Positions 1-64,000 of a DNA stretch of 64,000 bases are shown one piece after another. Under the pieces are notes generated by a model that was not told where the DNA came from, made no database searches, and saw nothing but the letters and a program-made list of their open reading frames with translations. Source of the DNA: Methanobacteriaceae archaeon. Its GTDB lineage: Archaea; Methanobacteriota; Methanobacteria; Methanobacteriales; Methanobacteriaceae. The translations under genes were made by a program, and so were the position numbers. The stretch spans positions 62,001-126,000 of the forward strand of contig JAQXTL010000002.1 in the NCBI GenBank assembly GCA_029219465.1, written 5' to 3'. The number at the start of each line of letters is the position of its first letter. The first letter of the stretch is position 1.

Positions 1-1
1 G

Positions 2-820
2 TCAGTTTTACTCATTTTAGGCAATCTTTTAGAAGTAGTATTTAGATTACAAATGGGAATCAAACTTAACACTGTGTTTTGTTCTATGACTAACACAATG
101 AGTTCTACAAGCATTTTACATACTCACTTGTTAAAGTCCATTTTAGGAGAAGTTATAACTAAAATAATGGGGCCATTCGTACAAAGCAATATTAACACAG
201 GAGTTGGACTATATTCATACGTACCAACTGTTGGTTTTTTAATAATTTTACTAATTCCAGTACTGTTTATTACACTTACATTTGCAAATCAAAAAAGACC
301 ATGGCCAACAGCAATACTTCTTTCATTCTTCTCAAGCTGCCTCATTATCGGAGCAATCGATGGAGGATTATGGGGAACACCTGCAATGGTGGGAATAATT
401 GGAATCTGGTACATTTATAGAAACGGATATTACTTAAACGAGTTTATTGCATCAATTCTAAACGATAATAAACTTTTAAAAGAAAATGAAAAGATACCTG
501 CACCTTATCAAAAAGATAAATTAAGCAAAAAAAGATTTATCTTAAACATAGCATTACCAATTCTTGTGATTGTACTAATGTTATTTTTGAGATGTGGTAT
601 TGGAATAGCTGGAGCAGAAGTGGACTACTACACAGTCAATATAGAAAATATGAGCGATGATGTTGATTTTGGACACATCCCTATGGAAAAAATAGACAAT
701 ACTACATACCATGTTACTTCAAACTACAATGAAATGCAGTTACTTAACGATTTAAAAGTACCTCTAAATAATTCCTGCGAATACTATACGGTTTCATGGA
801 ACATATTTTCATATTTTTAA
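2..820 (+). CDS. partial membrane protein, 5' end outside window
   Basis: The reading frame is open from base 2 with no start codon before the ATG at 53, so the gene most likely begins upstream of the window. The visible part has about four hydrophobic segments: one near the window edge, two around positions 240-430 and one near 540-610. A short charged linker rich in Lys precedes the last one. The C-terminus after it is a small soluble domain of about 65 residues ending in an aromatic tail. I do not recognise the family. An integral membrane protein with an extracytoplasmic C-terminal domain is the safest description. It is followed 40 bp downstream by a transporter gene on the same strand. 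Confidence 0.55.
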   Translation, partial: SVLLILGNLLEVVFRLQMGIKLNTVFCSMTNTMSSTSILHTHLLKSILGEVITKIMGPFVQSNINTGVGLYSYVPTVGFLIILLIPVLFITLTFANQKRPWPTAILLSFFSSCLIIGAIDGGLWGTPAMVGIIGIWYIYRNGYYLNEFIASILNDNKLLKENEKIPAPYQKDKLSKKRFILNIALPILVIVLMLFLRCGIGIAGAEVDYYTVNIENMSDDVDFGHIPMEKIDNTTYHVTSNYNEMQLLNDLKVPLNNSCEYYTVSWNIFSYF

Positions 821-860
821 TTTAGATAAAATTTTATATGAATAATACCAAAGAAAACTT

Positions 861-1751
861 ATGAAAAAAATCTATTTAATTTTACCACTTCTTGCAGGAA
901 TGATGTTTGGATCTGGAGGAGTATTCGTTCGAACATTAATGGCAAATGGAATTGATTCAACAACACTTCTTTTTTTAAGATTTTCAATAGCAATTCTTCC
1001 AATATTAATAGCCATTTTAGTAACTGACAGGAATTTGTTTAAAATATATTTAAAAGACATACCTTTGTTTTTAGTTTGTGCAATGTGTATTGTAGGACTT
1101 AACTTATGCTATAATGAGTCAATGGGAAGCATCCCTCTTTCACTGGCAGCAGTTTTATTATCACTTGCACCGATTTACGTTCTTGTAATAGCATATTTTG
1201 CATTTAGAGAAAAAATTACAAATAAAAAACTAATCTGTATGGCTCTAGCTATTTTTGGCTGTATTTTAATGACTGGAGTTTTAGAAACTGATTTAAGTAA
1301 TCTTCCGGTTTACGGAATCATTGCAGGAATTGGTGCGGGGCTGTTTTGGGCAGTTTATCTAATAGCATCTAAAAAATCAATTGAAAATGGAAAACACACA
1401 TTTACAATCCTAATTTACTCAATTGTTTTTATTTCAATAGGATTAATCCCATTTACCAATTTTGGCCAAATTACACATTTCATTTCACTTAATCCAGTGT
1501 TAGTTATAGTGTTTTTAATAATGCACTCAACATTATCATTTGCACTTCCATATATCTTCTCAACTTTAAGTTTAAACTATATAGACTCTGGAATTTCATC
1601 AATAATGCTATCAGGAACAGAACCTTTTGCAGCACTCATATTCGGATTGATATTCTACTCAGAAGTTCCAACATTTATGATGTCTTGCGGATTTATATTG
1701 ACAATAATTGCAATGATGGTGTTAAGTAAAACTGAAAATGTTGAAAATTAA
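861..1751 (+). CDS. EamA/DMT-family drug-metabolite transporter
   Basis: A 296-residue, very hydrophobic protein with about ten membrane helices arranged as two repeats of five. This is the layout of the EamA (DUF6) branch of the drug/metabolite transporter superfamily. The N-terminal repeat opens with an FGSGGVFVR segment, and the second repeat has the GAGLFWAVYLIASKK segment typical of the family. Members export or import amino acids, nucleobases or other small metabolites across the cytoplasmic membrane. The substrate cannot be read from the sequence. No strong ribosome binding site precedes the ATG, so a leaderless or weakly led mRNA is possible. Confidence 0.85.
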   Translation: MKKIYLILPLLAGMMFGSGGVFVRTLMANGIDSTTLLFLRFSIAILPILIAILVTDRNLFKIYLKDIPLFLVCAMCIVGLNLCYNESMGSIPLSLAAVLLSLAPIYVLVIAYFAFREKITNKKLICMALAIFGCILMTGVLETDLSNLPVYGIIAGIGAGLFWAVYLIASKKSIENGKHTFTILIYSIVFISIGLIPFTNFGQITHFISLNPVLVIVFLIMHSTLSFALPYIFSTLSLNYIDSGISSIMLSGTEPFAALIFGLIFYSEVPTFMMSCGFILTIIAMMVLSKTENVEN

Positions 1752-1797
1752 TGAATTTTTACAAAAACTTATTAATTTAAAAAATAAACCTTAACAT

Positions 1798-3699
1798 ATG
1801 ATTTTAAGCATTATTATACCTACTTACAATGAAGAAGATTATCTTCCAGTTCTTCTGGATAGTATTAAAGAACAGAATTTTGACGATTATGAAGTTATTG
1901 TGGCGGATGCTAATTCAAAAGACCGCACACGTGAAATTGCTGAAGAATACGGTTGTATAGTAGTTGATGGGGGATTACCTGCTGTAGGTAGAAATAATGG
2001 TGCTAAAGTTGCAAAAGGAGACATTTTACTTTTCCTTGATTCTGATTTAAAATTAACCGATGATTATCTAAGAGATGTTATCTATGAATTTAAAATGGAA
2101 AGGCTTGGAATTGCAATTACTCGTATGAAACCGCTTTCAAACAAAGTTGAAGACAAGCTATTCCACGATTTTGCTAATTACTTCATGATTAGTGTTGAAA
2201 AAATTAAACCACATGGTGCAGGATGTTACGGAATAATTGCAAAAAGATCACTGCACGAAGAATGCAATGGATTTGATGAATCATTGACATTTGGAGAAGA
2301 CACTGATTATATTGAAAGATTAGCTAAAAAAGAACGTTTTAGAGTTTTAAGAAATGCAAAAATTGGTGTTTCAACAAGAAGATTGGAAGAAGAAGGACTT
2401 ACCACATTAATCAGACAATATGGAAAAAGTACAGTTAATGATTTTTTAGGCAAAAGAACTGAAGCTAGTGACTTAAACTATAACTTTGACCATGGCCGTG
2501 AAAAAATTAGTGAAAATAAAATGTCCAAACTTGAAAAAGGTGCAGAGAAGTTAAATAGTATTAGAGAAACTTACGGCGATTCAAAAGAAAAGGCAAGTGA
2601 AGTAAAATCCAAATTAATTAGTAGCTCAAAACGTGAAAGAGATAAAAAAGTAGTCTTTTATTGTGTTTGCGGTGAAGGAATGGGTCATGCAATAAGAACT
2701 GGAGTAATTGTTGATCAAATAAAAGACGACTATGATGTTTACTTGTTTTCAAGTGACAGAGCTTATGAATATCTTAAATCCAAATTTGACAACGTATACA
2801 AGATTGGAGGATTTAATACAGTTTATATCAACAATAAAGTTAATAATTTAAAAACTCTTGCAAGTGCTTTAAAGAGAAATCCTTCAAATATGAAAGCAGG
2901 ATACGAAACATTGTATAAAAAAGCAAGAAAACTTAAACCAGACGTTATTGTAACTGATTTTGAAATTTACGCAACAGTAGTATCAAAACTTCTCAGTATT
3001 CCATTAATCAGCTTAGATAATATTCATATGATTACTCAAACAAAAATTGACTATCCAAAAAAGCATTATGCTGAAATGGTTAAAGCAAAAGGAGTAATCA
3101 AAACTTATGTCGTTAAACCAAAAGTACATATCCTTACAAGTTTCTTTTATCCAAGAGTAAGGACTAATAAAAACGCAATTATCTATCCGCCAATTATACG
3201 TGAAGATATAATGAAATTAGAACCTACACAGGGCGATCACGTAATTGTATACCAGACAAGTAAAGAAAGTGGACAGTTAGTTCGCAAGTTAAAATCACTT
3301 AGTAATGAAAAATTCATTGTTTACGGATTTAACAAAAACGAAGTTGACGGCAATTTGACCTATAAAGAGTTTAATGAAGATGTATTCTACGATGATTTAG
3401 CATCATCAAAAGCAGTTATCTCAAATGGAGGATTTACATTCATATCTGAAGCAATATATCTTAAAAAACCTATTTATTCAGTTCCAGCTATTGGAAACTT
3501 TGAACAGACATTAAACGGATTTTATGTTGAAAAACTTGGATATGGAGAATACCATGAAACTATGAATGCTGCTAAAGTTAAAAAGTTCCTCTCCAGACTT
3601 CCTAAATACCAAAGAAAGCTTGAGACTGTTAAAAAGACAAATAATGATGGAATCATTCGTGAATTGAAATACAGAATCGAAAAGTATTCCAAAAATTAA
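1798..3699 (+). CDS. two-domain glycosyltransferase (GT2 fused to MJ1255-type GT)
   Basis: A 633-residue protein with two catalytic modules. Residues 1 to about 220 form a family 2 glycosyltransferase, starting SIIIPTYNEEDYLP, with the metal-binding D-x-D at Asp81-Ser-Asp83. A charged linker follows. From about residue 283 a second module begins with VFYCVCGEGMGHAIRTG, the nucleotide-sugar transferase fold of the MJ1255/MurG-like group. Near its end it has the diphosphate-binding segment SNGGFTFISEAIYLKKP. There is no membrane anchor. The protein probably adds two successive sugars to a lipid or surface glycan at the inner face of the membrane. Donor and acceptor are unknown. Confidence 0.85.
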   Translation: MILSIIIPTYNEEDYLPVLLDSIKEQNFDDYEVIVADANSKDRTREIAEEYGCIVVDGGLPAVGRNNGAKVAKGDILLFLDSDLKLTDDYLRDVIYEFKMERLGIAITRMKPLSNKVEDKLFHDFANYFMISVEKIKPHGAGCYGIIAKRSLHEECNGFDESLTFGEDTDYIERLAKKERFRVLRNAKIGVSTRRLEEEGLTTLIRQYGKSTVNDFLGKRTEASDLNYNFDHGREKISENKMSKLEKGAEKLNSIRETYGDSKEKASEVKSKLISSSKRERDKKVVFYCVCGEGMGHAIRTGVIVDQIKDDYDVYLFSSDRAYEYLKSKFDNVYKIGGFNTVYINNKVNNLKTLASALKRNPSNMKAGYETLYKKARKLKPDVIVTDFEIYATVVSKLLSIPLISLDNIHMITQTKIDYPKKHYAEMVKAKGVIKTYVVKPKVHILTSFFYPRVRTNKNAIIYPPIIREDIMKLEPTQGDHVIVYQTSKESGQLVRKLKSLSNEKFIVYGFNKNEVDGNLTYKEFNEDVFYDDLASSKAVISNGGFTFISEAIYLKKPIYSVPAIGNFEQTLNGFYVEKLGYGEYHETMNAAKVKKFLSRLPKYQRKLETVKKTNNDGIIRELKYRIEKYSKN

Positions 3700-3771
3700 T
3701 TTTTAAAAAAAAGTCTGATTAAAAAAGCATTAATAATTGCTCAATTAATCAATAAAATAATTAGAAAGTTA

Positions 3772-4788
3772 CTATAAAGTAACTCCCATTTCTAATTGTT
3801 CAGTTAATTCTTTATATCTGTTTCTGATAGTTACTTCAGTAACACCTGCAATTTCAGCAACATCTCTTTGGGTTTTTCTATCACCAAGTAAGACAGATGC
3901 GATGTATAATGCAGCTGCTGCTACACCAGTAGGACCTCTTCCTGAAGTTAAACCTTTTTCCATTGCTTTTTCAATAATTTCAATAGCTTTGGATTGTGCT
4001 TCACCAGAAAGTCCGAGTTCTGATGCAAATCTAGGAACGTAATCTACTGGAGAAGTTGGTGGCAATTTAATATTTAATTCACGAGTTAAGAACCTGTATG
4101 TACGACCTACTTCTTTTTTAGATACTCTAGATACTTCAGCAATTTCATCTAATGTACGTGGAACATTACAACGTCTACATGCAGCATATAATGAAGCAGC
4201 TACTACTCCTTCAATACTTCTTCCTCTGATTAATTTGTTGTCCACTGCACTTCTGTAAACTACACTAGCAGCTTCCCTTACACTTCTTGGAAGTCCTAAT
4301 CTTGAAGAGTCACGGTCAAGTTCACTTAAAGCGAAAGCCAAGTTTCTCTCAGTTGCTCCGGAAATCCTAATTTTCCTTTGCCATTTTCTTAATCTGTACC
4401 ATTGTGCTCTGTTTCTTGCAGGAATATCACGACCGTAGATATCTTTGTTTCTCCAATCGATCATGGTACTTAAACCTTTATCGTGAATGGTGTAAGTAAT
4501 TGGAGCACCTACTCTAGTACGTTTATCTCTTTGTTCATGGTCGAATGCTCTCCATTCAGGACCCATATCTACGAGATTTTCATCAATAACTAATCCACAT
4601 CTTTTACATACAACTTCTGCTCTTTCGTAGTCCCCAACTAATTCAGTTGAACCACATTCAGGACAGACGGTGAGTTCTTTAGAACCTTCTTCACCACCAC
4701 GTGCATTAGCTCTTTGTGCTCTTCTCCCACGTCTTTCTCTTCTTGGATCTCTATCTACTTTTTGTGTTGTGGTTTGTTCTGGCGTGAT
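3772..4788 (-). CDS. tfb: transcription initiation factor IIB (TFB)
   Basis: Archaeal TFIIB bridges TBP bound at the TATA box and RNA polymerase. The zinc ribbon has C-P-E-C and C-K-R-C (Cys42, Cys45, Cys61, Cys64 counted from the start used here). It is followed by the B-reader region and two cyclin-fold repeats (about 135-230 and 235-338), each with a GRS- or GRG-type turn. The only in-frame ATG (4566) lies after the zinc ribbon and cannot be the start. No in-frame ATG, GTG or TTG exists back to the TAG at 4804-4806. A strong GGAGG (4794-4798) stands 5 bases before an in-frame ATC (4786-4788) and 8 before ACG (4783-4785), so I place the start at the ATC. The gene overlaps the end of gar1 by 34 bp, so the two are probably cotranscribed. 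Confidence 0.9.
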
Positions 4789-5057
4789 CTCATCCTCCTT
4801 CTTCTAGTCTTTTTGGATTTTGGTTTTGATACAAATAGTTTCTCACCACATTTTTTCGCAATTTCATCCCTATTAGCAAATCTAAATAATCTAATTGACA
4901 CATAAGGATGGGCTGTAGGTCCAAAAACATAACCTACTTTACCAATTTTCTTCTTGTTACTATTAAACACTATAGCCCCCGGTGACGGAGTCTTGGTTGT
5001 ACGAGCTATTAATTTACCTGAGTTTGCAATATGCAAACTTTTACCTAATAATTTCAT
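4755..5057 (-). CDS. gar1: H/ACA RNA-protein component Gar1
   Basis: A 100-residue basic protein. Gar1 is part of the archaeal H/ACA ribonucleoprotein (with Cbf5, Nop10 and L7Ae) that makes pseudouridine in rRNA. The six-stranded barrel is recognisable from motifs such as [11 protein letters not shown] and [20 protein letters not shown]. The last 30 residues are a Lys/Arg-rich tail. The 3' end overlaps the TFIIB coding region in another frame, and the GGAGG inside the basic tail doubles as the ribosome binding site of tfb. A gar1-tfb pairing on one transcript links ribosome modification and general transcription. Confidence 0.88.
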
Positions 5058-5154
5058 AAAATCAAATCTGTATCAGTTATATATAATGAAGATGGAGTAT
5101 ATAAACTTATCGATATATTTATATATAAACATTGAATTCTATTTAAATGTTTTA

Positions 5155-5898
5155 CTATTTCTTTTCAAAGACAGCAATTTCTGATAAAGTAGCACCTTGT
5201 GAAAGTTTGTTTATAATGTTTAGTTCCTTGATTTTAACACCTAATGCACCAACCATTGTTTTTGCAAATAACTCTTGAGGAATAACGACAACACCACATT
5301 CATCCCCAATGAAGAAGTCTCCTGGATTAACTTTAAATCCATTAATGTCCAATGGTTCATTTAAACTGCCTAAACCTAAAGCAGAACCTGCATTAGGACA
5401 GAAGTTAGTTGAAAATATTGGGTAATCCATATACAATAAAGCATCAAGATCGCGAGCTGAACCATAAATGACAGTAGCTTTAATACCATTGTCACGAGCA
5501 CAAATTGAAGCAAGTTCTCCCCATATTGCTTTATCATCATTATCTACTTTGAAAAATAAGATGTCATCTTCCTGTGCTGCATCGATTGCAAGTGCAGAAG
5601 TTCCCCAATCATCACTAGTAGTTTCTGCTGTAAAAATTCTTCCATAAACTTTTTGATTGTTGACAGGTTTGATTTCCTGAATAACACCAGATCTTCTGGA
5701 AATAGAATTGAATGCATCTGAAACCTGACATGAAGATACATTTTCCAAAAGAGAATGTAAGTGAATATACTGCTTATAGTTATCTCCTCTGAATTTTAAA
5801 TCATCTACAGTAACACCATCTAAGCATATTTCATCAATATCAACACGTTTGTTCAAATTTTTACTTTTATTTAACATATTCTTCGGATTAACTGACAT
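5155..5898 (-). CDS. RraA-like family protein
   Basis: A 247-residue protein of the RraA / dimethylmenaquinone methyltransferase-like fold. The core begins about residue 55 (SSCQVSDAFNSIS). It includes the GELASICARDNGIKATVIYGSARD stretch that carries the family's G-x-x-A and R-D signatures, then the G-D-x-x-x-G-D-x-x-G-V-V-V-I-P segment. Family members include aldolases for 4-hydroxy-4-methyl-2-oxoglutarate/oxaloacetate and RNase E regulators, and in some archaea the domain is joined to hexulose phosphate synthase. The N-terminal 50 residues are an extension without a recognised domain. A role in methylation is unlikely despite the old family name. The exact reaction is not known. Confidence 0.75.
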   Translation of the reverse strand: MSVNPKNMLNKSKNLNKRVDIDEICLDGVTVDDLKFRGDNYKQYIHLHSLLENVSSCQVSDAFNSISRRSGVIQEIKPVNNQKVYGRIFTAETTSDDWGTSALAIDAAQEDDILFFKVDNDDKAIWGELASICARDNGIKATVIYGSARDLDALLYMDYPIFSTNFCPNAGSALGLGSLNEPLDINGFKVNPGDFFIGDECGVVVIPQELFAKTMVGALGVKIKELNIINKLSQGATLSEIAVFEKK

Positions 5899-6301
5899 AA
5901 CTTCACCAAATTTTCACTTTATGTTATACTTTATATATTAGTTATTCTAATAAATAATAATTGTAGTATTTTAAGAAATACTTAAACATTATTATATACT
6001 CAATAGAGTTAATTTACATATCATTATTATTAAATTCATTTATTAATTTATTATATATCAAAAGACAGGAGTTAAAAAAAGTATTAAGGAAAAATTATAA
6101 CATCATATTAAAAAAAAAACAATCTATAAAAGATATTAAAACCTTGATATTAGACTTCTGCAAATGTATAAACTCTTTTTTAGTGTATAATAGGTCTATA
6201 AGACTGATGAAATATGATTATCATATAATTTATGCAAATTTACCAAATAAGTTTTAGTATTACATAAATTATCCTGATTAATAAGCTTAGGAGGCTTAAA
6301 A
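5899..6301. other. AT-rich divergent intergenic region
   Basis: A 403-base non-coding stretch between the divergent RraA-like gene and dnaG, strongly AT-rich with many A and T runs. Several TATA-like segments are present on both strands and presumably hold the two promoters. The last bases contain AGGAGG at 6290-6295, a strong ribosome binding site for dnaG, flanked by a small AAGC/GCTT inverted repeat. I see no convincing RNA gene, repeat array or small coding region. Confidence 0.6.
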
Positions 6302-7558
6302 ATGGGAAAAGGAGAAGAATTAACAACAACTAAATACTTAATTCATGCTCAGATTACTGCTAATGGTATTGTTGAAAAACCAGACGTTGTTGGTGCAGTA
6401 TTCGGGCAGACTGAAGGATTACTTAGTAATGATTTAGATTTAAGAGAACTTCAAAGAACTGGAAGAATTGGAAGAATTCAAGTTAACATCCGTTCAAACA
6501 GTGGAAGAGCAAAAGGAGAAATTGTAATTCCATCCAGTTTAGACAGAGTTGAAACCGCCATTCTTGCAGCATCTCTCGAAACTATTAACCGTGTAGGTCC
6601 TTGTGAAGCTCAAATTCAAACTTTAAGAGTTGAAGACGTAAGAGCTGTTAAAAGAGAACAAGTTGTAAACCGTGCAAAAGAAATTTACAAAAACATGGTT
6701 GAAAGCGTTGGTCCTACCAGCATTAAAATGATTGAAGAAGTCAGAGAAGCTATGCGTATTCATGAAATCTCTGAATATGGTGAAGATCATTTACCTGCAG
6801 GTCCAAGTATTCACTCTTCCGATGCAATTATTGTAGTTGAAGGACGTAGTGATGTTTTAAACTTACTTAAATATGGTATTAAAAATACTGTTGCTGTTGA
6901 AGGTGTAAGTGTACCTCAATCAATTGGAGAATTAAGTAAAAAGAGAACTACAACTGCATTTGTTGATGGGGACAGAGGCGGAGAACTCATTTTAAAAGAA
7001 CTTTTACAAATTGGTGAAGTTGACTTTATTACCCGTGCACCAAAAGGAAAAGAAGTTGAAGATTTAGAAAAAGACGAAGTTTTAGTTGCACTTAGAGACA
7101 AAGTTCCTACTGCACAATTCTTAGCTACTACTAACATCTTAAACGACAGTCCTAATAAAAAAGAACACGGTAAAAACAACCGTAACAACAAGCACAACAA
7201 TCACAATAAAAAACAAAAATATAACAATAACCACCATCATGAAGAAAAAACTCCAGAACCAGTTATTGAAGATGACGAAGTAAGCTTAATGAAAGATATG
7301 GTTAAAGAATTCGAAGGCACTGGTATCGGAGCTATTTTAGATGAAGCATTAAACATAACCAAAGAAGTTGAAGTAGAAAACCTCTACGAAGAAATTAAAA
7401 ATATCGAAGGAAATGTTGATGCTGTAATTTTCGATGGTGTTATCAGTCAAAGATTAATTGATGTTGCTTCACAAAAAAATATTAAAAAATTAGTTGCATT
7501 CAAATCTGTTGACATTGTTAAAAAACCACATAACGTTAAAATTATAACTATAAACTAA
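6302..7558 (+). CDS. dnaG: archaeal DnaG-type primase/exosome subunit
   Basis: A 418-residue archaeal DnaG. In archaea this toprim protein binds the RNA exosome (an adaptor with Csl4/Rrp41) and has primase activity in vitro. The N-terminal region (to about residue 150) includes VNIRSNSGRAKGEIVIP. The toprim core runs from about 172 to 250, with AIIVVEGRSDVLNLL (catalytic Glu) and AFVDGDRGG (D-x-D). Between residues about 283 and 320 lies a low-complexity insert of Asn, His and Lys. The C-terminal 85 residues are the usual archaeal extension. The start has AGGAGG 6 bases upstream. A hairpin terminator follows. Confidence 0.93.
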   Translation: MGKGEELTTTKYLIHAQITANGIVEKPDVVGAVFGQTEGLLSNDLDLRELQRTGRIGRIQVNIRSNSGRAKGEIVIPSSLDRVETAILAASLETINRVGPCEAQIQTLRVEDVRAVKREQVVNRAKEIYKNMVESVGPTSIKMIEEVREAMRIHEISEYGEDHLPAGPSIHSSDAIIVVEGRSDVLNLLKYGIKNTVAVEGVSVPQSIGELSKKRTTTAFVDGDRGGELILKELLQIGEVDFITRAPKGKEVEDLEKDEVLVALRDKVPTAQFLATTNILNDSPNKKEHGKNNRNNKHNNHNKKQKYNNNHHHEEKTPEPVIEDDEVSLMKDMVKEFEGTGIGAILDEALNITKEVEVENLYEEIKNIEGNVDAVIFDGVISQRLIDVASQKNIKKLVAFKSVDIVKKPHNVKIITIN

Positions 7559-7561
7559 ACT

Positions 7562-7586
7562 TGAGAACTAAGCATTCTCATTTTTT
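7562..7586 (+). terminator. hairpin with T-run after dnaG
   Basis: TGAGAA (7562-7567) pairs with TTCTCA (7575-7580) around a 7-base loop, followed directly by six T. It lies just past the dnaG stop codon and before the ribosome binding site of the biotin transporter gene. Confidence 0.55.
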
Positions 7587-7613
7587 CTATTTTCATAAAT
7601 GGAGGAATTAAAT

Positions 7614-8222
7614 ATGAATATTAATATGGAAAATTATTACAGTGCTAGAAAAAATATATTCGAAAGAATTCAAGATGCTAGTACTACAACCAAAGTACTT
7701 ATGTCCTTAATGATGGCATGTTTTACTGGTATAATGGCACAAATCATTATCCCACTCCCATGGACTCCAGTACCAGTTACTGCTCAAACATTTGCAGTTT
7801 TATGCTCAGGTTTATTATTAGGTAAAAAATATGGATGTTTAAGCCAAATCTTCTACATTGTTTTAGGTACCGCATTCATCCCATGGTTTGCAGGAATGAC
7901 TGGTGGAATTGAAGTATTACTTGGATCCAACATCGGATTCCTTGTAGGATTTGTAATTGCATCCTACTTCGTTGGATTTATATCTGAAAAATATGCAAGC
8001 AGCCGCAGTTTCACAAAAATGGTTGCTGTTATCTCAGTTGCAAACTTTGCACTTATCTACATACCAGGACTTTTAGGTCTTGCTTTATGGTTAAATATGC
8101 AAGGTAGTGCTGTTGGTATCTTTGATTTATTAATGATGGGTCTTATACCATTCATTATTGGAGATATCGTAAAAATCATTGGAGCAGCTTCTGTTTCCAA
8201 AGCATTTTTACCTAAAAACTAA
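7614..8222 (+). CDS. bioY: BioY biotin transporter substrate-binding subunit
   Basis: A 202-residue membrane protein with about six helices, the S component of an energy-coupling factor biotin transporter. The family hallmark PLPWTPVPVTAQTFAVLCSG is split across positions 7752-7811, and GLLLGKKYG follows. It captures biotin in the membrane. Energising ATPase (BioM) and T (BioN) subunits are not next to it, so it either shares a general ECF module or works alone, as some BioY proteins do. The start is set by GGAGG at 7601-7605, 8 bases before the ATG at 7614. The earlier ATG at 7599 lies inside the ribosome binding site. Confidence 0.92.
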   Translation: MNINMENYYSARKNIFERIQDASTTTKVLMSLMMACFTGIMAQIIIPLPWTPVPVTAQTFAVLCSGLLLGKKYGCLSQIFYIVLGTAFIPWFAGMTGGIEVLLGSNIGFLVGFVIASYFVGFISEKYASSRSFTKMVAVISVANFALIYIPGLLGLALWLNMQGSAVGIFDLLMMGLIPFIIGDIVKIIGAASVSKAFLPKN

Positions 8223-8250
8223 AAAGGTTGATTTAACCTTTTCTTTTTTT
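8222..8250 (+). terminator. hairpin with T-run after bioY
   Basis: AAAAGGTT (8222-8229) and AACCTTTT (8235-8242) form an 8-bp stem with a 5-base loop, followed by C and seven T. It begins immediately after the bioY stop codon. Confidence 0.65.
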
Positions 8251-8271
8251 ATTTATTCTTTTTTTGATAAT

Positions 8272-8676
8272 ATGAAACTAATTTTAAGAGGACATCACTT
8301 ATTATGTCTTAAAGGTTTTCAAGGATATGGCTATGATGAAAACTTCACTAAAAACATGATTGATGTTAATTCCAAAAGAAAAATGGAAAATACAACAATT
8401 ACACTTACCAACAGCCCAGATGATGTGTGCAAAGCTTGTCCTAATCTAAAAAACAATGTTTGTGAAAATGAAAAGCAAAATGAAAAAATCGTTTTTATGG
8501 ACAATGAGGTATTAAAAAAGATTGACTCTAAAAAAGAGTATAATTCCATTGAATTATTTGAAAAAATTGATGAAATTTTCACAACAAAAGAAAGTGTATC
8601 CACAATTTGTGCTAAATGTATGTGGCATAAAGAATGTTTATTTTATCAAAAATTAGCAAAAAACCAAAAACTATAA
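8272..8676 (+). CDS. DUF1284 cysteine-rich protein
   Basis: A 134-residue protein of the DUF1284 family, thought to bind an iron-sulfur cluster. It opens with the characteristic LILRGHHLLCLKGFQGYGY. It then has grouped cysteines (V-C-K-A-C-P near residue 50, C-x6-C within 20 residues, and I-C-A-K-C-M-W-H-K-E-C near the C-terminus) that could hold an Fe-S cluster or zinc. The function is unknown. The ATG at 8272 starts exactly at the family N-terminus. A reading frame reaching back into bioY is not meaningful. No Shine-Dalgarno motif is visible, so the transcript may be leaderless. Confidence 0.8.
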   Translation: MKLILRGHHLLCLKGFQGYGYDENFTKNMIDVNSKRKMENTTITLTNSPDDVCKACPNLKNNVCENEKQNEKIVFMDNEVLKKIDSKKEYNSIELFEKIDEIFTTKESVSTICAKCMWHKECLFYQKLAKNQKL

Positions 8677-8687
8677 ATAGTACATTA

Positions 8688-8700
8688 CAAATATATATTA
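8688..8700 (+). promoter_or_regulatory. TATA box for tRNA-Gln
   Basis: An AATATATATTA-like element centred near 8694 lies about 28 bp upstream of the first tRNA base, the usual distance for an archaeal TATA box driving a stable RNA gene. Confidence 0.5.
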
Positions 8701-8722
8701 AATGTTGTATGTATTACAATAT

Positions 8723-8794
8723 AGTCCCGTAGGGTAGTGGTAATCCTTCTAGGCTTTGGACCCGGAGACGGCGGTTCGACTCCGCTCGGGACTA
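8723..8794 (+). tRNA. tRNA-Gln (anticodon TTG)
   Basis: A cloverleaf can be folded. The acceptor stem AGTCCCG (8723-8729) pairs with CGGGACT (8787-8793), with A8794 as discriminator. The T arm is GCGGTTCGACTCCGC, the D arm starts GGGTAGTGGTAATCC, and the anticodon loop CTTTGGA gives TTG, reading CAA/CAG. The first pair is A-U, a feature of archaeal tRNA-Gln charged through GatDE. The anticodon stem CTAGG/CCCGG has a T-G pair and one A-C mismatch. The CCA end is not encoded. Confidence 0.9.
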
Positions 8795-8827
8795 TTACTT
8801 TTATAAACTTTTTTTTACTGATATTTT

Positions 8828-10012
8828 ATGGAAAAATTATTACTAATTGGAATTGACACTAGATGTATGATTAACAGTGCACTTCAATTAGATTATGAAC
8901 TTTATTCTACTAGCTATTTTTCAACTTCTGATACTCCAACAATTAAAAATCAAAAAATTATTTTAAATGAAAGTAATGATGAAAGTTGCGGTATTTTTGA
9001 AGATCTTTTCAGCAGCGAGACTCTTCTAGACATTTCAAAAGATTATCTTGATGAAGTTGACTATATCATTCCTGTTTCTGGAATTTCACCAACTGATTTT
9101 CCAAAAGAATACAAAAAAAAGATTCTAGGAACAACTGACATAGAAGATATTGAAAATAAATACAAATTTTATAAAAAAATAAAAAACAAATTCTTAACTC
9201 CTATGACTTTTAGGTTATCTGATATAGATGAAGCATTTGAAATTAATGAAAATTATCCTAACAAGCAATTTATTTTAAAACCCACTCAAGGAAGTGGTGG
9301 ATATAACATAAATCTTTTAGATAATTCAAAGGATTTGCAATTTAATGATAGTGAATTCATGTTGCAGGAATTTGTTTGTGGAATTAATGTAAGTTCATCA
9401 GTACTTGGAACAAAAAATGATTCAAAAACAGTAGTAAACTCAAGATTACTAACTATGAATGATTTTGAAAAAAATAACAGTTTCATATACGTAGGCAATA
9501 TCATCCCCCTAACAAATGAATCCATGATGGAAAATATTAATGAAATCTGTGATATAAATGAAGAGATGAGTGAAACATCACAAAATTTAGCTCGTAGATT
9601 TAATTTAATTGGTTCTAATGGAGTTGACTATATCCTTAATGAAAATGGATTGTATGTCATTGAACTAAACCCAAGAATTCAGGGGACTTTTGAATGCGTA
9701 GAAAAAGCACTTGGAATAAATATGCTTGAAGCACATATAAAAGCATGTCAAGGAGAAATAGTCGATATACCAAAACCAGAATACTATTCCTATAAAAGAA
9801 TTATATACTCACCAAACAGGATGAAATATGAAAAAATAGATTTAGACAATATCTATGATTTACCACACATCGGATCAATAACCGAAAAGGCAGAACCATT
9901 ACTTACAATAATTGATAAAGATAAAGATTTTGAAAAATTATATAAAAAAGTAGAATTAACTAGTAAAATAGTTAACAAACAAGCTAGATTACACCAACAA
10001 GATATAGAATAA
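8828..10012 (+). CDS. ATP-grasp family ligase
   Basis: A 394-residue ATP-grasp enzyme resembling carbamoyl-phosphate synthase and biotin carboxylase halves (COG2232-like). After a Rossmann-like N-terminal part (LLLIGIDTRCM) come the ATP-binding segments FILKPTQGSGGYNI (about residues 150-163), FMLQEFVCGINVSSSV, and the metal-binding VIELNPRIQGTFE (about residues 279-291). Such enzymes join a carboxylate to an amine via acyl phosphate. The substrates are not evident. The last 29 bases overlap a small gene on the opposite strand. Confidence 0.8.
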   Translation: MEKLLLIGIDTRCMINSALQLDYELYSTSYFSTSDTPTIKNQKIILNESNDESCGIFEDLFSSETLLDISKDYLDEVDYIIPVSGISPTDFPKEYKKKILGTTDIEDIENKYKFYKKIKNKFLTPMTFRLSDIDEAFEINENYPNKQFILKPTQGSGGYNINLLDNSKDLQFNDSEFMLQEFVCGINVSSSVLGTKNDSKTVVNSRLLTMNDFEKNNSFIYVGNIIPLTNESMMENINEICDINEEMSETSQNLARRFNLIGSNGVDYILNENGLYVIELNPRIQGTFECVEKALGINMLEAHIKACQGEIVDIPKPEYYSYKRIIYSPNRMKYEKIDLDNIYDLPHIGSITEKAEPLLTIIDKDKDFEKLYKKVELTSKIVNKQARLHQQDIE

Positions 10013-10133
10013 ATAATATTACTCCAATTGTAATCATAAAAGTAGTTATAATCATTGCACGAGTAATCCAGATAAATACATTAGCCTTATTATCCGGGTC
10101 CTTCATATATTGGTCAATTGGATTTCTTTTCAT
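9984..10133 (-). CDS. 49-residue single-helix membrane protein downstream of ATP synthase operon
   Basis: A short gene starting at the ATG 10131-10133, with a CGGTG ribosome binding motif 6 bases upstream, and ending at TAG 9984-9986. The product has a hydrophilic N-terminus of about 18 residues (MKRNPIDQYMKDPDNKAN) followed by one long hydrophobic helix from about residue 19 to the end. It lies 147 bp downstream of atpD on the same strand and overlaps the 3' end of the convergent ATP-grasp gene. Start context and protein-like composition support it. The function is unknown. It could be cotranscribed with the ATP synthase or use the TATA-like sequence near 10165-10185. Confidence 0.6.
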   Translation of the reverse strand: MKRNPIDQYMKDPDNKANVFIWITRAMIITTFMITIGVILFILYLVGVI

Positions 10134-10280
10134 GTTTACACCGTTTTTTAAAAAAATTCTAGTAAAAAAACTTTTTATAGTAACTAACTTAAAATAACTT
10201 ATTTTTAAAATAAAACAATAGAATAATTTCTAATAAAAAAATAATAAAAAATAGAAGAAAATGAAAAGAATTAAGAAAAA

Positions 10281-10964
10281 TTATTCAGCATTTTCTGCTG
10301 CAGCAGCTGCAGCAGCAGCTTTTTCATTTTTCTCAATAGTAGATCTAATCATTTTCAATCTAACGAAGTTTTCCCTTTCCATTTCTTGGAGTCTCATATC
10401 AATATACTTTTCAGTATTTTGGAATCTAGGAATCATAATGTGTTCTAAAGAATTTACTCTACGTTTGGTAGCTTCGATTTCCTCAGCAAGTAAGTAGATA
10501 GTTTTTTCTACTTCACCAAGTTCGATTAAATACTTTAATGATTCCTCGAATTTTTTAGCAGCTTCGTCTAATTGAATAGTAGTGTCGGAAAATCCATAAC
10601 CTCTGTCTACAATGGATCTTTCTTCCATTTTAACATCGGTTACAGGTACAGCAACACCCATAACACTTCTTGATGAAATTTCAACATCAATAGATTCTTT
10701 AACGGATAATGCTGCTTTTCTAACAGCTAAGTCACCCATAGCAATTTGAGCTTCAATTAAAGCATCGTATGCTTCTTTAAGACTTTGTTCTGCGTTTTCA
10801 CGAATACCTTTGACACGATCCAAGATATCAAAAAACTCTTTAATTAAAGCATCTCTTTTTTCTTTGAGTAAACCGTGCCCTTTAATAGCAAGTTTAGTTC
10901 TGTTTTTAAGAGATAACAATTCCATACGAGTTGGATTAATTCCATCTATAATATCTTGTGCCAT
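10281..10964 (-). CDS. atpD: A-type ATP synthase subunit D
   Basis: A 227-residue subunit D, the long coiled-coil rotor shaft that sits inside the A3B3 hexamer and couples it to the K ring. The N-terminus ([29 protein letters not shown]) is the family signature, and the second long helix runs about residues 160-210. The tail holds eight consecutive Ala residues and NAE, encoded by GCA/GCT repeats, which is a low-complexity C-terminal extension. It is the last ATP synthase gene of the operon, 27 bp after atpB. Confidence 0.95.
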
Positions 10965-10991
10965 TTAATCACCTACATTACTGTAATGAGA

Positions 10992-12383
<1,392 letters not shown>

Positions 12384-12385
12384 GT

Positions 12386-14128
12386 TTAAGCCTCACTGCA
12401 TTGTTTTACAACTGCAGCTTGAATATCTGCAATTTTTGCGTCAAATTCATCTTGTGGTATGTATTTCATTTTACCAATGTCTTCTTTAACAGGTAAAGCT
12501 GCAATAGTTGCAATTGGAGCTCCTCTGTTAACAGCTGCAAGAGATTCTTTGTAGAATAAGAGAATGGTCTTTAACATTTGGTATTGTTTGGATGGAGCAC
12601 AGTAAGTGTCAACATCGTCAAATGCGTTTTGTTGTAAGAAGTCTTCTCTTAACATACGGGTAGTTTCTAAAGTAGCTTGGTCAGTTTCAGGTAATGCATC
12701 AGGACCTACTAATTGTACAATTTCTTGTAACTCGGATTCTTTTTGTAATAATCCCATAGCTTGGTCACGGATAGATCTCCAATCTTCAGCTACGTTTTCA
12801 GCCCACCAACCTTCAATACTGTCTACGTATAAGGAGTAACTTTGTAACCAGTCAATTGAAGGGAAGTGACGTTTATCTGCAAGAGATGCATCTAATGCCC
12901 AGAACACTTTACAGATACGTAAGGTGTTTTGAGTAACAGGTTCGGATAAGTCCCCACCAGGAGGAGATACAGCACCAACTACAGAAATAGAAGCTACATG
13001 AGGTTCGGAACCGATAGTTTCTACTCTTCCTGCTCTTTCGTAGAATTGTGCTAATCTGGATGCTAAATATGCAGGGTAACCTTCTTCCCCAGGCATTTCT
13101 TCTAATCTTCCAGAAATCTCCCTCATAGCTTCAGCCCATCTAGAGGTTGAATCAGCCATAAGTGCTACATCGTAACCTTGGTCACGGTAGTATTCAGCAA
13201 TAGTAATACCAGTATATACACATGCTTCACGAGCTGCTACCGGCATGTTAGAAGTGTTTGCGATAAGAACAGTTCTGTCCATTAATGGGTTACCAGTTTT
13301 AGGGTCGTCGAGGAATGGGAATTCGGTAAGTACTTCAGTCATTTCGTTACCACGTTCTCCACATCCGATATATACCACAATATCTGCGTCTGCCCATTTA
13401 GCTAATTGTTGTTGAGTAACAGTTTTACCTGATCCGAAAGGTCCAGGGATAGCTGCTGCTCCTCCTTTAGCTACGGAGAAGAAAGTGTCTTGTGCTCTTT
13501 GACCAGTTACTAAAGGTACATCTGGGTCTAATTTCCTTACGTAAGGACGGCTTTTTTTAACAGGCCATTTTTGGAGCATTTGTACTTTTTGTCCACCTAC
13601 TTCAGCGATGTCTTCAACAATAGTGTATTCGCCTTCAGCAGCAATTTCAGTAACTTCACCTTCGAGAGTAGGTGGAACCATAATTTTGTGTAAAACTGCA
13701 GAGGTTTCCTGTACTTCACCGAGTACATCTCCAGCTTTTAAAACATCTCCAACTTTAGCAACAGGTTTGAATTCCCATTTTTTCTCTTTGTCAATGGAAT
13801 CTACATCAATACCTCTAGCAATGAAATCACCAGAAGCTTCTCTGATGATTCTTAAAGGTCTTTGAATACCATCGAAAATGGAACTCATTACACCAGGACC
13901 GAGTTCTACGGATAATGCTCCACCAGTACATTCAACTACTTCACCAGGTTGGATACCTGCTGTTTCTTCATATACTTGGATAGTTGCGGTGTCACCTTCA
14001 AGCTCGATAATTTCTCCGATAAGCTTTTCATTACCGACCCTAACCATCTCAAGCATCTGAGCCCCTCTCATACCATCTGCGACAATAACAGGCCCAGCAA
14101 TCTTAATAATATTTCCTTCAATAATCAT
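12386..14128 (-). CDS. atpA: A-type ATP synthase catalytic subunit A
   Basis: A 580-residue catalytic subunit that makes or hydrolyses ATP. The P-loop [17 protein letters not shown] lies near residues 228-244. The catalytic Glu region is [12 protein letters not shown], and the [20 protein letters not shown] segment follows. The N-terminal barrel and the A-type non-homologous region (about 110-200) are both present. The length shows no intein, unlike some other archaeal atpA genes. The start overlaps the atpF stop by 4 bp. Confidence 0.97.
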
Positions 14129-14442
14129 TTAACCATCTCTACCCCGATAACTCTTCTAATAAGGTCATTAATTTGATCAGATGATCCTTCAGAGGACCCA
14201 TCTTTATCAGGTATTTCAATTATCATTGGTAAAACACTTGAACCAATTTTTCTATTAATATGATTTCTAATTTCATTTGCCATTAACTGAGTAATGATAA
14301 TAATTGAAATCTCTTCATCTAAAAATTTATCAAAAGCTACAATAGCCTCATCAGCTGTTTTAACAACAACTGCTTCTTTGACACCACCAAGTCTAAATCC
14401 GGAAACGGTATCAATATCACCAATAACTGCTACGGAACTCAT
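14125..14442 (-). CDS. atpF: A-type ATP synthase subunit F
   Basis: A 105-residue subunit F, a small Rossmann-like rotor protein that binds subunit D and modulates ATPase activity. Typical motifs are [17 protein letters not shown] at the N-terminus and [16 protein letters not shown]. The start overlaps the atpC stop by 4 bp and the stop overlaps the atpA start by 4 bp, consistent with coupled translation. Confidence 0.93.
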
Positions 14443-15593
14443 AATAACATCTCCATGATTTTATCATTAGGGAAGTCTGCTTCTCTTTTTGCTCTTGCAA
14501 TAATTTTTAAATTTTTAATTTCGTTTTCTTTTTGAATTAAATAACCAATAATTGGACCAATACCTAATGGTTTTTTAGTTGCTAAAGATTTTGCGTAATC
14601 AGAAGCGTAAGCATTTAATGCTTTTTCAAATACTGCAACGGAGCCAGTTTCGTTGTAAACTGTCATTACGTCAGTTAATGATTCAGCATATTTTGTACCT
14701 TCTAATCCAGAAATTACATTTGTAACATCAGGAGATTCCATTAAATCTTTAAGTTTCCATTCACGTAATTGGTATCCTTCATCTAATATATAAGGTGCGA
14801 TAGCATCATAGTCAAGGCCATCTTCTTTAGCCCTTATAATTAGTTTAAGATTAGCTACATCTACTTGAGTTCCAATGTAGGAGTATAAAATTTGTTTATT
14901 CTCATCAGAAGGAACATCTGTAGAACGTAATAATTTGCCCAAGTAATATTTATCTAAAGCAGATTCTAATGAAAGAATCATTTTAGTGTTTTCATATTGT
15001 GGAAGAGCGTCTTCTAAAACTCCAGCGTATTCAGTGTTGTCCAAACCGGTAATGACATCAGTTACAGTTTCAGCATCAGCTAAAGATTCTAAGTCACTGT
15101 ATAATGAACCACATGGAATTAATAATTCTTTGGTTTCTTCAGCGTCGTATCCAACTTCTTTTGCAGTTAAGAGACTTTTAATGTTGTCAATGTCTGCTTT
15201 TTTAGACATTACTGCGAAAGGAGCTTTAATATCTTTAGGAGCTAATCTTGCAACAAGATCATAAGTGTTTGCACGTTCAACATCTAAAGCTTTATCAAGA
15301 GGATATTCTTCTAAAACATCCGCATATTCAGGAACACCTTTGAGATAATTTTCAACTTCTTCAATGTCGTTGGTTTCAACGATTTCAGAAATTTGTTTTT
15401 CATCAAATAATCTTCCTTTTCTAGCTCTTACTCTTGCACTTGGATTAAGATAAGGATAAATGTCCAAAATTGGTCTAGATGTAATGATTACTACTACTGC
15501 ACCAACAACAAGTAATGCGATAACACAGAATACCAAAAAGGTTTCTTGTGTAAGTCCTGCAGAACTTATTAAAGTAGCAATTTGATCTGCCAT
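14439..15593 (-). CDS. atpC: A-type ATP synthase subunit C
   Basis: A 384-residue subunit C, the funnel-shaped adapter (related to V-ATPase subunit d) between the central shaft and the membrane K ring. Residues about 15-40 form a single hydrophobic helix (LVFCVIALLVVGAVVVIITSR), an N-terminal anchor or leader. The rest is helical with the tripled repeat usual in this family. It starts 16 bp after atpE. Confidence 0.92.
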   Translation of the reverse strand: MADQIATLISSAGLTQETFLVFCVIALLVVGAVVVIITSRPILDIYPYLNPSARVRARKGRLFDEKQISEIVETNDIEEVENYLKGVPEYADVLEEYPLDKALDVERANTYDLVARLAPKDIKAPFAVMSKKADIDNIKSLLTAKEVGYDAEETKELLIPCGSLYSDLESLADAETVTDVITGLDNTEYAGVLEDALPQYENTKMILSLESALDKYYLGKLLRSTDVPSDENKQILYSYIGTQVDVANLKLIIRAKEDGLDYDAIAPYILDEGYQLREWKLKDLMESPDVTNVISGLEGTKYAESLTDVMTVYNETGSVAVFEKALNAYASDYAKSLATKKPLGIGPIIGYLIQKENEIKNLKIIARAKREADFPNDKIMEMLL

Positions 15594-15609
15594 AATTTAT
15601 CCTCCTAAT

Positions 15610-16221
15610 TTATTTAAATAAAACGTTAGCAACTTCACTACGTAAGATACTTTTAAATCTTTCTAATCTTGCATCAATAGTGTTATTTACTTCAATATCT
15701 CCATTACTAGTTTTTAAGATTGCTCCACCAATAGCATTGATAGGCTCACCTAATTTGAACTTAATTCCTTCTACATCGAAAGTATTGTCTGAAGATATTT
15801 CACCTTTAAATTGATTTGTGTCAGCTTCGTTTAATTGAATAATTAAATCGTCACCGCCAATTTCATCAGCAGCTTCTTTAATCATTTTAATTAAAGAATC
15901 TTCATAATCTGCGCTTTGGGAAGAAGCTTTTTGTTCTAATTCGCTTACTGCTTTTTCAAAAGCAGCTTCGATGATTTCTTCTTTAGCGCTTAATTTTGCT
16001 CTACGAGCATTCATCTTAGCTTCAGAGATAATTTGCTGATATCTCATATCAGATTGTTTTTTACCATTTTCTAAGATTTTAGCTTTTTCAACTTCAGCGG
16101 TTTTATCAGCTTGTGCTTCAATAGCTGAAACTTCTGCATTAACCTCTTGAATGATTACATCAGCTTTCTCTTGGGCTTCAGACATAATGCTTGAAACAAT
16201 TTTATCTGTGCCTGAGCTCAT
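15610..16221 (-). CDS. atpE: A-type ATP synthase subunit E
   Basis: A 203-residue peripheral-stalk subunit. The N-terminal half is a long charged coiled coil (Ala, Lys, Glu and Gln rich, residues 1-105) that pairs with subunit H. The C-terminal half is the alpha/beta domain that binds the top of A3B3, ending with the NNTIDARLERFKSILRSEVANVLF family segment. It starts 16 bp after atpK. Confidence 0.93.
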   Translation of the reverse strand: MSSGTDKIVSSIMSEAQEKADVIIQEVNAEVSAIEAQADKTAEVEKAKILENGKKQSDMRYQQIISEAKMNARRAKLSAKEEIIEAAFEKAVSELEQKASSQSADYEDSLIKMIKEAADEIGGDDLIIQLNEADTNQFKGEISSDNTFDVEGIKFKLGEPINAIGGAILKTSNGDIEVNNTIDARLERFKSILRSEVANVLFK

Positions 16222-16237
16222 ATAAATTGCCTCCTAC

Positions 16238-16720
16238 CTATAAGATTCCACCGAATACCATGAGTAAAATAGCAATCAAGAAACCGTAAATAGCTTGAGT
16301 CTCTGGTAATGCAGAGAAAATAATACCACGAGCGAACATGTCGCTGTCTTCGACAATAGCACCAACGGAGGAAGCAGCAGCCATACCTTGTCCCATACCG
16401 GAACCTAAACCTGCGAAACCAATGGATGCACCTACACCGATAGCTACGATACCAGCTTCAGTAGATAATCCTTGACCTCCACCTAATAATCCTGAGAATA
16501 CTAATAATAAAATTGCAACCAAGAAACCGTAAATAGCCTGAGTTTCTGGTAATGCAGAGAAAATAATACCTCTTGCAAACATGTCATTGTCTTCTGCTAC
16601 AGCACCTACGGAACCAGCAGCTGCCATACCTTGCCCTAAACCGGAACCTAAACCGGCAAATCCAATTGCTACTCCAGCACCAATAGCTGCTAAAGCAGTA
16701 CCTAAAGCAATATCTACCAT
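16238..16720 (-). CDS. atpK: A-type ATP synthase subunit K, duplicated two-hairpin proteolipid
   Basis: A 160-residue rotor-ring subunit made of two near-identical hairpins (residues 1-75 and 84-160), so four membrane helices. Each half keeps a full ion site. The carboxylate is Glu59 or Glu140 in ALPETQAIYGF, with the adjoining Thr, Gln and Tyr, and there is a Gln in the first helix (Gln30, Gln111) of GLGSGxGQG. This pattern matches the sodium-binding residues described for the Enterococcus hirae K ring, so sodium coupling is likely, as reported for Methanobrevibacter ruminantium. A 72-bp gap separates it from atpI. Confidence 0.95.
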   Translation of the reverse strand: MVDIALGTALAAIGAGVAIGFAGLGSGLGQGMAAAGSVGAVAEDNDMFARGIIFSALPETQAIYGFLVAILLLVFSGLLGGGQGLSTEAGIVAIGVGASIGFAGLGSGMGQGMAAASSVGAIVEDSDMFARGIIFSALPETQAIYGFLIAILLMVFGGIL

Positions 16721-16792
16721 ATTTAATTCACCTTTGAAATAATATTGATTTAATTAATTTTTAATTTAAGATATAAATGAAAAAATTTTAAT

Positions 16793-18787
16793 TTATTTAA
16801 GTTTTGTAAATGTCCTACTTGCTTTGAAAGCTTCGAATTTTCCTTTACCGCTCATGAAGAATTGTGAGAAGAATTCTACGTAGTTAAGACGTAAAGCGTT
16901 AATAAATGCACCTAATACTTGGAAAGCGAAGTTTGCAATATGACCGAATATGAATATTAACACTGCAAGTACGATACCAGCAAATGGAACCATACTATCA
17001 ATCATAGCTGCTAAAATGTTAACAGTCATAGCAATACCACCAGTAGCTAAACATAATGCTAAAAGACGAGCGTAAGATAAAACATCTCCCATGTAACCGA
17101 AAATATCCATTACACCGTATGCTCCGTTAGCCCAAATTAACATAACGATAGTTGCAAGAATTAAAATTCCACCTAACGCCATACCAGCCATACCAATAGC
17201 AGGCATGAGGTAACCTAAAGCGAGGAATACAATACCAGCTTCGAAAACAAACCAACAAATTTGAGATCCAATAGCTTCTTTAACATTACCGTATCTAAGG
17301 TTGTTAATAGCACCAACAATGAACCCGAGGTTGGTGTAAAGAAGACCAAATGCGATAGCTATAATTAAAATAGTATCTGGGTGTTTGAATGCTTCAACAG
17401 GAGCAAATACGGTTGGTAATCTGTATCCCATGATTCTTTCTGGGAAGTCCCCAATAAAACCATTTGTTAGTAAACCTAGTACAACAGCCCACAGACCGGA
17501 CCATACTAAAATCCAACCAAATGAATTCATGGACTCTTTAACTTTACCTATACCTTTAATTAATACAACACCAATTAAAGATACGACTAATCCATAAACT
17601 GCATCAGTTAAACAGAACCCGAAGAAGAATGGGAATGTAAGTGCTACAAAAATTGTTGGATCAATTTCATTGTAACGTACCGGAGAGTACATATCTACAA
17701 GGTATTCGAAAGGTTTCGCATACCATCCATTTTGTTGTAAAACAGGAACATCTTCATCATCAGTACCTTCAATTTCAATTGTTTCAAAGGCACAGTGTCC
17801 CTCAGAACTGGATTCGACCAATTGTTCAACTTTTTCGGTATCTTTTACAGGTACCCAAGCTTCAAGAATGTAAGCATCTTTAGTTTGAACAAATGAGGAA
17901 AGAATTTCGTTCTTATCTTTTTCATTTTCTAATTGTTCTTTGAGAGCTAAGATTTCATCGTCCCATTGCTCAGCGACTGCTCTTAATTCACCTTTAACAG
18001 CAGCACGTTCTGATTCAATAGTTAATAAACGAGAATCAGCACTTGAAATAACATGTTCAGGAGTACCTTCAACATTGCCTATTTCAATTTTCTCAAAGTC
18101 GAATTTACGAAGAGTTGAATAAACATCATCATTAAATTCTTTTAATGTTACTACAGTAATGATTTCACCATCATCAGTAGGAACAGTAAACATTTCTAAT
18201 TCATCAGTCAAGTTACTTAATTCATTTTTGATTTCTGAAGTAGATTCAGCATTAATCCTTCCAACAGTAATAGAAGTGTACTTTGAATCTTTTAAAAGCG
18301 CTAAATCCATGTCAAAATTAGATAAACGTTTAGCCAAACTTTTATTAGACTTTAGTTCACTTGTTTCAGCGTCGAGTGCAGAAAGTTTACCTTCAATAAC
18401 ACTTGTTTTGCTTTCAACCTTAGCTAAGGTTTCTTCTGCTTTTTCAATAAAAGCAGCAGTATCTAACTTCTCAATGTCTTTTTGAACTGGCATATCAGGA
18501 CTAATAAAAGACATGATTGTGTCTTTTAACCCATGGCCTTCTGATAAAGAATTTCCTAATAGTTCAGATATACCATTTGTTTTCATAAGAAGTGAAGATA
18601 ATTTACCTGTGTAAGGTGTAGCTTTTGAAGGAATTACTAATTCCGCTAATTCAGGATCTTGCTGAATGCTTTCAGAAATATCACTGACTTGTATAAGCCC
18701 TGATTCGTGGAGAGCATCCACAGTAGGAGCTACATACTTATCAAGTGTAACAATTCTAATTTTACGCATTCTAGCTGTCTTGAACAT
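16793..18787 (-). CDS. atpI: A-type ATP synthase subunit I (stator a-subunit)
   Basis: A 664-residue stator subunit. The first about 350 residues are cytoplasmic with coiled-coil stretches that contact the peripheral stalks. The remainder forms about eight membrane helices containing the ion half-channels. The essential Arg of the family is Arg633 in FINALRLNYVEFFSQFF. It couples ion flow to rotation of the K ring. It starts 11 bp after the atpH stop. Confidence 0.95.
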   Translation of the reverse strand: MFKTARMRKIRIVTLDKYVAPTVDALHESGLIQVSDISESIQQDPELAELVIPSKATPYTGKLSSLLMKTNGISELLGNSLSEGHGLKDTIMSFISPDMPVQKDIEKLDTAAFIEKAEETLAKVESKTSVIEGKLSALDAETSELKSNKSLAKRLSNFDMDLALLKDSKYTSITVGRINAESTSEIKNELSNLTDELEMFTVPTDDGEIITVVTLKEFNDDVYSTLRKFDFEKIEIGNVEGTPEHVISSADSRLLTIESERAAVKGELRAVAEQWDDEILALKEQLENEKDKNEILSSFVQTKDAYILEAWVPVKDTEKVEQLVESSSEGHCAFETIEIEGTDDEDVPVLQQNGWYAKPFEYLVDMYSPVRYNEIDPTIFVALTFPFFFGFCLTDAVYGLVVSLIGVVLIKGIGKVKESMNSFGWILVWSGLWAVVLGLLTNGFIGDFPERIMGYRLPTVFAPVEAFKHPDTILIIAIAFGLLYTNLGFIVGAINNLRYGNVKEAIGSQICWFVFEAGIVFLALGYLMPAIGMAGMALGGILILATIVMLIWANGAYGVMDIFGYMGDVLSYARLLALCLATGGIAMTVNILAAMIDSMVPFAGIVLAVLIFIFGHIANFAFQVLGAFINALRLNYVEFFSQFFMSGKGKFEAFKASRTFTKLK

Positions 18788-18798
18788 ATAAACTCACA

Positions 18799-19113
18799 CT
18801 ACAATATATTTTTGACAATAATAGAAGCAGCTTCATCAACGTTAGCCATAGCCTCATCTTTTAAAGATTTGACTTCCACTTGAGACTGTTCAGCAATTGA
18901 TTGTGCTTCTTTTTTAGCTTTATCTTCTGCATCAAAAACAGTTTTTTTAGCTTCTTCTTCTGCTGCAGCTTTAACTTCGGATACGGATTGTTCAGCTTTT
19001 TTGTTAGCATCATCAATCAATTCTTTTGATTTTGATTTTGAATCCGCAATAAGTTGTTCAGCATCAGATTCAGCTTTTTTTATCATTGCGATTGCGTCTG
19101 ATATCTCTGCCAT
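18799..19113 (-). CDS. atpH: A-type ATP synthase subunit H
   Basis: A 104-residue, almost entirely helical and highly charged protein (Ala, Glu, Lys, Ser), the partner of subunit E in the peripheral-stalk coiled coil. It is the first gene of the ATP synthase operon. The start has GGTGAT 5 bases upstream, and a TATA element lies at 19149-19162. Confidence 0.9.
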   Translation of the reverse strand: MAEISDAIAMIKKAESDAEQLIADSKSKSKELIDDANKKAEQSVSEVKAAAEEEAKKTVFDAEDKAKKEAQSIAEQSQVEVKSLKDEAMANVDEAASIIVKNIL

Positions 19114-19148
19114 AATTAATCACCATGGTATATTAAACTTTGTTTAGA

Positions 19149-19162
19149 AGTATATATATCTT
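19149..19162 (-). promoter_or_regulatory. TATA box of ATP synthase operon
   Basis: On the minus strand this reads AAAAGATATATATA, about 36-50 bp upstream of the atpH start codon. That places the transcription start roughly 10-20 bp before the coding region, with the GGTGAT ribosome binding site in the leader. Confidence 0.5.
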
Positions 19163-19277
19163 TTACTATTCAATATTTAAAAAAGTAGTCAAAATTGAAA
19201 ATAAGAAGAAAAAATTATCCAAATGGATAAAATTCCATGGTAAAAATTGATAAAAAAAGTAATAAAAGATAAATAAA

Positions 19278-19628
19278 TTATCTATAGAACCATTTTAAAA
19301 GTTTTGGAGGTAATTTGCCTAAATAAGCAAGAACTGCAATTATAATTACAATTAAACCAACACCAAGCAATTCTAAATTGTAAGGGAATGCTAATAACAT
19401 ATATCCTGAAACAGCAATAATTATACCTTCAAAGAAGAAAACTGCCTTAGTCCAACTAGGGTTGAACATGATAATGAGATATGCAAATGAAATCATAATT
19501 AATATAATTGCACTAGCAATAACCTCAGCAGTAATTGGCTGATGTCTTAAGAATGGGAGAATTCCCCATAAGAACAACAATAAAGACAATAATACTCCTA
19601 CTAATTTATAAGTTTTAATATTTGCCAT
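19278..19628 (-). CDS. small membrane protein, four helices
   Basis: A 116-residue hydrophobic protein with about four membrane helices (roughly residues 8-26, 33-53, 60-79 and 84-105) and a basic C-terminus. The second and third segments contain ITAEVIASAIILIMISFAYL and VFFFEGIIIAVSGYML. I do not recognise the family. It stands alone between the ATP synthase operon and a divergent small gene. Confidence 0.6.
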   Translation of the reverse strand: MANIKTYKLVGVLLSLLLFLWGILPFLRHQPITAEVIASAIILIMISFAYLIIMFNPSWTKAVFFFEGIIIAVSGYMLLAFPYNLELLGVGLIVIIIAVLAYLGKLPPKLLKWFYR

Positions 19629-19691
19629 AATAACACTTAATTTTAATTTTAATTTTATAATATTTATATCATTTCATATAAATTAATATAT

Positions 19692-20021
19692 ATGGAAAGA
19701 GCAGTTTGGATAATATTAAATAATAATTTTTCATTGACATTAGACAGTGAAATAAAAGATGGAAAAGTAGTTGACAAAAGATTCTCACCAGGAAATGATT
19801 TATGGACTACAGAGATTCCACAACTACGTTTTAGTGATGAAAATATTCAAAATGATTATAATGACTTTGTTTTTGATATTGTAGCATTATTTGCAGAGCC
19901 TAGTGTTGATAAAGTATTTATTGATGCTAAAATAGGTGAAGAATCAGAATATGTTAATGCTAAAAATCCTTTGGTAATAAGAAAAATAGAAGAATATAGT
20001 GTAGATGAAATTATAGAATAG
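19692..20021 (+). CDS. conserved hypothetical protein, 109 residues
   Basis: A small acidic soluble protein (MERAVWIILNNNFSLTLDSE at the start) without a recognised domain, signal peptide or membrane segment. The start codon lies directly after an AT-rich TATA-like stretch with no Shine-Dalgarno motif, so the mRNA may be leaderless. Its 3' end overlaps the convergent 112-residue gene by 11 bp. Confidence 0.55.
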   Translation: MERAVWIILNNNFSLTLDSEIKDGKVVDKRFSPGNDLWTTEIPQLRFSDENIQNDYNDFVFDIVALFAEPSVDKVFIDAKIGEESEYVNAKNPLVIRKIEEYSVDEIIE

Positions 20022-20349
20022 CATTTGCTTTATTTAATATTTCATCCATATTACTAAATTCCAATGGGTTTCCATCATCATCAACTCTCTCAGTTGTAAT
20101 TAATACATTAGGAGAGGCATATAAATAAGAATATGAAAAGTATGCAACATTGATTAATAAGACCAATCCTACAAACTGAAGAGCTATTATTAAACAAATT
20201 GCATGGATTAAAAGATTACCATACCTTTTTTTACGCATCAATATGTAATTCTTATCTGATTGAGTTACTTTGAACTTTTTTAAAGATAATTCATTGGATA
20301 TTGAATCCATATCCTTGGAATTATCTGCTTTTAAAATAAATAGCTTCAT
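20011..20349 (-). CDS. small membrane protein at end of catabolic operon
   Basis: A 112-residue protein with an N-terminal about 40-residue domain (LFILKADNSKDMDSISNE start), then two closely spaced hydrophobic segments around residues 48-80 and a short soluble tail. I do not recognise the family. It follows the nitroreductase gene by one base, so it is very probably in the same transcript. Confidence 0.55.
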   Translation of the reverse strand: MKLFILKADNSKDMDSISNELSLKKFKVTQSDKNYILMRKKRYGNLLIHAICLIIALQFVGLVLLINVAYFSYSYLYASPNVLITTERVDDDGNPLEFSNMDEILNKANAIL

Positions 20350-20350
20350 T

Positions 20351-20860
20351 TTAATCTTTATATACTACAAATTCATCTAATTCTTTTCTTGGAGTTTCAC
20401 GAGGTTCAGCATTACCATAACCAAGAGGAGTAAATAATACTGCTTCTTCTGTTTCATCCAATCCTAAGAATTTATGTGCTTTATTTTTCTTGAATGCTGC
20501 AATATAACATGTTCCAAGACCAACATCAGTAGCTGCAAGAATAATGTGATCCATTACGATAGTTGCATCAATATCTGCAATGCTTTTTGAATCCCATGGT
20601 CTTACCCAAGCTTCATTTCTTAGTGCAACAACACATAAAACGTATGGTGCTTCTACAAACCATTCTGCAGCATAGATTTCGGATAATTCCTTTTTATATT
20701 TTTTAGTATCAATAACGTAAACTTTAAATGGCTGTTTGTTAACTCCTGTTGGAGCTAATGTAGCTGCTTTTAAAACGTATTCAAGCTTTTCTTTTTCTAC
20801 TTCTTTATCTAAATATCCTCTAACACTGTATCTTTCATTAATTACATCAATAAATTCCAT
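20351..20860 (-). CDS. nitroreductase-family flavoprotein
   Basis: A 169-residue FMN-dependent nitroreductase-like protein. The family signature is at the start (FIDVINERYSVRGYLDKEVE, with the R-S-x-R type FMN phosphate contact), then AATLAPTGVNKQPFKVYVI, and GLGTCYIAAFKK later. Such proteins reduce nitro compounds, quinones or enoate-like substrates with NAD(P)H or reduced F420/ferredoxin partners. It lies 5 bp after the citryl-CoA lyase gene, so it may act in that pathway. The substrate is unknown. Confidence 0.85.
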   Translation of the reverse strand: MEFIDVINERYSVRGYLDKEVEKEKLEYVLKAATLAPTGVNKQPFKVYVIDTKKYKKELSEIYAAEWFVEAPYVLCVVALRNEAWVRPWDSKSIADIDATIVMDHIILAATDVGLGTCYIAAFKKNKAHKFLGLDETEEAVLFTPLGYGNAEPRETPRKELDEFVVYKD

Positions 20861-20865
20861 ATTAT

Positions 20866-21666
20866 CTACCTTTTTTGTTGATAAATTACATCATCTAAAT
20901 CGCAAAATCTTCTAAATTCATCTTCATCCATTTTTTCTTCATGAATGTGTGCAATTATACCTGGGATTCTACCAATAATAAATACTCCTAATCCCAAGTC
21001 TGGTGTGAAACCTAAATCTGACAAAATTGCTGCATTTGCCCCATCTACATTAAGCCTAATTTGCTTTTTTTCATAGATTAAATCTTCAAGAGCTAATGCC
21101 AATTTAATATGTGGTCCAATAAAACCTTCCTTGATAACAATTTCCATCAGTTTATTTGCTCTAGGGTCAATGTTATGGTATCTGTGACCAAAACCAGGTA
21201 CTTTTTTACCTTTTAAGACATAGTCTTGATAAATTTCAATAGCTAAACCAGCAATCTGTTTATTATCAATTTCAGAATCATCAATCAAGTAAGAAGAATT
21301 GATTTTTGACTGATATAACTCCATAGCTTTTTCAATAGCTCCAGCATGTTTATGTCCAAAAGACAATAATGCTCCTGCAACAGCTGAATTAACCGGTGAG
21401 CCTGAAGAAGTAACTATACGGGCTGTTTGAGTACTTGGAGGAGTTACACCATGATCGCAAAATGAAACAAGGACATGATTAAATATTTTACCTTCCATAA
21501 TAGATGGCAATCTTCCTTTTAATAGTAAGAAAACCATATCACTATATCTTATTTTTTCAATTAAATCTCTTTGATTATATCCTCTAGTAACAATTTTATC
21601 AGTTTCAACTCGTGAAATAGCTGTTTTTAAAGAATGTCTATCAATTTTAAAGTTATTATCCTGCAT
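20866..21666 (-). CDS. citryl-CoA lyase (short citrate synthase-like)
   Basis: A 266-residue member of the citrate synthase superfamily, far shorter than true citrate synthase (about 380-430) and matching the citryl-CoA lyase length. The catalytic triad positions are visible: His in SFGHKHAGAIEKA, His in VPGFGHRYHNIDPRA and Asp in LNVDGANAAILSDLGF. Citryl-CoA lyase splits citryl-CoA into acetyl-CoA and oxaloacetate. Here the neighbours suggest a related CoA-ester substrate. No citryl-CoA synthetase gene is nearby. It is in an operon between the fumarase-like gene (63 bp) and the nitroreductase (5 bp). Confidence 0.82.
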   Translation of the reverse strand: MQDNNFKIDRHSLKTAISRVETDKIVTRGYNQRDLIEKIRYSDMVFLLLKGRLPSIMEGKIFNHVLVSFCDHGVTPPSTQTARIVTSSGSPVNSAVAGALLSFGHKHAGAIEKAMELYQSKINSSYLIDDSEIDNKQIAGLAIEIYQDYVLKGKKVPGFGHRYHNIDPRANKLMEIVIKEGFIGPHIKLALALEDLIYEKKQIRLNVDGANAAILSDLGFTPDLGLGVFIIGRIPGIIAHIHEEKMDEDEFRRFCDLDDVIYQQKR

Positions 21667-21729
21667 TTTACGCTACCTATTTTTCTTTATCAATTATATT
21701 AAGATAATTATTAGATTATATATAAACAT

Positions 21730-22602
21730 TTACAATTTTAATGTTGCAACTCTTGGTTCAACAAAACAGGATGGTCTTATTGACACTATCCTTACACCAC
21801 TTGCCCTTTGATTTCCAATATTTAAATAAGTTCCTAAAACTGTTGTTTTTCCACCAAAACCCATAGGTCCAATGTCAGTTTTATTCAATCTATTAGTGAT
21901 TCTTTTTTCATGTTCACTTTGATTATCCAAATTCCCATAGGCAATTGCCTTTAGAAGAAGAGAAGTTGCTTCATAATGTGTTCTACCTATACCAATTGCA
22001 GGAATAGATGGAGTACAACCCAACATTTTTAATGACTCTTCAAGCCATTCACATGCAGTATTGATTACATTATCAAAAGACCTTTTATGGTAAACTCTTA
22101 ATGTTTTTGCCCTTATCTCAGGACCTCCCCCTTCAAGTATAAAATGAATATTTAATGTATCCGGAGAAATGTCCCTTTTATATGAATGTTCATCAAGACC
22201 ATTGTCGATTAATATTGGTGCTGGGCGAAGCATGCCTGGTTTTTCAAATAAACCTTCACTTTGATTGATTCTTTGAACTTCATCACCAATTACAGCCATT
22301 GGTCTTGCAGGAAGATTATTTAATCCTAATTTAATTCCCCGATGAATCTGGTTAATTAATTTTCCTGAAAGCTGTCTATCCTCACCGATTTCTACAATAA
22401 CATGAGGAATACCAGTATCATCACATAATGGAAACTTAATATCCTGGGCTACTTTATAATTTTCTAAAATCTGTTCTAAAGCCCATTTGGCGTTTTCATT
22501 GTCTTCAAGTTCAATAGCTCTTTTTAGTGCATCATATTTATCACAAGAAAGAGTTGTTGATGCATCAATTATTGTTTTTGAAATATCATCCAAAATACTC
22601 AT
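21730..22602 (-). CDS. class I fumarase/tartrate dehydratase-type alpha subunit
   Basis: A 290-residue protein of the class I (Fe-S) hydro-lyase alpha family. It has F-P-L-C-D-D-T-G (cluster Cys region), a GGGPE segment, LGCTPSIPAIGIGRTHYEA and IGPMGFGGKTTVLG. The C-terminus carries SCFVEPR where many fumarases have a C-H-A-A-R-H motif. The start is ATG 22600-22602, four bases after the previous stop, with GAGTGAT as ribosome binding site. The in-frame ATG at 22629 lies inside the upstream gene and lacks one. The usual beta subunit is not adjacent. It would add or remove water from a dicarboxylate-like intermediate. Confidence 0.82.
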   Translation of the reverse strand: MSILDDISKTIIDASTTLSCDKYDALKRAIELEDNENAKWALEQILENYKVAQDIKFPLCDDTGIPHVIVEIGEDRQLSGKLINQIHRGIKLGLNNLPARPMAVIGDEVQRINQSEGLFEKPGMLRPAPILIDNGLDEHSYKRDISPDTLNIHFILEGGGPEIRAKTLRVYHKRSFDNVINTACEWLEESLKMLGCTPSIPAIGIGRTHYEATSLLLKAIAYGNLDNQSEHEKRITNRLNKTDIGPMGFGGKTTVLGTYLNIGNQRASGVRIVSIRPSCFVEPRVATLKL

Positions 22603-22606
22603 AGAA

Positions 22607-23509
22607 TCACTCTGGAGTAGATAAATCATCAGATTTTGCAGGAGATACTACTGCATCAGGATAATATTCATCAATTATTCTTTTAACTAATACAACCTGT
22701 TTTATACGAGCTATTGCTTCTTTTTGTGTTGTATCCCAGTTGTGATTAGCTGCAACAGATCCTCCGGTTTTAAGATAAACAGGAGATGCTACTTTAATGA
22801 ATTGTGGAACTTCATAGTGTCTTATAAATCCTCCAGTGGATTTTGGATTTTCAGTGTGTAAATCAATTGCAAGATTGCATGCATCTCTTATAGCTCCAAT
22901 CATTGGAATTTGCAAATCTCTTACTGGATTAAGTGAATTAAGACCCTGAGATTCAAGTAATTTTGCAGAAGCCGGATTGGAATGACCTGCATGTGCAGAT
23001 AATTTAAAGTGAACATTTTCAGGAAGTTCAACATCTTGTCTCATCTTGTTTAATACAAAAAGTAATCCTTCATCATATAATAATATACCACGAACACCTA
23101 ATCTGCATGCTCTTTTAACGTCCTCGATTGCATAGACTAAATTATCATATCCTCTTAAACGATAGCCTATTCTACTTCCCTCTTTGGTATGAACTGTTGC
23201 AGATGTATCATAGGTTGCTCTTGGACCAACAGATAAAAATAATTCACATCCATAACCAATAGCTAAATTAACCATTTGTTTAATCTCATCATCACTCAAC
23301 ATCATTATTCCTTTGGTTTGAGTGACTCTATGAATAAAAATACCCTGTTTTATTGATTCTTCTAAAAGAGCTTCCATTGTTTTTGGAGATTGGATTCCTG
23401 GAACTTCAAAACGGTATTGTCCACCATCGCCAAAACGTTTATCAGATTTATAATCGCTTGAAACTTCATTTATTCCAATTTTTTTAAGGAATTGTTTTGT
23501 ATTTTCCAT
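22607..23509 (-). CDS. U32 peptidase-like TIM-barrel protein
   Basis: A 300-residue protein with features of the U32 peptidase-like fold: YRFEVPGIQSPKTMEALLEE near the N-terminus, CELFLSVGPRATYDTS, GVRGILLYDEGLLFVLN and FKLSAHAGHSNPASAKLLES. The four-cysteine Fe-S motif of characterised U32 enzymes (RlhA, TrhP, UbiU/V) is not seen. Only isolated Cys residues occur. The start is taken as ATG 23507-23509, one base after the preceding stop. An upstream ATG at 23521 overlaps that gene. A metabolic enzyme role within this operon seems more likely than proteolysis. Confidence 0.6.
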   Translation of the reverse strand: MENTKQFLKKIGINEVSSDYKSDKRFGDGGQYRFEVPGIQSPKTMEALLEESIKQGIFIHRVTQTKGIMMLSDDEIKQMVNLAIGYGCELFLSVGPRATYDTSATVHTKEGSRIGYRLRGYDNLVYAIEDVKRACRLGVRGILLYDEGLLFVLNKMRQDVELPENVHFKLSAHAGHSNPASAKLLESQGLNSLNPVRDLQIPMIGAIRDACNLAIDLHTENPKSTGGFIRHYEVPQFIKVASPVYLKTGGSVAANHNWDTTQKEAIARIKQVVLVKRIIDEYYPDAVVSPAKSDDLSTPE

Positions 23510-23510
23510 A

Positions 23511-24911
23511 TTATCTACCATTCAATTTACCAACAACATATTTCATATTGTATTCTTCAATAGAATCAATAACAGTTAAATTACTGACATCATATTTAGG
23601 ATTTAAACCTTTAAATTTCTCGATTAATTCTTTTAATTGGAAAGGATTTTCAAAGTCTCCTTTTGGAAGTAATGTACTGTTTTGGAATGTTCCATTTCTA
23701 AATACTTCATCTAATCTGATAATGATATTTGAAGGTCTTTTTGACGGATAAAGTTTAGTTAATTCATCATCTGAGATAATAGTCATATTATTTACTATCT
23801 TTTTAATTGCATTTACATCATCAACAGTAGAATAGTTTTCTAAAAGACCAAATTCAACTAACTGATTGATTTTATCAACACTTACTTCACCAACAACAAG
23901 AGAAATTGCAATTGCATAAGGAAGGCTTTGTTTTAATTCTTCTATGTTTTTCGGGTGATAATTATCGTGTTGAGCTGCAACCTCGTATGTTTCCACAAGA
24001 ATATGTTGAATATGAGAATACTCATCACCAATACTTGCTTTAAGCTTTAGGGCAGTATCTATTGAAGAGTGTAAATGTCTACAAAACGGATATTTTTTAA
24101 AGTAAATGTCTCTTACACTTACATTTCCCACATTTCTTAAAGCATCTTCTAGGGAAAATTCTTCTTGTTTATCTAGAACCATTGTTCTTAAAAATCCTTC
24201 ATCCCCATCAAATATGGTTCCACTACCTGTAAAACCATTTCTTGCAAGATATGCAGATAAAATACCATTATATGCTGCTTTTCCAACATGTAAAACTTTA
24301 CCCATAGATCCACCGTGGTCAGATTCCAAAAGACCTGCTGCTTGGGTTCCACATAATCCTAATGTGTTTAAAATCTGATCAACATCAAGTTTTAGCAATT
24401 TAGCTGCAACCGCACCAGCAACAAATGTTCCTATTGTTCCTGTTGTATGAAATCCGTTGTCCCTGTGGTCTGGATTTACAAGTTTTCCAAGTAAAATTCC
24501 AACTTCATAACCTACAATTACACTTTCTAAAAATTCTCTACCAGTTAAATCATGAGCTTCAGAAATTGCAAGAGCTGTTGGAAATATAACTGAACCTAAA
24601 TGAAGTTGAGCACCTCTGTGACCATCATCCAACTCCAAAACATGTGCAGCAACCCCATTTATAAAAGCTGCACTTAAAACATCTGTTTTTAAATTCTTCC
24701 CTATTACAGATGCACTAAAATTTAAATCAATTTTTCCAGAAAATAGCTCATCAATTGTAGTTAAAGCAATATTTGATGCTTCTTCCTCAATTCCCCTATA
24801 TGTAACCCCAAAGAAATCCAAAAAAGCCGCTTTTACCGCAGTCATAGATGCTACGGTTGATTGTTCATAGCGATAGTTGGATATAAATTTAGAAATATTT
24901 TGCAAAAACAT
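23511..24911 (-). CDS. MmgE/PrpD family dehydratase-like protein
   Basis: A 466-residue member of the MmgE/PrpD family (2-methylcitrate dehydratase, iminodisuccinate epimerase and cis-aconitate decarboxylase relatives). The N-terminal helical domain includes AAFINGVAAHVLELDDGHRGA and HRDNGFHTTGTIGTFVAGAVAAKLL. The C-terminal lid starts about residue 270 with YPFCRHLHSSIDTALKLK. These enzymes act on tricarboxylates without a metal cluster. The length is normal. Its position between the membrane proteins and the citryl-CoA lyase suggests dehydration or isomerisation of an imported acid. Confidence 0.88.
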   Translation of the reverse strand: MFLQNISKFISNYRYEQSTVASMTAVKAAFLDFFGVTYRGIEEEASNIALTTIDELFSGKIDLNFSASVIGKNLKTDVLSAAFINGVAAHVLELDDGHRGAQLHLGSVIFPTALAISEAHDLTGREFLESVIVGYEVGILLGKLVNPDHRDNGFHTTGTIGTFVAGAVAAKLLKLDVDQILNTLGLCGTQAAGLLESDHGGSMGKVLHVGKAAYNGILSAYLARNGFTGSGTIFDGDEGFLRTMVLDKQEEFSLEDALRNVGNVSVRDIYFKKYPFCRHLHSSIDTALKLKASIGDEYSHIQHILVETYEVAAQHDNYHPKNIEELKQSLPYAIAISLVVGEVSVDKINQLVEFGLLENYSTVDDVNAIKKIVNNMTIISDDELTKLYPSKRPSNIIIRLDEVFRNGTFQNSTLLPKGDFENPFQLKELIEKFKGLNPKYDVSNLTVIDSIEEYNMKYVVGKLNGR

Positions 24912-25001
24912 AAAACACCTACCATAAATATATGTAAAAAGTAGTATTAAAATAGTTCAGTTATGAATTAATAATAAAAAAAAGATTAAACTCAGATGAG
25001 T

Positions 25002-25487
25002 TTAAACAGGTACACCGGTAAACACTAAAATAGTGTGTGCAACAAGTGCAGAACCTAAATATGTAGATGCAATAACTAGAATTGTGATAATAACTGCTCT
25101 TGGACCTAATGCTTTGAATTCGTCCCAGCTTTTACCCATTCCAATACCCACATATGCTAAGAATACTGTAACAATAGATATTAATTCAACTTGTGAAACG
25201 TAATATAATAAGGTTTCTGAAGTTGGCATTCCAGGAAATGCTAAAACAATACCAATTACACTGATATAAATAATTGAAGAAATGTTGAACGGTAAATATC
25301 TCTCCATCCAAACACCGACCAATGTAATTACTGATAATATTAACATACCAATTAAAGCATCACCAATCGGATGGTCATAACCAATATAATTTCCAATAAC
25401 AGTAATTATTGAAAAGATAGTTAAAAGCAAAACCCAATTTAAAATACCTTGAACTGAAATATTTTCTGATCCATCAATAATATCCAT
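25002..25487 (-). CDS. membrane protein paired with DUF3100 protein
   Basis: A 161-residue protein with about five membrane helices starting near residue 14 (GILNWVLLLTIFSIITVIG). It contains HPIGDALIGMLILSVITLVG and a C-terminal helix pair. It begins directly at the stop of the DUF3100 gene, which strongly suggests a two-subunit membrane complex. It is probably a transporter half. I do not recognise a named family with certainty. Confidence 0.65.
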   Translation of the reverse strand: MDIIDGSENISVQGILNWVLLLTIFSIITVIGNYIGYDHPIGDALIGMLILSVITLVGVWMERYLPFNISSIIYISVIGIVLAFPGMPTSETLLYYVSQVELISIVTVFLAYVGIGMGKSWDEFKALGPRAVIITILVIASTYLGSALVAHTILVFTGVPV

Positions 25488-26390
25488 CTATTCATCACCC
25501 TCTTTCTTTTCTTCAACAATAGGGTCTCTTCCAATTCTAGGTTCTAAAAAGGAATATAATTTTTCTGTTAATGGTATTGCTACAAACATAACAATATAGA
25601 TACCAACAGAGAAAGACAATAAATTACTGAATCCAGCAAATGCTTCAATAGGTGTTGCTAAATTCGGGAAAGCTGCAATAGTCGGAGCGAGTGAAGCAGC
25701 ATTCATACTTGCACTACCTACACCGGAAGCCATAGCAAATGCATATGGGTGTAGAGGCAATACTGAAACACAGATACTGGTAAGGAAACTAATAAACACA
25801 GTTCCAATAATTGTTCCAACAATGAAGAGTGCAAAAATACCTCTTGATTCTGGAGAGTTAAAACCATATTTGTCAACAATAACTGCAACTTCAGGTTCAC
25901 GACCAATAGATGAAGTCATACCAATACATTCACGTTTAAATCCAAGCAATAATGCAGCAGGAAGAGCTATTAAAATTGTAGCTAAGTGTCCTAATTCTTG
26001 TAACATTAAAGCAGGACCCATTTCAAAAATCAAATGAATGGATTGACCACTGGAAACTGCTAATTTTGCAATTAACACTCCAATAAACAACATCATTGCC
26101 CCTTCAGCAACTCTGGATTGTTTTCTTTGAATCCAAGTAATTGGTTTTGCCAAATAAAATATTAAACCTAAAACCATTGTATAAAGCAAAGGCATAACTA
26201 AAATTTCTACGCCTTTTGCAAGGGGAATTTTAATTGAACCAATAAATTCAGCCACTATAACTAAAACAAGTACTGTAATATGTAATCCATAATCCTTCCA
26301 CGGATTCTTTTTCAAAATACGTCTATCGGTTTTATCACGATAGATATGTTGAACTTTCGTATCACTATTCTTTTTTGATATTTTTGACAA
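25488..26390 (-). CDS. DUF3100 membrane protein, putative transporter
   Basis: A 300-residue protein with a basic N-terminus of about 32 residues and eight or nine membrane helices. It contains the segment AFAMASGVGSASMNAASLAPTIAA, split here as ASGVGSASM followed by NAASLAPTIA, which I associate with the DUF3100 family. Small-residue-rich stretches of this kind are common in secondary transporters. It is the first gene of the operon, with TATA-like TTATATATAA about 50 bp upstream. Import of an organic acid is a reasonable inference from the downstream enzymes but is not shown. Confidence 0.7.
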   Translation of the reverse strand: MSKISKKNSDTKVQHIYRDKTDRRILKKNPWKDYGLHITVLVLVIVAEFIGSIKIPLAKGVEILVMPLLYTMVLGLIFYLAKPITWIQRKQSRVAEGAMMLFIGVLIAKLAVSSGQSIHLIFEMGPALMLQELGHLATILIALPAALLLGFKRECIGMTSSIGREPEVAVIVDKYGFNSPESRGIFALFIVGTIIGTVFISFLTSICVSVLPLHPYAFAMASGVGSASMNAASLAPTIAAFPNLATPIEAFAGFSNLLSFSVGIYIVMFVAIPLTEKLYSFLEPRIGRDPIVEEKKEGDE

Positions 26391-26437
26391 CCCCTTACAA
26401 TTAGAGCAAAAACTCCATTAAGATATACTATAAAAAT

Positions 26438-26452
26438 ACTTATATATAAATT
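26438..26452 (-). promoter_or_regulatory. TATA box of DUF3100-prpD-like operon
   Basis: A TTATATATAA element at 26441-26450 lies 50-60 bp upstream of the first start codon of the operon on the minus strand. It would give a leader of roughly 25-30 bases. Confidence 0.4.
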
Positions 26453-26589
26453 AATAGGAATTAGTTCTTAAAAGTTCAAAAAAATAGAATATAATTAATA
26501 AAAAATTAGAAAAAAGTTCATATAATATGAACTAATAAAAAATAGTTTAAAACAACTATTTGACTTATAAACAATTTATTCAATAGCCA

Positions 26590-27858
26590 TTAATCTAAAT
26601 CCATTCTGCAAAGAGGTTTTGACAAGTGACGCCTTGCAGAAACTGGTGTTTCATAAAACTGAGCATTTTTTAAAAAACGTGTGACACTAATAGGAACTTT
26701 TTTGTTTGAAGCAATTTTATTTCCACACTTTTTACATTTAAATCCTTTGTTTTTACCTGCAGAAGTCATTCTTTTACCGCATTCGCAAACAGGATTTTTA
26801 TACTCAATATCATTTAATTTAATGACTTGAAACTTCTCAATATTGAATGTATTTTGCTCACCAATTCCCCCAAAGACTTTAATAATATCTCCAGGACGTA
26901 AATGAGAAACTACCTTTCTAAAGTTTTTAGTCGGCTCATATGCGCCACATTCAATTTCTCCTGACTCATCAAAGATTGAAAAGAACATATGTCCACCATC
27001 AATGATTGTAGGTTTGTTTTTAACCTCACCAACAACCTCATAGCACCCATATTGCTTCATAGATGCAATATCGGAAGCTTTTTGAATATGCATATCAGTG
27101 TGCTGATTTGTTTTAAAAATACACCAGTCCACAATAGGTTCAGATACCTGAACAATTTCTTTTGCTTTTTTAAGTGCCTCAACAGTATTTGACCTGATTC
27201 CATACAAAACAGGACAAGGTGTTTTAGGTTCAATTGCAATATAATCTTCAGAATAATCAATATTTTCAAAAGTGTCTGGAAAAGTCTCTTTATCCATTTT
27301 ATAAACAGATTCATAGTCAATTTGACGTTTAGTTCCATAATTTTGAGATGATCTGTATGCCAATAGCTCAAAAGTATAATCTGGAAGAGGTAAACTAATA
27401 GCTGCAATTGACCCGATAATTCCTCTGCCTTTTTTGAACTTATGAATTTCACATCCAACAGATTTTCCAAATTCTTCAGCCCCATCAATGGTAATGAACT
27501 CATAAATTGCTCTAAAAGCATAATCCTGCATTTCTTTTGTGATTTCGCCATCATAAAAGATTACGCCAGGATTTGTATTGTCACAATCAAACATTGAAAG
27601 TTTTTCAACTTCATCAAGAACAATTTTCTTAGCCAAATCTACATTATCACTATTTGAAATCTGAAAACTAACTCCACCATTTCCACGAGTTTTAAAACGA
27701 GCAAAAGGATTTAATCTAATTAATCTTGGATAATCAAGAAGTTTAATCCCATTTTCTTCAAATTTATTAACAATTTGACTAGCTAGATAAGTAGTACACA
27801 TTCCATCCGGAGAATCTGTATCGTCAATTCCAATATGTAAAATATTAATTATAATCAC
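26590..27858 (-). CDS. tiaS: tRNA-Ile2 2-agmatinylcytidine synthetase TiaS
   Basis: A 422-residue (from GTG) archaeal enzyme that attaches agmatine to C34 of tRNA-Ile2 so that it reads AUA. It has HIGIDDTDSPDGMCTTYLA at the N-terminus, RLNPFARFKTRGNGG, the GRGIIGSIAAISLPL segment, an OB-fold near residues 270-345 and a C-terminal zinc ribbon (CECGKRM and CKKCGNK). The coordinate given uses the GTG at 27856-27858, which has no ribosome binding site. Its GTG is part of a GGGTGAT motif that stands 6 bases before an in-frame ATT at 27847-27849, which would give the natural N-terminus NILHIGIDD. The true start is therefore uncertain. Confidence 0.92.
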   Translation of the reverse strand: MIIINILHIGIDDTDSPDGMCTTYLASQIVNKFEENGIKLLDYPRLIRLNPFARFKTRGNGGVSFQISNSDNVDLAKKIVLDEVEKLSMFDCDNTNPGVIFYDGEITKEMQDYAFRAIYEFITIDGAEEFGKSVGCEIHKFKKGRGIIGSIAAISLPLPDYTFELLAYRSSQNYGTKRQIDYESVYKMDKETFPDTFENIDYSEDYIAIEPKTPCPVLYGIRSNTVEALKKAKEIVQVSEPIVDWCIFKTNQHTDMHIQKASDIASMKQYGCYEVVGEVKNKPTIIDGGHMFFSIFDESGEIECGAYEPTKNFRKVVSHLRPGDIIKVFGGIGEQNTFNIEKFQVIKLNDIEYKNPVCECGKRMTSAGKNKGFKCKKCGNKIASNKKVPISVTRFLKNAQFYETPVSARRHLSKPLCRMDLD

Positions 27859-27918
27859 CCTTAAATATACAAATATATTAGAGTTAAAACAATATATAGT
27901 TTAATTAGAGGAATCACT

Positions 27919-28851
27919 ATGTTGACTCGAGGAAACTTGTTACAACAAACTGAAAAATTATTAAAATCTCAAGGTTTTAAAACATCAGATTTCTATGAAC
28001 AAGGTTCATTTGATCTTGTAGCGAGAAAAAAATTGTTAATTTTACTTTTAAAGACATTTGTAAATATAGATAGTATTAACGAACAAAATGCTCATGAAAT
28101 GAAGCAGTTAGCTAATATATTCCTTGCTTCCCCAATTATTATTGGAAGCAAATCAAGAAACGGCCTTCTTGAAGAAGGAGTAATTTATGAAAGATATGAC
28201 ATTCCAACTATTGGATTTGACACTTTCAAAAATATGATTTTATACAATGAATATCCAGAAATTTTAGCTGACCGTGGAGGATACTTTGTTAAAATTGACG
28301 GAAATGTCATAAAACAGTATCGTGACGAATATTCAATGTCTCTTAAAGAATTAGCTAGTCTTGCACATGTATCTCGTGCTACAATGTATAAGTATGAAAA
28401 TGGAATTGTTCGTGCAAATGCTGAAACTGCAATGATTTTAGAAGAAATTTTAAATACAAAAGTTACATTAGATATTGATTTGTTAAAACAGCCTCAAAAA
28501 GAAGATATAGAATATAGTGATGATGTTAATGACCTGTCAAAATTAGGTTATGGAGTTTTATCAACCAATAAAGGACCATTTGATGCAGTAGCAAAAATGA
28601 AAACCTCCGATAAACATTCTCCGTTAATGGCAAATGTTGAAAAGAATAGAACTGAAAAAACCTTAAAAAGAATGGCAATTCCTCTAAAAGACTTATCAAT
28701 GATTACAACTTCTGAACCTGTCTTTATAATAAATAATGAAAAGATTAAAGAATCAATTGGAACAATTCCAGTTATAAAGTCATGGGAATTAAAAGAATTT
28801 GAGAATTCAAAAGAATTATTAAAAATAATTAGAGAAAGAAAAGAAAATTAA
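27919..28851 (+). CDS. HTH-type transcriptional regulator with nuclease-like N-terminal domain
   Basis: A 310-residue protein of a family found across methanogens. Residues 1 to about 115 resemble the restriction-endonuclease-like or Holliday-junction-resolvase fold (LARKKLLILLLKTF region), which probably has lost activity. Residues about 130-190 are an XRE-type helix-turn-helix (YSMSLKELASLAHVSRATMYKYENG). The rest is unassigned. It is divergent from tiaS with a short shared promoter region, and a GAGGAAT ribosome binding site precedes the ATG. It could control tiaS or its own downstream partner. Confidence 0.85.
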   Translation: MLTRGNLLQQTEKLLKSQGFKTSDFYEQGSFDLVARKKLLILLLKTFVNIDSINEQNAHEMKQLANIFLASPIIIGSKSRNGLLEEGVIYERYDIPTIGFDTFKNMILYNEYPEILADRGGYFVKIDGNVIKQYRDEYSMSLKELASLAHVSRATMYKYENGIVRANAETAMILEEILNTKVTLDIDLLKQPQKEDIEYSDDVNDLSKLGYGVLSTNKGPFDAVAKMKTSDKHSPLMANVEKNRTEKTLKRMAIPLKDLSMITTSEPVFIINNEKIKESIGTIPVIKSWELKEFENSKELLKIIRERKEN

Positions 28852-28860
28852 AGTGATTAC

Positions 28861-29247
28861 ATGGAAGATTTAAAAATTACAGGTATGGAAAACTATCCAA
28901 TTAAATGGGTTTGTAACTTCAAAGGACAAAAAGCAATCGGAATTTGTGGAAAAACACAAAAAATAGCTATGTTTGCATCAGATGAAAGAGTTTCAAAACT
29001 ATTAGACGACATTGTAATCGGAACTGATGAAGCACAGGAAGGATACGGTTGTGAAGAAAAAAGTAGATGCTGTAATTTTGATTGTGAACTTTGTGAAATT
29101 TCACCAAGACAATACTTACAAATTACAGGTAAAAAACCATCCAATAAAAATATAAAAGATTTAATTAATGGTTTAGCAGATTTAAACAAATCCCTTGAAG
29201 AAGAAAAACTTGTTCCTTTCAAAGAATATGAAATTGTTGAATTTTAA
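28861..29247 (+). CDS. cysteine-rich hypothetical protein, 128 residues
   Basis: A small protein with a tight group of cysteines at residues about 63-77 (C-E-E-K-S-R-C-C-N-F-D-C-E-L-C) plus two earlier ones, suggesting a metal or Fe-S site. The rest is soluble, with a helical C-terminus rich in Asn, Lys and Leu. It starts 9 bp after the stop of the HTH regulator with a GTGAT ribosome binding motif, so the two are probably one transcript. I do not recognise a family. Confidence 0.6.
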   Translation: MEDLKITGMENYPIKWVCNFKGQKAIGICGKTQKIAMFASDERVSKLLDDIVIGTDEAQEGYGCEEKSRCCNFDCELCEISPRQYLQITGKKPSNKNIKDLINGLADLNKSLEEEKLVPFKEYEIVEF

Positions 29248-30038
29248 TATTCTTTTAAAAGAGTAAAGTCTTCACGTGCTTCTTCAACTTTAGCCACACC
29301 AATTGATATTAAATCAACATAATCTATATTTTTATAAAATTCAAATGCTTCTTTAGGTTTTAAAACACCACATGCCATAATCCTAGAAGCTATTACTTTT
29401 TTATTTAAACTAGTGAGTTTTTCTTTGAATTCCTCTCTTTGAGAAGCATTAAATGCAGTAATATCCATCATATATGAAATTGCATTAAATGGAACCATAT
29501 AAAAATCAAATAAATTCATATCAAGATTTTCTGGAATTAAAGTTGTTGTTTTTAGAGGAAATGCAGTAATTAATCCTGAAAGAGCACCAGTATCATTAAT
29601 ACTTGATAAAATTTTTGAGGTTAATCTCCAGTCATATGCATCAACAATAAATTCATCAACCAACATCAAAGGACAATCATATTTACTGAATAATTCAATA
29701 TCCTCATCCCAGTCTGCCTCTTTTGCAATTTCGTAATTTGGATTTAAATAATCAATATCAGTTTTACCAATAGTAGCAATTACCTGCATTTCACAGCCCT
29801 GAGAACATGCAAGATCATATCCTTCAAGTAATTTTTCATCATTAAAAAGGTTAATTGCTCTTACGCCCTGATTGTATGACTCCACAATAACATCTGCAAT
29901 AGCCTGTGGATTTTCATGTAAATCCCTTTCATATAACATGGATCTGTGACCTAAAAAAGGCTCAGCAACAAATGGAGAAAATCCTAAGATTGTTTTTGGA
30001 ATTGTTTTTTCTTTATATGTTAAATCATCAAAAAACAT
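29244..30038 (-). CDS. conserved hypothetical protein, TIM-barrel-like
   Basis: A 264-residue soluble protein with alternating hydrophobic strands and helices (QGVRAINLFNDEKLLEGYDLA; MQVIATIGKTDIDYLNPNYE; CPLMLVDEFIVDAY; KKVIASRIMACGVLKPKEA; VDLISIGVAKVEEA), a pattern consistent with an eight-fold barrel such as an aldo-keto reductase-like or metabolic isomerase fold. No catalytic signature could be assigned. It overlaps the convergent cysteine-rich gene by 4 bp and lies 9 bp after the YbjQ-type gene, so it is probably cotranscribed with that one. Confidence 0.55.
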   Translation of the reverse strand: MFFDDLTYKEKTIPKTILGFSPFVAEPFLGHRSMLYERDLHENPQAIADVIVESYNQGVRAINLFNDEKLLEGYDLACSQGCEMQVIATIGKTDIDYLNPNYEIAKEADWDEDIELFSKYDCPLMLVDEFIVDAYDWRLTSKILSSINDTGALSGLITAFPLKTTTLIPENLDMNLFDFYMVPFNAISYMMDITAFNASQREEFKEKLTSLNKKVIASRIMACGVLKPKEAFEFYKNIDYVDLISIGVAKVEEAREDFTLLKEY

Positions 30039-30047
30039 CGCAATACC

Positions 30048-30395
30048 TTATTTATCTTCAATTTTTTCAATTACAACTGCAGTTCCATAAGTTAATACTT
30101 CCTGCATAGTTTGGGAAATACTGTCTGAAGCCATTCTAACGGAAATTATTCCATTTGCACCTAATTCTTTTGCATGTTCAATACATCTGTCAATTGATTC
30201 TTCTCTTGAGTTTTCCATCATATCAACATACTGTCTGATTTCTCCACCAACAAGACTCTTAAGACCAGCACCAATATTCCCCCCAAGACCACGGGAACGT
30301 ACAGTTAATCCGTAAACAAAACCTTTGTTTTCAACAATTCTATAACCTGCAATGTAATTTGCACTAGACATTGGGAATTCATCCATTTTTACCAT
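30048..30395 (-). CDS. YbjQ/UPF0145 family protein
   Basis: A 115-residue protein of the YbjQ (UPF0145, formerly putative heavy-metal-binding) family. It is recognised by IAGYRIVENKGFVYGLTVRS, RGLGGNIGAGLKSLVGGE, and LGANGIISVRMASDSI. Members form pentamers; the function is unclear. The start is taken as the ATG at 30393-30395 with GGTG 8 bases upstream. The in-frame GTG nine bases earlier is part of that ribosome binding site. Confidence 0.85.
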   Translation of the reverse strand: MVKMDEFPMSSANYIAGYRIVENKGFVYGLTVRSRGLGGNIGAGLKSLVGGEIRQYVDMMENSREESIDRCIEHAKELGANGIISVRMASDSISQTMQEVLTYGTAVVIEKIEDK

Positions 30396-30507
30396 ATTTA
30401 TCACCTATAAATAATTATTCTCAAAGTACATATATAATTTTTTATAGAACAAATATCTATTTTGGAAATACAAAATCAATAGCTATTTTTCACCAAAATT
30501 AAAACCT

Positions 30508-30520
30508 TTTAAATAATATA
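30508..30520 (+). promoter_or_regulatory. TATA-like box of serA
   Basis: TTTAAATAATATA lies about 52-64 bp upstream of the serA ATG in a very AT-rich region. It is followed by a leader that ends with the GGTGAAAAT ribosome binding site. Confidence 0.4.
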
Positions 30521-30571
30521 AAAAATATACATATAACCAATATTTATTATTAATTAAATTATGGTGAAAAT

Positions 30572-32146
30572 ATGAAAGTACTTATCGCTGATGCTATTAA
30601 CGAAAAGGGTATCGAAAATTTAAAAGAAGTGGCTGACGTCGTTGTTGACACCAGTATCACTCCTGAAGAATTAGCAAATACTATCCATGAATACAATGGA
30701 ATTGTAGTACGAAGTCGTACAAAATTAACTGCTGATATTATTGAAAAAGCAGACAATTTACAAATCATTGCAAGAGCAGGTGTTGGAGTAGACAACATTG
30801 ATCTTAACGCTGCTACTGAAAAAGGTATTATGGTTGTAAACTCACCAGAATCCACCTCCGTTACTGTAGCTGAACATACTATGGGATTAATCTTAAGTAT
30901 GGCTCGTAAAATTTCCATTGCTGATAAATCCGTTAAAGACGGTAAATGGGAAAAGAAAAAATTCATGGGAGTTGAACTTAGAAACAAAACTCTCGGTGTA
31001 ATTGGAATGGGTAGAATCGGATCTCAAGTAGTAAACAGATGTAAAGCATTTGGTATGGATGCTATGGCATACGACCCATATTTACCAGAAGAAGTTGCAA
31101 AACAAATGGGCGTTGAATTAACTGACTTAGAAACCGTTCTTAAAAACGCAGATTTCATTACAATCCACGTACCTCTTACTCCAGAAACCAAACATTCAAT
31201 TTCTACTGAACAATTCGAAATAATGAAAGACACTGCATTTATCGTAAACTGTGCTCGTGGAGGAATCATTGACGAAGAAGCATTATACGATGCATTAGTT
31301 AACGACAAAATTGGTGGAGCAGCACTTGATGTATACGAAGAAGAACCACCAGCAGCTGACTGCAAATTATTCGGACTTGATAATATTATCTTAACTCCTC
31401 ACATTGCAGCTTCAACCAAAGAAGCTCAGAGAGATGCAGCTATTATTGTAGCAGATGAAATTATTGATTTAGCAAAAGGAAACACTCCTAAAAATGTATT
31501 AAACCTTCCACGTATTGACAAAAACACTTACAACGAATTAACTCCATACATCGAATTATGTGAAAAATTAGGTTGTTTTGTTTCCCAAGGAATTAACGGT
31601 AAACTTAAAGAACTCGAAATTATCTACAGTGGAGAACTTTCTGAAATTGATAACCTTGAAATCTTATCCAGAGCAGTTATCCAAGGTGCAGTAAACCCAT
31701 TCTTAAGCTCACCAGTAAATGCAGTTAACGCAGCATTAGTCGCTAAAGAAAGAGGAATTAGCATCATCGAAGGTAGAAAAGACAACTCCAGAGGATACGA
31801 ATCATTAATTAAAGTTATCGCAAAAAGTGATGACGACACTTTCACCGCTGAAGGTACTCAATTACACGAAGCTAGAATCTTAAAAGTTAATGATTACTGG
31901 GTTGACGTAATCCCTAAAGGACACATGTTCATTGCAAAATATGAAGATGTACCTGGAAGTATCGGTAAAATCGGAACCAAATTAGGCGAACACAACGTAA
32001 ACATTGGAATTATGCAAGTTGGAAGAGATGAAAAAGGTGGAAGAGCTATCATGGTTTTAACCTTAGATAAAGAAGTTCCACAAGAAATAATTAGTGAAAT
32101 CCAAGCTTTAGATAATGTTTACGAAGCTACTGGACTCGAATTATAA
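30572..32146 (+). CDS. serA: D-3-phosphoglycerate dehydrogenase
   Basis: A 524-residue SerA, first enzyme of serine synthesis, oxidising 3-phosphoglycerate with NAD. Substrate domain residues 1-98 and 290-310 flank the NAD domain with [13 protein letters not shown] (about residues 143-155), the catalytic Arg in [13 protein letters not shown], and the Glu-His relay ending in [13 protein letters not shown]. Residues about 320-445 form the allosteric substrate-binding domain and 450-524 the ACT domain ([20 protein letters not shown]), where serine feedback inhibition occurs. GGTG precedes the start by 5 bases. The ORF is intact and codon-rich in the style of highly expressed genes. Confidence 0.96.
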
Positions 32147-32182
32147 AAAACAATTTTCACCATGATTGTTTTTTATTTTTTT
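32146..32182 (+). terminator. hairpin with T-run after serA
   Basis: AAAAACAAT (32146-32154) pairs with ATTGTTTTT (32165-32173) around a 10-base loop, followed by a T-rich tract. It starts at the last base of the serA stop codon. Because the stem is A/T rich it could also act for the convergent JAMM gene operon. Confidence 0.5.
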
Positions 32183-32200
32183 CTTTTTTTTAAAAAAAAA

Positions 32201-32866
32201 TTAGTCTTTAAAATTCCTTGAGACTTTTTTAACACTGCCATCAGGATTAAGTTCTATTTTTATTACATTATTTGGCATGTGATTATCTTCAAAAACCTCA
32301 TTTTCAAAATTTTTTTCATCATCAAGACTTTTGAAAAATTCATCATCTTCTTCATCGAAAAATCCTGGTTTAAACTCATCACTATCAGTTACAACATCAT
32401 CTTCGTCGAAGAATTCAGCAAAATCATCATTTACCAAATGACTATAGTCACCAACAGTGTAATCAACAGTATTTCCGTGTCTATCATATGCCATAAATGT
32501 TTCATAGGAATATGGAAGACAAACTATCATATGAAAATATCCATTTTTAGAAAAAGTTTTTAAATCTGCTCCTGACGGACGTGCACTTGGTCCTGGGTGT
32601 GAGTGAACTGATCCGTAGTATTTGGTATTCAATGGAACCAATTCAGTATGTACAACCGCACCAGTTTCACAAGTTTCGCCTGGAACAAAGATTAAATGAG
32701 TAATATACAATATTTTATCTTTGATAACACCATCAAAGAATGCTAGAAATTCATTTGGATAAGCCTGTTTTGAATAATAGATTACAGAATCCAATACTTC
32801 TCTGTCAACTCTTACTTCATTGAATTCTTCATCATTATTTCCAAATAATTTTGATATAAAACTCAT
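32201..32866 (-). CDS. JAMM/MPN-domain metalloprotease-like protein
   Basis: A 221-residue protein. Residues 1 to about 140 form a JAB1/MPN domain with the full zinc motif: an upstream Glu in AYPNEFLAFFDG, then H-S-H-P-G-P-S-A-R-P-S-G-A-D. Archaeal members can be isopeptidases that remove ubiquitin-like SAMP proteins or process other small modifiers. The C-terminal 80 residues are strikingly acidic (many Asp and Glu) and probably disordered. Its start overlaps the thg1 stop by 4 bp (ATGA). Confidence 0.88.
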   Translation of the reverse strand: MSFISKLFGNNDEEFNEVRVDREVLDSVIYYSKQAYPNEFLAFFDGVIKDKILYITHLIFVPGETCETGAVVHTELVPLNTKYYGSVHSHPGPSARPSGADLKTFSKNGYFHMIVCLPYSYETFMAYDRHGNTVDYTVGDYSHLVNDDFAEFFDEDDVVTDSDEFKPGFFDEEDDEFFKSLDDEKNFENEVFEDNHMPNNVIKIELNPDGSVKKVSRNFKD

Positions 32867-33585
32867 TTTAACACACCTATTTGTTTAAAGAAATCATGAC
32901 TGAATTTTGGAAGGTCCCAGTCTGTGTGAACATAACTTCTGTAGGATACTTGATTTTTGTTTTCTTTTTTGTTAAAACCTACGACTTTTTTGTTCTTCCT
33001 ATATACTGCAAGACCTCTTTTTTTATAAGTATCAACATCATTTAAATTAATACCATGTTCAAATAATAATTCGTGTACATCACTTAAATTCTTGCCATTT
33101 ATTTTATCATTAGCAATATTATTTGGATACTTTGATTTTAGGTAAAAAATTCCATGAGAATTAACACAGTTTCTCCATGATTCATCCTGTCTCCATTTAA
33201 AATATTCCAATATATCATCATCAGAAATTGGAATAACACGTGCATCAAATGCAGGAGGTTTTTTAAATTGAGTATTGTAATGCATTACAAAAGAACTAGC
33301 TGCAAAACTTGCAATTACAGAATCAATTTTTTCCAGTCTTCCATTAAATGGAACCTTATCTAAAAGGATGCTGATTTCATCTGAAAATGCATAAACAAAA
33401 CTTGCAGAAAATTCCTTAAATAAATCTTCACAAACATTAGAAAAAACATTATAGAAATTATCATCATATGGTTTAATTAAGTTTAAATCACGAGCCAACT
33501 GATGAAAACTCCTACCATCCAAACGAACAATAATTTTAGAGTTTTTTGGAACTTTTAGTGAAGAATAAACTTCATATCCCTTCAT
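32863..33585 (-). CDS. thg1: tRNA-His guanylyltransferase (Thg1-like)
   Basis: A 240-residue Thg1-family enzyme, a reverse (3'-5') polymerase related to canonical polymerases that adds or repairs nucleotides at tRNA 5' ends. The two metal-binding positions are in IVRLDGRSFHQLARDL (about residues 19-34) and FVYAFSDEISILL (about residues 63-75). Residues RQDESWRNCVNSHGIFYL are a further conserved segment. The gene shares one base with the nadX stop codon (TAATG) and overlaps the JAMM gene, so the three form an operon. Confidence 0.92.
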   Translation of the reverse strand: MKGYEVYSSLKVPKNSKIIVRLDGRSFHQLARDLNLIKPYDDNFYNVFSNVCEDLFKEFSASFVYAFSDEISILLDKVPFNGRLEKIDSVIASFAASSFVMHYNTQFKKPPAFDARVIPISDDDILEYFKWRQDESWRNCVNSHGIFYLKSKYPNNIANDKINGKNLSDVHELLFEHGINLNDVDTYKKRGLAVYRKNKKVVGFNKKENKNQVSYRSYVHTDWDLPKFSHDFFKQIGVLK

Positions 33586-34349
33586 TACATACCCACACTA
33601 ATGGTTTCATTGAAGCTTTTAAGTAATCTGATTGCAGATAGTGCTGCTAACATACTTGTTTTAGGATTAGCTGCACAAGGGAAATTCATAGTAGTTGTTT
33701 TAAATTCACCGAAATCTCCTCTAGCAGTAATTTCATGCACATTTCTATCTACTTTAGGATCAACAATGATTTTAACATCAATATCCTTGTTACATGCCAT
33801 ACTTATTGTTGCAGCAACGTTAATGTTTAATGGGAACTGTTTAACTGCCTCAGAAGCCTTGCCTTCAAACAATATCTCTTCAGTATCAATATCCTTACCA
33901 AGAGACCTTGGAGATTTACGGGTAACAAGGTTAATTTCTTTAAGACCGAATTTAGCAACTGCTTTAATTCCATCCAAACCAACAACAGCACCGGAAGGCA
34001 AGTGAATTTTAGCATTATTCTGTTTTGCAACATTTAATACAGTATTATAAAATTCAGTATCCATAAATGCTCCAATACTCATTATAATCATATCAATTCC
34101 TTTTTTAAGAACAATAGGAGCATATTCTTTAACTGAATCAGGTGAAGCACATTCTAAAACTAAATCAACGTTGTTTAACATCTCATCAAAATCAAGTGCT
34201 GCTACACCGCCAGCTAAACTTGCTAAATTCTCTGCTCTTTCGATGTCTTTATCAAAAAAGTATGCGATTTCAATACCATTATTTTCAGAAGTAATGCTGC
34301 CAGTAATAATGTTGGCAATAGCACCACAGCCTATTATACCGACTTTCAT
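33585..34349 (-). CDS. nadX: L-aspartate dehydrogenase
   Basis: A 254-residue NAD(P)-dependent aspartate dehydrogenase that makes iminoaspartate for NAD synthesis with quinolinate synthase. The Rossmann motif VGIIGCGAIANII is at the N-terminus. The middle has IHLPSGAVVGLDGIKA, and the C-terminal segment has ITARGDFGEFKTTTMNFPC with NPKTSMLAALSAIRLL. It is first in the three-gene operon with thg1 and the JAMM gene. Confidence 0.92.
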   Translation of the reverse strand: MKVGIIGCGAIANIITGSITSENNGIEIAYFFDKDIERAENLASLAGGVAALDFDEMLNNVDLVLECASPDSVKEYAPIVLKKGIDMIIMSIGAFMDTEFYNTVLNVAKQNNAKIHLPSGAVVGLDGIKAVAKFGLKEINLVTRKSPRSLGKDIDTEEILFEGKASEAVKQFPLNINVAATISMACNKDIDVKIIVDPKVDRNVHEITARGDFGEFKTTTMNFPCAANPKTSMLAALSAIRLLKSFNETISVGM

Positions 34350-34398
34350 AAAAAATCACTCTTAAAAAAAAGTTAATAAAAAAAATAAATGAAAGAAA

Positions 34399-34797
34399 CT
34401 AAGCTCTTTCAGCGTCAAATTGGACTTGTTTTTCTTGTGGTTGAGTTTCAGGTTGTTTTGGGACAACAGCATCAGGAACTTGTGGTTCTTGGTTTCTTCT
34501 AATGTCTCTTGGGTTGATTAACATAATGTCGCCAATAGCTTGAACTTTATCGAAATCAACAGTTAATACGTCATCTTGGAAAGATTTCATATCATTTTCT
34601 TCTGGAACTTCTCCACGAATACTTCCTAAAAATGAATTAATAACACCTGCAGGTTTTCTTTCATGTTCAATAGCTCTAACCTGTAATTTTGAGATAGTTC
34701 CTAATCTAATATTGAGAACAACATCTTCTACACGTCCAACATAATGCCCTGTGTTAGTATAAATATCTAAACTGCGTAATTTTGAAACTTTTACCAT
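34399..34797 (-). CDS. PRC-barrel domain protein
   Basis: A 132-residue protein whose first 80 residues are a PRC-barrel (SKLRSLDIYTNTGHYVGRV, then VVLNIRLGTISKLQV), ending with the INPRDIRR segment. The last 30 residues are Pro/Gln rich and probably unstructured. PRC-barrels act in RNA processing or as adaptor domains. In Euryarchaeota, single-domain versions are common and abundant, some linked to cell division. It stands alone with its own promoter region. Confidence 0.85.
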   Translation of the reverse strand: MVKVSKLRSLDIYTNTGHYVGRVEDVVLNIRLGTISKLQVRAIEHERKPAGVINSFLGSIRGEVPEENDMKSFQDDVLTVDFDKVQAIGDIMLINPRDIRRNQEPQVPDAVVPKQPETQPQEKQVQFDAERA

Positions 34798-34948
34798 TTT
34801 TACACCACAATAATATAATTTAAATATGTATAAGTTTATTTTATTGTTAATATAAATAGTTTTTTATTTATTTAAAAAAACATCAATTTACAAAAAATTT
34901 ATTAAATTATAAAATTAAATTTATATCTAGATTAAAAGGAGACTTGAA

Positions 34949-35671
34949 ATGTGGGATACAACAAAAGATTATAGAATTTTAGTAGCAAGTAAAGCAAGAG
35001 AAAACTATCTCAACCTCATTCCAACCGCATCATTTAGAGGAAGTTGGAATAAAAAACAAGCTATTGACTTAGGAAAACAAATGAACAGTGATTTTCAATC
35101 ATTAACTTATTCTTACCTTGAAGGAGATGAATTAGTAAACTCCCCAGATGTTGCATCATTAAAAGAAAAAGGAGAGCAAATCATTGAGTATTTAGGAGGA
35201 GATGACTGGAATAAAAAATTCTTAAGCAATGCACCTAAAGAAGATAAGGAAAAAACCCAAGAAAACATTGCAAAAGTAAGATTCTTCTTAGATACAATTA
35301 TCGGATTAAAAGACAGATTAGCACTTGGACCAATTAACGATCCTATTGTTGGAGTAGATATTAAAGTTGGAGAAGTAATGAGTGTTACAAAACATCCACA
35401 AAACGACAAATTATTAATCTGTAATGTAAACCTTGGAAAACGTGCAATCACAGTTCTTACTAACGATTTAAACGTTAAAGAAAACAATAAAGTTGGTGTA
35501 TCCTTACTCCCACCACAATCATTTAGTGATATTGTAAGTGAAGGAATGTTCCTTGGAATGGATGGAAGTATCCTCAAAGACGTTGATGGAGAACTTGGCC
35601 AAATGCCAAAAGGAATTCCTATAGAATCACTTAATGAAACAAGAAACCTTGTTGAAAACTATTTAAAATAA
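34949..35671 (+). CDS. tRNA-binding OB-fold domain protein
   Basis: A 240-residue protein. Residues about 132-232 form a tRNA-binding (EMAP II / Trbp111-like, PF01588) OB domain: VGVDIKVGEVMSVTKHPQND, ICNVNLGKRAITVLTNDL and SEGMFLGMDGS. The N-terminal 130 residues are helical with no recognised domain. Related domains are attached to methionyl- and phenylalanyl-tRNA synthetases, but no catalytic synthetase part is present here. A GGAGA ribosome binding site lies 7 bases before the ATG. Confidence 0.82.
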   Translation: MWDTTKDYRILVASKARENYLNLIPTASFRGSWNKKQAIDLGKQMNSDFQSLTYSYLEGDELVNSPDVASLKEKGEQIIEYLGGDDWNKKFLSNAPKEDKEKTQENIAKVRFFLDTIIGLKDRLALGPINDPIVGVDIKVGEVMSVTKHPQNDKLLICNVNLGKRAITVLTNDLNVKENNKVGVSLLPPQSFSDIVSEGMFLGMDGSILKDVDGELGQMPKGIPIESLNETRNLVENYLK

Positions 35672-35831
35672 ACACTTTGTAGAAATCATTTTTTTTTTTG
35701 ATTTCTTCAAATCTTTTTAAAAGAAAACTATTTTTTACATAAATTTAAACAGTATACTAAAAAATTTCAAGAATATTTGATTATTTTACAAAAAACAATT
35801 TTTTATATGATATTAAGTGCATAATATTCAT

Positions 35832-36924
35832 ATGAAATGTTCAGACTTATTTTCAAATGATAAAATAAACATAGGAAGACAAGTTGAACTGGATATTGCT
35901 AAAGCTTTATCTATCATATTCATGATTTTTCTTCACACATTAATGGTTGTGTATGGTTTTAATCAAGGAAATTAGTCCTTCTTATGGTTTTATTGTCGGT
36001 AATGTTTTAGGAAGACCTTACGCAGCTCCTATATTCATGTTTTGTATGGGAGTTGGAATTGTATACTCAAGACGTAGTCAATGGGACATAATGGTTAAAA
36101 GAGGAATAACTTTATTCCTTTTAGGTATTTTAGTAAATGTATTTGAATTTTTCCTCCCATATTACGTTTGTGGAACTTTATTAGTTAGTTGGGACATATT
36201 CCCAATAGCTGGTGGATTATTACTCTTTTGTGTTGATATTTTAGCATTCGCTGGTTTATCATTCATTTTAATGGGAATTTTAAAGAAATTTGAACTTTCA
36301 AATAAGAAATTAATTGTTATTGCCCTTTTAATGTCAATAATTGGATCTTTATTAAGAGGTACTGATTTAGACATACCAGTTTTAAATTTAATATTTGGTA
36401 ATTTCATTGGAACTGCTGGTGGATTTACTGCATTCCCATTATTTAACTGGTTCATATTCCCAATTGCAGGTTATATATGGGGACAATATTTCATAAGAGC
36501 AAAAGACAAAGGTGAATTCTTTGAATTCTAGTATATTTTACTAATCCTATCCATATTGTATTTCATAATATCAACCAACCACTGGGGCGGTGTCTTATCA
36601 GATGACGTTCATTTGTATTATTTCTTAAATACACTTGATGCAGTATTTTGTATAATCAATGCACACGCAGTTATTGGTTTGTGCTACGCTGTCATGAAAT
36701 ACTTACCAGATGCTGTAATTAAAGCATTCAGCATTTTAAGTAGTAACATTAATAGGATTTATATTGCACAATGGTTATTTATACCATTAGCAGTGATATT
36801 CATCTCATATTTATTCAAAGACTTAGTATTAACTGATTTAGTAAGTTCAATAATAGCAATAGCTATGTTATTATTATCTACAGTTTGTGCAATATATTAC
36901 AAAAAATTAAGAACAAAACAATGA
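35832..36924 (+). pseudogene. broken acyltransferase-like membrane protein (one frameshift, one stop)
   Basis: Three segments read as one integral membrane protein resembling heparan-alpha-glucosaminide N-acetyltransferase / DUF1624 acyltransferases. The N-terminus from ATG 35832 (RQVELDIAKALSIIFMIFLHTLM) hits TAG at 35973-35975. The next frame continues naturally (ISPSYGFIVGNVLGRPYAAP), consistent with one extra T in the run at 35957-35960. That frame then meets TAG at 36529-36531, with homologous-looking sequence continuing to 36924 (STNHWGGVLSDDVHLYYFLN). About ten membrane helices would be present if intact. The family would acylate a surface sugar or lipid. It is probably inactive here, unless the sequence contains errors. 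Confidence 0.78.
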
Positions 36925-36931
36925 GGCAAAC

Positions 36932-39900
36932 ATGAGACTAAATAAAAAATTAGTTTTATTTTTTATAGTTTGTGCCCTATTTACAATAAGTAGCGTTTCA
37001 GCTATTGATAATCAGACTCCAATTATTGGAGAATCTGATTATCATACATTTAGCGAACTAAATCAAAGTATTGCAGATAGTGGGGACAAATTAGATTTAG
37101 AATATAACTACAAATATGACAATACTTCAATAAACATTAATAAGAATGTAGAATTTACAATTAATGGTAATAATCACATTATTGAAGGAATAAAAGATGA
37201 AAATGCTTTTAATATTAATTCTACAAAGACTGTTACCATCAATAATTTAATCTTTAAAAATTGTATAAATACTACAATAACCATTAATCCACCAGTTATT
37301 TTTAACAATATACAATTTATCAATTGTACAGGATTTGATACAGAATTTGCTCAACAAACGCAGGGAAATCATTTTATTAAAGCTACTGAAAATGTAACAT
37401 TCAATAATTGTACTTTCCATATGGGTGATGGGAATTATCAAACCATTGGTTGTAACAATGAAGGGAATTTAATTATAAATAATTCAGTATTTGATTCTGG
37501 AAGCTTTTTCAATGGTTGTATTTATGTAAACAGATGTGATTTATTAATTGAAAATACTACTTTTACAAATTTGAATTCAAAAGTTGCAACTGCTATTAAC
37601 TATAAAGGTTGGAATTTTACTTTAAGAAACTCCAAGTTTATTAATTTACACTCCAACACAACAGGTGGTGCAATTGTAGGAAAATATTTCCCATGCATTA
37701 TTTATGACCCTGAAACCCAGGAAATTATTGAAATTTTACCAAATGGCCCATTTTTAATTGAAAACTGTGAATTTATAAATACTACTTCTACCAGCAATGG
37801 TGGTGCGATTCATTTTGATTTAGATTCTGGGTCACAACATAAAATACAGACTTTAAACTTAATTAATAACTCATTTATTGATTGTGAGTCTAAATTTGGT
37901 GGTGCTATTACCAATATGGGTGGTATTTTAAATATATCCAATTCAAAATTCTTAAAAAATTGTGCTAACTTTAGTGGAGGAGCAATTTATACAACATGGT
38001 CAAATGTATTTATAACTAATTGTACTTTAACCAATAACTCTGCTCAAAAGAATGCTGGTGAAATTTACTTTGATAAAAAGAACTTAACTATCATAAACTC
38101 CAGTTTAACCAACAATATAATTAGCAAAGTCTCAAACACAACTGCTAACGGTATTTATGCTTATGATGCAAGTATTTACTTTGCAAATACAACATTTAAC
38201 AATGGTGGAGTTGGTGTTTATGCAAACTTTGCAGCAGACTCCAAATTAGAAAATATTACCAAAAATGAAGATGTTTTCTTACTTGACAATAAAAACTACA
38301 TTGTTTCAGTTGAAAGTAAAGGAATAAAACTCAATTTAACTAACAACACAATTATTGTAGATGAACTACCCTCTAAGTTCAATTTAGACGATTGGGGATG
38401 GGTAAGTCCACTTAGACTACAGGGTGACAATTTTGATTGCTGGGCAATTGCAACAGTAACATCCATGGAATCTGCTCTTCTTAAATCAACTGGTGTTTTA
38501 TATGATTTATCTCCAAATTATGTTCAAAAACTCCAATTAAAATATAATCAAAACGGAGATTTAAGAAACAGTATAACTGGATTTTCATATAGTGGTTTAG
38601 GATATGCATTAAGCTGGTATGGAATACTTCAAAGTGACAATTTCTATGATGATAGAGGAATGATAACTGATACTGATTTAAATGATGAAAGAATTCATCT
38701 CCAGGATGCATTAATTATATTTGGTGGAAAAAATGACACAGAAGACCAAATTAAAAGAGCAATAATGAAATATGGTGCAGTTTGCGTTCAGCTAATTATT
38801 GGTGATTTTCCAGCAGATGTAAATAGCACTGGTGAAGATATTGCATGTGCTGATCATAGTACTCATTTTCTTTCATTTATTGGATGGGATGATGAAAAAC
38901 AGGTTTGGTTTGTCAAAGACTCCGAGGGAGTAGTAGAAAAATTAGACTACAAACAATCAGGAGAAACACTTTTCAAAGATGATATTTTTGCTATTGTTCC
39001 TCAAAATGCTATAATTGCATATATTTTTGAAAATAACATTGATTATCATGTGAATTATCAAACTGATTTAACTGGTCTTGTTGGTTTTGATGGTAATTAC
39101 ACATTTTATTCAAATGAGTTTACTTCAAAATACTCAGAGTTAATTGGTGCTGTTGGAACTTACTTTAATGAGTCAGGAATCAATTATTCCTTTGATATTT
39201 ATGTAAATGGAGTTAAAAAGTATTCTCAAAGTGGAGTAAGTGAATTTGCAGGATTTAGAACAATCATTTTAAATAACTATGTTCATGTTAACGCAGGAGA
39301 TGTATTTAAAGTAGTATTTAAAAACAATGCACTCCCATATCAGGCATATTCAAGACAACACTACGTGCCTGGAATGAGTATGGTTAGTGAAAATGGAACT
39401 AGCTGGAGAGATATTACTTTAGATAACAAGACTGTTTGTCTTAAGGTTTATACTGTAAAAGATGATACCAAAATCATAAATAACAAAGATATTTCTGTTG
39501 ATTATCTTGGTGGATCATATTACTCAGTTAAAGTAGTAACTGCTGATGGACACGTTGTTGTTGGAGCTTTAGTTAAATTTACAATAGCTGGTAAAACATA
39601 CACCATTAAAACAGATGCAAACGGAATAGCTAAAATCAAAATAAACCTTGTTCCAAACAAATACACAGTTACTGCATCATGCAATGGAAAACAGGTTAAA
39701 AACATAGTAACTGTAAAACAGGTTATTAAAACAAGTCCAGTTAGTGTTAAAAAGACTGCTAAGAAATTCAGTTTAAAAGCAACACTTAAAATCAATGGTA
39801 AATTAGTTAAAGACAAAGTAATTACCTTTAAATTCAATGGTAAAACCTACAAGGTTAAAACCAACTCTAAAGGAATTGCACAAAAAACCTTTAGCAAAAA

Positions 39901-39991
39901 CACCATTAAAAAACTTAAAAAATCAAAAACATACACAGTAAAAGTAATTTACGGCAAAACTTCCGTAAAAACAACTGTTAAAGTAAAGTAG
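36932..39991 (+). CDS. adhesin-like surface protein with papain-family domain
   Basis: A 1019-residue exported protein. Residues 1-25 are a signal peptide (KLVLFFIVCALFTISSVSA). Residues about 60-450 form a right-handed beta-helix of short repeats rich in Asn, Thr and Phe. Residues about 480-690 form a papain-like (C1) peptidase: Gln497 and Cys503 in QGDNFDCWAIATV, His645 in THFLSFIGWDD, and Asp663 in WFVKDSEG where papains have Asn. Residues about 850-1019 hold two Ig-like/Big-type repeats ending in a very Lys-rich tail that may bind the pseudomurein wall. It belongs to the adhesin-like proteins expanded in gut Methanobrevibacter. A strong hairpin terminator follows. Confidence 0.88.
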   Translation: MRLNKKLVLFFIVCALFTISSVSAIDNQTPIIGESDYHTFSELNQSIADSGDKLDLEYNYKYDNTSININKNVEFTINGNNHIIEGIKDENAFNINSTKTVTINNLIFKNCINTTITINPPVIFNNIQFINCTGFDTEFAQQTQGNHFIKATENVTFNNCTFHMGDGNYQTIGCNNEGNLIINNSVFDSGSFFNGCIYVNRCDLLIENTTFTNLNSKVATAINYKGWNFTLRNSKFINLHSNTTGGAIVGKYFPCIIYDPETQEIIEILPNGPFLIENCEFINTTSTSNGGAIHFDLDSGSQHKIQTLNLINNSFIDCESKFGGAITNMGGILNISNSKFLKNCANFSGGAIYTTWSNVFITNCTLTNNSAQKNAGEIYFDKKNLTIINSSLTNNIISKVSNTTANGIYAYDASIYFANTTFNNGGVGVYANFAADSKLENITKNEDVFLLDNKNYIVSVESKGIKLNLTNNTIIVDELPSKFNLDDWGWVSPLRLQGDNFDCWAIATVTSMESALLKSTGVLYDLSPNYVQKLQLKYNQNGDLRNSITGFSYSGLGYALSWYGILQSDNFYDDRGMITDTDLNDERIHLQDALIIFGGKNDTEDQIKRAIMKYGAVCVQLIIGDFPADVNSTGEDIACADHSTHFLSFIGWDDEKQVWFVKDSEGVVEKLDYKQSGETLFKDDIFAIVPQNAIIAYIFENNIDYHVNYQTDLTGLVGFDGNYTFYSNEFTSKYSELIGAVGTYFNESGINYSFDIYVNGVKKYSQSGVSEFAGFRTIILNNYVHVNAGDVFKVVFKNNALPYQAYSRQHYVPGMSMVSENGTSWRDITLDNKTVCLKVYTVKDDTKIINNKDISVDYLGGSYYSVKVVTADGHVVVGALVKFTIAGKTYTIKTDANGIAKIKINLVPNKYTVTASCNGKQVKNIVTVKQVIKTSPVSVKKTAKKFSLKATLKINGKLVKDKVITFKFNGKTYKVKTNSKGIAQKTFSKNTIKKLKKSKTYTVKVIYGKTSVKTTVKVK

Positions 39992-40020
39992 ATGATTAAT
40001 AATCATCTACACTTATTTTT
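39988..40020 (+). terminator. perfect hairpin terminator after adhesin gene
   Basis: GTAGATGATTA (39988-39998) and TAATCATCTAC (40000-40010) form an 11-bp perfect stem around the single base A39999, followed by a T-rich tract. The stem includes the stop codon. The symmetric hairpin may serve the convergent aldehyde dehydrogenase gene as well. Confidence 0.65.
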
Positions 40021-41432
40021 TATCTTAAATTTAAACCGATTAATTTTGTTTTTGTCATTTCATCAAATGCATATTTGACTCCTTCTTTACCAATACCACT
40101 GTTTTTAAAACCTCCAAATGGCATATTATCAGTTCTAAAGGTGGATTGTTTATTGACAAAAACTGTTCCAGCTTCGATTTCATTTGCACATCTCATTGCA
40201 GCATAATAATCATTTGTAAATACACCAGCCTGCAATCCATATTCTGTATCATTAGCTATTTCAATAGCTTCATCCAAGTTTTTAACACGAATTATTGGTG
40301 CAATTGGACCGAATGTTTCATTTTGAACCAAATCCATATCTGGAGATACATTATCAATGACTGTTGCTTCATAAAATGCATCTTCACGATTACCTCCAGT
40401 TAATATCTTTGCACCTTTTTCAACTGCATCATTAACAGCCTGTTCTACCTGTATAGCTGCTTTTTTAGATATTAATGTTCCAAGAGTTGTTTTAGAATCC
40501 TGTGGATTTCCCATGACTAATTTTTCTGTTGCAACAACCAATTTTTGTACAAATTCATCAACAATTGACTCATCAATAATTATTCTTTTAACACCCATAC
40601 ATACCTGACCTGCATTTAAAAATGCTCCGTTAATAACTCCTTTAATAGCTTTATCAATATCTGCATCTTTTAAAACAATCATTGGGTCATTTCCACCAAG
40701 TTCAAGTGTTACTTTTTTCATTCCTGCTTTTTGTGAAATCATAAGTCCTGTTGGTACACTTCCAGTAAAAGAAACTTTATCAACATCAGCAGAAGTAACC
40801 AAGTAATCTCCTACTTCAGATCCATATCCTGTAACCACATTTACAACACCATCCGGAAACTCTTCATTTAAGAGTTCACAGAATTTCATAACAGTTAGCG
40901 GAGCTTCTGAAGGTGGTTTTACTATTACAGTGTTTTTACATGCTATTGCAGGTGCTATTTTATGGATTGTTAGATTAAGAGGATAATTAAATGGAGCAAT
41001 AGCCACTACAACACCTAAAGGCATTCTTTGTGTAAAAGCAAAAAATCCTTTTCCGTTTAATCCAGCATCCAAAGGCACACTTTCACCATAGATTCTTTTT
41101 GCCTCTTCAGCTGCGAGTTTTAAAGTTTCAATAGACCTGTCCACTTCAACTAATGATTCATTAATAGGTTTTCCAACTTCCAGTGTTAATAACTCAGCAA
41201 ATTCCTGGCGTTTTTTGCGTAATTTATCTACAACATTAAATAATTTATTTGAAATTTTAAATGCTGACATTTCAGTTAATGCTGATTTAGCATCATTTGC
41301 AGCTTCAATTGCCATGTCTGCGATTTGTCTGTGAGCAATTGGAATTGTATCGATTACTTCCCCATTATATGGATTAATTACTTCTTCTAAATCTTCACTT
41401 GAGATGTGTTTTCCACCAATTAACATATCCAT
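40020..41432 (-). CDS. NAD(P)-dependent aldehyde dehydrogenase, probably lactaldehyde dehydrogenase
   Basis: A 470-residue aldehyde dehydrogenase superfamily enzyme. It has the cofactor segment APFNYPLNLTIHKIAPAIAC, VSFTGSVPTGLMIS, the catalytic Glu in VTLELGGNDPMIV and the catalytic Cys in NAGQVCMGVKRIII. The C-terminal segment is MPFGGFKNSGIGKEGVKYA. Length and overall pattern resemble methanogen lactaldehyde dehydrogenase (CofA, MJ1411), which makes lactate for the coenzyme F420 side chain. A more general succinate-semialdehyde-type role cannot be excluded. Confidence 0.85.
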   Translation of the reverse strand: MDMLIGGKHISSEDLEEVINPYNGEVIDTIPIAHRQIADMAIEAANDAKSALTEMSAFKISNKLFNVVDKLRKKRQEFAELLTLEVGKPINESLVEVDRSIETLKLAAEEAKRIYGESVPLDAGLNGKGFFAFTQRMPLGVVVAIAPFNYPLNLTIHKIAPAIACKNTVIVKPPSEAPLTVMKFCELLNEEFPDGVVNVVTGYGSEVGDYLVTSADVDKVSFTGSVPTGLMISQKAGMKKVTLELGGNDPMIVLKDADIDKAIKGVINGAFLNAGQVCMGVKRIIIDESIVDEFVQKLVVATEKLVMGNPQDSKTTLGTLISKKAAIQVEQAVNDAVEKGAKILTGGNREDAFYEATVIDNVSPDMDLVQNETFGPIAPIIRVKNLDEAIEIANDTEYGLQAGVFTNDYYAAMRCANEIEAGTVFVNKQSTFRTDNMPFGGFKNSGIGKEGVKYAFDEMTKTKLIGLNLR

Positions 41433-41499
41433 TTTATCACCAGAGTTATTTTCTATTTATATAATAATTTATTATGCATAAATGATATAATGTTTTTTT

Positions 41500-41622
41500 A
41501 TGAGAATTTGTCAAAACTGTGGAGCAGAAGTTAAACAAGATGAAGAAAAATGTGAAAGGTGTGGCAGTGAAGATATTAAAGAAGAACATTTCTGCAGAAT
41601 ATTGGGTACAAAAATCAAATAA
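41500..41622 (+). CDS. 40-residue zinc-ribbon microprotein
   Basis: A short gene starting at ATG 41500-41502 and ending at TAA 41620-41622, directly followed by the ATG of the next gene. The product begins MRICQNCGAEV and has a second C-E-R-C-G pair, forming a classic single zinc ribbon. A third His/Cys pair (H-F-C-R) is in the tail. It is too short to be a typical enzyme and is probably translated with the two channel-like genes that follow. A TATA-like ATGATATAATG stretch lies just upstream. Confidence 0.6.
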   Translation: MRICQNCGAEVKQDEEKCERCGSEDIKEEHFCRILGTKIK

Positions 41623-42231
41623 ATGATTTATAGTATAAATAGCAAATATTCAAGTATGGAAACCACACGATTTGAAACATTTTTTGATGCAATACTTGCA
41701 ATCATCATTACCATTTTAGTTATAAAAATTCCACAACCTGCAGCACCAACAATAGCTGCAATTTTAGAATTAAAAACAACCTATATTGCATATTTAATTA
41801 GTTTTTTAACATTATACAATCTGTGGCATGCCAATCACGAATTATTCCAGATTATTGACACTATTGAAAACAGCGCAGTTTGGATTTACGGTGCAATGAT
41901 ATTTGTCACTTCATTAATTCCTTATTTTACACTTTGGATTGCAAATAACATTAATTCCATTCCTGCAGAGACAATGTTTGGATTAATTTTTATTATAACC
42001 CACATCCTGAACAGATTAGGAATAAAAGAGATTTATAAAAGCAACAAATACAACAAAAAGCTAAATAAAATTGGTTTTAACAGACATATGCAAAGTATGC
42101 CTTTAATAATCCTTGCTATTGGATTTATATTAACATACACTATTTTCAAACCAGGAATTTACATTAGCTGCTTAATCTCAGTTGTATTGTGGATTGTCAT
42201 TGACATAAAAAAGAGGGATTACAATGGATAG
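41623..42231 (+). CDS. TMEM175/DUF1211-family potassium channel-like protein, copy 1
   Basis: A 202-residue membrane protein with about six helices. The first carries the family signature T-R-F-E-T-F-F-D-A-I-L-A-I-I-I-T, matching the R-x-x-x-F-S-D motif of TMEM175 with FFD in place of FSD. HANHELF and YFTLW follow in the next helices. Prokaryotic TMEM175 proteins form potassium-selective tetrameric channels. The coding region begins directly after the zinc-ribbon stop. An in-frame ATG 33 bases later (41656) is an alternative start close to the motif. It overlaps the second copy by 8 bp. Confidence 0.8.
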   Translation: MIYSINSKYSSMETTRFETFFDAILAIIITILVIKIPQPAAPTIAAILELKTTYIAYLISFLTLYNLWHANHELFQIIDTIENSAVWIYGAMIFVTSLIPYFTLWIANNINSIPAETMFGLIFIITHILNRLGIKEIYKSNKYNKKLNKIGFNRHMQSMPLIILAIGFILTYTIFKPGIYISCLISVVLWIVIDIKKRDYNG

Positions 42232-42787
42232 ATTTGAAGCATTAATTGATGCAATATTGGCAATTATCATTACAATTATTGTTTTAGAAATCCCATATCC
42301 TAGTTCAGGTAGCTGGCAAGCAATATATGCTCTTAGATATGAATTTTTAATCTATGCAGTCAGTTTTATGGTTTGTTTTAACTTTTGGAACTATAACAAC
42401 AATATTTTCCATCTTGTAAATAAAATCGACTATAAAATTATTTGGATTACTGGAATTACATTATTTGTATTTTCAACTCTCCCTTATCTTACAACATTTG
42501 TTGGTGAAAATTTCTTTGAATTCATACCTCAGCTATTATATGGATTATGTTTTATCACAGCAGCAATCCTTACTTTGATAAATGGCTATCTTTTAAAAAA
42601 AGCAGATCCTGGAAATATTGCTCTACACATTGCACTAAGTAAACATAATACTTCCAGTACAGTCATTTTGGTTATAATTGGAATAATAGTTGGATATTTA
42701 GTTTATCCTCCAGCAATAATCATATGTTGCTTATTTTCAATGTTAGGCACATGGTTTATGCCAAAAATAAGAATTTATTTAAAATAA
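42224..42787 (+). CDS. TMEM175/DUF1211-family potassium channel-like protein, copy 2
   Basis: A 187-residue paralogue of the preceding gene. The start M-D-R-F-E-A-L-I-D-A-I-L-A-I-I-I-T aligns with the first-copy signature, and the NFWNYNNNIFHLVNKID segment parallels LWHANHELFQIIDTIE. The first helix retains the R and D but has L-I instead of F-F. Its start codon lies inside the end of copy 1, so translation is coupled and a mixed complex of both proteins is plausible. Confidence 0.8.
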   Translation: MDRFEALIDAILAIIITIIVLEIPYPSSGSWQAIYALRYEFLIYAVSFMVCFNFWNYNNNIFHLVNKIDYKIIWITGITLFVFSTLPYLTTFVGENFFEFIPQLLYGLCFITAAILTLINGYLLKKADPGNIALHIALSKHNTSSTVILVIIGIIVGYLVYPPAIIICCLFSMLGTWFMPKIRIYLK

Positions 42788-42883
42788 ACTTATTTTTAAA
42801 AGAATAAAGAAAAAATAAGATATTCTTAGAAAAAAAATTTATTCGAGAAAAATGATTAAATCGAATAAAAATTAAAAATTGGC

Positions 42884-43578
42884 TCATTCTATTCTTGCTT
42901 GAAGTGCAAACAATCTAAATGAGAAAATCATAGTTATTGGAGCCAATGTAAATCTAAGAATGAAATTGGCAATACCAATTAAATCCCATGAAGGAACTGT
43001 TGCAAGACTTGAAACAAGAACAAATTGTGTGAAGAAAGAAGTAAGAAGCAAATAGAATGTTCCAGAAAATCCTAACTTAAGATACAACTTCAATATTCCA
43101 AAAATGTTTAATCCATCAACAATACTTCCTTTTTTATAAGCCATATACACTAATGAAGTATCCATCATAAACCAAAATACTGTTAAAAATAACATTAAAC
43201 CAATTGAAATATAGAAATCATACTGGTAATGTTCCATTATATCTGAACAAATAACACCAATTAAAGAGTATGTAAATATTACACAAGCTTCAGAAACACC
43301 GCATCTACACATCTCAAAGAAATGATTCTAGGAGGTTCAGTAGAACCATGAATTGTTTCTTCAGTTATTTTTGAAGAATATCCTGATTCAAAAAGCAATA
43401 GTGCAACTAAAACAACTAAATATATGATAGCTAAAATAGTATTTGAAGTAGTAGCTTCCTCTACCACTGCAAGAAATGTAAAAAATACCCCCATAGCAAG
43501 AATAGCAAATTTATCCGAAATTGAATAACGAATTGCGTCCTTTACATTCAAATAAAATAATTTAGTATGTTCAATCAT
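42884..43578 (-). pseudogene. broken DUF4013-like membrane protein (frameshift)
   Basis: Two overlapping frames make one multi-helix membrane protein of a type common in Methanobrevibacter (DUF4013-like). The first 90 residues (from ATG 43576-43578) read through LFESGYSSKITEETIHGSTE and then lose sense after EPPRI. The continuation is in another frame, reading NHFFEMCRCGVSEACVIF. One A lost from an AAA run at 43326-43327 (minus strand AGAATC) explains it. The family function is unknown. The gene is probably inactive, or the base is a sequencing error. Confidence 0.65.
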
Positions 43579-43630
43579 TACATTACCTTTTATATTTTAA
43601 GTAATAAAAAGCATTGCATTAAATGAATAT

Positions 43631-43813
43631 TTAAATAAAGTATTTTTCCAGATTTTTTAGTTGATTATTAAATTCATTTACTTCTTTTGATTGAATTTCA
43701 CTACCTAAATCATCCATATAACTGCGATACATGCAAATAACAAGTAATACCACAACAAATATTCCTCCAAACAGTAAAATAAACTCAGCAGAGGTTTGTG
43801 CTTTTTCATCCAT
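43631..43813 (-). CDS. class III signal peptide pilin-like protein
   Basis: A 60-residue protein with a short basic leader and the archaeal pilin processing motif K-A-Q-T-S-A-E-F-I-L-L (Q-x-S-x-E form), followed by one hydrophobic helix and a small polar tail. Such pilins are cut by an EppA-type peptidase and assembled into type IV-like pili or membrane scaffolds. The start overlaps the stop of the TadC-like gene by one base (TAATG), so the two are coupled. Confidence 0.85.
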   Translation of the reverse strand: MDEKAQTSAEFILLFGGIFVVVLLVICMYRSYMDDLGSEIQSKEVNEFNNQLKNLEKYFI

Positions 43814-44739
43814 TAAAATCCCCCCATAAGTAATGATACACCAAAATTAGAAATAACATAAAATATTCCGAATGCTGCTGCCACAAGAGGTAGTGAAAAC
43901 TTAATTCCAGGTTTTATTTCACCATACATTATAATACTAATAATAAAACCAATCAAAAGAGAATGAATCATTAAATAAAGCTCTCCTGCAAGAGGAGCTG
44001 TAAGAATAATCTCTGTTTGCATCCCATAGGTTTGCATAAACTCAGAATATACACTAACCATTCCCATAGCAAATGGTGTTGCTACAATAGCTGAAATTAG
44101 TAAAAACATAACAGACATCATAACTGCAGATTTTCGCTCACGTTTAAGAGCTATTAAATCCCTCAAATCATTGGAAACATCAAATAATACTGTTGATATA
44201 CTTGATCCACTTTTTCTTCCATCAAGTATAATTCCAAATATCCTCTCCAGTTCTTTTGATTTTAACCGGACACTCATTGCCCTCCATGCTTCATCAAAAT
44301 TACGCCCCATTCGAATTTCAATTATTGCACGCCTTATCTCATCATATAACGGGCCTTTAGAGTAATGAGACATATCTTCCATTGCATTTTCAAAGCTTAA
44401 ACCAACCTGAAGCATGCTTGAGAGCTGTCTTAAAAAGTCTGGTGCGCTACGTTCAATTTCCTGTACTCTCTTTTCCTGCATTAAAATAACATAAGCAAAA
44501 AGTGCAGGAATTATGAAAAATGGAAAAATTAACAAGGAAAATGATAAATTAAAAAGAATTATTAGAGTTACTAGAAAAGTTTCCATTACTGTAATAACTA
44601 TTATTAGTATAGATAAAACTTTACTTGCATCTGTAAAAATAGCACCACTTAATAAAAATTCACTAAATTTAGATAAATACGCATCAGAAATATTATTGTC
44701 TAAAAATAAAGCTACATCATCAATCATTTTAAATTTCAT
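43813..44739 (-). CDS. TadC/FlaJ-like type II secretion system F family protein
   Basis: A 308-residue membrane platform protein for pilus assembly. The central cytoplasmic domain has LRQLSSMLQVGLSFENAMED and AIIEIRMGRNFDEAWRAMS, the GspF/TadC signature. About two N-terminal and three C-terminal membrane helices flank it. It anchors the pilus and couples to a secretion ATPase. No TadA/FlaI ATPase is near, so that partner must be encoded elsewhere. Confidence 0.85.
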   Translation of the reverse strand: MKFKMIDDVALFLDNNISDAYLSKFSEFLLSGAIFTDASKVLSILIIVITVMETFLVTLIILFNLSFSLLIFPFFIIPALFAYVILMQEKRVQEIERSAPDFLRQLSSMLQVGLSFENAMEDMSHYSKGPLYDEIRRAIIEIRMGRNFDEAWRAMSVRLKSKELERIFGIILDGRKSGSSISTVLFDVSNDLRDLIALKRERKSAVMMSVMFLLISAIVATPFAMGMVSVYSEFMQTYGMQTEIILTAPLAGELYLMIHSLLIGFIISIIMYGEIKPGIKFSLPLVAAAFGIFYVISNFGVSLLMGGF

Positions 44740-44841
44740 GGAAAAATATTATATTTTAAAAAATATAAACCCTCAGTAAGTTTTAAAATCAATTTTTAGA
44801 TGTAAAATAAAAAAAATAAGTAAAATAGAATAATCAATATT

Positions 44842-45810
44842 CTATTTTATACGTTTAGTCACAAATCTGGTAATTACACCAAAGAATCCAATAACAAATC
44901 CAATTTCAATAATATTAATAATCATAGCTACATAGTCAATATTTCCAGAATTGAAAATACTATCATATGTTAACTCATGAGAATTGTTTTTGGAGACATT
45001 CTGATTTTTGTGCTGAAGAGTTCCATTATTTCCTAATCCTTCCCCAGTTCTATTTTGGTTTTTGTGTAATCCTTTACCTGAACCATCACGTTTACCTTGT
45101 CCAGAACCATCATGCTTTCCATTACCAGGACCAGTTCCATCATGCTTACCTTGTCCAGAACCATCATGTTTACCCTGACCAGTACCATTTAAGTGCTTAC
45201 CAGTTTTATTACCCATATCAGTACCATTTAAATGTTGACCATCGCCACCATTTCCTTTTCCAAGACCTAATCCATTACCATGACCATCACCATGAGGGTT
45301 TGAAGGATCATATGTAAATGGTCCAGATAACCAGTCTGCAAATGATGTATTTGCCATACTAAAAGCTCCACCAACGAGAATCAACAAAGAAATGACAATA
45401 ACCAATGATTTTGACGGATTTTTAGGTAGTTTAATAATTTTTCTAATCATTGAATAGAATGTATCCCATTCAAGACCAAGATGAATACCTACAAGAATTA
45501 GTGCAAATGCACATAAGAAATTATGTATAAACTTCCAAATTCCAAAGTATCCGAAGTTGAATAATACTTTAGAAATCATTATTCCAGTAATAACCATCAA
45601 TACAAAATCAATTAATAAAACTACATCTACAATATATCTCAATTTGGTTTTGGTTTTTATTTTTCTGAATTTCTTTGCTGATGCAATAAACAGTTTTCTG
45701 TTGAAAAATAAGTGAATTAGAACAATTACAAATACCAATAAACCTATAATTTCATGAAAACCTATGGATACGATTCTTTTTTTATACATTAATAAAAAGA
45801 ATACAATCAT
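44842..45810 (-). CDS. DUF4405-like membrane protein with Gly/His/Asp repeats
   Basis: A 322-residue protein. The N-terminal part has four or five helices. His19 and His33 lie in one helix and His96 and His110 in another, each pair exactly 14 positions apart, the spacing of bis-His heme ligands in cytochrome b-type proteins. After a membrane segment to about residue 160 comes a roughly 120-residue repeat region (G-K-H-D-G-S-G-Q-G type) that is Gly, His, Asp and Asn rich, followed by a final membrane helix. DUF4405 is related to cytochrome b561-type proteins. Here it is either a heme protein or a metal-loading surface protein. Confidence 0.65.
   Translation of the reverse strand: MIVFFLLMYKKRIVSIGFHEIIGLLVFVIVLIHLFFNRKLFIASAKKFRKIKTKTKLRYIVDVVLLIDFVLMVITGIMISKVLFNFGYFGIWKFIHNFLCAFALILVGIHLGLEWDTFYSMIRKIIKLPKNPSKSLVIVISLLILVGGAFSMANTSFADWLSGPFTYDPSNPHGDGHGNGLGLGKGNGGDGQHLNGTDMGNKTGKHLNGTGQGKHDGSGQGKHDGTGPGNGKHDGSGQGKRDGSGKGLHKNQNRTGEGLGNNGTLQHKNQNVSKNNSHELTYDSIFNSGNIDYVAMIINIIEIGFVIGFFGVITRFVTKRIK
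45050..45260. repeat. in-frame short tandem repeats encoding Gly/Lys/His/Asp units
   Basis: Imperfect direct repeats around the unit CCATCATGCTTACCTTGTCC (forward strand), each about 24-30 bases, at about 45079-45185, with degenerate copies to 45260. They encode the G-Q-G-K-H-D-G-S units of the DUF4405-like gene and keep its frame, so they are coding minisatellite repeats prone to length change. Confidence 0.7.
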
Positions 45811-46069
45811 AACCCATCAATCAATAGTTTCCAAGTATTTCTCTTCATATTATCACATTTTTAAAATTACAATTAAACATTTGTCAAAAATAGTATTTAA
45901 AATTTAATCAAATGACAAATATTTAAGACCATTAATCAAAAAAATTAGTATTTTGTAAAATATAGTTAATTAAAGTGTAAATTAAAAAAATTCAAATTAA
46001 ACAAAAGTGATGAAACTATTTAAATGAAGTCAAAAAAATATAATATTAATAACAAATGGAGAAAAAATA

Positions 46070-46762
46070 ATGAAAAAAATAGGATTAATTGGATGAACTG
46101 CTCCAGAATCAACAATAATGTATTACAAAAAATTAACTCATGAACTAAATGAAATGAACGGTGGTGAAAAACTACCTGAAATTACTATTGAAAGTGTTGA
46201 TATGTATAATATCCTAAATCAAATAGGAAATAGAAACTGTGAAGAAGCTTCAGATTATATGGTTGAAAGAATAAAATATCTAAAAAATGGTGGTGCAGAA
46301 ATCATATCATTTACATCAGTAACAATGCACATCTTACTTGATCACATTTATAAAAAAACAGATATTGAACTTGAAAGCATTCCAAAAGCAGTATGTGAAA
46401 AAGCAGTTTCAAAAGGAATTAAAAAAGTTGGGCTTTTAGGAACTGGTTTTACAATGAAAGAAAACCATATGAAAAAAGATTTCATAAAAGAAGGAATTGA
46501 AGTATTCGTACCTGATGAAAAAGGCCAAGAATTAATTGATAATAAAATATTTGAAGAACTTGTTCACGGAACTATTAACGAAAGTACTGTAAAAGAATTT
46601 GTTAATATAATCGAAGAAATGAAAAACAAATATGGAATTGAAGCAATTATTCTTGGATGTACTGAAATACCATTAATTATAAATGACGACAATTCCCCAG
46701 TACCAGTTTTAAATGCAACTGAAATACATATAAATAAATTAATAAAAATGGCAATGGATTAG
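46070..46762 (+). pseudogene. aspartate/glutamate racemase-family gene with in-frame TGA
   Basis: The frame from ATG 46070 (GGAG 8 bases upstream) reads M-K-K-I-G-L-I-G, then TGA at 46094-46096, then T-A-P-E-S-T-I-M-Y-Y-K and an intact racemase fold to 46762. In the family the stop position is the second Gly of I-G-L-I-G-G, so GGA to TGA is the simplest change. The second catalytic Cys is kept (ILGCTEIPLII). The first is replaced (FTSVTMH, where C-N-T-x-H is usual), so the protein may never have been a standard racemase. Re-initiation at ATG 46118 would lose the first strand. Confidence 0.72.
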
Positions 46763-47331
46763 AACTCAAAATCAGTTCTAATTTCAGATACCTCATTGCA
46801 TTTAGCTAATACATTGACTAATCTTTCATCCAAATCTGTTTGGTTGTTGTGATAGTCAATTTCACCAAGCTCACTTCTAGTTTCATAAGCCAAATGTTCT
46901 TCGTCCAATGAAAATTGGGCATTTACATTTTCCTTATTTCCACGTGCATCAAGCCTGATCCATTTATCTAATTGCTCAATATAAACAGTATTAAAAGCGT
47001 GGATAATATAACCATCACTTGCATCATCTGCTCTTGTAAGCAACTGATAGCTAATTCCAGATGGAATTCCATTTGCTCTTAGAAGAGCTGCAAGAAGACA
47101 TGATTTTGTCCAGCACACCCCTGTTTTATTTGCAAGTACTTCACTAGCTTTTTTTGAGACAACACTTGCATTAATATCCCATGAATGTGGAATTTCATCA
47201 CGAACAAACATGAAACATCGCTCAATATAATCAATATCATCACTAGATAACTCTTTTAGATGACCAACCTTTTTTTGAATGTTTTCATCATTATAGTCAA
47301 TGCTTTGTGTTTCAATTAAATAATCGTTCAT
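46759..47331 (-). CDS. transglutaminase-like domain protein
   Basis: A 190-residue soluble protein with the transglutaminase core: the Cys in GVCWTKSCLLAALLRANGIP, the His in IIHAFNTVYI and the Asp in WIRLDARGN make the Cys-His-Asp triad. Family members are mostly peptidases or amidases that act on peptide or glutamine bonds. The length fits a single domain. It overlaps the end of the convergent racemase-like gene by 4 bp and follows the M24 peptidase gene by 11 bp. Confidence 0.85.
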   Translation of the reverse strand: MNDYLIETQSIDYNDENIQKKVGHLKELSSDDIDYIERCFMFVRDEIPHSWDINASVVSKKASEVLANKTGVCWTKSCLLAALLRANGIPSGISYQLLTRADDASDGYIIHAFNTVYIEQLDKWIRLDARGNKENVNAQFSLDEEHLAYETRSELGEIDYHNNQTDLDERLVNVLAKCNEVSEIRTDFEF

Positions 47332-47342
47332 TTAACAATCCC

Positions 47343-48356
47343 CTATAAGTTGAGAGGCAAATCCCCAATTATATTAGCTTTTTTTGAGATTAAAACTGTA
47401 TCTTCAAGTCTAACTCCAAATTCTCCTTCCAAGTATATTCCAGGTTCAACTGTTATAACCATTCCCTTTTCAATTACTGTTTCATCACGTGTTGAAAATC
47501 CAGGAGTTTCATGAATATCAAGACCTAAACTGTGACCTGTTGAGTGTATAAAGTTATCACCATACCCATAGTCTGAAATAATATCACGGGCAACCTTGTC
47601 TATTTCACAGCATTTTAAACCTGGTTTGATTGCTTTAATAGCTTTATCATGAGCTTCACGAACAATATCCCAAATTTCCTGTTGAGCTTCACTAAATACA
47701 ATAGTTCTTGTATTATCAGAACAATACCCGTCAAATATTGCTCCCCAGTCAATTAAAATTGGTTCTTGTAATTTTTTAGCCTCAGGAACAGCATGAGGAA
47801 GGCTTGAATTAGCACCACTGGTTACTATTGTGTCAAATGATTCTTTTGAAGCACCATTTTCAATCATATATCTTACAAGATCAAAAGCTATTTCCTTTTC
47901 AGTTGATTCATTATTCCTAATATCCAATTGTAAAAATGATTTTTGAGCAATTTCAGTTGCTTTTGTGATATTTTCAATCTCACGAGGAGTTTTAATCATA
48001 CGCTGCTCATCAACATATGTTTTTGCACAAATGTTAAAATCATCTCTAAATCTTACATAAGTACTGAATGGAAGAGTTGGTTCAATTGCAAGGTTTTTAA
48101 TACCTTCTTTTTTTAATTCACCAACCATAACATCATATGATTCATATTCTTTAACTTCAATAGCTGAATCACGTTTTGCAATTTCCATATCCATTCCAGA
48201 TGCATAAATAATCGGATTTTCTTTAATTATACAAAAAGCAAAACTTGTTGGTTTATATCCTGAAAGATAACTGACATTGTTAAATTGTGTTAGCATATAA
48301 GCATGAATATTATCTTCCTGCAATTTTTTTAAAATATTATTTACATGTATTTGCAT
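47343..48356 (-). CDS. M24-family Xaa-Pro aminopeptidase-like protein
   Basis: A 337-residue pita-bread metallopeptidase. The five metal ligands are visible: Asp and Asp in IDWGAIFDGYCSDNTRTIVF, His in HSTGHSLGLDIHE, and Glu and Glu in TVEPGIYLEGEFGVRLEDTVL. The N-terminal domain (residues 1-115) is the creatinase-like dimerisation part. It removes amino acids before Pro, probably from short cytoplasmic peptides. It is coexpressed with the transglutaminase-like gene. Confidence 0.9.
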   Translation of the reverse strand: MQIHVNNILKKLQEDNIHAYMLTQFNNVSYLSGYKPTSFAFCIIKENPIIYASGMDMEIAKRDSAIEVKEYESYDVMVGELKKEGIKNLAIEPTLPFSTYVRFRDDFNICAKTYVDEQRMIKTPREIENITKATEIAQKSFLQLDIRNNESTEKEIAFDLVRYMIENGASKESFDTIVTSGANSSLPHAVPEAKKLQEPILIDWGAIFDGYCSDNTRTIVFSEAQQEIWDIVREAHDKAIKAIKPGLKCCEIDKVARDIISDYGYGDNFIHSTGHSLGLDIHETPGFSTRDETVIEKGMVITVEPGIYLEGEFGVRLEDTVLISKKANIIGDLPLNL

Positions 48357-48433
48357 GTTTAATAATTAAGAAAAAAGTATTATAAAAAAATAAAGGATAA
48401 TTTTATTAAAGTCAAATTAGATATTTTAAAAGT

Positions 48434-49075
48434 ATGTTTAAATTTACAGCTAATGAAATAAGAGATTTAATAATTGCATTTGTTGTAATCTCTTTAAGTT
48501 TTGCAATAGTACAAGGAGGAAGAGACCCTTCTTTAGTACTTAATATTTTACCAATTGTTATGGTTGGTGTAGGAACAGGTTTTATATTGCATGAACTTGG
48601 ACATAAATTCGTGTCAATGAAGTACGGATACTGGGCAGAATTTAAATTATGGCCACAAGGATTAATATTTGCACTTTTAAGTTCATTTTTAGGATTTGTA
48701 TTTGCAGCACCTGGTGCAGTATATACCTATGCAAACTATATGAACGATGAAATCAACGGTAAAATCTCAATTGCTGGACCTATTGTCAATATAATCATTG
48801 CATTAATCTTCTTGGCAATTTGTGTTGTTGTTTACCCAACAGCATTTTTCTCTGAAACATCCTTGTTAATATTCCTTGTTTGTTCAGTAGGATATACAAT
48901 TAACAGTTTCCTTGCTACATTTAACTTAATACCATTTGGAAACTTGGATGGATCTAAAGTATTAACCTGGAATGCTGGAATTTGGGTTGTTACAATTGCA
49001 GTTGCAGGTTTAATGACTTTTATGTCAATGACAATAGGCGTTGAAAATATTGTAAGATTAATTATAGGACTTTAA
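48434..49075 (+). CDS. site-2 protease family (M50) membrane metalloprotease
   Basis: A 213-residue protein with about six membrane helices. It has the zinc motif H-E-L-G-H at the start of the second helix (ILHELGHKFVSMKYGYWAEF) and a later NLIPFGNLDGSKVL segment that supplies the third ligand, Asp. Site-2 proteases cut substrates in the membrane. It is 2 bp upstream of ycaO and probably in the same transcript. Confidence 0.87.
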   Translation: MFKFTANEIRDLIIAFVVISLSFAIVQGGRDPSLVLNILPIVMVGVGTGFILHELGHKFVSMKYGYWAEFKLWPQGLIFALLSSFLGFVFAAPGAVYTYANYMNDEINGKISIAGPIVNIIIALIFLAICVVVYPTAFFSETSLLIFLVCSVGYTINSFLATFNLIPFGNLDGSKVLTWNAGIWVVTIAVAGLMTFMSMTIGVENIVRLIIGL

Positions 49076-49077
49076 GA

Positions 49078-50280
49078 ATGACAGAACAGCTCACATATTT
49101 TGAAGGAACACACAGAGTTATTGCTCCTGAAAAAACAATTGAAAATAATGAAGATAAATTGATAACTGCAGGAATTACCCGTATTGCAGACATTACTGAT
49201 TTGGATAGAATTGGACTTCCAGTATTTACTGCAATCAGACCTACTGCAGAAGATGGTGCAATCAGTATTTATGGTGGAAAAGGAATCACAAAAGACCATG
49301 CTAAAGCGTCTGCTATGATGGAAGGTTTTGAGAGATATTCTGCTGAAAAACAGGACGATGATGAAACAATTATCGCAACTGTTGATGAAATCAGCACTAA
49401 AGGTGAATATATTGATCCTAAAACCTTAAATCTACCTCAAAAATATGAAAAAGAAGATATATCACAAATCCCATTAGAATGGAATTTAGCAACAGATATA
49501 ATCTCAAATAAAGACCATTATGTTCCTTCAAATGCAGTATTCCACCCATATACTCATGATAATGATATTCAGAGCTTTTTTAAATCAAACACCAATGGTC
49601 TTGCTTCAGGAAACATTTTAGAAGAAGCAATATTACATGGAATGTTTGAAGTAATTGAAAGAGATGCGTGGAGTATTTTTGAGTTAACACATAAAAATTA
49701 TTCACAAATCAATTTAGACACTATTGAAAGTGAATTGATAAACAATACCATTGAAAAATTTGAATCCAATGGAATTAAAATTAAATTGATGGATTTCACA
49801 GCAGATATCCAAGTTCCAACAATAGCTGCTTCTGCAGACGATACTGTTACAAAAGATGCTGGATTATTAACACTTGGAATGGGAACACACCTTGATCCAG
49901 AAATTGCTGTTTTAAGAGCACTAACCGAAGTTGCACAAAGCAGAGCAACCCAAATCAACGGTGCTCGTGAAGACACAGTAAGAGCAGATTTTGCACGTGA
50001 AGCAGGTTATGAAAGAATGAAAAGAATCAACAAATACTACTTCAGACAGGAAGAAGAGCAAGTTGATTTTAGAGATATTGAAAATAAATCCACAACATCC
50101 ATTAATGAAGATATTGAAATTGTAAAAGATGAATTAATAGCTAATGATATTAAACACATCCTATATACTGATTTAACAAGACCTGAACTTGACATAAGTG
50201 TTGTAAGAGTCATAATTCCAGAAATGGAGCTTTATGCAATTGATCCTAATCGTGCAGGATACAGATTTTTAAGAGTATGA
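49078..50280 (+). CDS. ycaO: YcaO-related McrA-glycine thioamidation protein
   Basis: A 400-residue YcaO enzyme that uses ATP to activate a peptide backbone amide and, with a sulfur source, forms thioglycine at the active site of methyl-coenzyme M reductase McrA. Conserved ATP-binding segments are DHAKASAMMEGFERYSAEKQ and ILEEAILHGMFEVIERDAWS. Metal and nucleotide ligands include the Glu residues of these motifs, and the AVLRALTEVAQSRATQINGAR segment follows. It lies immediately upstream of tfuA with 4 bp between them, the arrangement found in methanogens. Confidence 0.9.
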   Translation: MTEQLTYFEGTHRVIAPEKTIENNEDKLITAGITRIADITDLDRIGLPVFTAIRPTAEDGAISIYGGKGITKDHAKASAMMEGFERYSAEKQDDDETIIATVDEISTKGEYIDPKTLNLPQKYEKEDISQIPLEWNLATDIISNKDHYVPSNAVFHPYTHDNDIQSFFKSNTNGLASGNILEEAILHGMFEVIERDAWSIFELTHKNYSQINLDTIESELINNTIEKFESNGIKIKLMDFTADIQVPTIAASADDTVTKDAGLLTLGMGTHLDPEIAVLRALTEVAQSRATQINGAREDTVRADFAREAGYERMKRINKYYFRQEEEQVDFRDIENKSTTSINEDIEIVKDELIANDIKHILYTDLTRPELDISVVRVIIPEMELYAIDPNRAGYRFLRV

Positions 50281-50284
50281 TAAA

Positions 50285-50938
50285 ATGGTAAAGATTCTCA
50301 TTTATACAGGGCTTTCACTTCCTTTTAGCGAAGCAAAGGAAATTTTAGATTCACACGACGATATTGAAGTAGTCTACAAAAGACCAATCAAAAGAGGAGA
50401 CTTAAGTCACGATATAAAAGAAAATCCGGACATTATCGCAATAATTGATGGAGTATTTCATCAAAATTCTGCTGTTGGACATAGAGAAATCCTTAGTGTG
50501 ATGAAAAAAGGAGTTAAAGTATATGGTTCTTCAAGTATGGGAGCTCTTAGAGCATCAGAACTTGACGTTTTAGGAATGGAAGGTATTGGATATTGTTATA
50601 ATGAATATGCAAGTGGAAATGTTACTTCTGATGATGATGTTGCAGTAATGCTTGACAGTGAAACACTAGAAGCACTTTCAGTTCCATTAATTAGTATGAA
50701 TTATGTTTTTACAAATGCAGTAGCTGAAAATATAATAACCAAAGAAGAAAAAGATGAACTAATTAAGATTACAAAAGAAACCTATTATCCTAAAAGAAAT
50801 TATGCTCAAACATTATCACAATCAAGTTTAGACGCTGATAAAAAAGGAAAATTAATTGATTTTATTCGTACTTCAAAAGATATTAAAAAAGAAGATGCAA
50901 AAGAATTGCTAAACCATATTAAGTCAGTGATTGAATGA
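50285..50938 (+). CDS. tfuA: TfuA-related McrA-glycine thioamidation protein
   Basis: A 217-residue TfuA-like partner of YcaO. It has KILIYTGLSLPFSEAKEIL at the start, DIIAIIDGVFHQNSAVGHRE and VYGSSSMGALRASELDVLGM, which define the TfuA core fold. TfuA assists sulfur delivery or activation for McrA thioglycine formation. Its stop overlaps the larE start by 4 bp (ATGA), which implies coupled translation and a shared pathway. Confidence 0.9.
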   Translation: MVKILIYTGLSLPFSEAKEILDSHDDIEVVYKRPIKRGDLSHDIKENPDIIAIIDGVFHQNSAVGHREILSVMKKGVKVYGSSSMGALRASELDVLGMEGIGYCYNEYASGNVTSDDDVAVMLDSETLEALSVPLISMNYVFTNAVAENIITKEEKDELIKITKETYYPKRNYAQTLSQSSLDADKKGKLIDFIRTSKDIKKEDAKELLNHIKSVIE

Positions 50939-51945
50939 ATATAGAAAATAAGATAAACACCGTTAAAGAAATATTAAAAGACAAAAAGGTAGCTATTGGT
51001 TTTTCAGGCGGAAGTGATTCAACATTAATCATTTATTTAGCATCCCTTTTTGCAAAAGACACCCTTGCAATTACCATTGATAATCATTTAATGCCAACTG
51101 GTTTTATTGAACATACCAAAAGAGTAACTGATCTTTATAATGTTCGCCATGAGATAATTGATATTGATTTTTATAAAGATGATGATTTTTTAGAAAATTC
51201 ACCAAAAAGATGTTATACATGCCGTAATTTAATGTATAGTGAAATTAAAAAGCTTGCAGTTGAAAATGGCTTTGATTATATTTGTGACGGCAATAACATC
51301 AGCGATTTAATTGATGATCGCCCAGGAATATTAATTACTTATGCTAATAACTTCAAAACACCATTAATTGAAGCTAGATTAAACTCAAAGGAAATTCACG
51401 AATATCTTGATAAAAATAATATTCCTTATTCAAAATCAACTACATGCCTTGCAACAAGAATTAAAACTGATACTCCAATTACAAAAGAAAAAATAGATAC
51501 TATCAGTTATTGTGAAGATTATATTTTATCCAATACCAACTGCGAAATCGTCAAAGTTAGAGATTTTGGAAAAGTTAGTATGTGTGAAGTAGATAATATT
51601 ATTGAAGTTCTGCAAGATAATAAATTTAAACAGATAAACGATGAATTAAAAAAGCAAGGTTATAAAAAAGTATCATTAAATTTATCAGAAATTAAAAATA
51701 CTGATGAGATAATTCTTGATTGCAAAAATGGTTCATTTTCATATAACCTTCCATTCACAATCAACATGGAAAATACAAAAAAACAACTTAAAAATGAAAT
51801 TTTGAATAAAACAAATAAAAAAATAGAAATAGAAAATATTGATATTTATGATACCGGTTTAATAAAAGGAAATAATTTTAAAAACTATGAAGATGCATTA
51901 AACAGATTCATGTATGTCCTTACAAAAATAAGGAGAAACATCTAG
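50935..51945 (+). CDS. larE: LarE-type ATP-dependent sulfur transferase (three-cysteine form)
   Basis: A 336-residue PP-loop enzyme of the LarE family. The ATP pyrophosphatase loop is IGFSGGSDSTLI (about residues 22-33). It has C-Y-T-C at residues about 88-91 (SPKRCYTCRNLMYSEIKKL) and a third Cys in YSKSTTCLATRIKTD. That three-cysteine pattern is the type reported to hold an Fe-S cluster that carries the sulfur, instead of the sacrificial single Cys of Lactobacillus LarE. About 70 C-terminal residues are an extra Lys/Asn-rich extension. Coupling to tfuA suggests the sulfur goes to thioglycine. Confidence 0.8.
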   Translation: MNIENKINTVKEILKDKKVAIGFSGGSDSTLIIYLASLFAKDTLAITIDNHLMPTGFIEHTKRVTDLYNVRHEIIDIDFYKDDDFLENSPKRCYTCRNLMYSEIKKLAVENGFDYICDGNNISDLIDDRPGILITYANNFKTPLIEARLNSKEIHEYLDKNNIPYSKSTTCLATRIKTDTPITKEKIDTISYCEDYILSNTNCEIVKVRDFGKVSMCEVDNIIEVLQDNKFKQINDELKKQGYKKVSLNLSEIKNTDEIILDCKNGSFSYNLPFTINMENTKKQLKNEILNKTNKKIEIENIDIYDTGLIKGNNFKNYEDALNRFMYVLTKIRRNI

Positions 51946-52400
51946 TTTTTCATTTCCATATATTTTTTTAATACGATATCCGGAGTTTCAATACTTTGAT
52001 CAAAAGTGGTCAATAATTCTTTAGGTTCAAAATCATCTTCTACTTTTCTAAGATTCTTAAGGAAAATAGAATCTCCATCAATTTTAAACCCAACGTCATC
52101 TGCTGTAATTGAGATTAATTTTATTTCAATTTCAGAAGCTTTTTCCAAAGCATCATTTGATTTAACCTCATATTTTAAATTCAACATTTTATGAGGCATA
52201 ATCTCATTAATAGTTCTTTTGATAACAGAATCCAAAAGTTCCAAAAATTTAATGGCAGGAGGCATATCATTAGCCCACCAATATGTAAGAACAGAATTTA
52301 AAACAATTTCGTGTTCGGAGAAATCATCATATAACCTCGCACGAACACCAACACTTGTATTATCAACTACTTTAATCACTAAAACTGGACTAACTGCCAT
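51942..52400 (-). CDS. conserved hypothetical protein, 152 residues
   Basis: A soluble mixed alpha/beta protein with MAVSPVLVIKVVDNTSVGVRA at the N-terminus, VLTYWWANDMPPAIKFLELL, and a Lys/Glu-rich C-terminus. There is no signal peptide, membrane helix or motif I recognise. It is convergent with larE (4-bp overlap) and 7 bp after the CBS-domain gene on the same strand, so it is probably cotranscribed with the CBS and UspA genes. Confidence 0.55.
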   Translation of the reverse strand: MAVSPVLVIKVVDNTSVGVRARLYDDFSEHEIVLNSVLTYWWANDMPPAIKFLELLDSVIKRTINEIMPHKMLNLKYEVKSNDALEKASEIEIKLISITADDVGFKIDGDSIFLKNLRKVEDDFEPKELLTTFDQSIETPDIVLKKYMEMKN

Positions 52401-52407
52401 TATACCA

Positions 52408-53253
52408 CTATTCTTGCGGAATTAATGCTTTAATTAAATCACTAGCTCTTACAAGACCTACTAAATTACCTTCAACACCAATAACAGGAATTTGTTCAAT
52501 GTTTAAGGTTTTCATTTTTCTAGCACAGTCAGAAACTTTAGTTTTAGAGTTAGCAACTTCAACATTTCCTACAGCAACATCACAAACAACTTTATCAGTA
52601 AACTTCAAGTGATTTTTCTCAATGTATAATACTGAAGTACTGTCCCAGGACCATTTATCTCCTTCAGTTCCTACAGTAGAACTGTGTTCACTTCTTTCAG
52701 AAATAATTTCAATTTCTGAGATGAAATCAGTTTCAGTTAAAATTCCAGATAATTTAGCATCATCATCAAGAGCTAAAACGGATTTTAAACCAAATTGATT
52801 CATAGTTTCAAATGCAACGTTTAATGGAGCTTTATCCCATGTTGTTGGAACAGTTGTAATCATATAATTTTCAACTGCATCATTAATTTCAGTTTTAGTT
52901 AATGCATTGGATACAATATCAAATGATGTAATAATACCCACTAATGCTCCTTCATCATCAACAACAGGAACTCTTCTAACATTATTATCTACCATTTTAC
53001 GAGCAGCATCAACTACATCATCACCAGGTTTTACGGTGACTAAATCTCTACTCATTAACATTGCAAGTTGTTCTTCATCAGGATTATTAATTAAATCAGA
53101 ACGAGTTATGACTCCTACTAAAATGTCAGTGTCTCCTTTGACAACTGGTAATACTGCTTTTTTTTCTTTTCTCATTAAGTCTAAAACTTTGTCTCTGTTA
53201 CCAGGAACAGAAACGCTTACTACATTTTTAGACATTGTTCTTTTAACTAACAT
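52408..53253 (-). CDS. four-CBS-domain protein
   Basis: A 281-residue protein of two CBS pairs. The first runs about residues 1-120 (MSKNVVSVSVPGNRDKVLDLM, then VLPVVKGDTDILVGVITRSDL and RRVPVVDDEGALVGIITSFDI). The second runs about residues 125-281 (AFETMNQFGLKSVLALDDD; IEQIPVIGVEGNLVGLVRAS). CBS pairs bind adenosine nucleotides and regulate a partner. The start is the ATG at 53251-53253 with GGTG upstream. An in-frame ATG at 53313 belongs to a meaningless 20-residue extension. Confidence 0.88.
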   Translation of the reverse strand: MLVKRTMSKNVVSVSVPGNRDKVLDLMRKEKKAVLPVVKGDTDILVGVITRSDLINNPDEEQLAMLMSRDLVTVKPGDDVVDAARKMVDNNVRRVPVVDDEGALVGIITSFDIVSNALTKTEINDAVENYMITTVPTTWDKAPLNVAFETMNQFGLKSVLALDDDAKLSGILTETDFISEIEIISERSEHSSTVGTEGDKWSWDSTSVLYIEKNHLKFTDKVVCDVAVGNVEVANSKTKVSDCARKMKTLNIEQIPVIGVEGNLVGLVRASDLIKALIPQE

Positions 53254-53288
53254 ATAAACACCTATTATAAAAATACAATAAATTGTAA

Positions 53289-53714
53289 TTAATGAACTAC
53301 AAGTACTGCACATTTAGCTGAATTAACAACTTTATCTGCAACACTACCCATAATAAATCTATCAAATCCGGATTTGCCAGAACTGCCCATTACAATTAAA
53401 TCAACATCTTCTTCTTTAGCTACCTCAAGGATAACTTTAGCAGGCAAACCTTCTTTAATTACATGAGTAATCTTTAAATCATTTTTATTCAATTTATCAA
53501 ATTCCTCAAGATTTTCTTCAGATCTTTCTTTTAAAATTTGATTTAACTGATATACTTCGTCATCTAATGGGAGTCCGCTAACAAAATTATTTTCTGTAAC
53601 ACTTATAGCGATTATTTCCGCCCCACAGACATTTGCTAAAAATAAAGCTTGTTTTTGTGCTTTTTTTGCAAATTCTGAACCATCTGTTGGAACAAGTATT
53701 TTTTTATACATCAT
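53289..53714 (-). CDS. UspA-family universal stress protein
   Basis: A 141-residue protein of the Usp family. It has YKKILVPTDGSEFAKKAQKQ at the start and the ATP-binding G-S-S-G-K-S-G-F-D-R-F-I-M-G-S-V-A segment near the end. It binds ATP or AMP and responds to stress. The start is ATG 53712-53714 with GGAGG 6 bases upstream. It lies 35 bp before the CBS-domain gene on the same strand, and both bind adenine nucleotides. Confidence 0.9.
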   Translation of the reverse strand: MMYKKILVPTDGSEFAKKAQKQALFLANVCGAEIIAISVTENNFVSGLPLDDEVYQLNQILKERSEENLEEFDKLNKNDLKITHVIKEGLPAKVILEVAKEEDVDLIVMGSSGKSGFDRFIMGSVADKVVNSAKCAVLVVH

Positions 53715-53745
53715 TAACAACCTCCAAATAATACATTAATATCGA

Positions 53746-54906
53746 TTATATATTATGAATAATTTTTTTATTAATCCTATATAATATATTTTTCGTTTCA
53801 CATCGATTTATTATATTAAGGTATGGATTTTTGGAAAATGAATTAAACACATTAAATTGAGCCAAATTATCCTCCAAAATTACTGATTTTTGAACTACAT
53901 TATTAATATCAAATCCACAGACATTTGTAGTTGCCATTTTTAATAACTCACATGGATCAATATACTTTCTATAACACACTGACATGATTTTTAAACTAAA
54001 CTCCAATTCACGAAGCATATTTGGTGAATTAAGCATTACATTATCAGTTCCAATCATAGGTTTTATACCTAAATCAAGCATTTGAGGCAATGGAACCACA
54101 CCAACATTTAATGTTGCATTAGCTCTTGGACATACAACAGTATTTTGATTAGACTGCAAAACACCATCTAAATCATTATTTTTTGGATTTGTAAGATGTA
54201 CCAACTGAGAGAATTTAGAATTAACTCCCTTTTCAATTTCAGACAAACCACAATCATTTAAAGATTCTATCTGATTAGATTCTGATTCTGCAACATGAAT
54301 TGAAGATATTTTTCCCTCTTTTTTACATTCTTTTGAGATTATATCTGCAACATCAGTTGTAATTTCCCCAAAACCACTTGGTGCAATACCATCAGCAATT
54401 TTTAAGAGTTTACGAACAGCTATTTTTACTTTACTTAAATCAGGATCATCGCCATAAAAACTGTCGTCACGTCCTAAAATAATTGATTTTATTGGAATAC
54501 CTTCAGCTGCTTTTTTTAATAGCTTAACTCCTTTTAGTCCACCTTCACGATAATCAATAAAGTGAGTTGTACCACTATTAACCATATCCCACATAGAAGA
54601 TTTCATTGCTTCGACTAAATCATCATCACTGGCCTTAGACAATGCCACATGTTTAATTCCATTAGGAGGTTTCACCATCTCACTTAATGAATAACCATAG
54701 CCCTCATCTTTAATGATAGAGTCTCCTATATGCATATGACCATTTATGAATGATGGGCAAACAATAGCTCCATCAACATCAATTATTTCACCTTCTAAGA
54801 CATCTTTTCCAATTTCAATGATTTTTCCATCACCAACAACAATATTTTCACGTGCTGGAACTAAATCCATTCCTTTTAATATGATTCCGTTTGCTATAGT
54901 GAACAT
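53746..54906 (-). CDS. amidohydrolase-family metal-dependent hydrolase/deaminase
   Basis: A 386-residue amidohydrolase. The H-x-H metal ligand is His57-Met-His59 in FINGHMHIGD. Further ligands are in ISSIHVAESES, LVHLTNPKN and the Asp of MIGTDNVM. Closest recognisable relatives are methanogen deaminases of the 5'-deoxyadenosine/S-adenosylhomocysteine type. The substrate was not confirmed. A nucleoside or heterocycle is the likely target. Confidence 0.8.
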   Translation of the reverse strand: MFTIANGIILKGMDLVPARENIVVGDGKIIEIGKDVLEGEIIDVDGAIVCPSFINGHMHIGDSIIKDEGYGYSLSEMVKPPNGIKHVALSKASDDDLVEAMKSSMWDMVNSGTTHFIDYREGGLKGVKLLKKAAEGIPIKSIILGRDDSFYGDDPDLSKVKIAVRKLLKIADGIAPSGFGEITTDVADIISKECKKEGKISSIHVAESESNQIESLNDCGLSEIEKGVNSKFSQLVHLTNPKNNDLDGVLQSNQNTVVCPRANATLNVGVVPLPQMLDLGIKPMIGTDNVMLNSPNMLRELEFSLKIMSVCYRKYIDPCELLKMATTNVCGFDINNVVQKSVILEDNLAQFNVFNSFSKNPYLNIINRCETKNILYRINKKIIHNI

Positions 54907-55016
54907 TAAAGGTGAATCTAATTTTTTTAATTAATATATTTTAGCATTAAATATTTATTAAATCAAAAATACAAAAATAAGATATATAATTCAGACTTTT
55001 TAAACCAGGTGATATT

Positions 55017-55601
55017 ATTAACTCTCAAGAAATAAGATACTTTTACAGGAATATTGTAAAAACTGGAAACGTATATAGAGTTAAATATAATAATAAAGAC
55101 TACGGAGAGTTTAAAAAGTTATCTGACGCATTATATGAAAGAGATGCACTATTTTTTTGTAATTTTGATTATGATTTACTTGTTGAGTGTGATCTTGAAA
55201 ACAAGTATGAAAATAAAGTCCTGCCACCATTTCCAGAAAAAAGACCAAAAGGCAGAATTAAAGGAACCAAGGTCAACAAAAAAGAAAGAGAAGGTGAAAT
55301 TCTCTTTAACCACAAGATTAGAAAGTTCTACATCAAAAAAGGCGATGAAAACATTGGCCAATATGATACAATGACTGAAGCATTTTATTATAAAAAGCTA
55401 TTAATGAACAATGATTGGGATAAAAGCGTTTTAAAAACTAATATTACTCAAAAAATTGAACTTAATGCAGTTATTGATCCAAAAGTAGAATACAAAGTAA
55501 AACTAAACTTCTGTCCTAAATGTAAAAGCAGATTAAAAGTTGGCGAAACAGAATGTTCATCATGTGGTATCAATATTAATGATTACCTTGTAAATAAATA
55601 A
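55017..55601 (+). CDS. 194-residue zinc-ribbon protein with apparent ATT start
   Basis: A soluble, Lys-rich protein. The N-terminal 55 residues include QEIRYFYRNIVKTGNVYRVKYN and GEFKKLSDALYERDALF. A basic middle region follows, then a C-terminal zinc ribbon (CPKCKSR and CSSCGIN). The frame is continuous from 54990 to the stop, but no ATG, GTG or TTG occurs before an ATG at 55371, which would delete most of the protein. AGGTGAT (55007-55013) is a ribosome binding motif whose GGTG stands 5 bases before the ATT at 55017-55019. The similarity of N-terminus and C-terminus to a repeated Methanobrevibacter family is my impression only. No function is known. Confidence 0.72.
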   Translation: MNSQEIRYFYRNIVKTGNVYRVKYNNKDYGEFKKLSDALYERDALFFCNFDYDLLVECDLENKYENKVLPPFPEKRPKGRIKGTKVNKKEREGEILFNHKIRKFYIKKGDENIGQYDTMTEAFYYKKLLMNNDWDKSVLKTNITQKIELNAVIDPKVEYKVKLNFCPKCKSRLKVGETECSSCGININDYLVNK

Positions 55602-55619
55602 AAAAAGGATAGAGAAAAA

Positions 55620-58600
55620 CTATTCTCCATCAACGTATTTGTTTAAAGATTTAACTTTAATTTCATTATTTTGAATAGCTTTAATTGCATTTAAAACTGC
55701 TCTTGCTCCAGCTAAGGTAGTAACGTAAGGAATACCAAGTTCAATAGCAAGACGTCTAATAATGTAACCGTCTTTTGCAGATTGTTTACCTTCAGAGGTA
55801 TTAATAATTAAATCTACTTCATTGTTTAAGATAGCATCTCTGATGTTAGGAGAACCTTGAGATACTTTTAATATCTTTTCAACTGAATCAAGACCGGTTG
55901 CATCAGCAGTACCTGCAGTTGCAATAAGATCAAATCCTAAATTGGATGCAGTCTCTGCAATTGGTCTAATTTTCTTTTTATCTGATTCTTTAACACTGAT
56001 AAATATTTTACCTTCTTTAGGTAATTCCATACCTGCGGAAAGTTGTGATTTATAGAATGCCATTCCGTAGTTTTCATCAATACCGATACTTTCACCAGTG
56101 GATTTCATCTCAGGACCTAAAACAGTATCGGATTCAGGAAGTTTTAAGAATGGGAATACAGATTCTTTTACTGCAACATGGTCTAACTTGATTTCTTTGG
56201 TTAAACCGAAGTCTTTGAGTTTAGCACCTTGCATAATCCAGGTTGCTACTTTTGCTAATGGAACTCCAATTGCTTTACTTACAAATGGAACAGTTCTACT
56301 TGCACGAGGGTTAGCTTCAATAATGTAAACCATTTCTTCATCAGGTTTTACAGCATATTGAATGTTCATTAAACCTTTAACGTTTAATTCTAAAGCTAAT
56401 TTAGTTGAATTTTCACGGATAGTGTCTAAAATATATTCAGGAATAGTTTGAGGAGGTATTACACATGCAGAATCTCCGGAGTGAACACCTGCTTCTTCAA
56501 TGTGTTCCATAATTCCTGCGATGAATACATCTTCACCATCACATAAAATATCCACATCAAGCTCAATAGCATCTTCTAAGAACTTGTCAACTAAAATTGG
56601 GTGTTCTGGAGATACTTTTACAGCTTCTTTCATATATTCTTCAAGTTCGTTGTTATCATAAACAATTTCCATAGCTCTTCCACCGATTACGTATGATGGA
56701 CGAACAAGAACTGGGAAAGTAATTTCTTCTGCAATTTCTTTTGCTTCTTCAAATGAGTTTGCAGTTCCATATGGTGCTTGATGAATGTGTAATTTTTCTA
56801 AAAGTTCAGCAAATAATTCTCTGTCTTCAACTCTGTCAATACTTTCGTATGGAGTACCTAAAATTTTAACACCTGCATTTGCAAGAGGTACAGCTAAGTT
56901 AATTGAAGTTTGACCACCGAATTGAACAATTACTCCGTCAGGTTTTTCTTGTTCAATTACTCCCATTACGTCTTCATAGGTAAGTGGTTCAAAGAATAAT
57001 TTGTCAGAAATATCATAATCAGTACTTACGGTTTCAGGGTTGTTGTTGATTAAGATTGTTTCAATTCCTTCTTCTTTTAAAGCTAAAGAGGAATGTACAC
57101 AACAGTAATCAAATTCAATACCTTGACCAATTCTGATTGGTCCTGCACCAAGAATTACAACTTTCTTCTTGTTGGTTGAAGTAAGTTCATTTCCTTTATC
57201 GTAACTACTGTAGTAATATGGGGTTTTAGCTTCAAATTCAGCAGCACAGGTATCCACCATTTTATATGATTGTTTAATGTTGAATCTTGAAAGTAAATTT
57301 TTAATATATTCTTCGGTTTGGCCAGATAAGTCTGCTAATCTTTTGTTGGAACAACCCATTTGTTTAGCTTTTCTTAAGAATTCTTCATCTTCTAATTTTT
57401 CAGCAGTTACACTGTTTTCAAAGTTAACAATGTTTCTGATTTTGTATAAGAAGAAGTTATCGATATTGGTGAGTTCTCTTATTTTATCGATATCCATTCC
57501 GTCTTTAATAGCGGAGTAGATTTGGAAATAGATTTTATCTGTAGGATTGGATAATTCTTCTTCAGTGTAGTCAATGTATTCGAAACCATCGAATCCCATA
57601 TCAAGAGATCTAAGTGCTTTTTGGAATGCCTCTTCAAAGGTTCTTCCAATAGCCATTACTTCACCAGTAGCTTTCATTTGAACTCCTACTTCACGACTTA
57701 CGCCTTTAAATTTATCAAATGGCCATCTTGGGATTTTGATAACAACATAATCAATAGCGGGTTCAAAGGAAGCTGGTGTTTCTTTGGTGATATCGTTTTT
57801 AATTTCATCTAAAGTTAATCCTAAAGCAATTTTTGAAGAGATTTTTGCAATTGGATAACCTGTTGCTTTAGATGCAAGCGCACTACTTCTGGATACACGT
57901 GGGTTTACTTCAATAACTTTGTATTCATCAGTTTCAGGGTTAAGTGCAAATTGAATGTTACATCCGCCTCTAATTCCTAAAGCTCTGATAATTTTAATTG
58001 ATGCATCACGCATTTTTTGAACGGTTTCATCACATAAGTTTTGGATTGGCGCAACAACAACACTGTCTCCAGTGTGAATACCCATAGGATCAATGTTTTC
58101 CATAGTACATACAATAATACAGGTATCTTCTTTATCTCTCATTACTTCAAATTCGATTTCTTTCCATCCAAGAACTGATTCGTCAATGAGAACTTGGTTG
58201 ATGAAACTCATATCTAAACCATGAGTTGCAATTTCAATTAATTCTTCTTCGTTATGTGCAATTCCACCACCAGTACCTCCTAAGGTGAATGCTGGTCTTA
58301 CAATAACAGGATAACCAATGTCTTCTACTGCTTCAAGTGCTTCTTCAACACTTTCAACTGCATGACATTTAGGAATTTCTTCACCAATCTCATCCATAAG
58401 ATTTGCAAATAAATCACGGTCTTCTACGTCTTTAATAGTTTGAACATCAGAACCTAAAACTTTAATTCCATCAAGTAAGCCTAAATCTCCAAGTCCTGTT
58501 GCAATATTCAATCCAGTTTGTCCACCCATAGTAGGTAAAATTGAATCTACTTGTTCTTCTTCGATAATTCTAGCAACAACTTCCGGAGTTAATGGTTCAG

Positions 58601-58796
58601 TATAAACAGTGTCTGCCATATCAATATCAGTTTGGATAGTAGCAGGATTACTGTTAACAAGAACTGTTTCAATTCCCTCTTCTCTTAATGATTTACATGC
58701 TTGTGATCCTGAATAATCAAACTCAGCTGCTTGTCCAATTTGAATAGGTCCAGAACCAATAATTAATACTTTTTTAATATCCTTATCAACTGGCAT
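55620..58796 (-). CDS. carB: carbamoyl-phosphate synthase large subunit
   Basis: A 1058-residue enzyme making carbamoyl phosphate from bicarbonate, ammonia and two ATP for arginine and pyrimidine synthesis. Two homologous halves each begin with GSGPIQIGQAAEFDYSG or GAGPIRIGQGIEFDYCC and contain ATP-grasp folds (VIVRPAFTLGGTGGGIAHNE; VLVRPSYVIGGRAMEIV). The last 130 residues are the allosteric MGS-type domain. The start is ATG 58794-58796, with GAGG 6 bases upstream and 22 bp after carA. The upstream in-frame ATG at 58829 overlaps carA. Confidence 0.97.
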   Translation of the reverse strand: MPVDKDIKKVLIIGSGPIQIGQAAEFDYSGSQACKSLREEGIETVLVNSNPATIQTDIDMADTVYTEPLTPEVVARIIEEEQVDSILPTMGGQTGLNIATGLGDLGLLDGIKVLGSDVQTIKDVEDRDLFANLMDEIGEEIPKCHAVESVEEALEAVEDIGYPVIVRPAFTLGGTGGGIAHNEEELIEIATHGLDMSFINQVLIDESVLGWKEIEFEVMRDKEDTCIIVCTMENIDPMGIHTGDSVVVAPIQNLCDETVQKMRDASIKIIRALGIRGGCNIQFALNPETDEYKVIEVNPRVSRSSALASKATGYPIAKISSKIALGLTLDEIKNDITKETPASFEPAIDYVVIKIPRWPFDKFKGVSREVGVQMKATGEVMAIGRTFEEAFQKALRSLDMGFDGFEYIDYTEEELSNPTDKIYFQIYSAIKDGMDIDKIRELTNIDNFFLYKIRNIVNFENSVTAEKLEDEEFLRKAKQMGCSNKRLADLSGQTEEYIKNLLSRFNIKQSYKMVDTCAAEFEAKTPYYYSSYDKGNELTSTNKKKVVILGAGPIRIGQGIEFDYCCVHSSLALKEEGIETILINNNPETVSTDYDISDKLFFEPLTYEDVMGVIEQEKPDGVIVQFGGQTSINLAVPLANAGVKILGTPYESIDRVEDRELFAELLEKLHIHQAPYGTANSFEEAKEIAEEITFPVLVRPSYVIGGRAMEIVYDNNELEEYMKEAVKVSPEHPILVDKFLEDAIELDVDILCDGEDVFIAGIMEHIEEAGVHSGDSACVIPPQTIPEYILDTIRENSTKLALELNVKGLMNIQYAVKPDEEMVYIIEANPRASRTVPFVSKAIGVPLAKVATWIMQGAKLKDFGLTKEIKLDHVAVKESVFPFLKLPESDTVLGPEMKSTGESIGIDENYGMAFYKSQLSAGMELPKEGKIFISVKESDKKKIRPIAETASNLGFDLIATAGTADATGLDSVEKILKVSQGSPNIRDAILNNEVDLIINTSEGKQSAKDGYIIRRLAIELGIPYVTTLAGARAVLNAIKAIQNNEIKVKSLNKYVDGE

Positions 58797-58818
58797 ATTA
58801 TAATCCTCATTAAATTTT

Positions 58819-59901
58819 TTAGTATTCATCCATCATTTGATTAAATTTGTCAAAAACATTTCTTGTATCGTTTGGACCAGGTCCTGCTTCAGGGTGGTAC
58901 TGTATACAATGTAATGGCAATTCTTTGTGTGAAATACCTTCAGGAGTGCCATCATTTAAATTAATTTGGGTTAAAACTAAATCAGTTTCTTTTAATGATT
59001 CTTTATCAATGGTAAATCCATGGTTTTGTGAGGTAATAAATACTTTTCCAGTATTTAAATCTTTAACAGGTTGATTTTCACCTCTGTGACCAAATTTCAT
59101 TTTATATGATTTTGCTCCAAAAGATTTAGCGATTAATTGTTGACCCATACAAATACCAAAGACAGGCAATCTGTTTGATAATTTTTTCATGGTTTCAATA
59201 GTTTCAGATACCCTATCAGGGTTTCCAGGACCAGAAGTAATCATTAAACCGTTAGGAGAATAATCTAAAACAGTTTTATAGTCAACATCATATGGGAATA
59301 AGACTACACCAATATCTCTTTCCAAAAATGAGTTGATAATATTCTTTTTAACACCACAATCAATTAATGCCACTTTTTTATCAGCATCTTCATTGAAAGT
59401 TTTGATTTCTTTTGTAGATACTAATGGAACAACGTCGATGTCTTCAATACGTGGTTGAGAACGTGCCATTTCAATTAATTTATCATCAGAAATATCTTCA
59501 GTTGTGATTGCTGCTTTAAGAGAACCTCTTTCACGAATTTTAAGAGTTAAATCACGTGTATCAATTCCACTGATTCCCGGAGTCTTAAATTCTTTTAAGA
59601 AGTCATCCAAAGTTTTTTGAGGTCCGAAGTTAGAAACTTCACGGCAAACGTCACGGCAAACAAAACCTTCAACTTGAATTTTATCTGATTGATACCACTT
59701 CTCACTTACACCATGATTTCCTTCTAATGGGTAAGTAGACATTAAGATTTCTCCTTTAAAAGACGGATCAGTCAATGATTCGGTATAACCACCCATACCA
59801 GTAGAGAAAACGAGTTCTCCTAATTTAGTGGTCTCATAACCAAATGCATCACCTTTTAAAACAGTACCATCTTCTAAAGCTAATTTAGCTATTTTTACCA
59901 T
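58819..59901 (-). CDS. carA: carbamoyl-phosphate synthase small subunit (glutaminase)
   Basis: A 360-residue glutamine amidotransferase that feeds ammonia to CarB. The class I triad is Cys in FGICMGQQLIAKSFG, His in CIQYHPEAGPGPNDT and a following Glu. The N-terminal half (residues 1-180) is the CarA-specific domain with LSTYPLEGNHGVSEK-like elements. It is followed by carB in the usual order. Confidence 0.96.
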   Translation of the reverse strand: MVKIAKLALEDGTVLKGDAFGYETTKLGELVFSTGMGGYTESLTDPSFKGEILMSTYPLEGNHGVSEKWYQSDKIQVEGFVCRDVCREVSNFGPQKTLDDFLKEFKTPGISGIDTRDLTLKIRERGSLKAAITTEDISDDKLIEMARSQPRIEDIDVVPLVSTKEIKTFNEDADKKVALIDCGVKKNIINSFLERDIGVVLFPYDVDYKTVLDYSPNGLMITSGPGNPDRVSETIETMKKLSNRLPVFGICMGQQLIAKSFGAKSYKMKFGHRGENQPVKDLNTGKVFITSQNHGFTIDKESLKETDLVLTQINLNDGTPEGISHKELPLHCIQYHPEAGPGPNDTRNVFDKFNQMMDEY

Positions 59902-60145
59902 TAAATCACCATATAAAAAAATATAAAATTACTTTCTATCTTTAATATATATTATTTTACTATATTATTAAGGTTTGTTTTTTGTAAAAAAATTGATTTT
60001 AAAAAAATAATTATTTTCAACATGTCAATGCCATTAACACCAAAATTTGAATAAAAAATAACCTGGAAAAATTTTGTAGAACCTAAACTTTAAATGATAA
60101 AAACTCTAAAAGATAGTTGTTAATTAAAATTTGTAGGAAATAATT

Positions 60146-61529
60146 ATGCAAAGTAAACTTGAGAAATATATTGTTTTAATATCATTTATTTCATCAATTG
60201 TTGGTGTTTTTGTTATAAATGGAGTTATTATTGGAGTTCCAGACATTGCAAGAGAATTTGGAATGAATAATGAATTGAAAATTGGATTCCAACAATTTTG
60301 TATTTGCAGCAATCATACTAACCGTTCCGGCAGGACAATTAGCTGGAAAAATTGGTTTTAAAAAGACACTGATTATAGGATGTACAATAAAGCTAATTGG
60401 ATTTATTGGAATTCTTTTAGCAACTTCTCCAGAAACATTCCTATTATTTAGAGCAATACAGGGAATTGGAGTAGCTTTTTCAAATGTTAGTGAACTAGCA
60501 ATTATTGCACTTGGAATTAAAGAAGAAAGTCGTGGAAAAGCTCTTGGAATTACAGCAACAGGAGTTTATGTTGGTACCTCAGCAGCACCAGTAATCTGCG
60601 GGTTTTTAGTCGAAAATTTCGGATGGAAATCAATGTTTTACATCACAATACCTTTTTTGGTATTATGTATACTGTTAATGATTTTCAAATTAGACAGTGA
60701 ATGGAAAGTTGATGAAAAAATAAAAATTGACAAAAAAGGTTCTATTTTGTATATGATTGGAACATTTTTATTCATTTACGGATTTTCCGATTTAGTAACA
60801 CCAATTGGTAAAATATGTCTTATAATTGGTTTAATTTTCCTAATTGTCTTTGCAATATACGAATTAAGACAAAAATATCCTGTATTTAATGTAAAAATAT
60901 TTAAAAATAGATCATTTACTTCCTACAATATAGCTGGATTTTGCGGTTATTTTGCAGTTACAGTTGTAACCACCATTCTAAATTACCATTTTCAATATAT
61001 TAAAGGATGGGACCCTGAAACAGCAGGTTTAATATTAATAATAAGTCCAATTATAATGTCAATTACAGCAATTAACGCAGGAAGACTTTCTGACAAATAT
61101 CATCCTCAAAAAATTGCATTAATTGGAATGACAATAAGCATTTTCGCATTTATACTATTATCATTAGTAAATGCAAATACATCATTGCATATAATTATAA
61201 TTGCTATGATATTACAGGCATTAGGAATGGGATTATTCTCAAGTCCAAATATGAATGCAATTATCGGATCTGTTTCAAAAGACAATATTACTGATGCAAC
61301 AGGAGCTTTAATTACAATGAGATCTGTTGGTCAGACAATGAGTTTATCCCTTATAACACTTGTATTTTCATGGATTATGGGAAATTTAGAGTTGTCTTCA
61401 AAATATGCTCAAATGATTGTCCAATCTTCACAGACAATTTGTGTAATCTGTGCTTTAGCATGTATAGTTGGAGCAATAGTTTCAATAATTGGAATAAAAT
61501 CAGAAAATAAAATTAAAAAAGAATTGTAG
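60146..61529 (+). pseudogene. broken MFS drug/metabolite exporter (two frameshifts)
   Basis: A major facilitator with about 14 helices of the EmrB/QacA type. The N-terminus reads GVIIGVPDIAREFGMNNE, then loses frame. The middle frame supplies N-W-I-P-T-I and a third frame resumes with FVFAAIILTVPAGQLAGKIG. Losing one A from an A5 run (now 60278-60281) and one T from a T5 run (now 60296-60299) restores a normal EmrB-like helix 1-2 region. The remaining 1.2 kb is intact to TAG at 61527-61529. The gene is not functional unless the bases are errors. Confidence 0.8.
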
Positions 61530-63226
61530 CTATCTTTTAGATGCTACAATAGTATCTTTTATATGATACGGAGGAAGTTCAATTTTTAAGTCTAATAACT
61601 TAATTAGTGCTTCAACACCTCTTCTTCCACCATTAAATAGTTGATATGAGGATTTTGGAATAATTATGACTCCACCTGTTTTTACGTTTTCAAAACAGTT
61701 CAATAATATTTTTACAATATCATCAATTTTATATTCAAACATAATGTCATTCAAATTCAAAATTATATAATCGAATCCGGATACTACTGGTGAAATCTCA
61801 TCAGGATGAAGCTGCAATATACCACATCCATCAACAAATTTATCACTTACCAATAATCCAGTACCATATTTGGAATTAGATTTTATTAATTCCTTAAGAT
61901 TATCCAAGTCATTTTGCAAATCTCCCTTGTTAATAGGATTTTTTTCACTTAAAACTAATGGAAATGCATGTTTTTCAACATTTCTTAGATAATCAATATT
62001 GTTTTGTATTACGTCATAATCCTTGTGAGCCAAAAATACAGTACCACAGGAACCAAATAGATCTTTGGTTTTAGGAAATACCTTCATATCAGTTTCATTA
62101 ACATCAACCATTTTTGTCTTTACATGACTTCTTAATTTGACACTGATGTTTGACATTGGAGATGCAATAGCTGCAATTTCATCTGGTACAATGAAGAATT
62201 TTACTGCACCATAAGCATATAACTGATATTTCTGTTTTAATTTTTCTTTGAAGTGATCAGGTTTTAAATAAGCATCCAAAATACAATCAGTTTCATGATG
62301 ACCTGCAATCTTGTCTAAAAATTCTGCAGTCATCCCACCACCACATGGACGACAGTTAACTTCAATTAGTACTGGACCATTTTCATCAATCATATATTCA
62401 CCGTGAACAGGACCATATTGAATTCCCATTGCATCTGCAACATCATATGCATATTCAATCATCTCTGCTTCGGCAATATTTAATTCATTTACAGTTTCAC
62501 AAGTATCATAAATTATAGCACCCTCAGCAGTTTTTATTTTATTATATTTCCAAACTAAGGTTACACGATGCATACCTTCACATGAAACAGTATTTACAAT
62601 ATATTCATCACCAACAATGCACTCCTGAACAAGCATTTCACTTAAAGCTTCACCATAAAGATTTGTTTTAGAAAATGAATCTTCCAAATCACTAATCATT
62701 TCCTGCTTATTTGAACAAATATGTACACCAACAGACCCTGCACTGGATGTTGGCTTTAAAACTACTTCTTTTAGTCCTTCAGCATCATAAAATTCAATTG
62801 CCTCATCAATAGATGAAACAACTTTTCATCTAATTGAACGAAGTCCCCGTTCACGTATTCTATTTTGCATTTCATTTTTTAGAGTCATTGCATCAATATT
62901 TTCAATAGAGTTACCTTTTAAATTTAAATCGTAAGCCAGTCTCGTTGCTAAAACAACCCCTTTTCAGTACCAGGTAAAATTAAAAGAGGATCATATTGCC
63001 TAACCAATTCAAGAGTATCCTCGTAAGATTCCTGTTCATGAATTAATTCAACATTTTTAATGTGAGCATGAGATGTAAAAACAAGCTCACCAAATTTTTG
63101 GCCATCTTCAGAGTCAATAGGACGAGTATCTAAAAAAATAGGATTGTAACCACGGTTAACTACATCCTCAACAAAATTAATTGAAGTAGAACCACAATTT
63201 ACAATAATTATATTTCGTTTAGTCAT
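61530..63226 (-). pseudogene. broken ATP-grasp ligase-like gene (frameshift and TGA)
   Basis: Read from ATG 63224-63226 (MTKRNIIIVNCG), this is an ATP-grasp enzyme with an N-terminal Rossmann-like domain. One A of an A5 run is missing at 62961-62964 (plus strand TTTT), so the frame shifts between PGTEKG and VVLATRLAYDLNL. A TGA at 62826-62828 then interrupts GLRSIR and KVVSSIDEAIEF. Downstream the ATP-grasp continues with KPTSSAGSVGVHIC and VLIEVNCRPCGGGMTAEF, plus a C-terminal methyltransferase-like part (SGFDYIILNL and KTGGVIIIPK). It would ligate amino acid or peptide-like groups. It ends where the MFS gene ends (convergent). Confidence 0.78.
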
Positions 63227-63351
63227 GATAATAATTATGTGCGAACCCATATTTAAAATTTAGGTATACGTAAATTTTATTAAAAAGATAATGAATTTAT
63301 AAATGATAAACAGATTATTAAACATATCAAATTTATAACGAGAACAAAACC

Positions 63352-64000
63352 ATGGACGAAAAATCTGAAGAAATAATCAAAAAGCATATGCAGAATACCA
63401 AAGAATACTCCAAATTCAAAAAACTCATAAAAGATACAAAAGTTTATGAAACTCCAAAAGAATTAACCGGAGAATTAAGACCCTACCAAAAAATAGGCTA
63501 TTCCTGGTTAGTTCAAAACATTAAACACCATTTTGGATGCATATTAGCTGATGATATGGGGCTTGGAAAAACAATTCAGGTTTTAACAACCATTCTTCAT
63601 TTTAAAGAGGAAAATCCCTTTGATAATGAACCTGCATTAATTATTGTGCCACCTACATTGATACCAAACTGGGAAAATGAGATTAAAAAGTTTACACCAA
63701 CACTTTCCTATTACATATACCATGGTTCAAACAGAACATTTCCTTTTGAAGACTATGACATTATTTTAACATCATATGGAGTAGTCAGACTTGATTTAGA
63801 CATGTTTTTAGACAAAGAATGGTTTATTTGTGTTATTGATGAAGCGCAAAACATTAAAAATCCAAATACACAACAAACTAAAGCTATTAAAAGTGTAGAA
63901 GCAACCAATAAAATTGCTCTAACAGGAACACCAATTGAAAATAAACTAACTGATTACTGGTCAATATTTGATTTTGTAAACAAAGGATACTTATCCAGTC
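63352..64000 (+). CDS. SNF2-family helicase-like ATPase, 3' end outside window
   Basis: The frame from ATG 63352-63354 is open to the end of the window. After about 40 residues it reads LRPYQKIGYSWL (Q-motif region), motif I A-D-D-M-G-L-G-K-T-I-Q, motif Ia LIIVPPTLIPNWENEI, motif II D-E-A-Q in VIDEAQNIKN and motif III LTGTPIENKLTDYWSIFDF. This is the SNF2/Rad54 chromatin-remodelling and DNA translocase family. The N-terminus is unusually short and no ribosome binding site is visible, so the real start or a longer N-terminal part is uncertain. Confidence 0.88.
   Translation, partial: MDEKSEEIIKKHMQNTKEYSKFKKLIKDTKVYETPKELTGELRPYQKIGYSWLVQNIKHHFGCILADDMGLGKTIQVLTTILHFKEENPFDNEPALIIVPPTLIPNWENEIKKFTPTLSYYIYHGSNRTFPFEDYDIILTSYGVVRLDLDMFLDKEWFICVIDEAQNIKNPNTQQTKAIKSVEATNKIALTGTPIENKLTDYWSIFDFVNKGYLSS

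Follow-up and report, generated by a model that had tools for sequence, protein, structure and literature searches.

A conserved five-gene pathway of the Methanobacteria and its possible role in methanofuran end-group biosynthesis

Five genes of the Methanobacteria, encoding an MmgE/PrpD-family dehydratase (PrpD), a U32-like TIM-barrel protein, two paralogues of fumarase subunits (FumA2 and FumB2) and a citryl-CoA lyase-like enzyme (CCL), are well supported as one biosynthetic pathway, which would make a polycarboxylic acid. The most likely product is the tetracarboxylic end-group of methanofuran a/c, an assignment for which the chances are about evenly balanced. Four of the genes lie in the window (the whole stretch of 64,000 nucleotides of Methanobacteriaceae DNA that was analysed) and form a core, beside which accessory genes stand. 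All seven ORFs of the original prediction were confirmed on the minus strand at 20351-26390 and are listed in transcription order with an eighth, smaller ORF:

25488..26390, minus strand: DUF3100 membrane protein, first half; accessory; TTG start; PF11299 at 281 bits
25002..25487, minus strand: DUF3100 partner, second half; accessory; no Pfam match; fused to the first half in relatives
23511..24911, minus strand: PrpD, MmgE/PrpD-family dehydratase, core gene 1; 466 aa; PF03972/PF19305
22607..23521, minus strand: U32-like TIM-barrel protein without iron-sulphur cysteines, core gene 2; 304 aa; sub-threshold PF01136
21730..22629, minus strand: FumA2, class I [4Fe-4S] hydro-lyase alpha subunit (fumarase alpha paralogue), core gene 3; 299 aa; PF05681
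20866..21666, minus strand: CCL, citryl-CoA lyase/citrate-synthase-like enzyme, core gene 4; 266 aa; NF004866
20351..20860, minus strand: nitroreductase-family flavoprotein; accessory; 169 aa; PF00881; beside the core in gut genera only
20011..20349, minus strand: small conserved ORF; 112 aa; 1 bp after the nitroreductase gene

The order PrpD-U32-FumA-CCL on one strand was found in all 64 loci that carry all four genes, an arrangement far beyond chance, and the proposal that the genes act as one functional unit was upheld. The core consists of these four genes only, and both the nitroreductase and the DUF3100 pair count as accessory. Gaps between the seven ORFs are 0, 90, -11, -23, 63 and 5 bp in transcription order, so that the spacing of 0-10 bp or overlap previously described for most of them applies to four of the six, with exceptions of 90 and 63 bp. 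The nitroreductase, citryl-CoA lyase-like, fumarase-type alpha and MmgE/PrpD families named earlier were recovered with the models listed above, and the earlier view of the chemistry was likewise upheld: enzymes of these kinds form or break C-C bonds adjacent to carboxylates and remove water from, or add it to, their substrates.

PrpD carries both MmgE/PrpD domains (PF03972 and PF19305, Pfam profile search) and scored far below the cut-offs of the PrpD equivalog models (48.3 vs 575, 43.3 vs 950 and 39.1 vs 458 bits); its closest solved relatives are IDS-epimerase and cis-aconitate-decarboxylase-type proteins. CCL exceeded the NCBIfam subfamily cut-offs (NF004866, 409.6 vs 245 bits; NF004869, 232.8 vs 212 bits), stayed under those of the equivalog models and matched the solved citryl-CoA lyase 6hxp at 9.4e-48. 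The H of HAGA, the H of GHRYH and the D of NVDG, as well as DPR and GRxPG, are kept in the alignment of relatives and 6hxp, and CCL thus has the citrate-synthase catalytic His/His/Asp and the keto-acid-binding residues. It resembles 6hxp in length, fold family and catalytic triad but is clearly diverged in sequence and has no citryl-CoA synthetase partner in its cluster. In Methanothermobacter CCL is duplicated; the near-identical second copy lies next to phosphate-transport-like genes and was not informative.

FumA2 matched the fumarase alpha family PF05681 (174.7 bits) with all three cluster cysteines (C69, C205 and C288) conserved. It reached the cut-off of the wider class I [4Fe-4S] hydro-lyase model TIGR00722 (110.3 vs 100.65 bits) and not that of the fumarase equivalog NF004885 (119.3 vs 276 bits), which the other copy in the genome passes at 385.8 bits. 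A role as the cell's fumarase was rejected because the genome also encodes FumA1 and FumB1, whose scores are those of fumarase-type subunits.

The U32-like protein was found in 67/67 genomes of the genus. The earlier U32-like label held for the fold and not for the family: PF01136 scored 17.8 bits, under the gathering cut-off of 22.4, and no column of a 38-row alignment had cysteine in at least half of the rows, whereas in U32 proteins of the RlhA/TrhP/UbiU type conserved cysteines bind a [4Fe-4S] cluster. Assignment as a U32 peptidase or hydroxylase was rejected on both counts. In the predicted model (pLDDT 90.5) the protein forms a TIM barrel related to U32 structures, and the nearest folds, at TM about 0.45-0.5, are class II aldolases (ranked first), a U32 protein (5d88, Mk0906, rank 8) and methylisocitrate lyase. 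Homologues in Acidobacteria, Bacillus, Actinobacteria and Thermomicrobium stand beside sugar-acid-type genes (for example aldehyde dehydrogenase, dehydratase-like and FAH-like proteins), and at 38-42% identity were judged too distant for function to be transferred.

The fifth gene, fumB2, encodes a fumarase-beta paralogue at a separate locus outside the window (G000:C4:202121-202591) and was present in 15/15 core-bearing genomes sampled. FumA2 and FumB2 are predicted to be the alpha and beta subunits of one hydro-lyase, and the discovery of FumB2 makes it unlikely that FumA2 works without a beta subunit. As in class I two-subunit fumarase and L-tartrate dehydratase there would be an alpha and a beta subunit with three cluster cysteines; FumA2 and FumB2 nevertheless fall into clades apart from the genome's own fumarase with 99-100% support. 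In ten genomes from four families fumB2 adjoins mfnA, the first methanofuran gene, on the same strand, with a 4 bp overlap in two of them; the identity of mfnA was confirmed in five genomes tested (TIGR03812, 552-572 bits; cut-off 299). The adjacency is only suggestive, since the mfnA operon also includes rpl10e and ppsA. In Methanobrevibacter fumB2 is not beside mfnA and adjoins 2-oxoglutarate oxidoreductase genes, and for PrpD, the U32-like gene, FumA2 and CCL no linkage to mfn genes was seen in the loci read.

The four-gene core is near-universal in the class Methanobacteria, reaches the deepest-branching lineage (a 1.2-Mb genome) and is kept in genomes of 1.2-1.5 Mb, and the earlier view of a catabolic set foreign to methanogen metabolism is not supported by this distribution. 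CCL, PrpD and a second FumA were present in 14/14 core-bearing genomes sampled and in 0/11 genomes of one genus (g3), from which the U32-like gene and FumB2 (0/11) are also absent. This genus lacks MoaC and has MtaB, and was therefore identified as Methanosphaera. Formylmethanofuran dehydrogenase cofactor genes are mostly missing from Methanosphaera (PMC6120340), and the genus cannot run the formylmethanofuran step. Loss of the core as a block was seen only there, which fits a lineage-wide biosynthetic role, and counts as one evolutionary event and not as 11 independent tests. Since Methanosphaera retains mfnA and mfnB, it still makes a methanofuran core; in one of its genomes rpl10e-ppsA-mfnA is retained with no fumB2 there.

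Methanofuran is the first C1 carrier in CO2-reducing methanogenesis. In methanofuran a/c the gamma-glutamyl tail is capped by 1,3,4,6-hexanetetracarboxylic acid (HTCA), which in Methanobrevibacter takes the 2-hydroxy form, and the tails of M. jannaschii and M. acetivorans methanofuran are glutamate-based, in line with the absence of PrpD from these two control genomes. Methanofuran a/c is ascribed to the chief methanogens of gut and rumen, MfnA-F make the methanofuran core with the first glutamate, and no enzymes have been assigned to the terminal residues of methanofuran a/c (PMC8141765); a literature search on HTCA biosynthesis returned nothing relevant. The five genes are proposed to supply this cap because they are lost in the genus that lacks the formylmethanofuran route and because fumB2 adjoins mfnA. 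This adjacency and this loss are what ties them to known methanofuran biosynthesis; they would differ from MfnA-F in building the terminal acid and not the core, and given the retention of mfnA and mfnB in Methanosphaera the proposal needs another tail in that genus.

From protein families, catalytic and cluster residues, linkage and co-loss, which were observed directly, we infer not only the product but also the direction, substrates and order of the steps. CCL may act as a synthase that condenses an acyl-CoA with a 2-oxo acid, probably 2-oxoglutarate; PrpD would dehydrate the resulting tertiary alcohol, FumA2B2 would rehydrate or isomerise the product, and one more step, of the aldol or isomerase type, may fall to the U32-like barrel. 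Neither a reductase nor a ligase for the proposed acid was identified. Alternatively, the same genes may make another polycarboxylic or chain-elongated 2-oxo acid, which Methanosphaera acquires or dispenses with. All pathway-level evidence fits any product dispensable in that genus, and the presence of ppsA and rpl10e beside mfnA and the neighbours of fumB2 in Methanobrevibacter speak for this anabolic alternative; however, the loss of the core coincides with that of the formylmethanofuran route, and we know of no other unusual polycarboxylate of the lineage that lacks assigned enzymes, so that we regard it as rather unlikely.

A module resembling the methylcitrate cycle, in which the U32-like protein would take the part of PrpB and an acyl-CoA and a 2-oxo acid would be interconverted, appears improbable. 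Its four activities map one to one to PrpC, PrpD, aconitase and PrpB (a citrate-synthase-type enzyme, a PrpD-family dehydratase, an Fe-S hydro-lyase and a TIM-barrel protein), and the U32-like model has methylisocitrate lyase among its structural neighbours, but at a TM of only about 0.45 and ranked below the class II aldolases. Moreover, CCL is of the short citryl-CoA-lyase type, FumA2B2 stands in for aconitase, the U32-like protein is not PrpB, PrpD and CCL both fail the methylcitrate equivalogs, and propionyl-CoA for oxidation is not evident in an autotroph.

Relatives of the methanofuran end-group candidates occur in glycan-locus clusters of rumen Bacteroidales (L080 and L085), where PrpD, U32-like (61-62% identical), FumA2-type and FumB2-type genes stand together; FumA2 and FumB2 form clades with the FumA/FumB of these clusters. 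Unlike the Methanobacteria, they have a PF15617 C-C bond lyase in place of CCL, and L080 adds an aldo/keto reductase, a phosphonopyruvate-decarboxylase-type enzyme and ATP-grasp ligases; presumably their product is other than methanofuran. We tentatively propose, at somewhat less than an even chance for the whole, that the five genes form the route by which the tetracarboxylic end-group of methanofuran a/c is made, that the U32-like protein represents a new cysteine-free C-C-bond/isomerase family and that rumen Bacteroidales reuse the set for polycarboxylic glycan decoration. If the methanofuran assignment is right, five candidate genes would be named at once for the terminal residues of methanofuran a/c, 'citryl-CoA lyase', 'fumarase' and 'U32 peptidase' would be re-annotated in nearly every Methanobacteria genome, Methanosphaera would be predicted to bear a different methanofuran tail, and methane mitigation would gain enzymes of interest. 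Should the pathway-level claim alone prove true, the genes still represent an unexplained core pathway conserved across an entire archaeal class, to which a fifth subunit has now been added.

As to the accessory genes, the DUF3100 ORFs are fused in L103, L061, L063 and other relatives, and the pair described earlier is therefore one split protein, of which the first ORF alone could be assigned to the family. DUF3100 adjoins the core in 43/64 loci, does not occur at the core locus of Methanothermobacter, Methanothermus and Methanobacterium-type genomes, and elsewhere stands alone or beside unrelated genes such as that of an M20 peptidase. Its model (pLDDT 64, low confidence) bears a weak resemblance to the citrate symporter CitS and gives no more than a hint of a transporter of that kind. 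The original reading, in which a tricarboxylate is taken up through DUF3100, dehydrated, rehydrated and split to give a CoA thioester plus a keto acid, draws on this integral membrane protein and its frequent adjacency, but is disfavoured as very improbable because deep lineages keep all four enzymes with DUF3100 absent from the core locus, DUF3100 travels independently, the core persists in autotroph lineages and in genomes of 1.2-1.5 Mb, and the cluster has no CoA-activating enzyme. DUF3100 (in transport) and the nitroreductase would thus be accessory functions in gut genera. The nitroreductase is near the core in 56/64 loci and not in those of the Methanothermobacter, Methanobacterium and Methanothermus type; the small 112-aa ORF, without a match in family searches, follows it in most loci of the genus.

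In the window, which covers bases 62001-126000 of contig C2, all seven ORFs named in the original prediction were found, followed 1 bp beyond the run by an eighth small ORF; the source genome measures 1.66 Mb and its relatives are Methanobrevibacter. The features concerned are:

20351-26390, minus strand, seven ORFs: two membrane proteins (DUF3100 pair), PrpD (MmgE/PrpD dehydratase), U32-like protein, FumA2 (fumarase-alpha paralogue), CCL (citryl-CoA-lyase-like) and nitroreductase
29244-30038, minus strand, conserved 264-aa protein, a few genes past TiaS and an XRE regulator

Family searches bore out the labels nitroreductase, citryl-CoA-lyase-type, fumarase-alpha-type, PrpD and DUF3100, whereas the U32 match did not reach its threshold and the second of the membrane ORFs gave no family of its own. 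Intergenic gaps of 0, 90, -11, -23, 63 and 5 bp are consistent with a single transcript, and PrpD could have its own promoter in the 90-bp gap ahead of it. The 264-aa protein lies near the core genes throughout the order and matched no Pfam family.

The order PrpD, U32-like, FumA2, CCL on a single strand was conserved in 64/64 loci having all four, and these four genes are the core. Of the 64 loci, 43 have DUF3100 genes close by and 56 have the nitroreductase, whereas Methanothermobacter, Methanobacterium-type and Methanothermus-type loci (genus names inferred) carry neither of them next to the core. DUF3100 also occurs at other sites, with an M20 peptidase or just with its partner, and several Methanobrevibacter relatives encode the two halves as one fused protein. 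DUF3100 is thus a separate unit, putatively for transport, which settled beside the core, and not, as had been proposed, a membrane pair belonging to the set. The pair is tandemly duplicated in many Methanobrevibacter species (L021-L057, e.g. L021:3605-4967 and L021:5134-6501) while in other species its halves form a single ORF; one split copy is present in the window.

FumA2 has no partner subunit in the window. A second, divergent fumarase-beta copy (FumB2, PF05683), encoded outside the window, was present in 15/15 core-bearing genomes and in 0/11 Methanosphaera genomes. In trees, FumB2 stood apart from the fumarase beta subunit and grouped with the beta subunit of Bacteroidales clusters (support 100/99), and FumA2 stood apart from the genome's fumarase alpha and grouped with the Bacteroidales-cluster FumA (support 100/100; one long-branch row was left out of the argument). 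FumA2 keeps three iron-sulphur cysteines and scored far below the cut-off of the fumarase equivalog, which the genome's other FumA passes. From co-occurrence, trees, cysteines and score, FumA2 and FumB2 most likely form a dedicated hydro-lyase, coded at two loci in Methanobacteria. A Methanobrevibacter genome (G066) has two FumB2 copies (L151:8256-8846 and L152:7896-8387).

The U32-like gene was detected in 67/67 genomes of the window's genus, 127/150 of the order and 130/152 of the phylum, reaching a 1.2-Mb genome of the deepest family. Listed negatives in the phylum search were one genus, in which the single match was partial (18 bits), and, from other genera, three genomes that are only 67-72% complete. 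When 25 genomes were searched, CCL (PF00285), PrpD (PF03972) and the second FumA (PF05681) were absent from 11/11 of this genus, which retains one FumA, and present in 14/14 others. MoaC was absent from 11/11 and present in 15/15 others, and MtaB was found in 11/11 versus only two others; the genus is therefore Methanosphaera. Methanosphaera lacks most molybdopterin-cofactor genes for formylmethanofuran dehydrogenase and does not grow on CO2 and H2 (PMC6120340). The co-loss counts as a single event; mfnA and mfnB were retained. PrpD was not found in M. jannaschii or M. acetivorans, the only control methanogens searched.

FumB2 directly follows mfnA on the same strand in G075, G081, G069, G071, G151, G092, G100, G114, G087 and G107 (genomes of four families), with a 4-bp overlap in two genomes, while in three further genomes that were read the spacing runs from 18 to 492 bp; in the five genomes tested, the neighbour scored 552-572 bits against the curated MfnA equivalog (cut-off 299). 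The operon-like run rpl10e-ppsA-mfnA-fumB2 recurs in four families (L146, L147, L148, L149, L155); the mfnA operon thus also includes unrelated genes. In Methanosphaera G083 rpl10e-ppsA-mfnA is intact and fumB2 is missing from the run; in the window's genus FumB2 is relocated beside 2-oxoglutarate:ferredoxin oxidoreductase genes. MfnA-F build the methanofuran core with the first glutamate, and the enzymes that add end residues such as those of methanofuran a/c are still to be identified (PMC8141765).

Rumen and gut Bacteroidales encode a U32-like protein 61-64% identical to the methanogen one. U32-like, PrpD and FumA genes occur in rumen Bacteroidales loci L080, L082, L084 and L085, all of glycan-synthesis type, with FumB confirmed in L080 and L085; the U32-like protein there is 61-62% identical to that of the methanogens, which suggests gene transfer between gut residents. 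L080 and L085 also carry a C-C bond lyase (PF15617), an aldo/keto reductase and a phosphonopyruvate-decarboxylase-type enzyme, and L080 has ATP-grasp ligases. This independent case supports placing U32, PrpD, FumA2 and FumB2 in one pathway, and the loci point to an acid that would be synthesised and then ligated to something. They also show that these enzymes are used for more than methanofuran.

In Methanothermobacter, the end-group of methanofuran a is 1,3,4,6-hexanetetracarboxylic acid (HTCA; 4,5-dicarboxyoctanedioic acid), the form in M. smithii has a 2-hydroxy group on this end-group, and tails in other methanogen orders are glutamate-based. A molecule like HTCA would call for just such an operon, with enzymes of the citrate-synthase, PrpD and Fe-S hydro-lyase types. 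Where uptake, dehydration/rehydration and cleavage of a tricarboxylate-like acid had been predicted, the four core genes and FumB2 very probably constitute one anabolic route; that its product is the methanofuran end-group is about as likely as not. The catalytic residues of citryl-CoA lyase (His, His and Asp) are preserved in CCL, as are those that bind the keto acid, and PrpD falls within the dehydratase family, below the 2-methylcitrate equivalogs. The U32-like protein, with no conserved cysteine in the alignment, was modelled as a confident TIM barrel (pLDDT 90.5), whose nearest solved folds, at modest TM-scores, were class II aldolases, a U32 protein and methylisocitrate lyase. In one conceivable scheme, which would balance, CCL would build a hydroxylated C10 tetracarboxylate from a C5 acyl-CoA and 2-oxoglutarate, PrpD would dehydrate this product and a further reductase would saturate it. 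In another, the U32-like barrel would join a homoaconitate-type C7 acid to a pyruvate-derived C3 unit, and the hydroxyl would fall at position 2. Each would leave some step without an enzyme, and neither a reductase nor a ligase for the acid was found.

A second, near-identical CCL lies outside the operon in Methanothermobacter, beside phosphate-transport-like genes (L165:1015-1932; G075:C1:259514-260431), and a second CCL-type gene occurs in other deep lineages. In a Desulfurococcaceae archaeon, a U32-like gene 49% identical lies within a cluster (L088:7932-16909) whose by-eye translations resemble an LDH2-type dehydrogenase, CoA-transferase subunits, a nitroreductase and TRAP transporter subunits.
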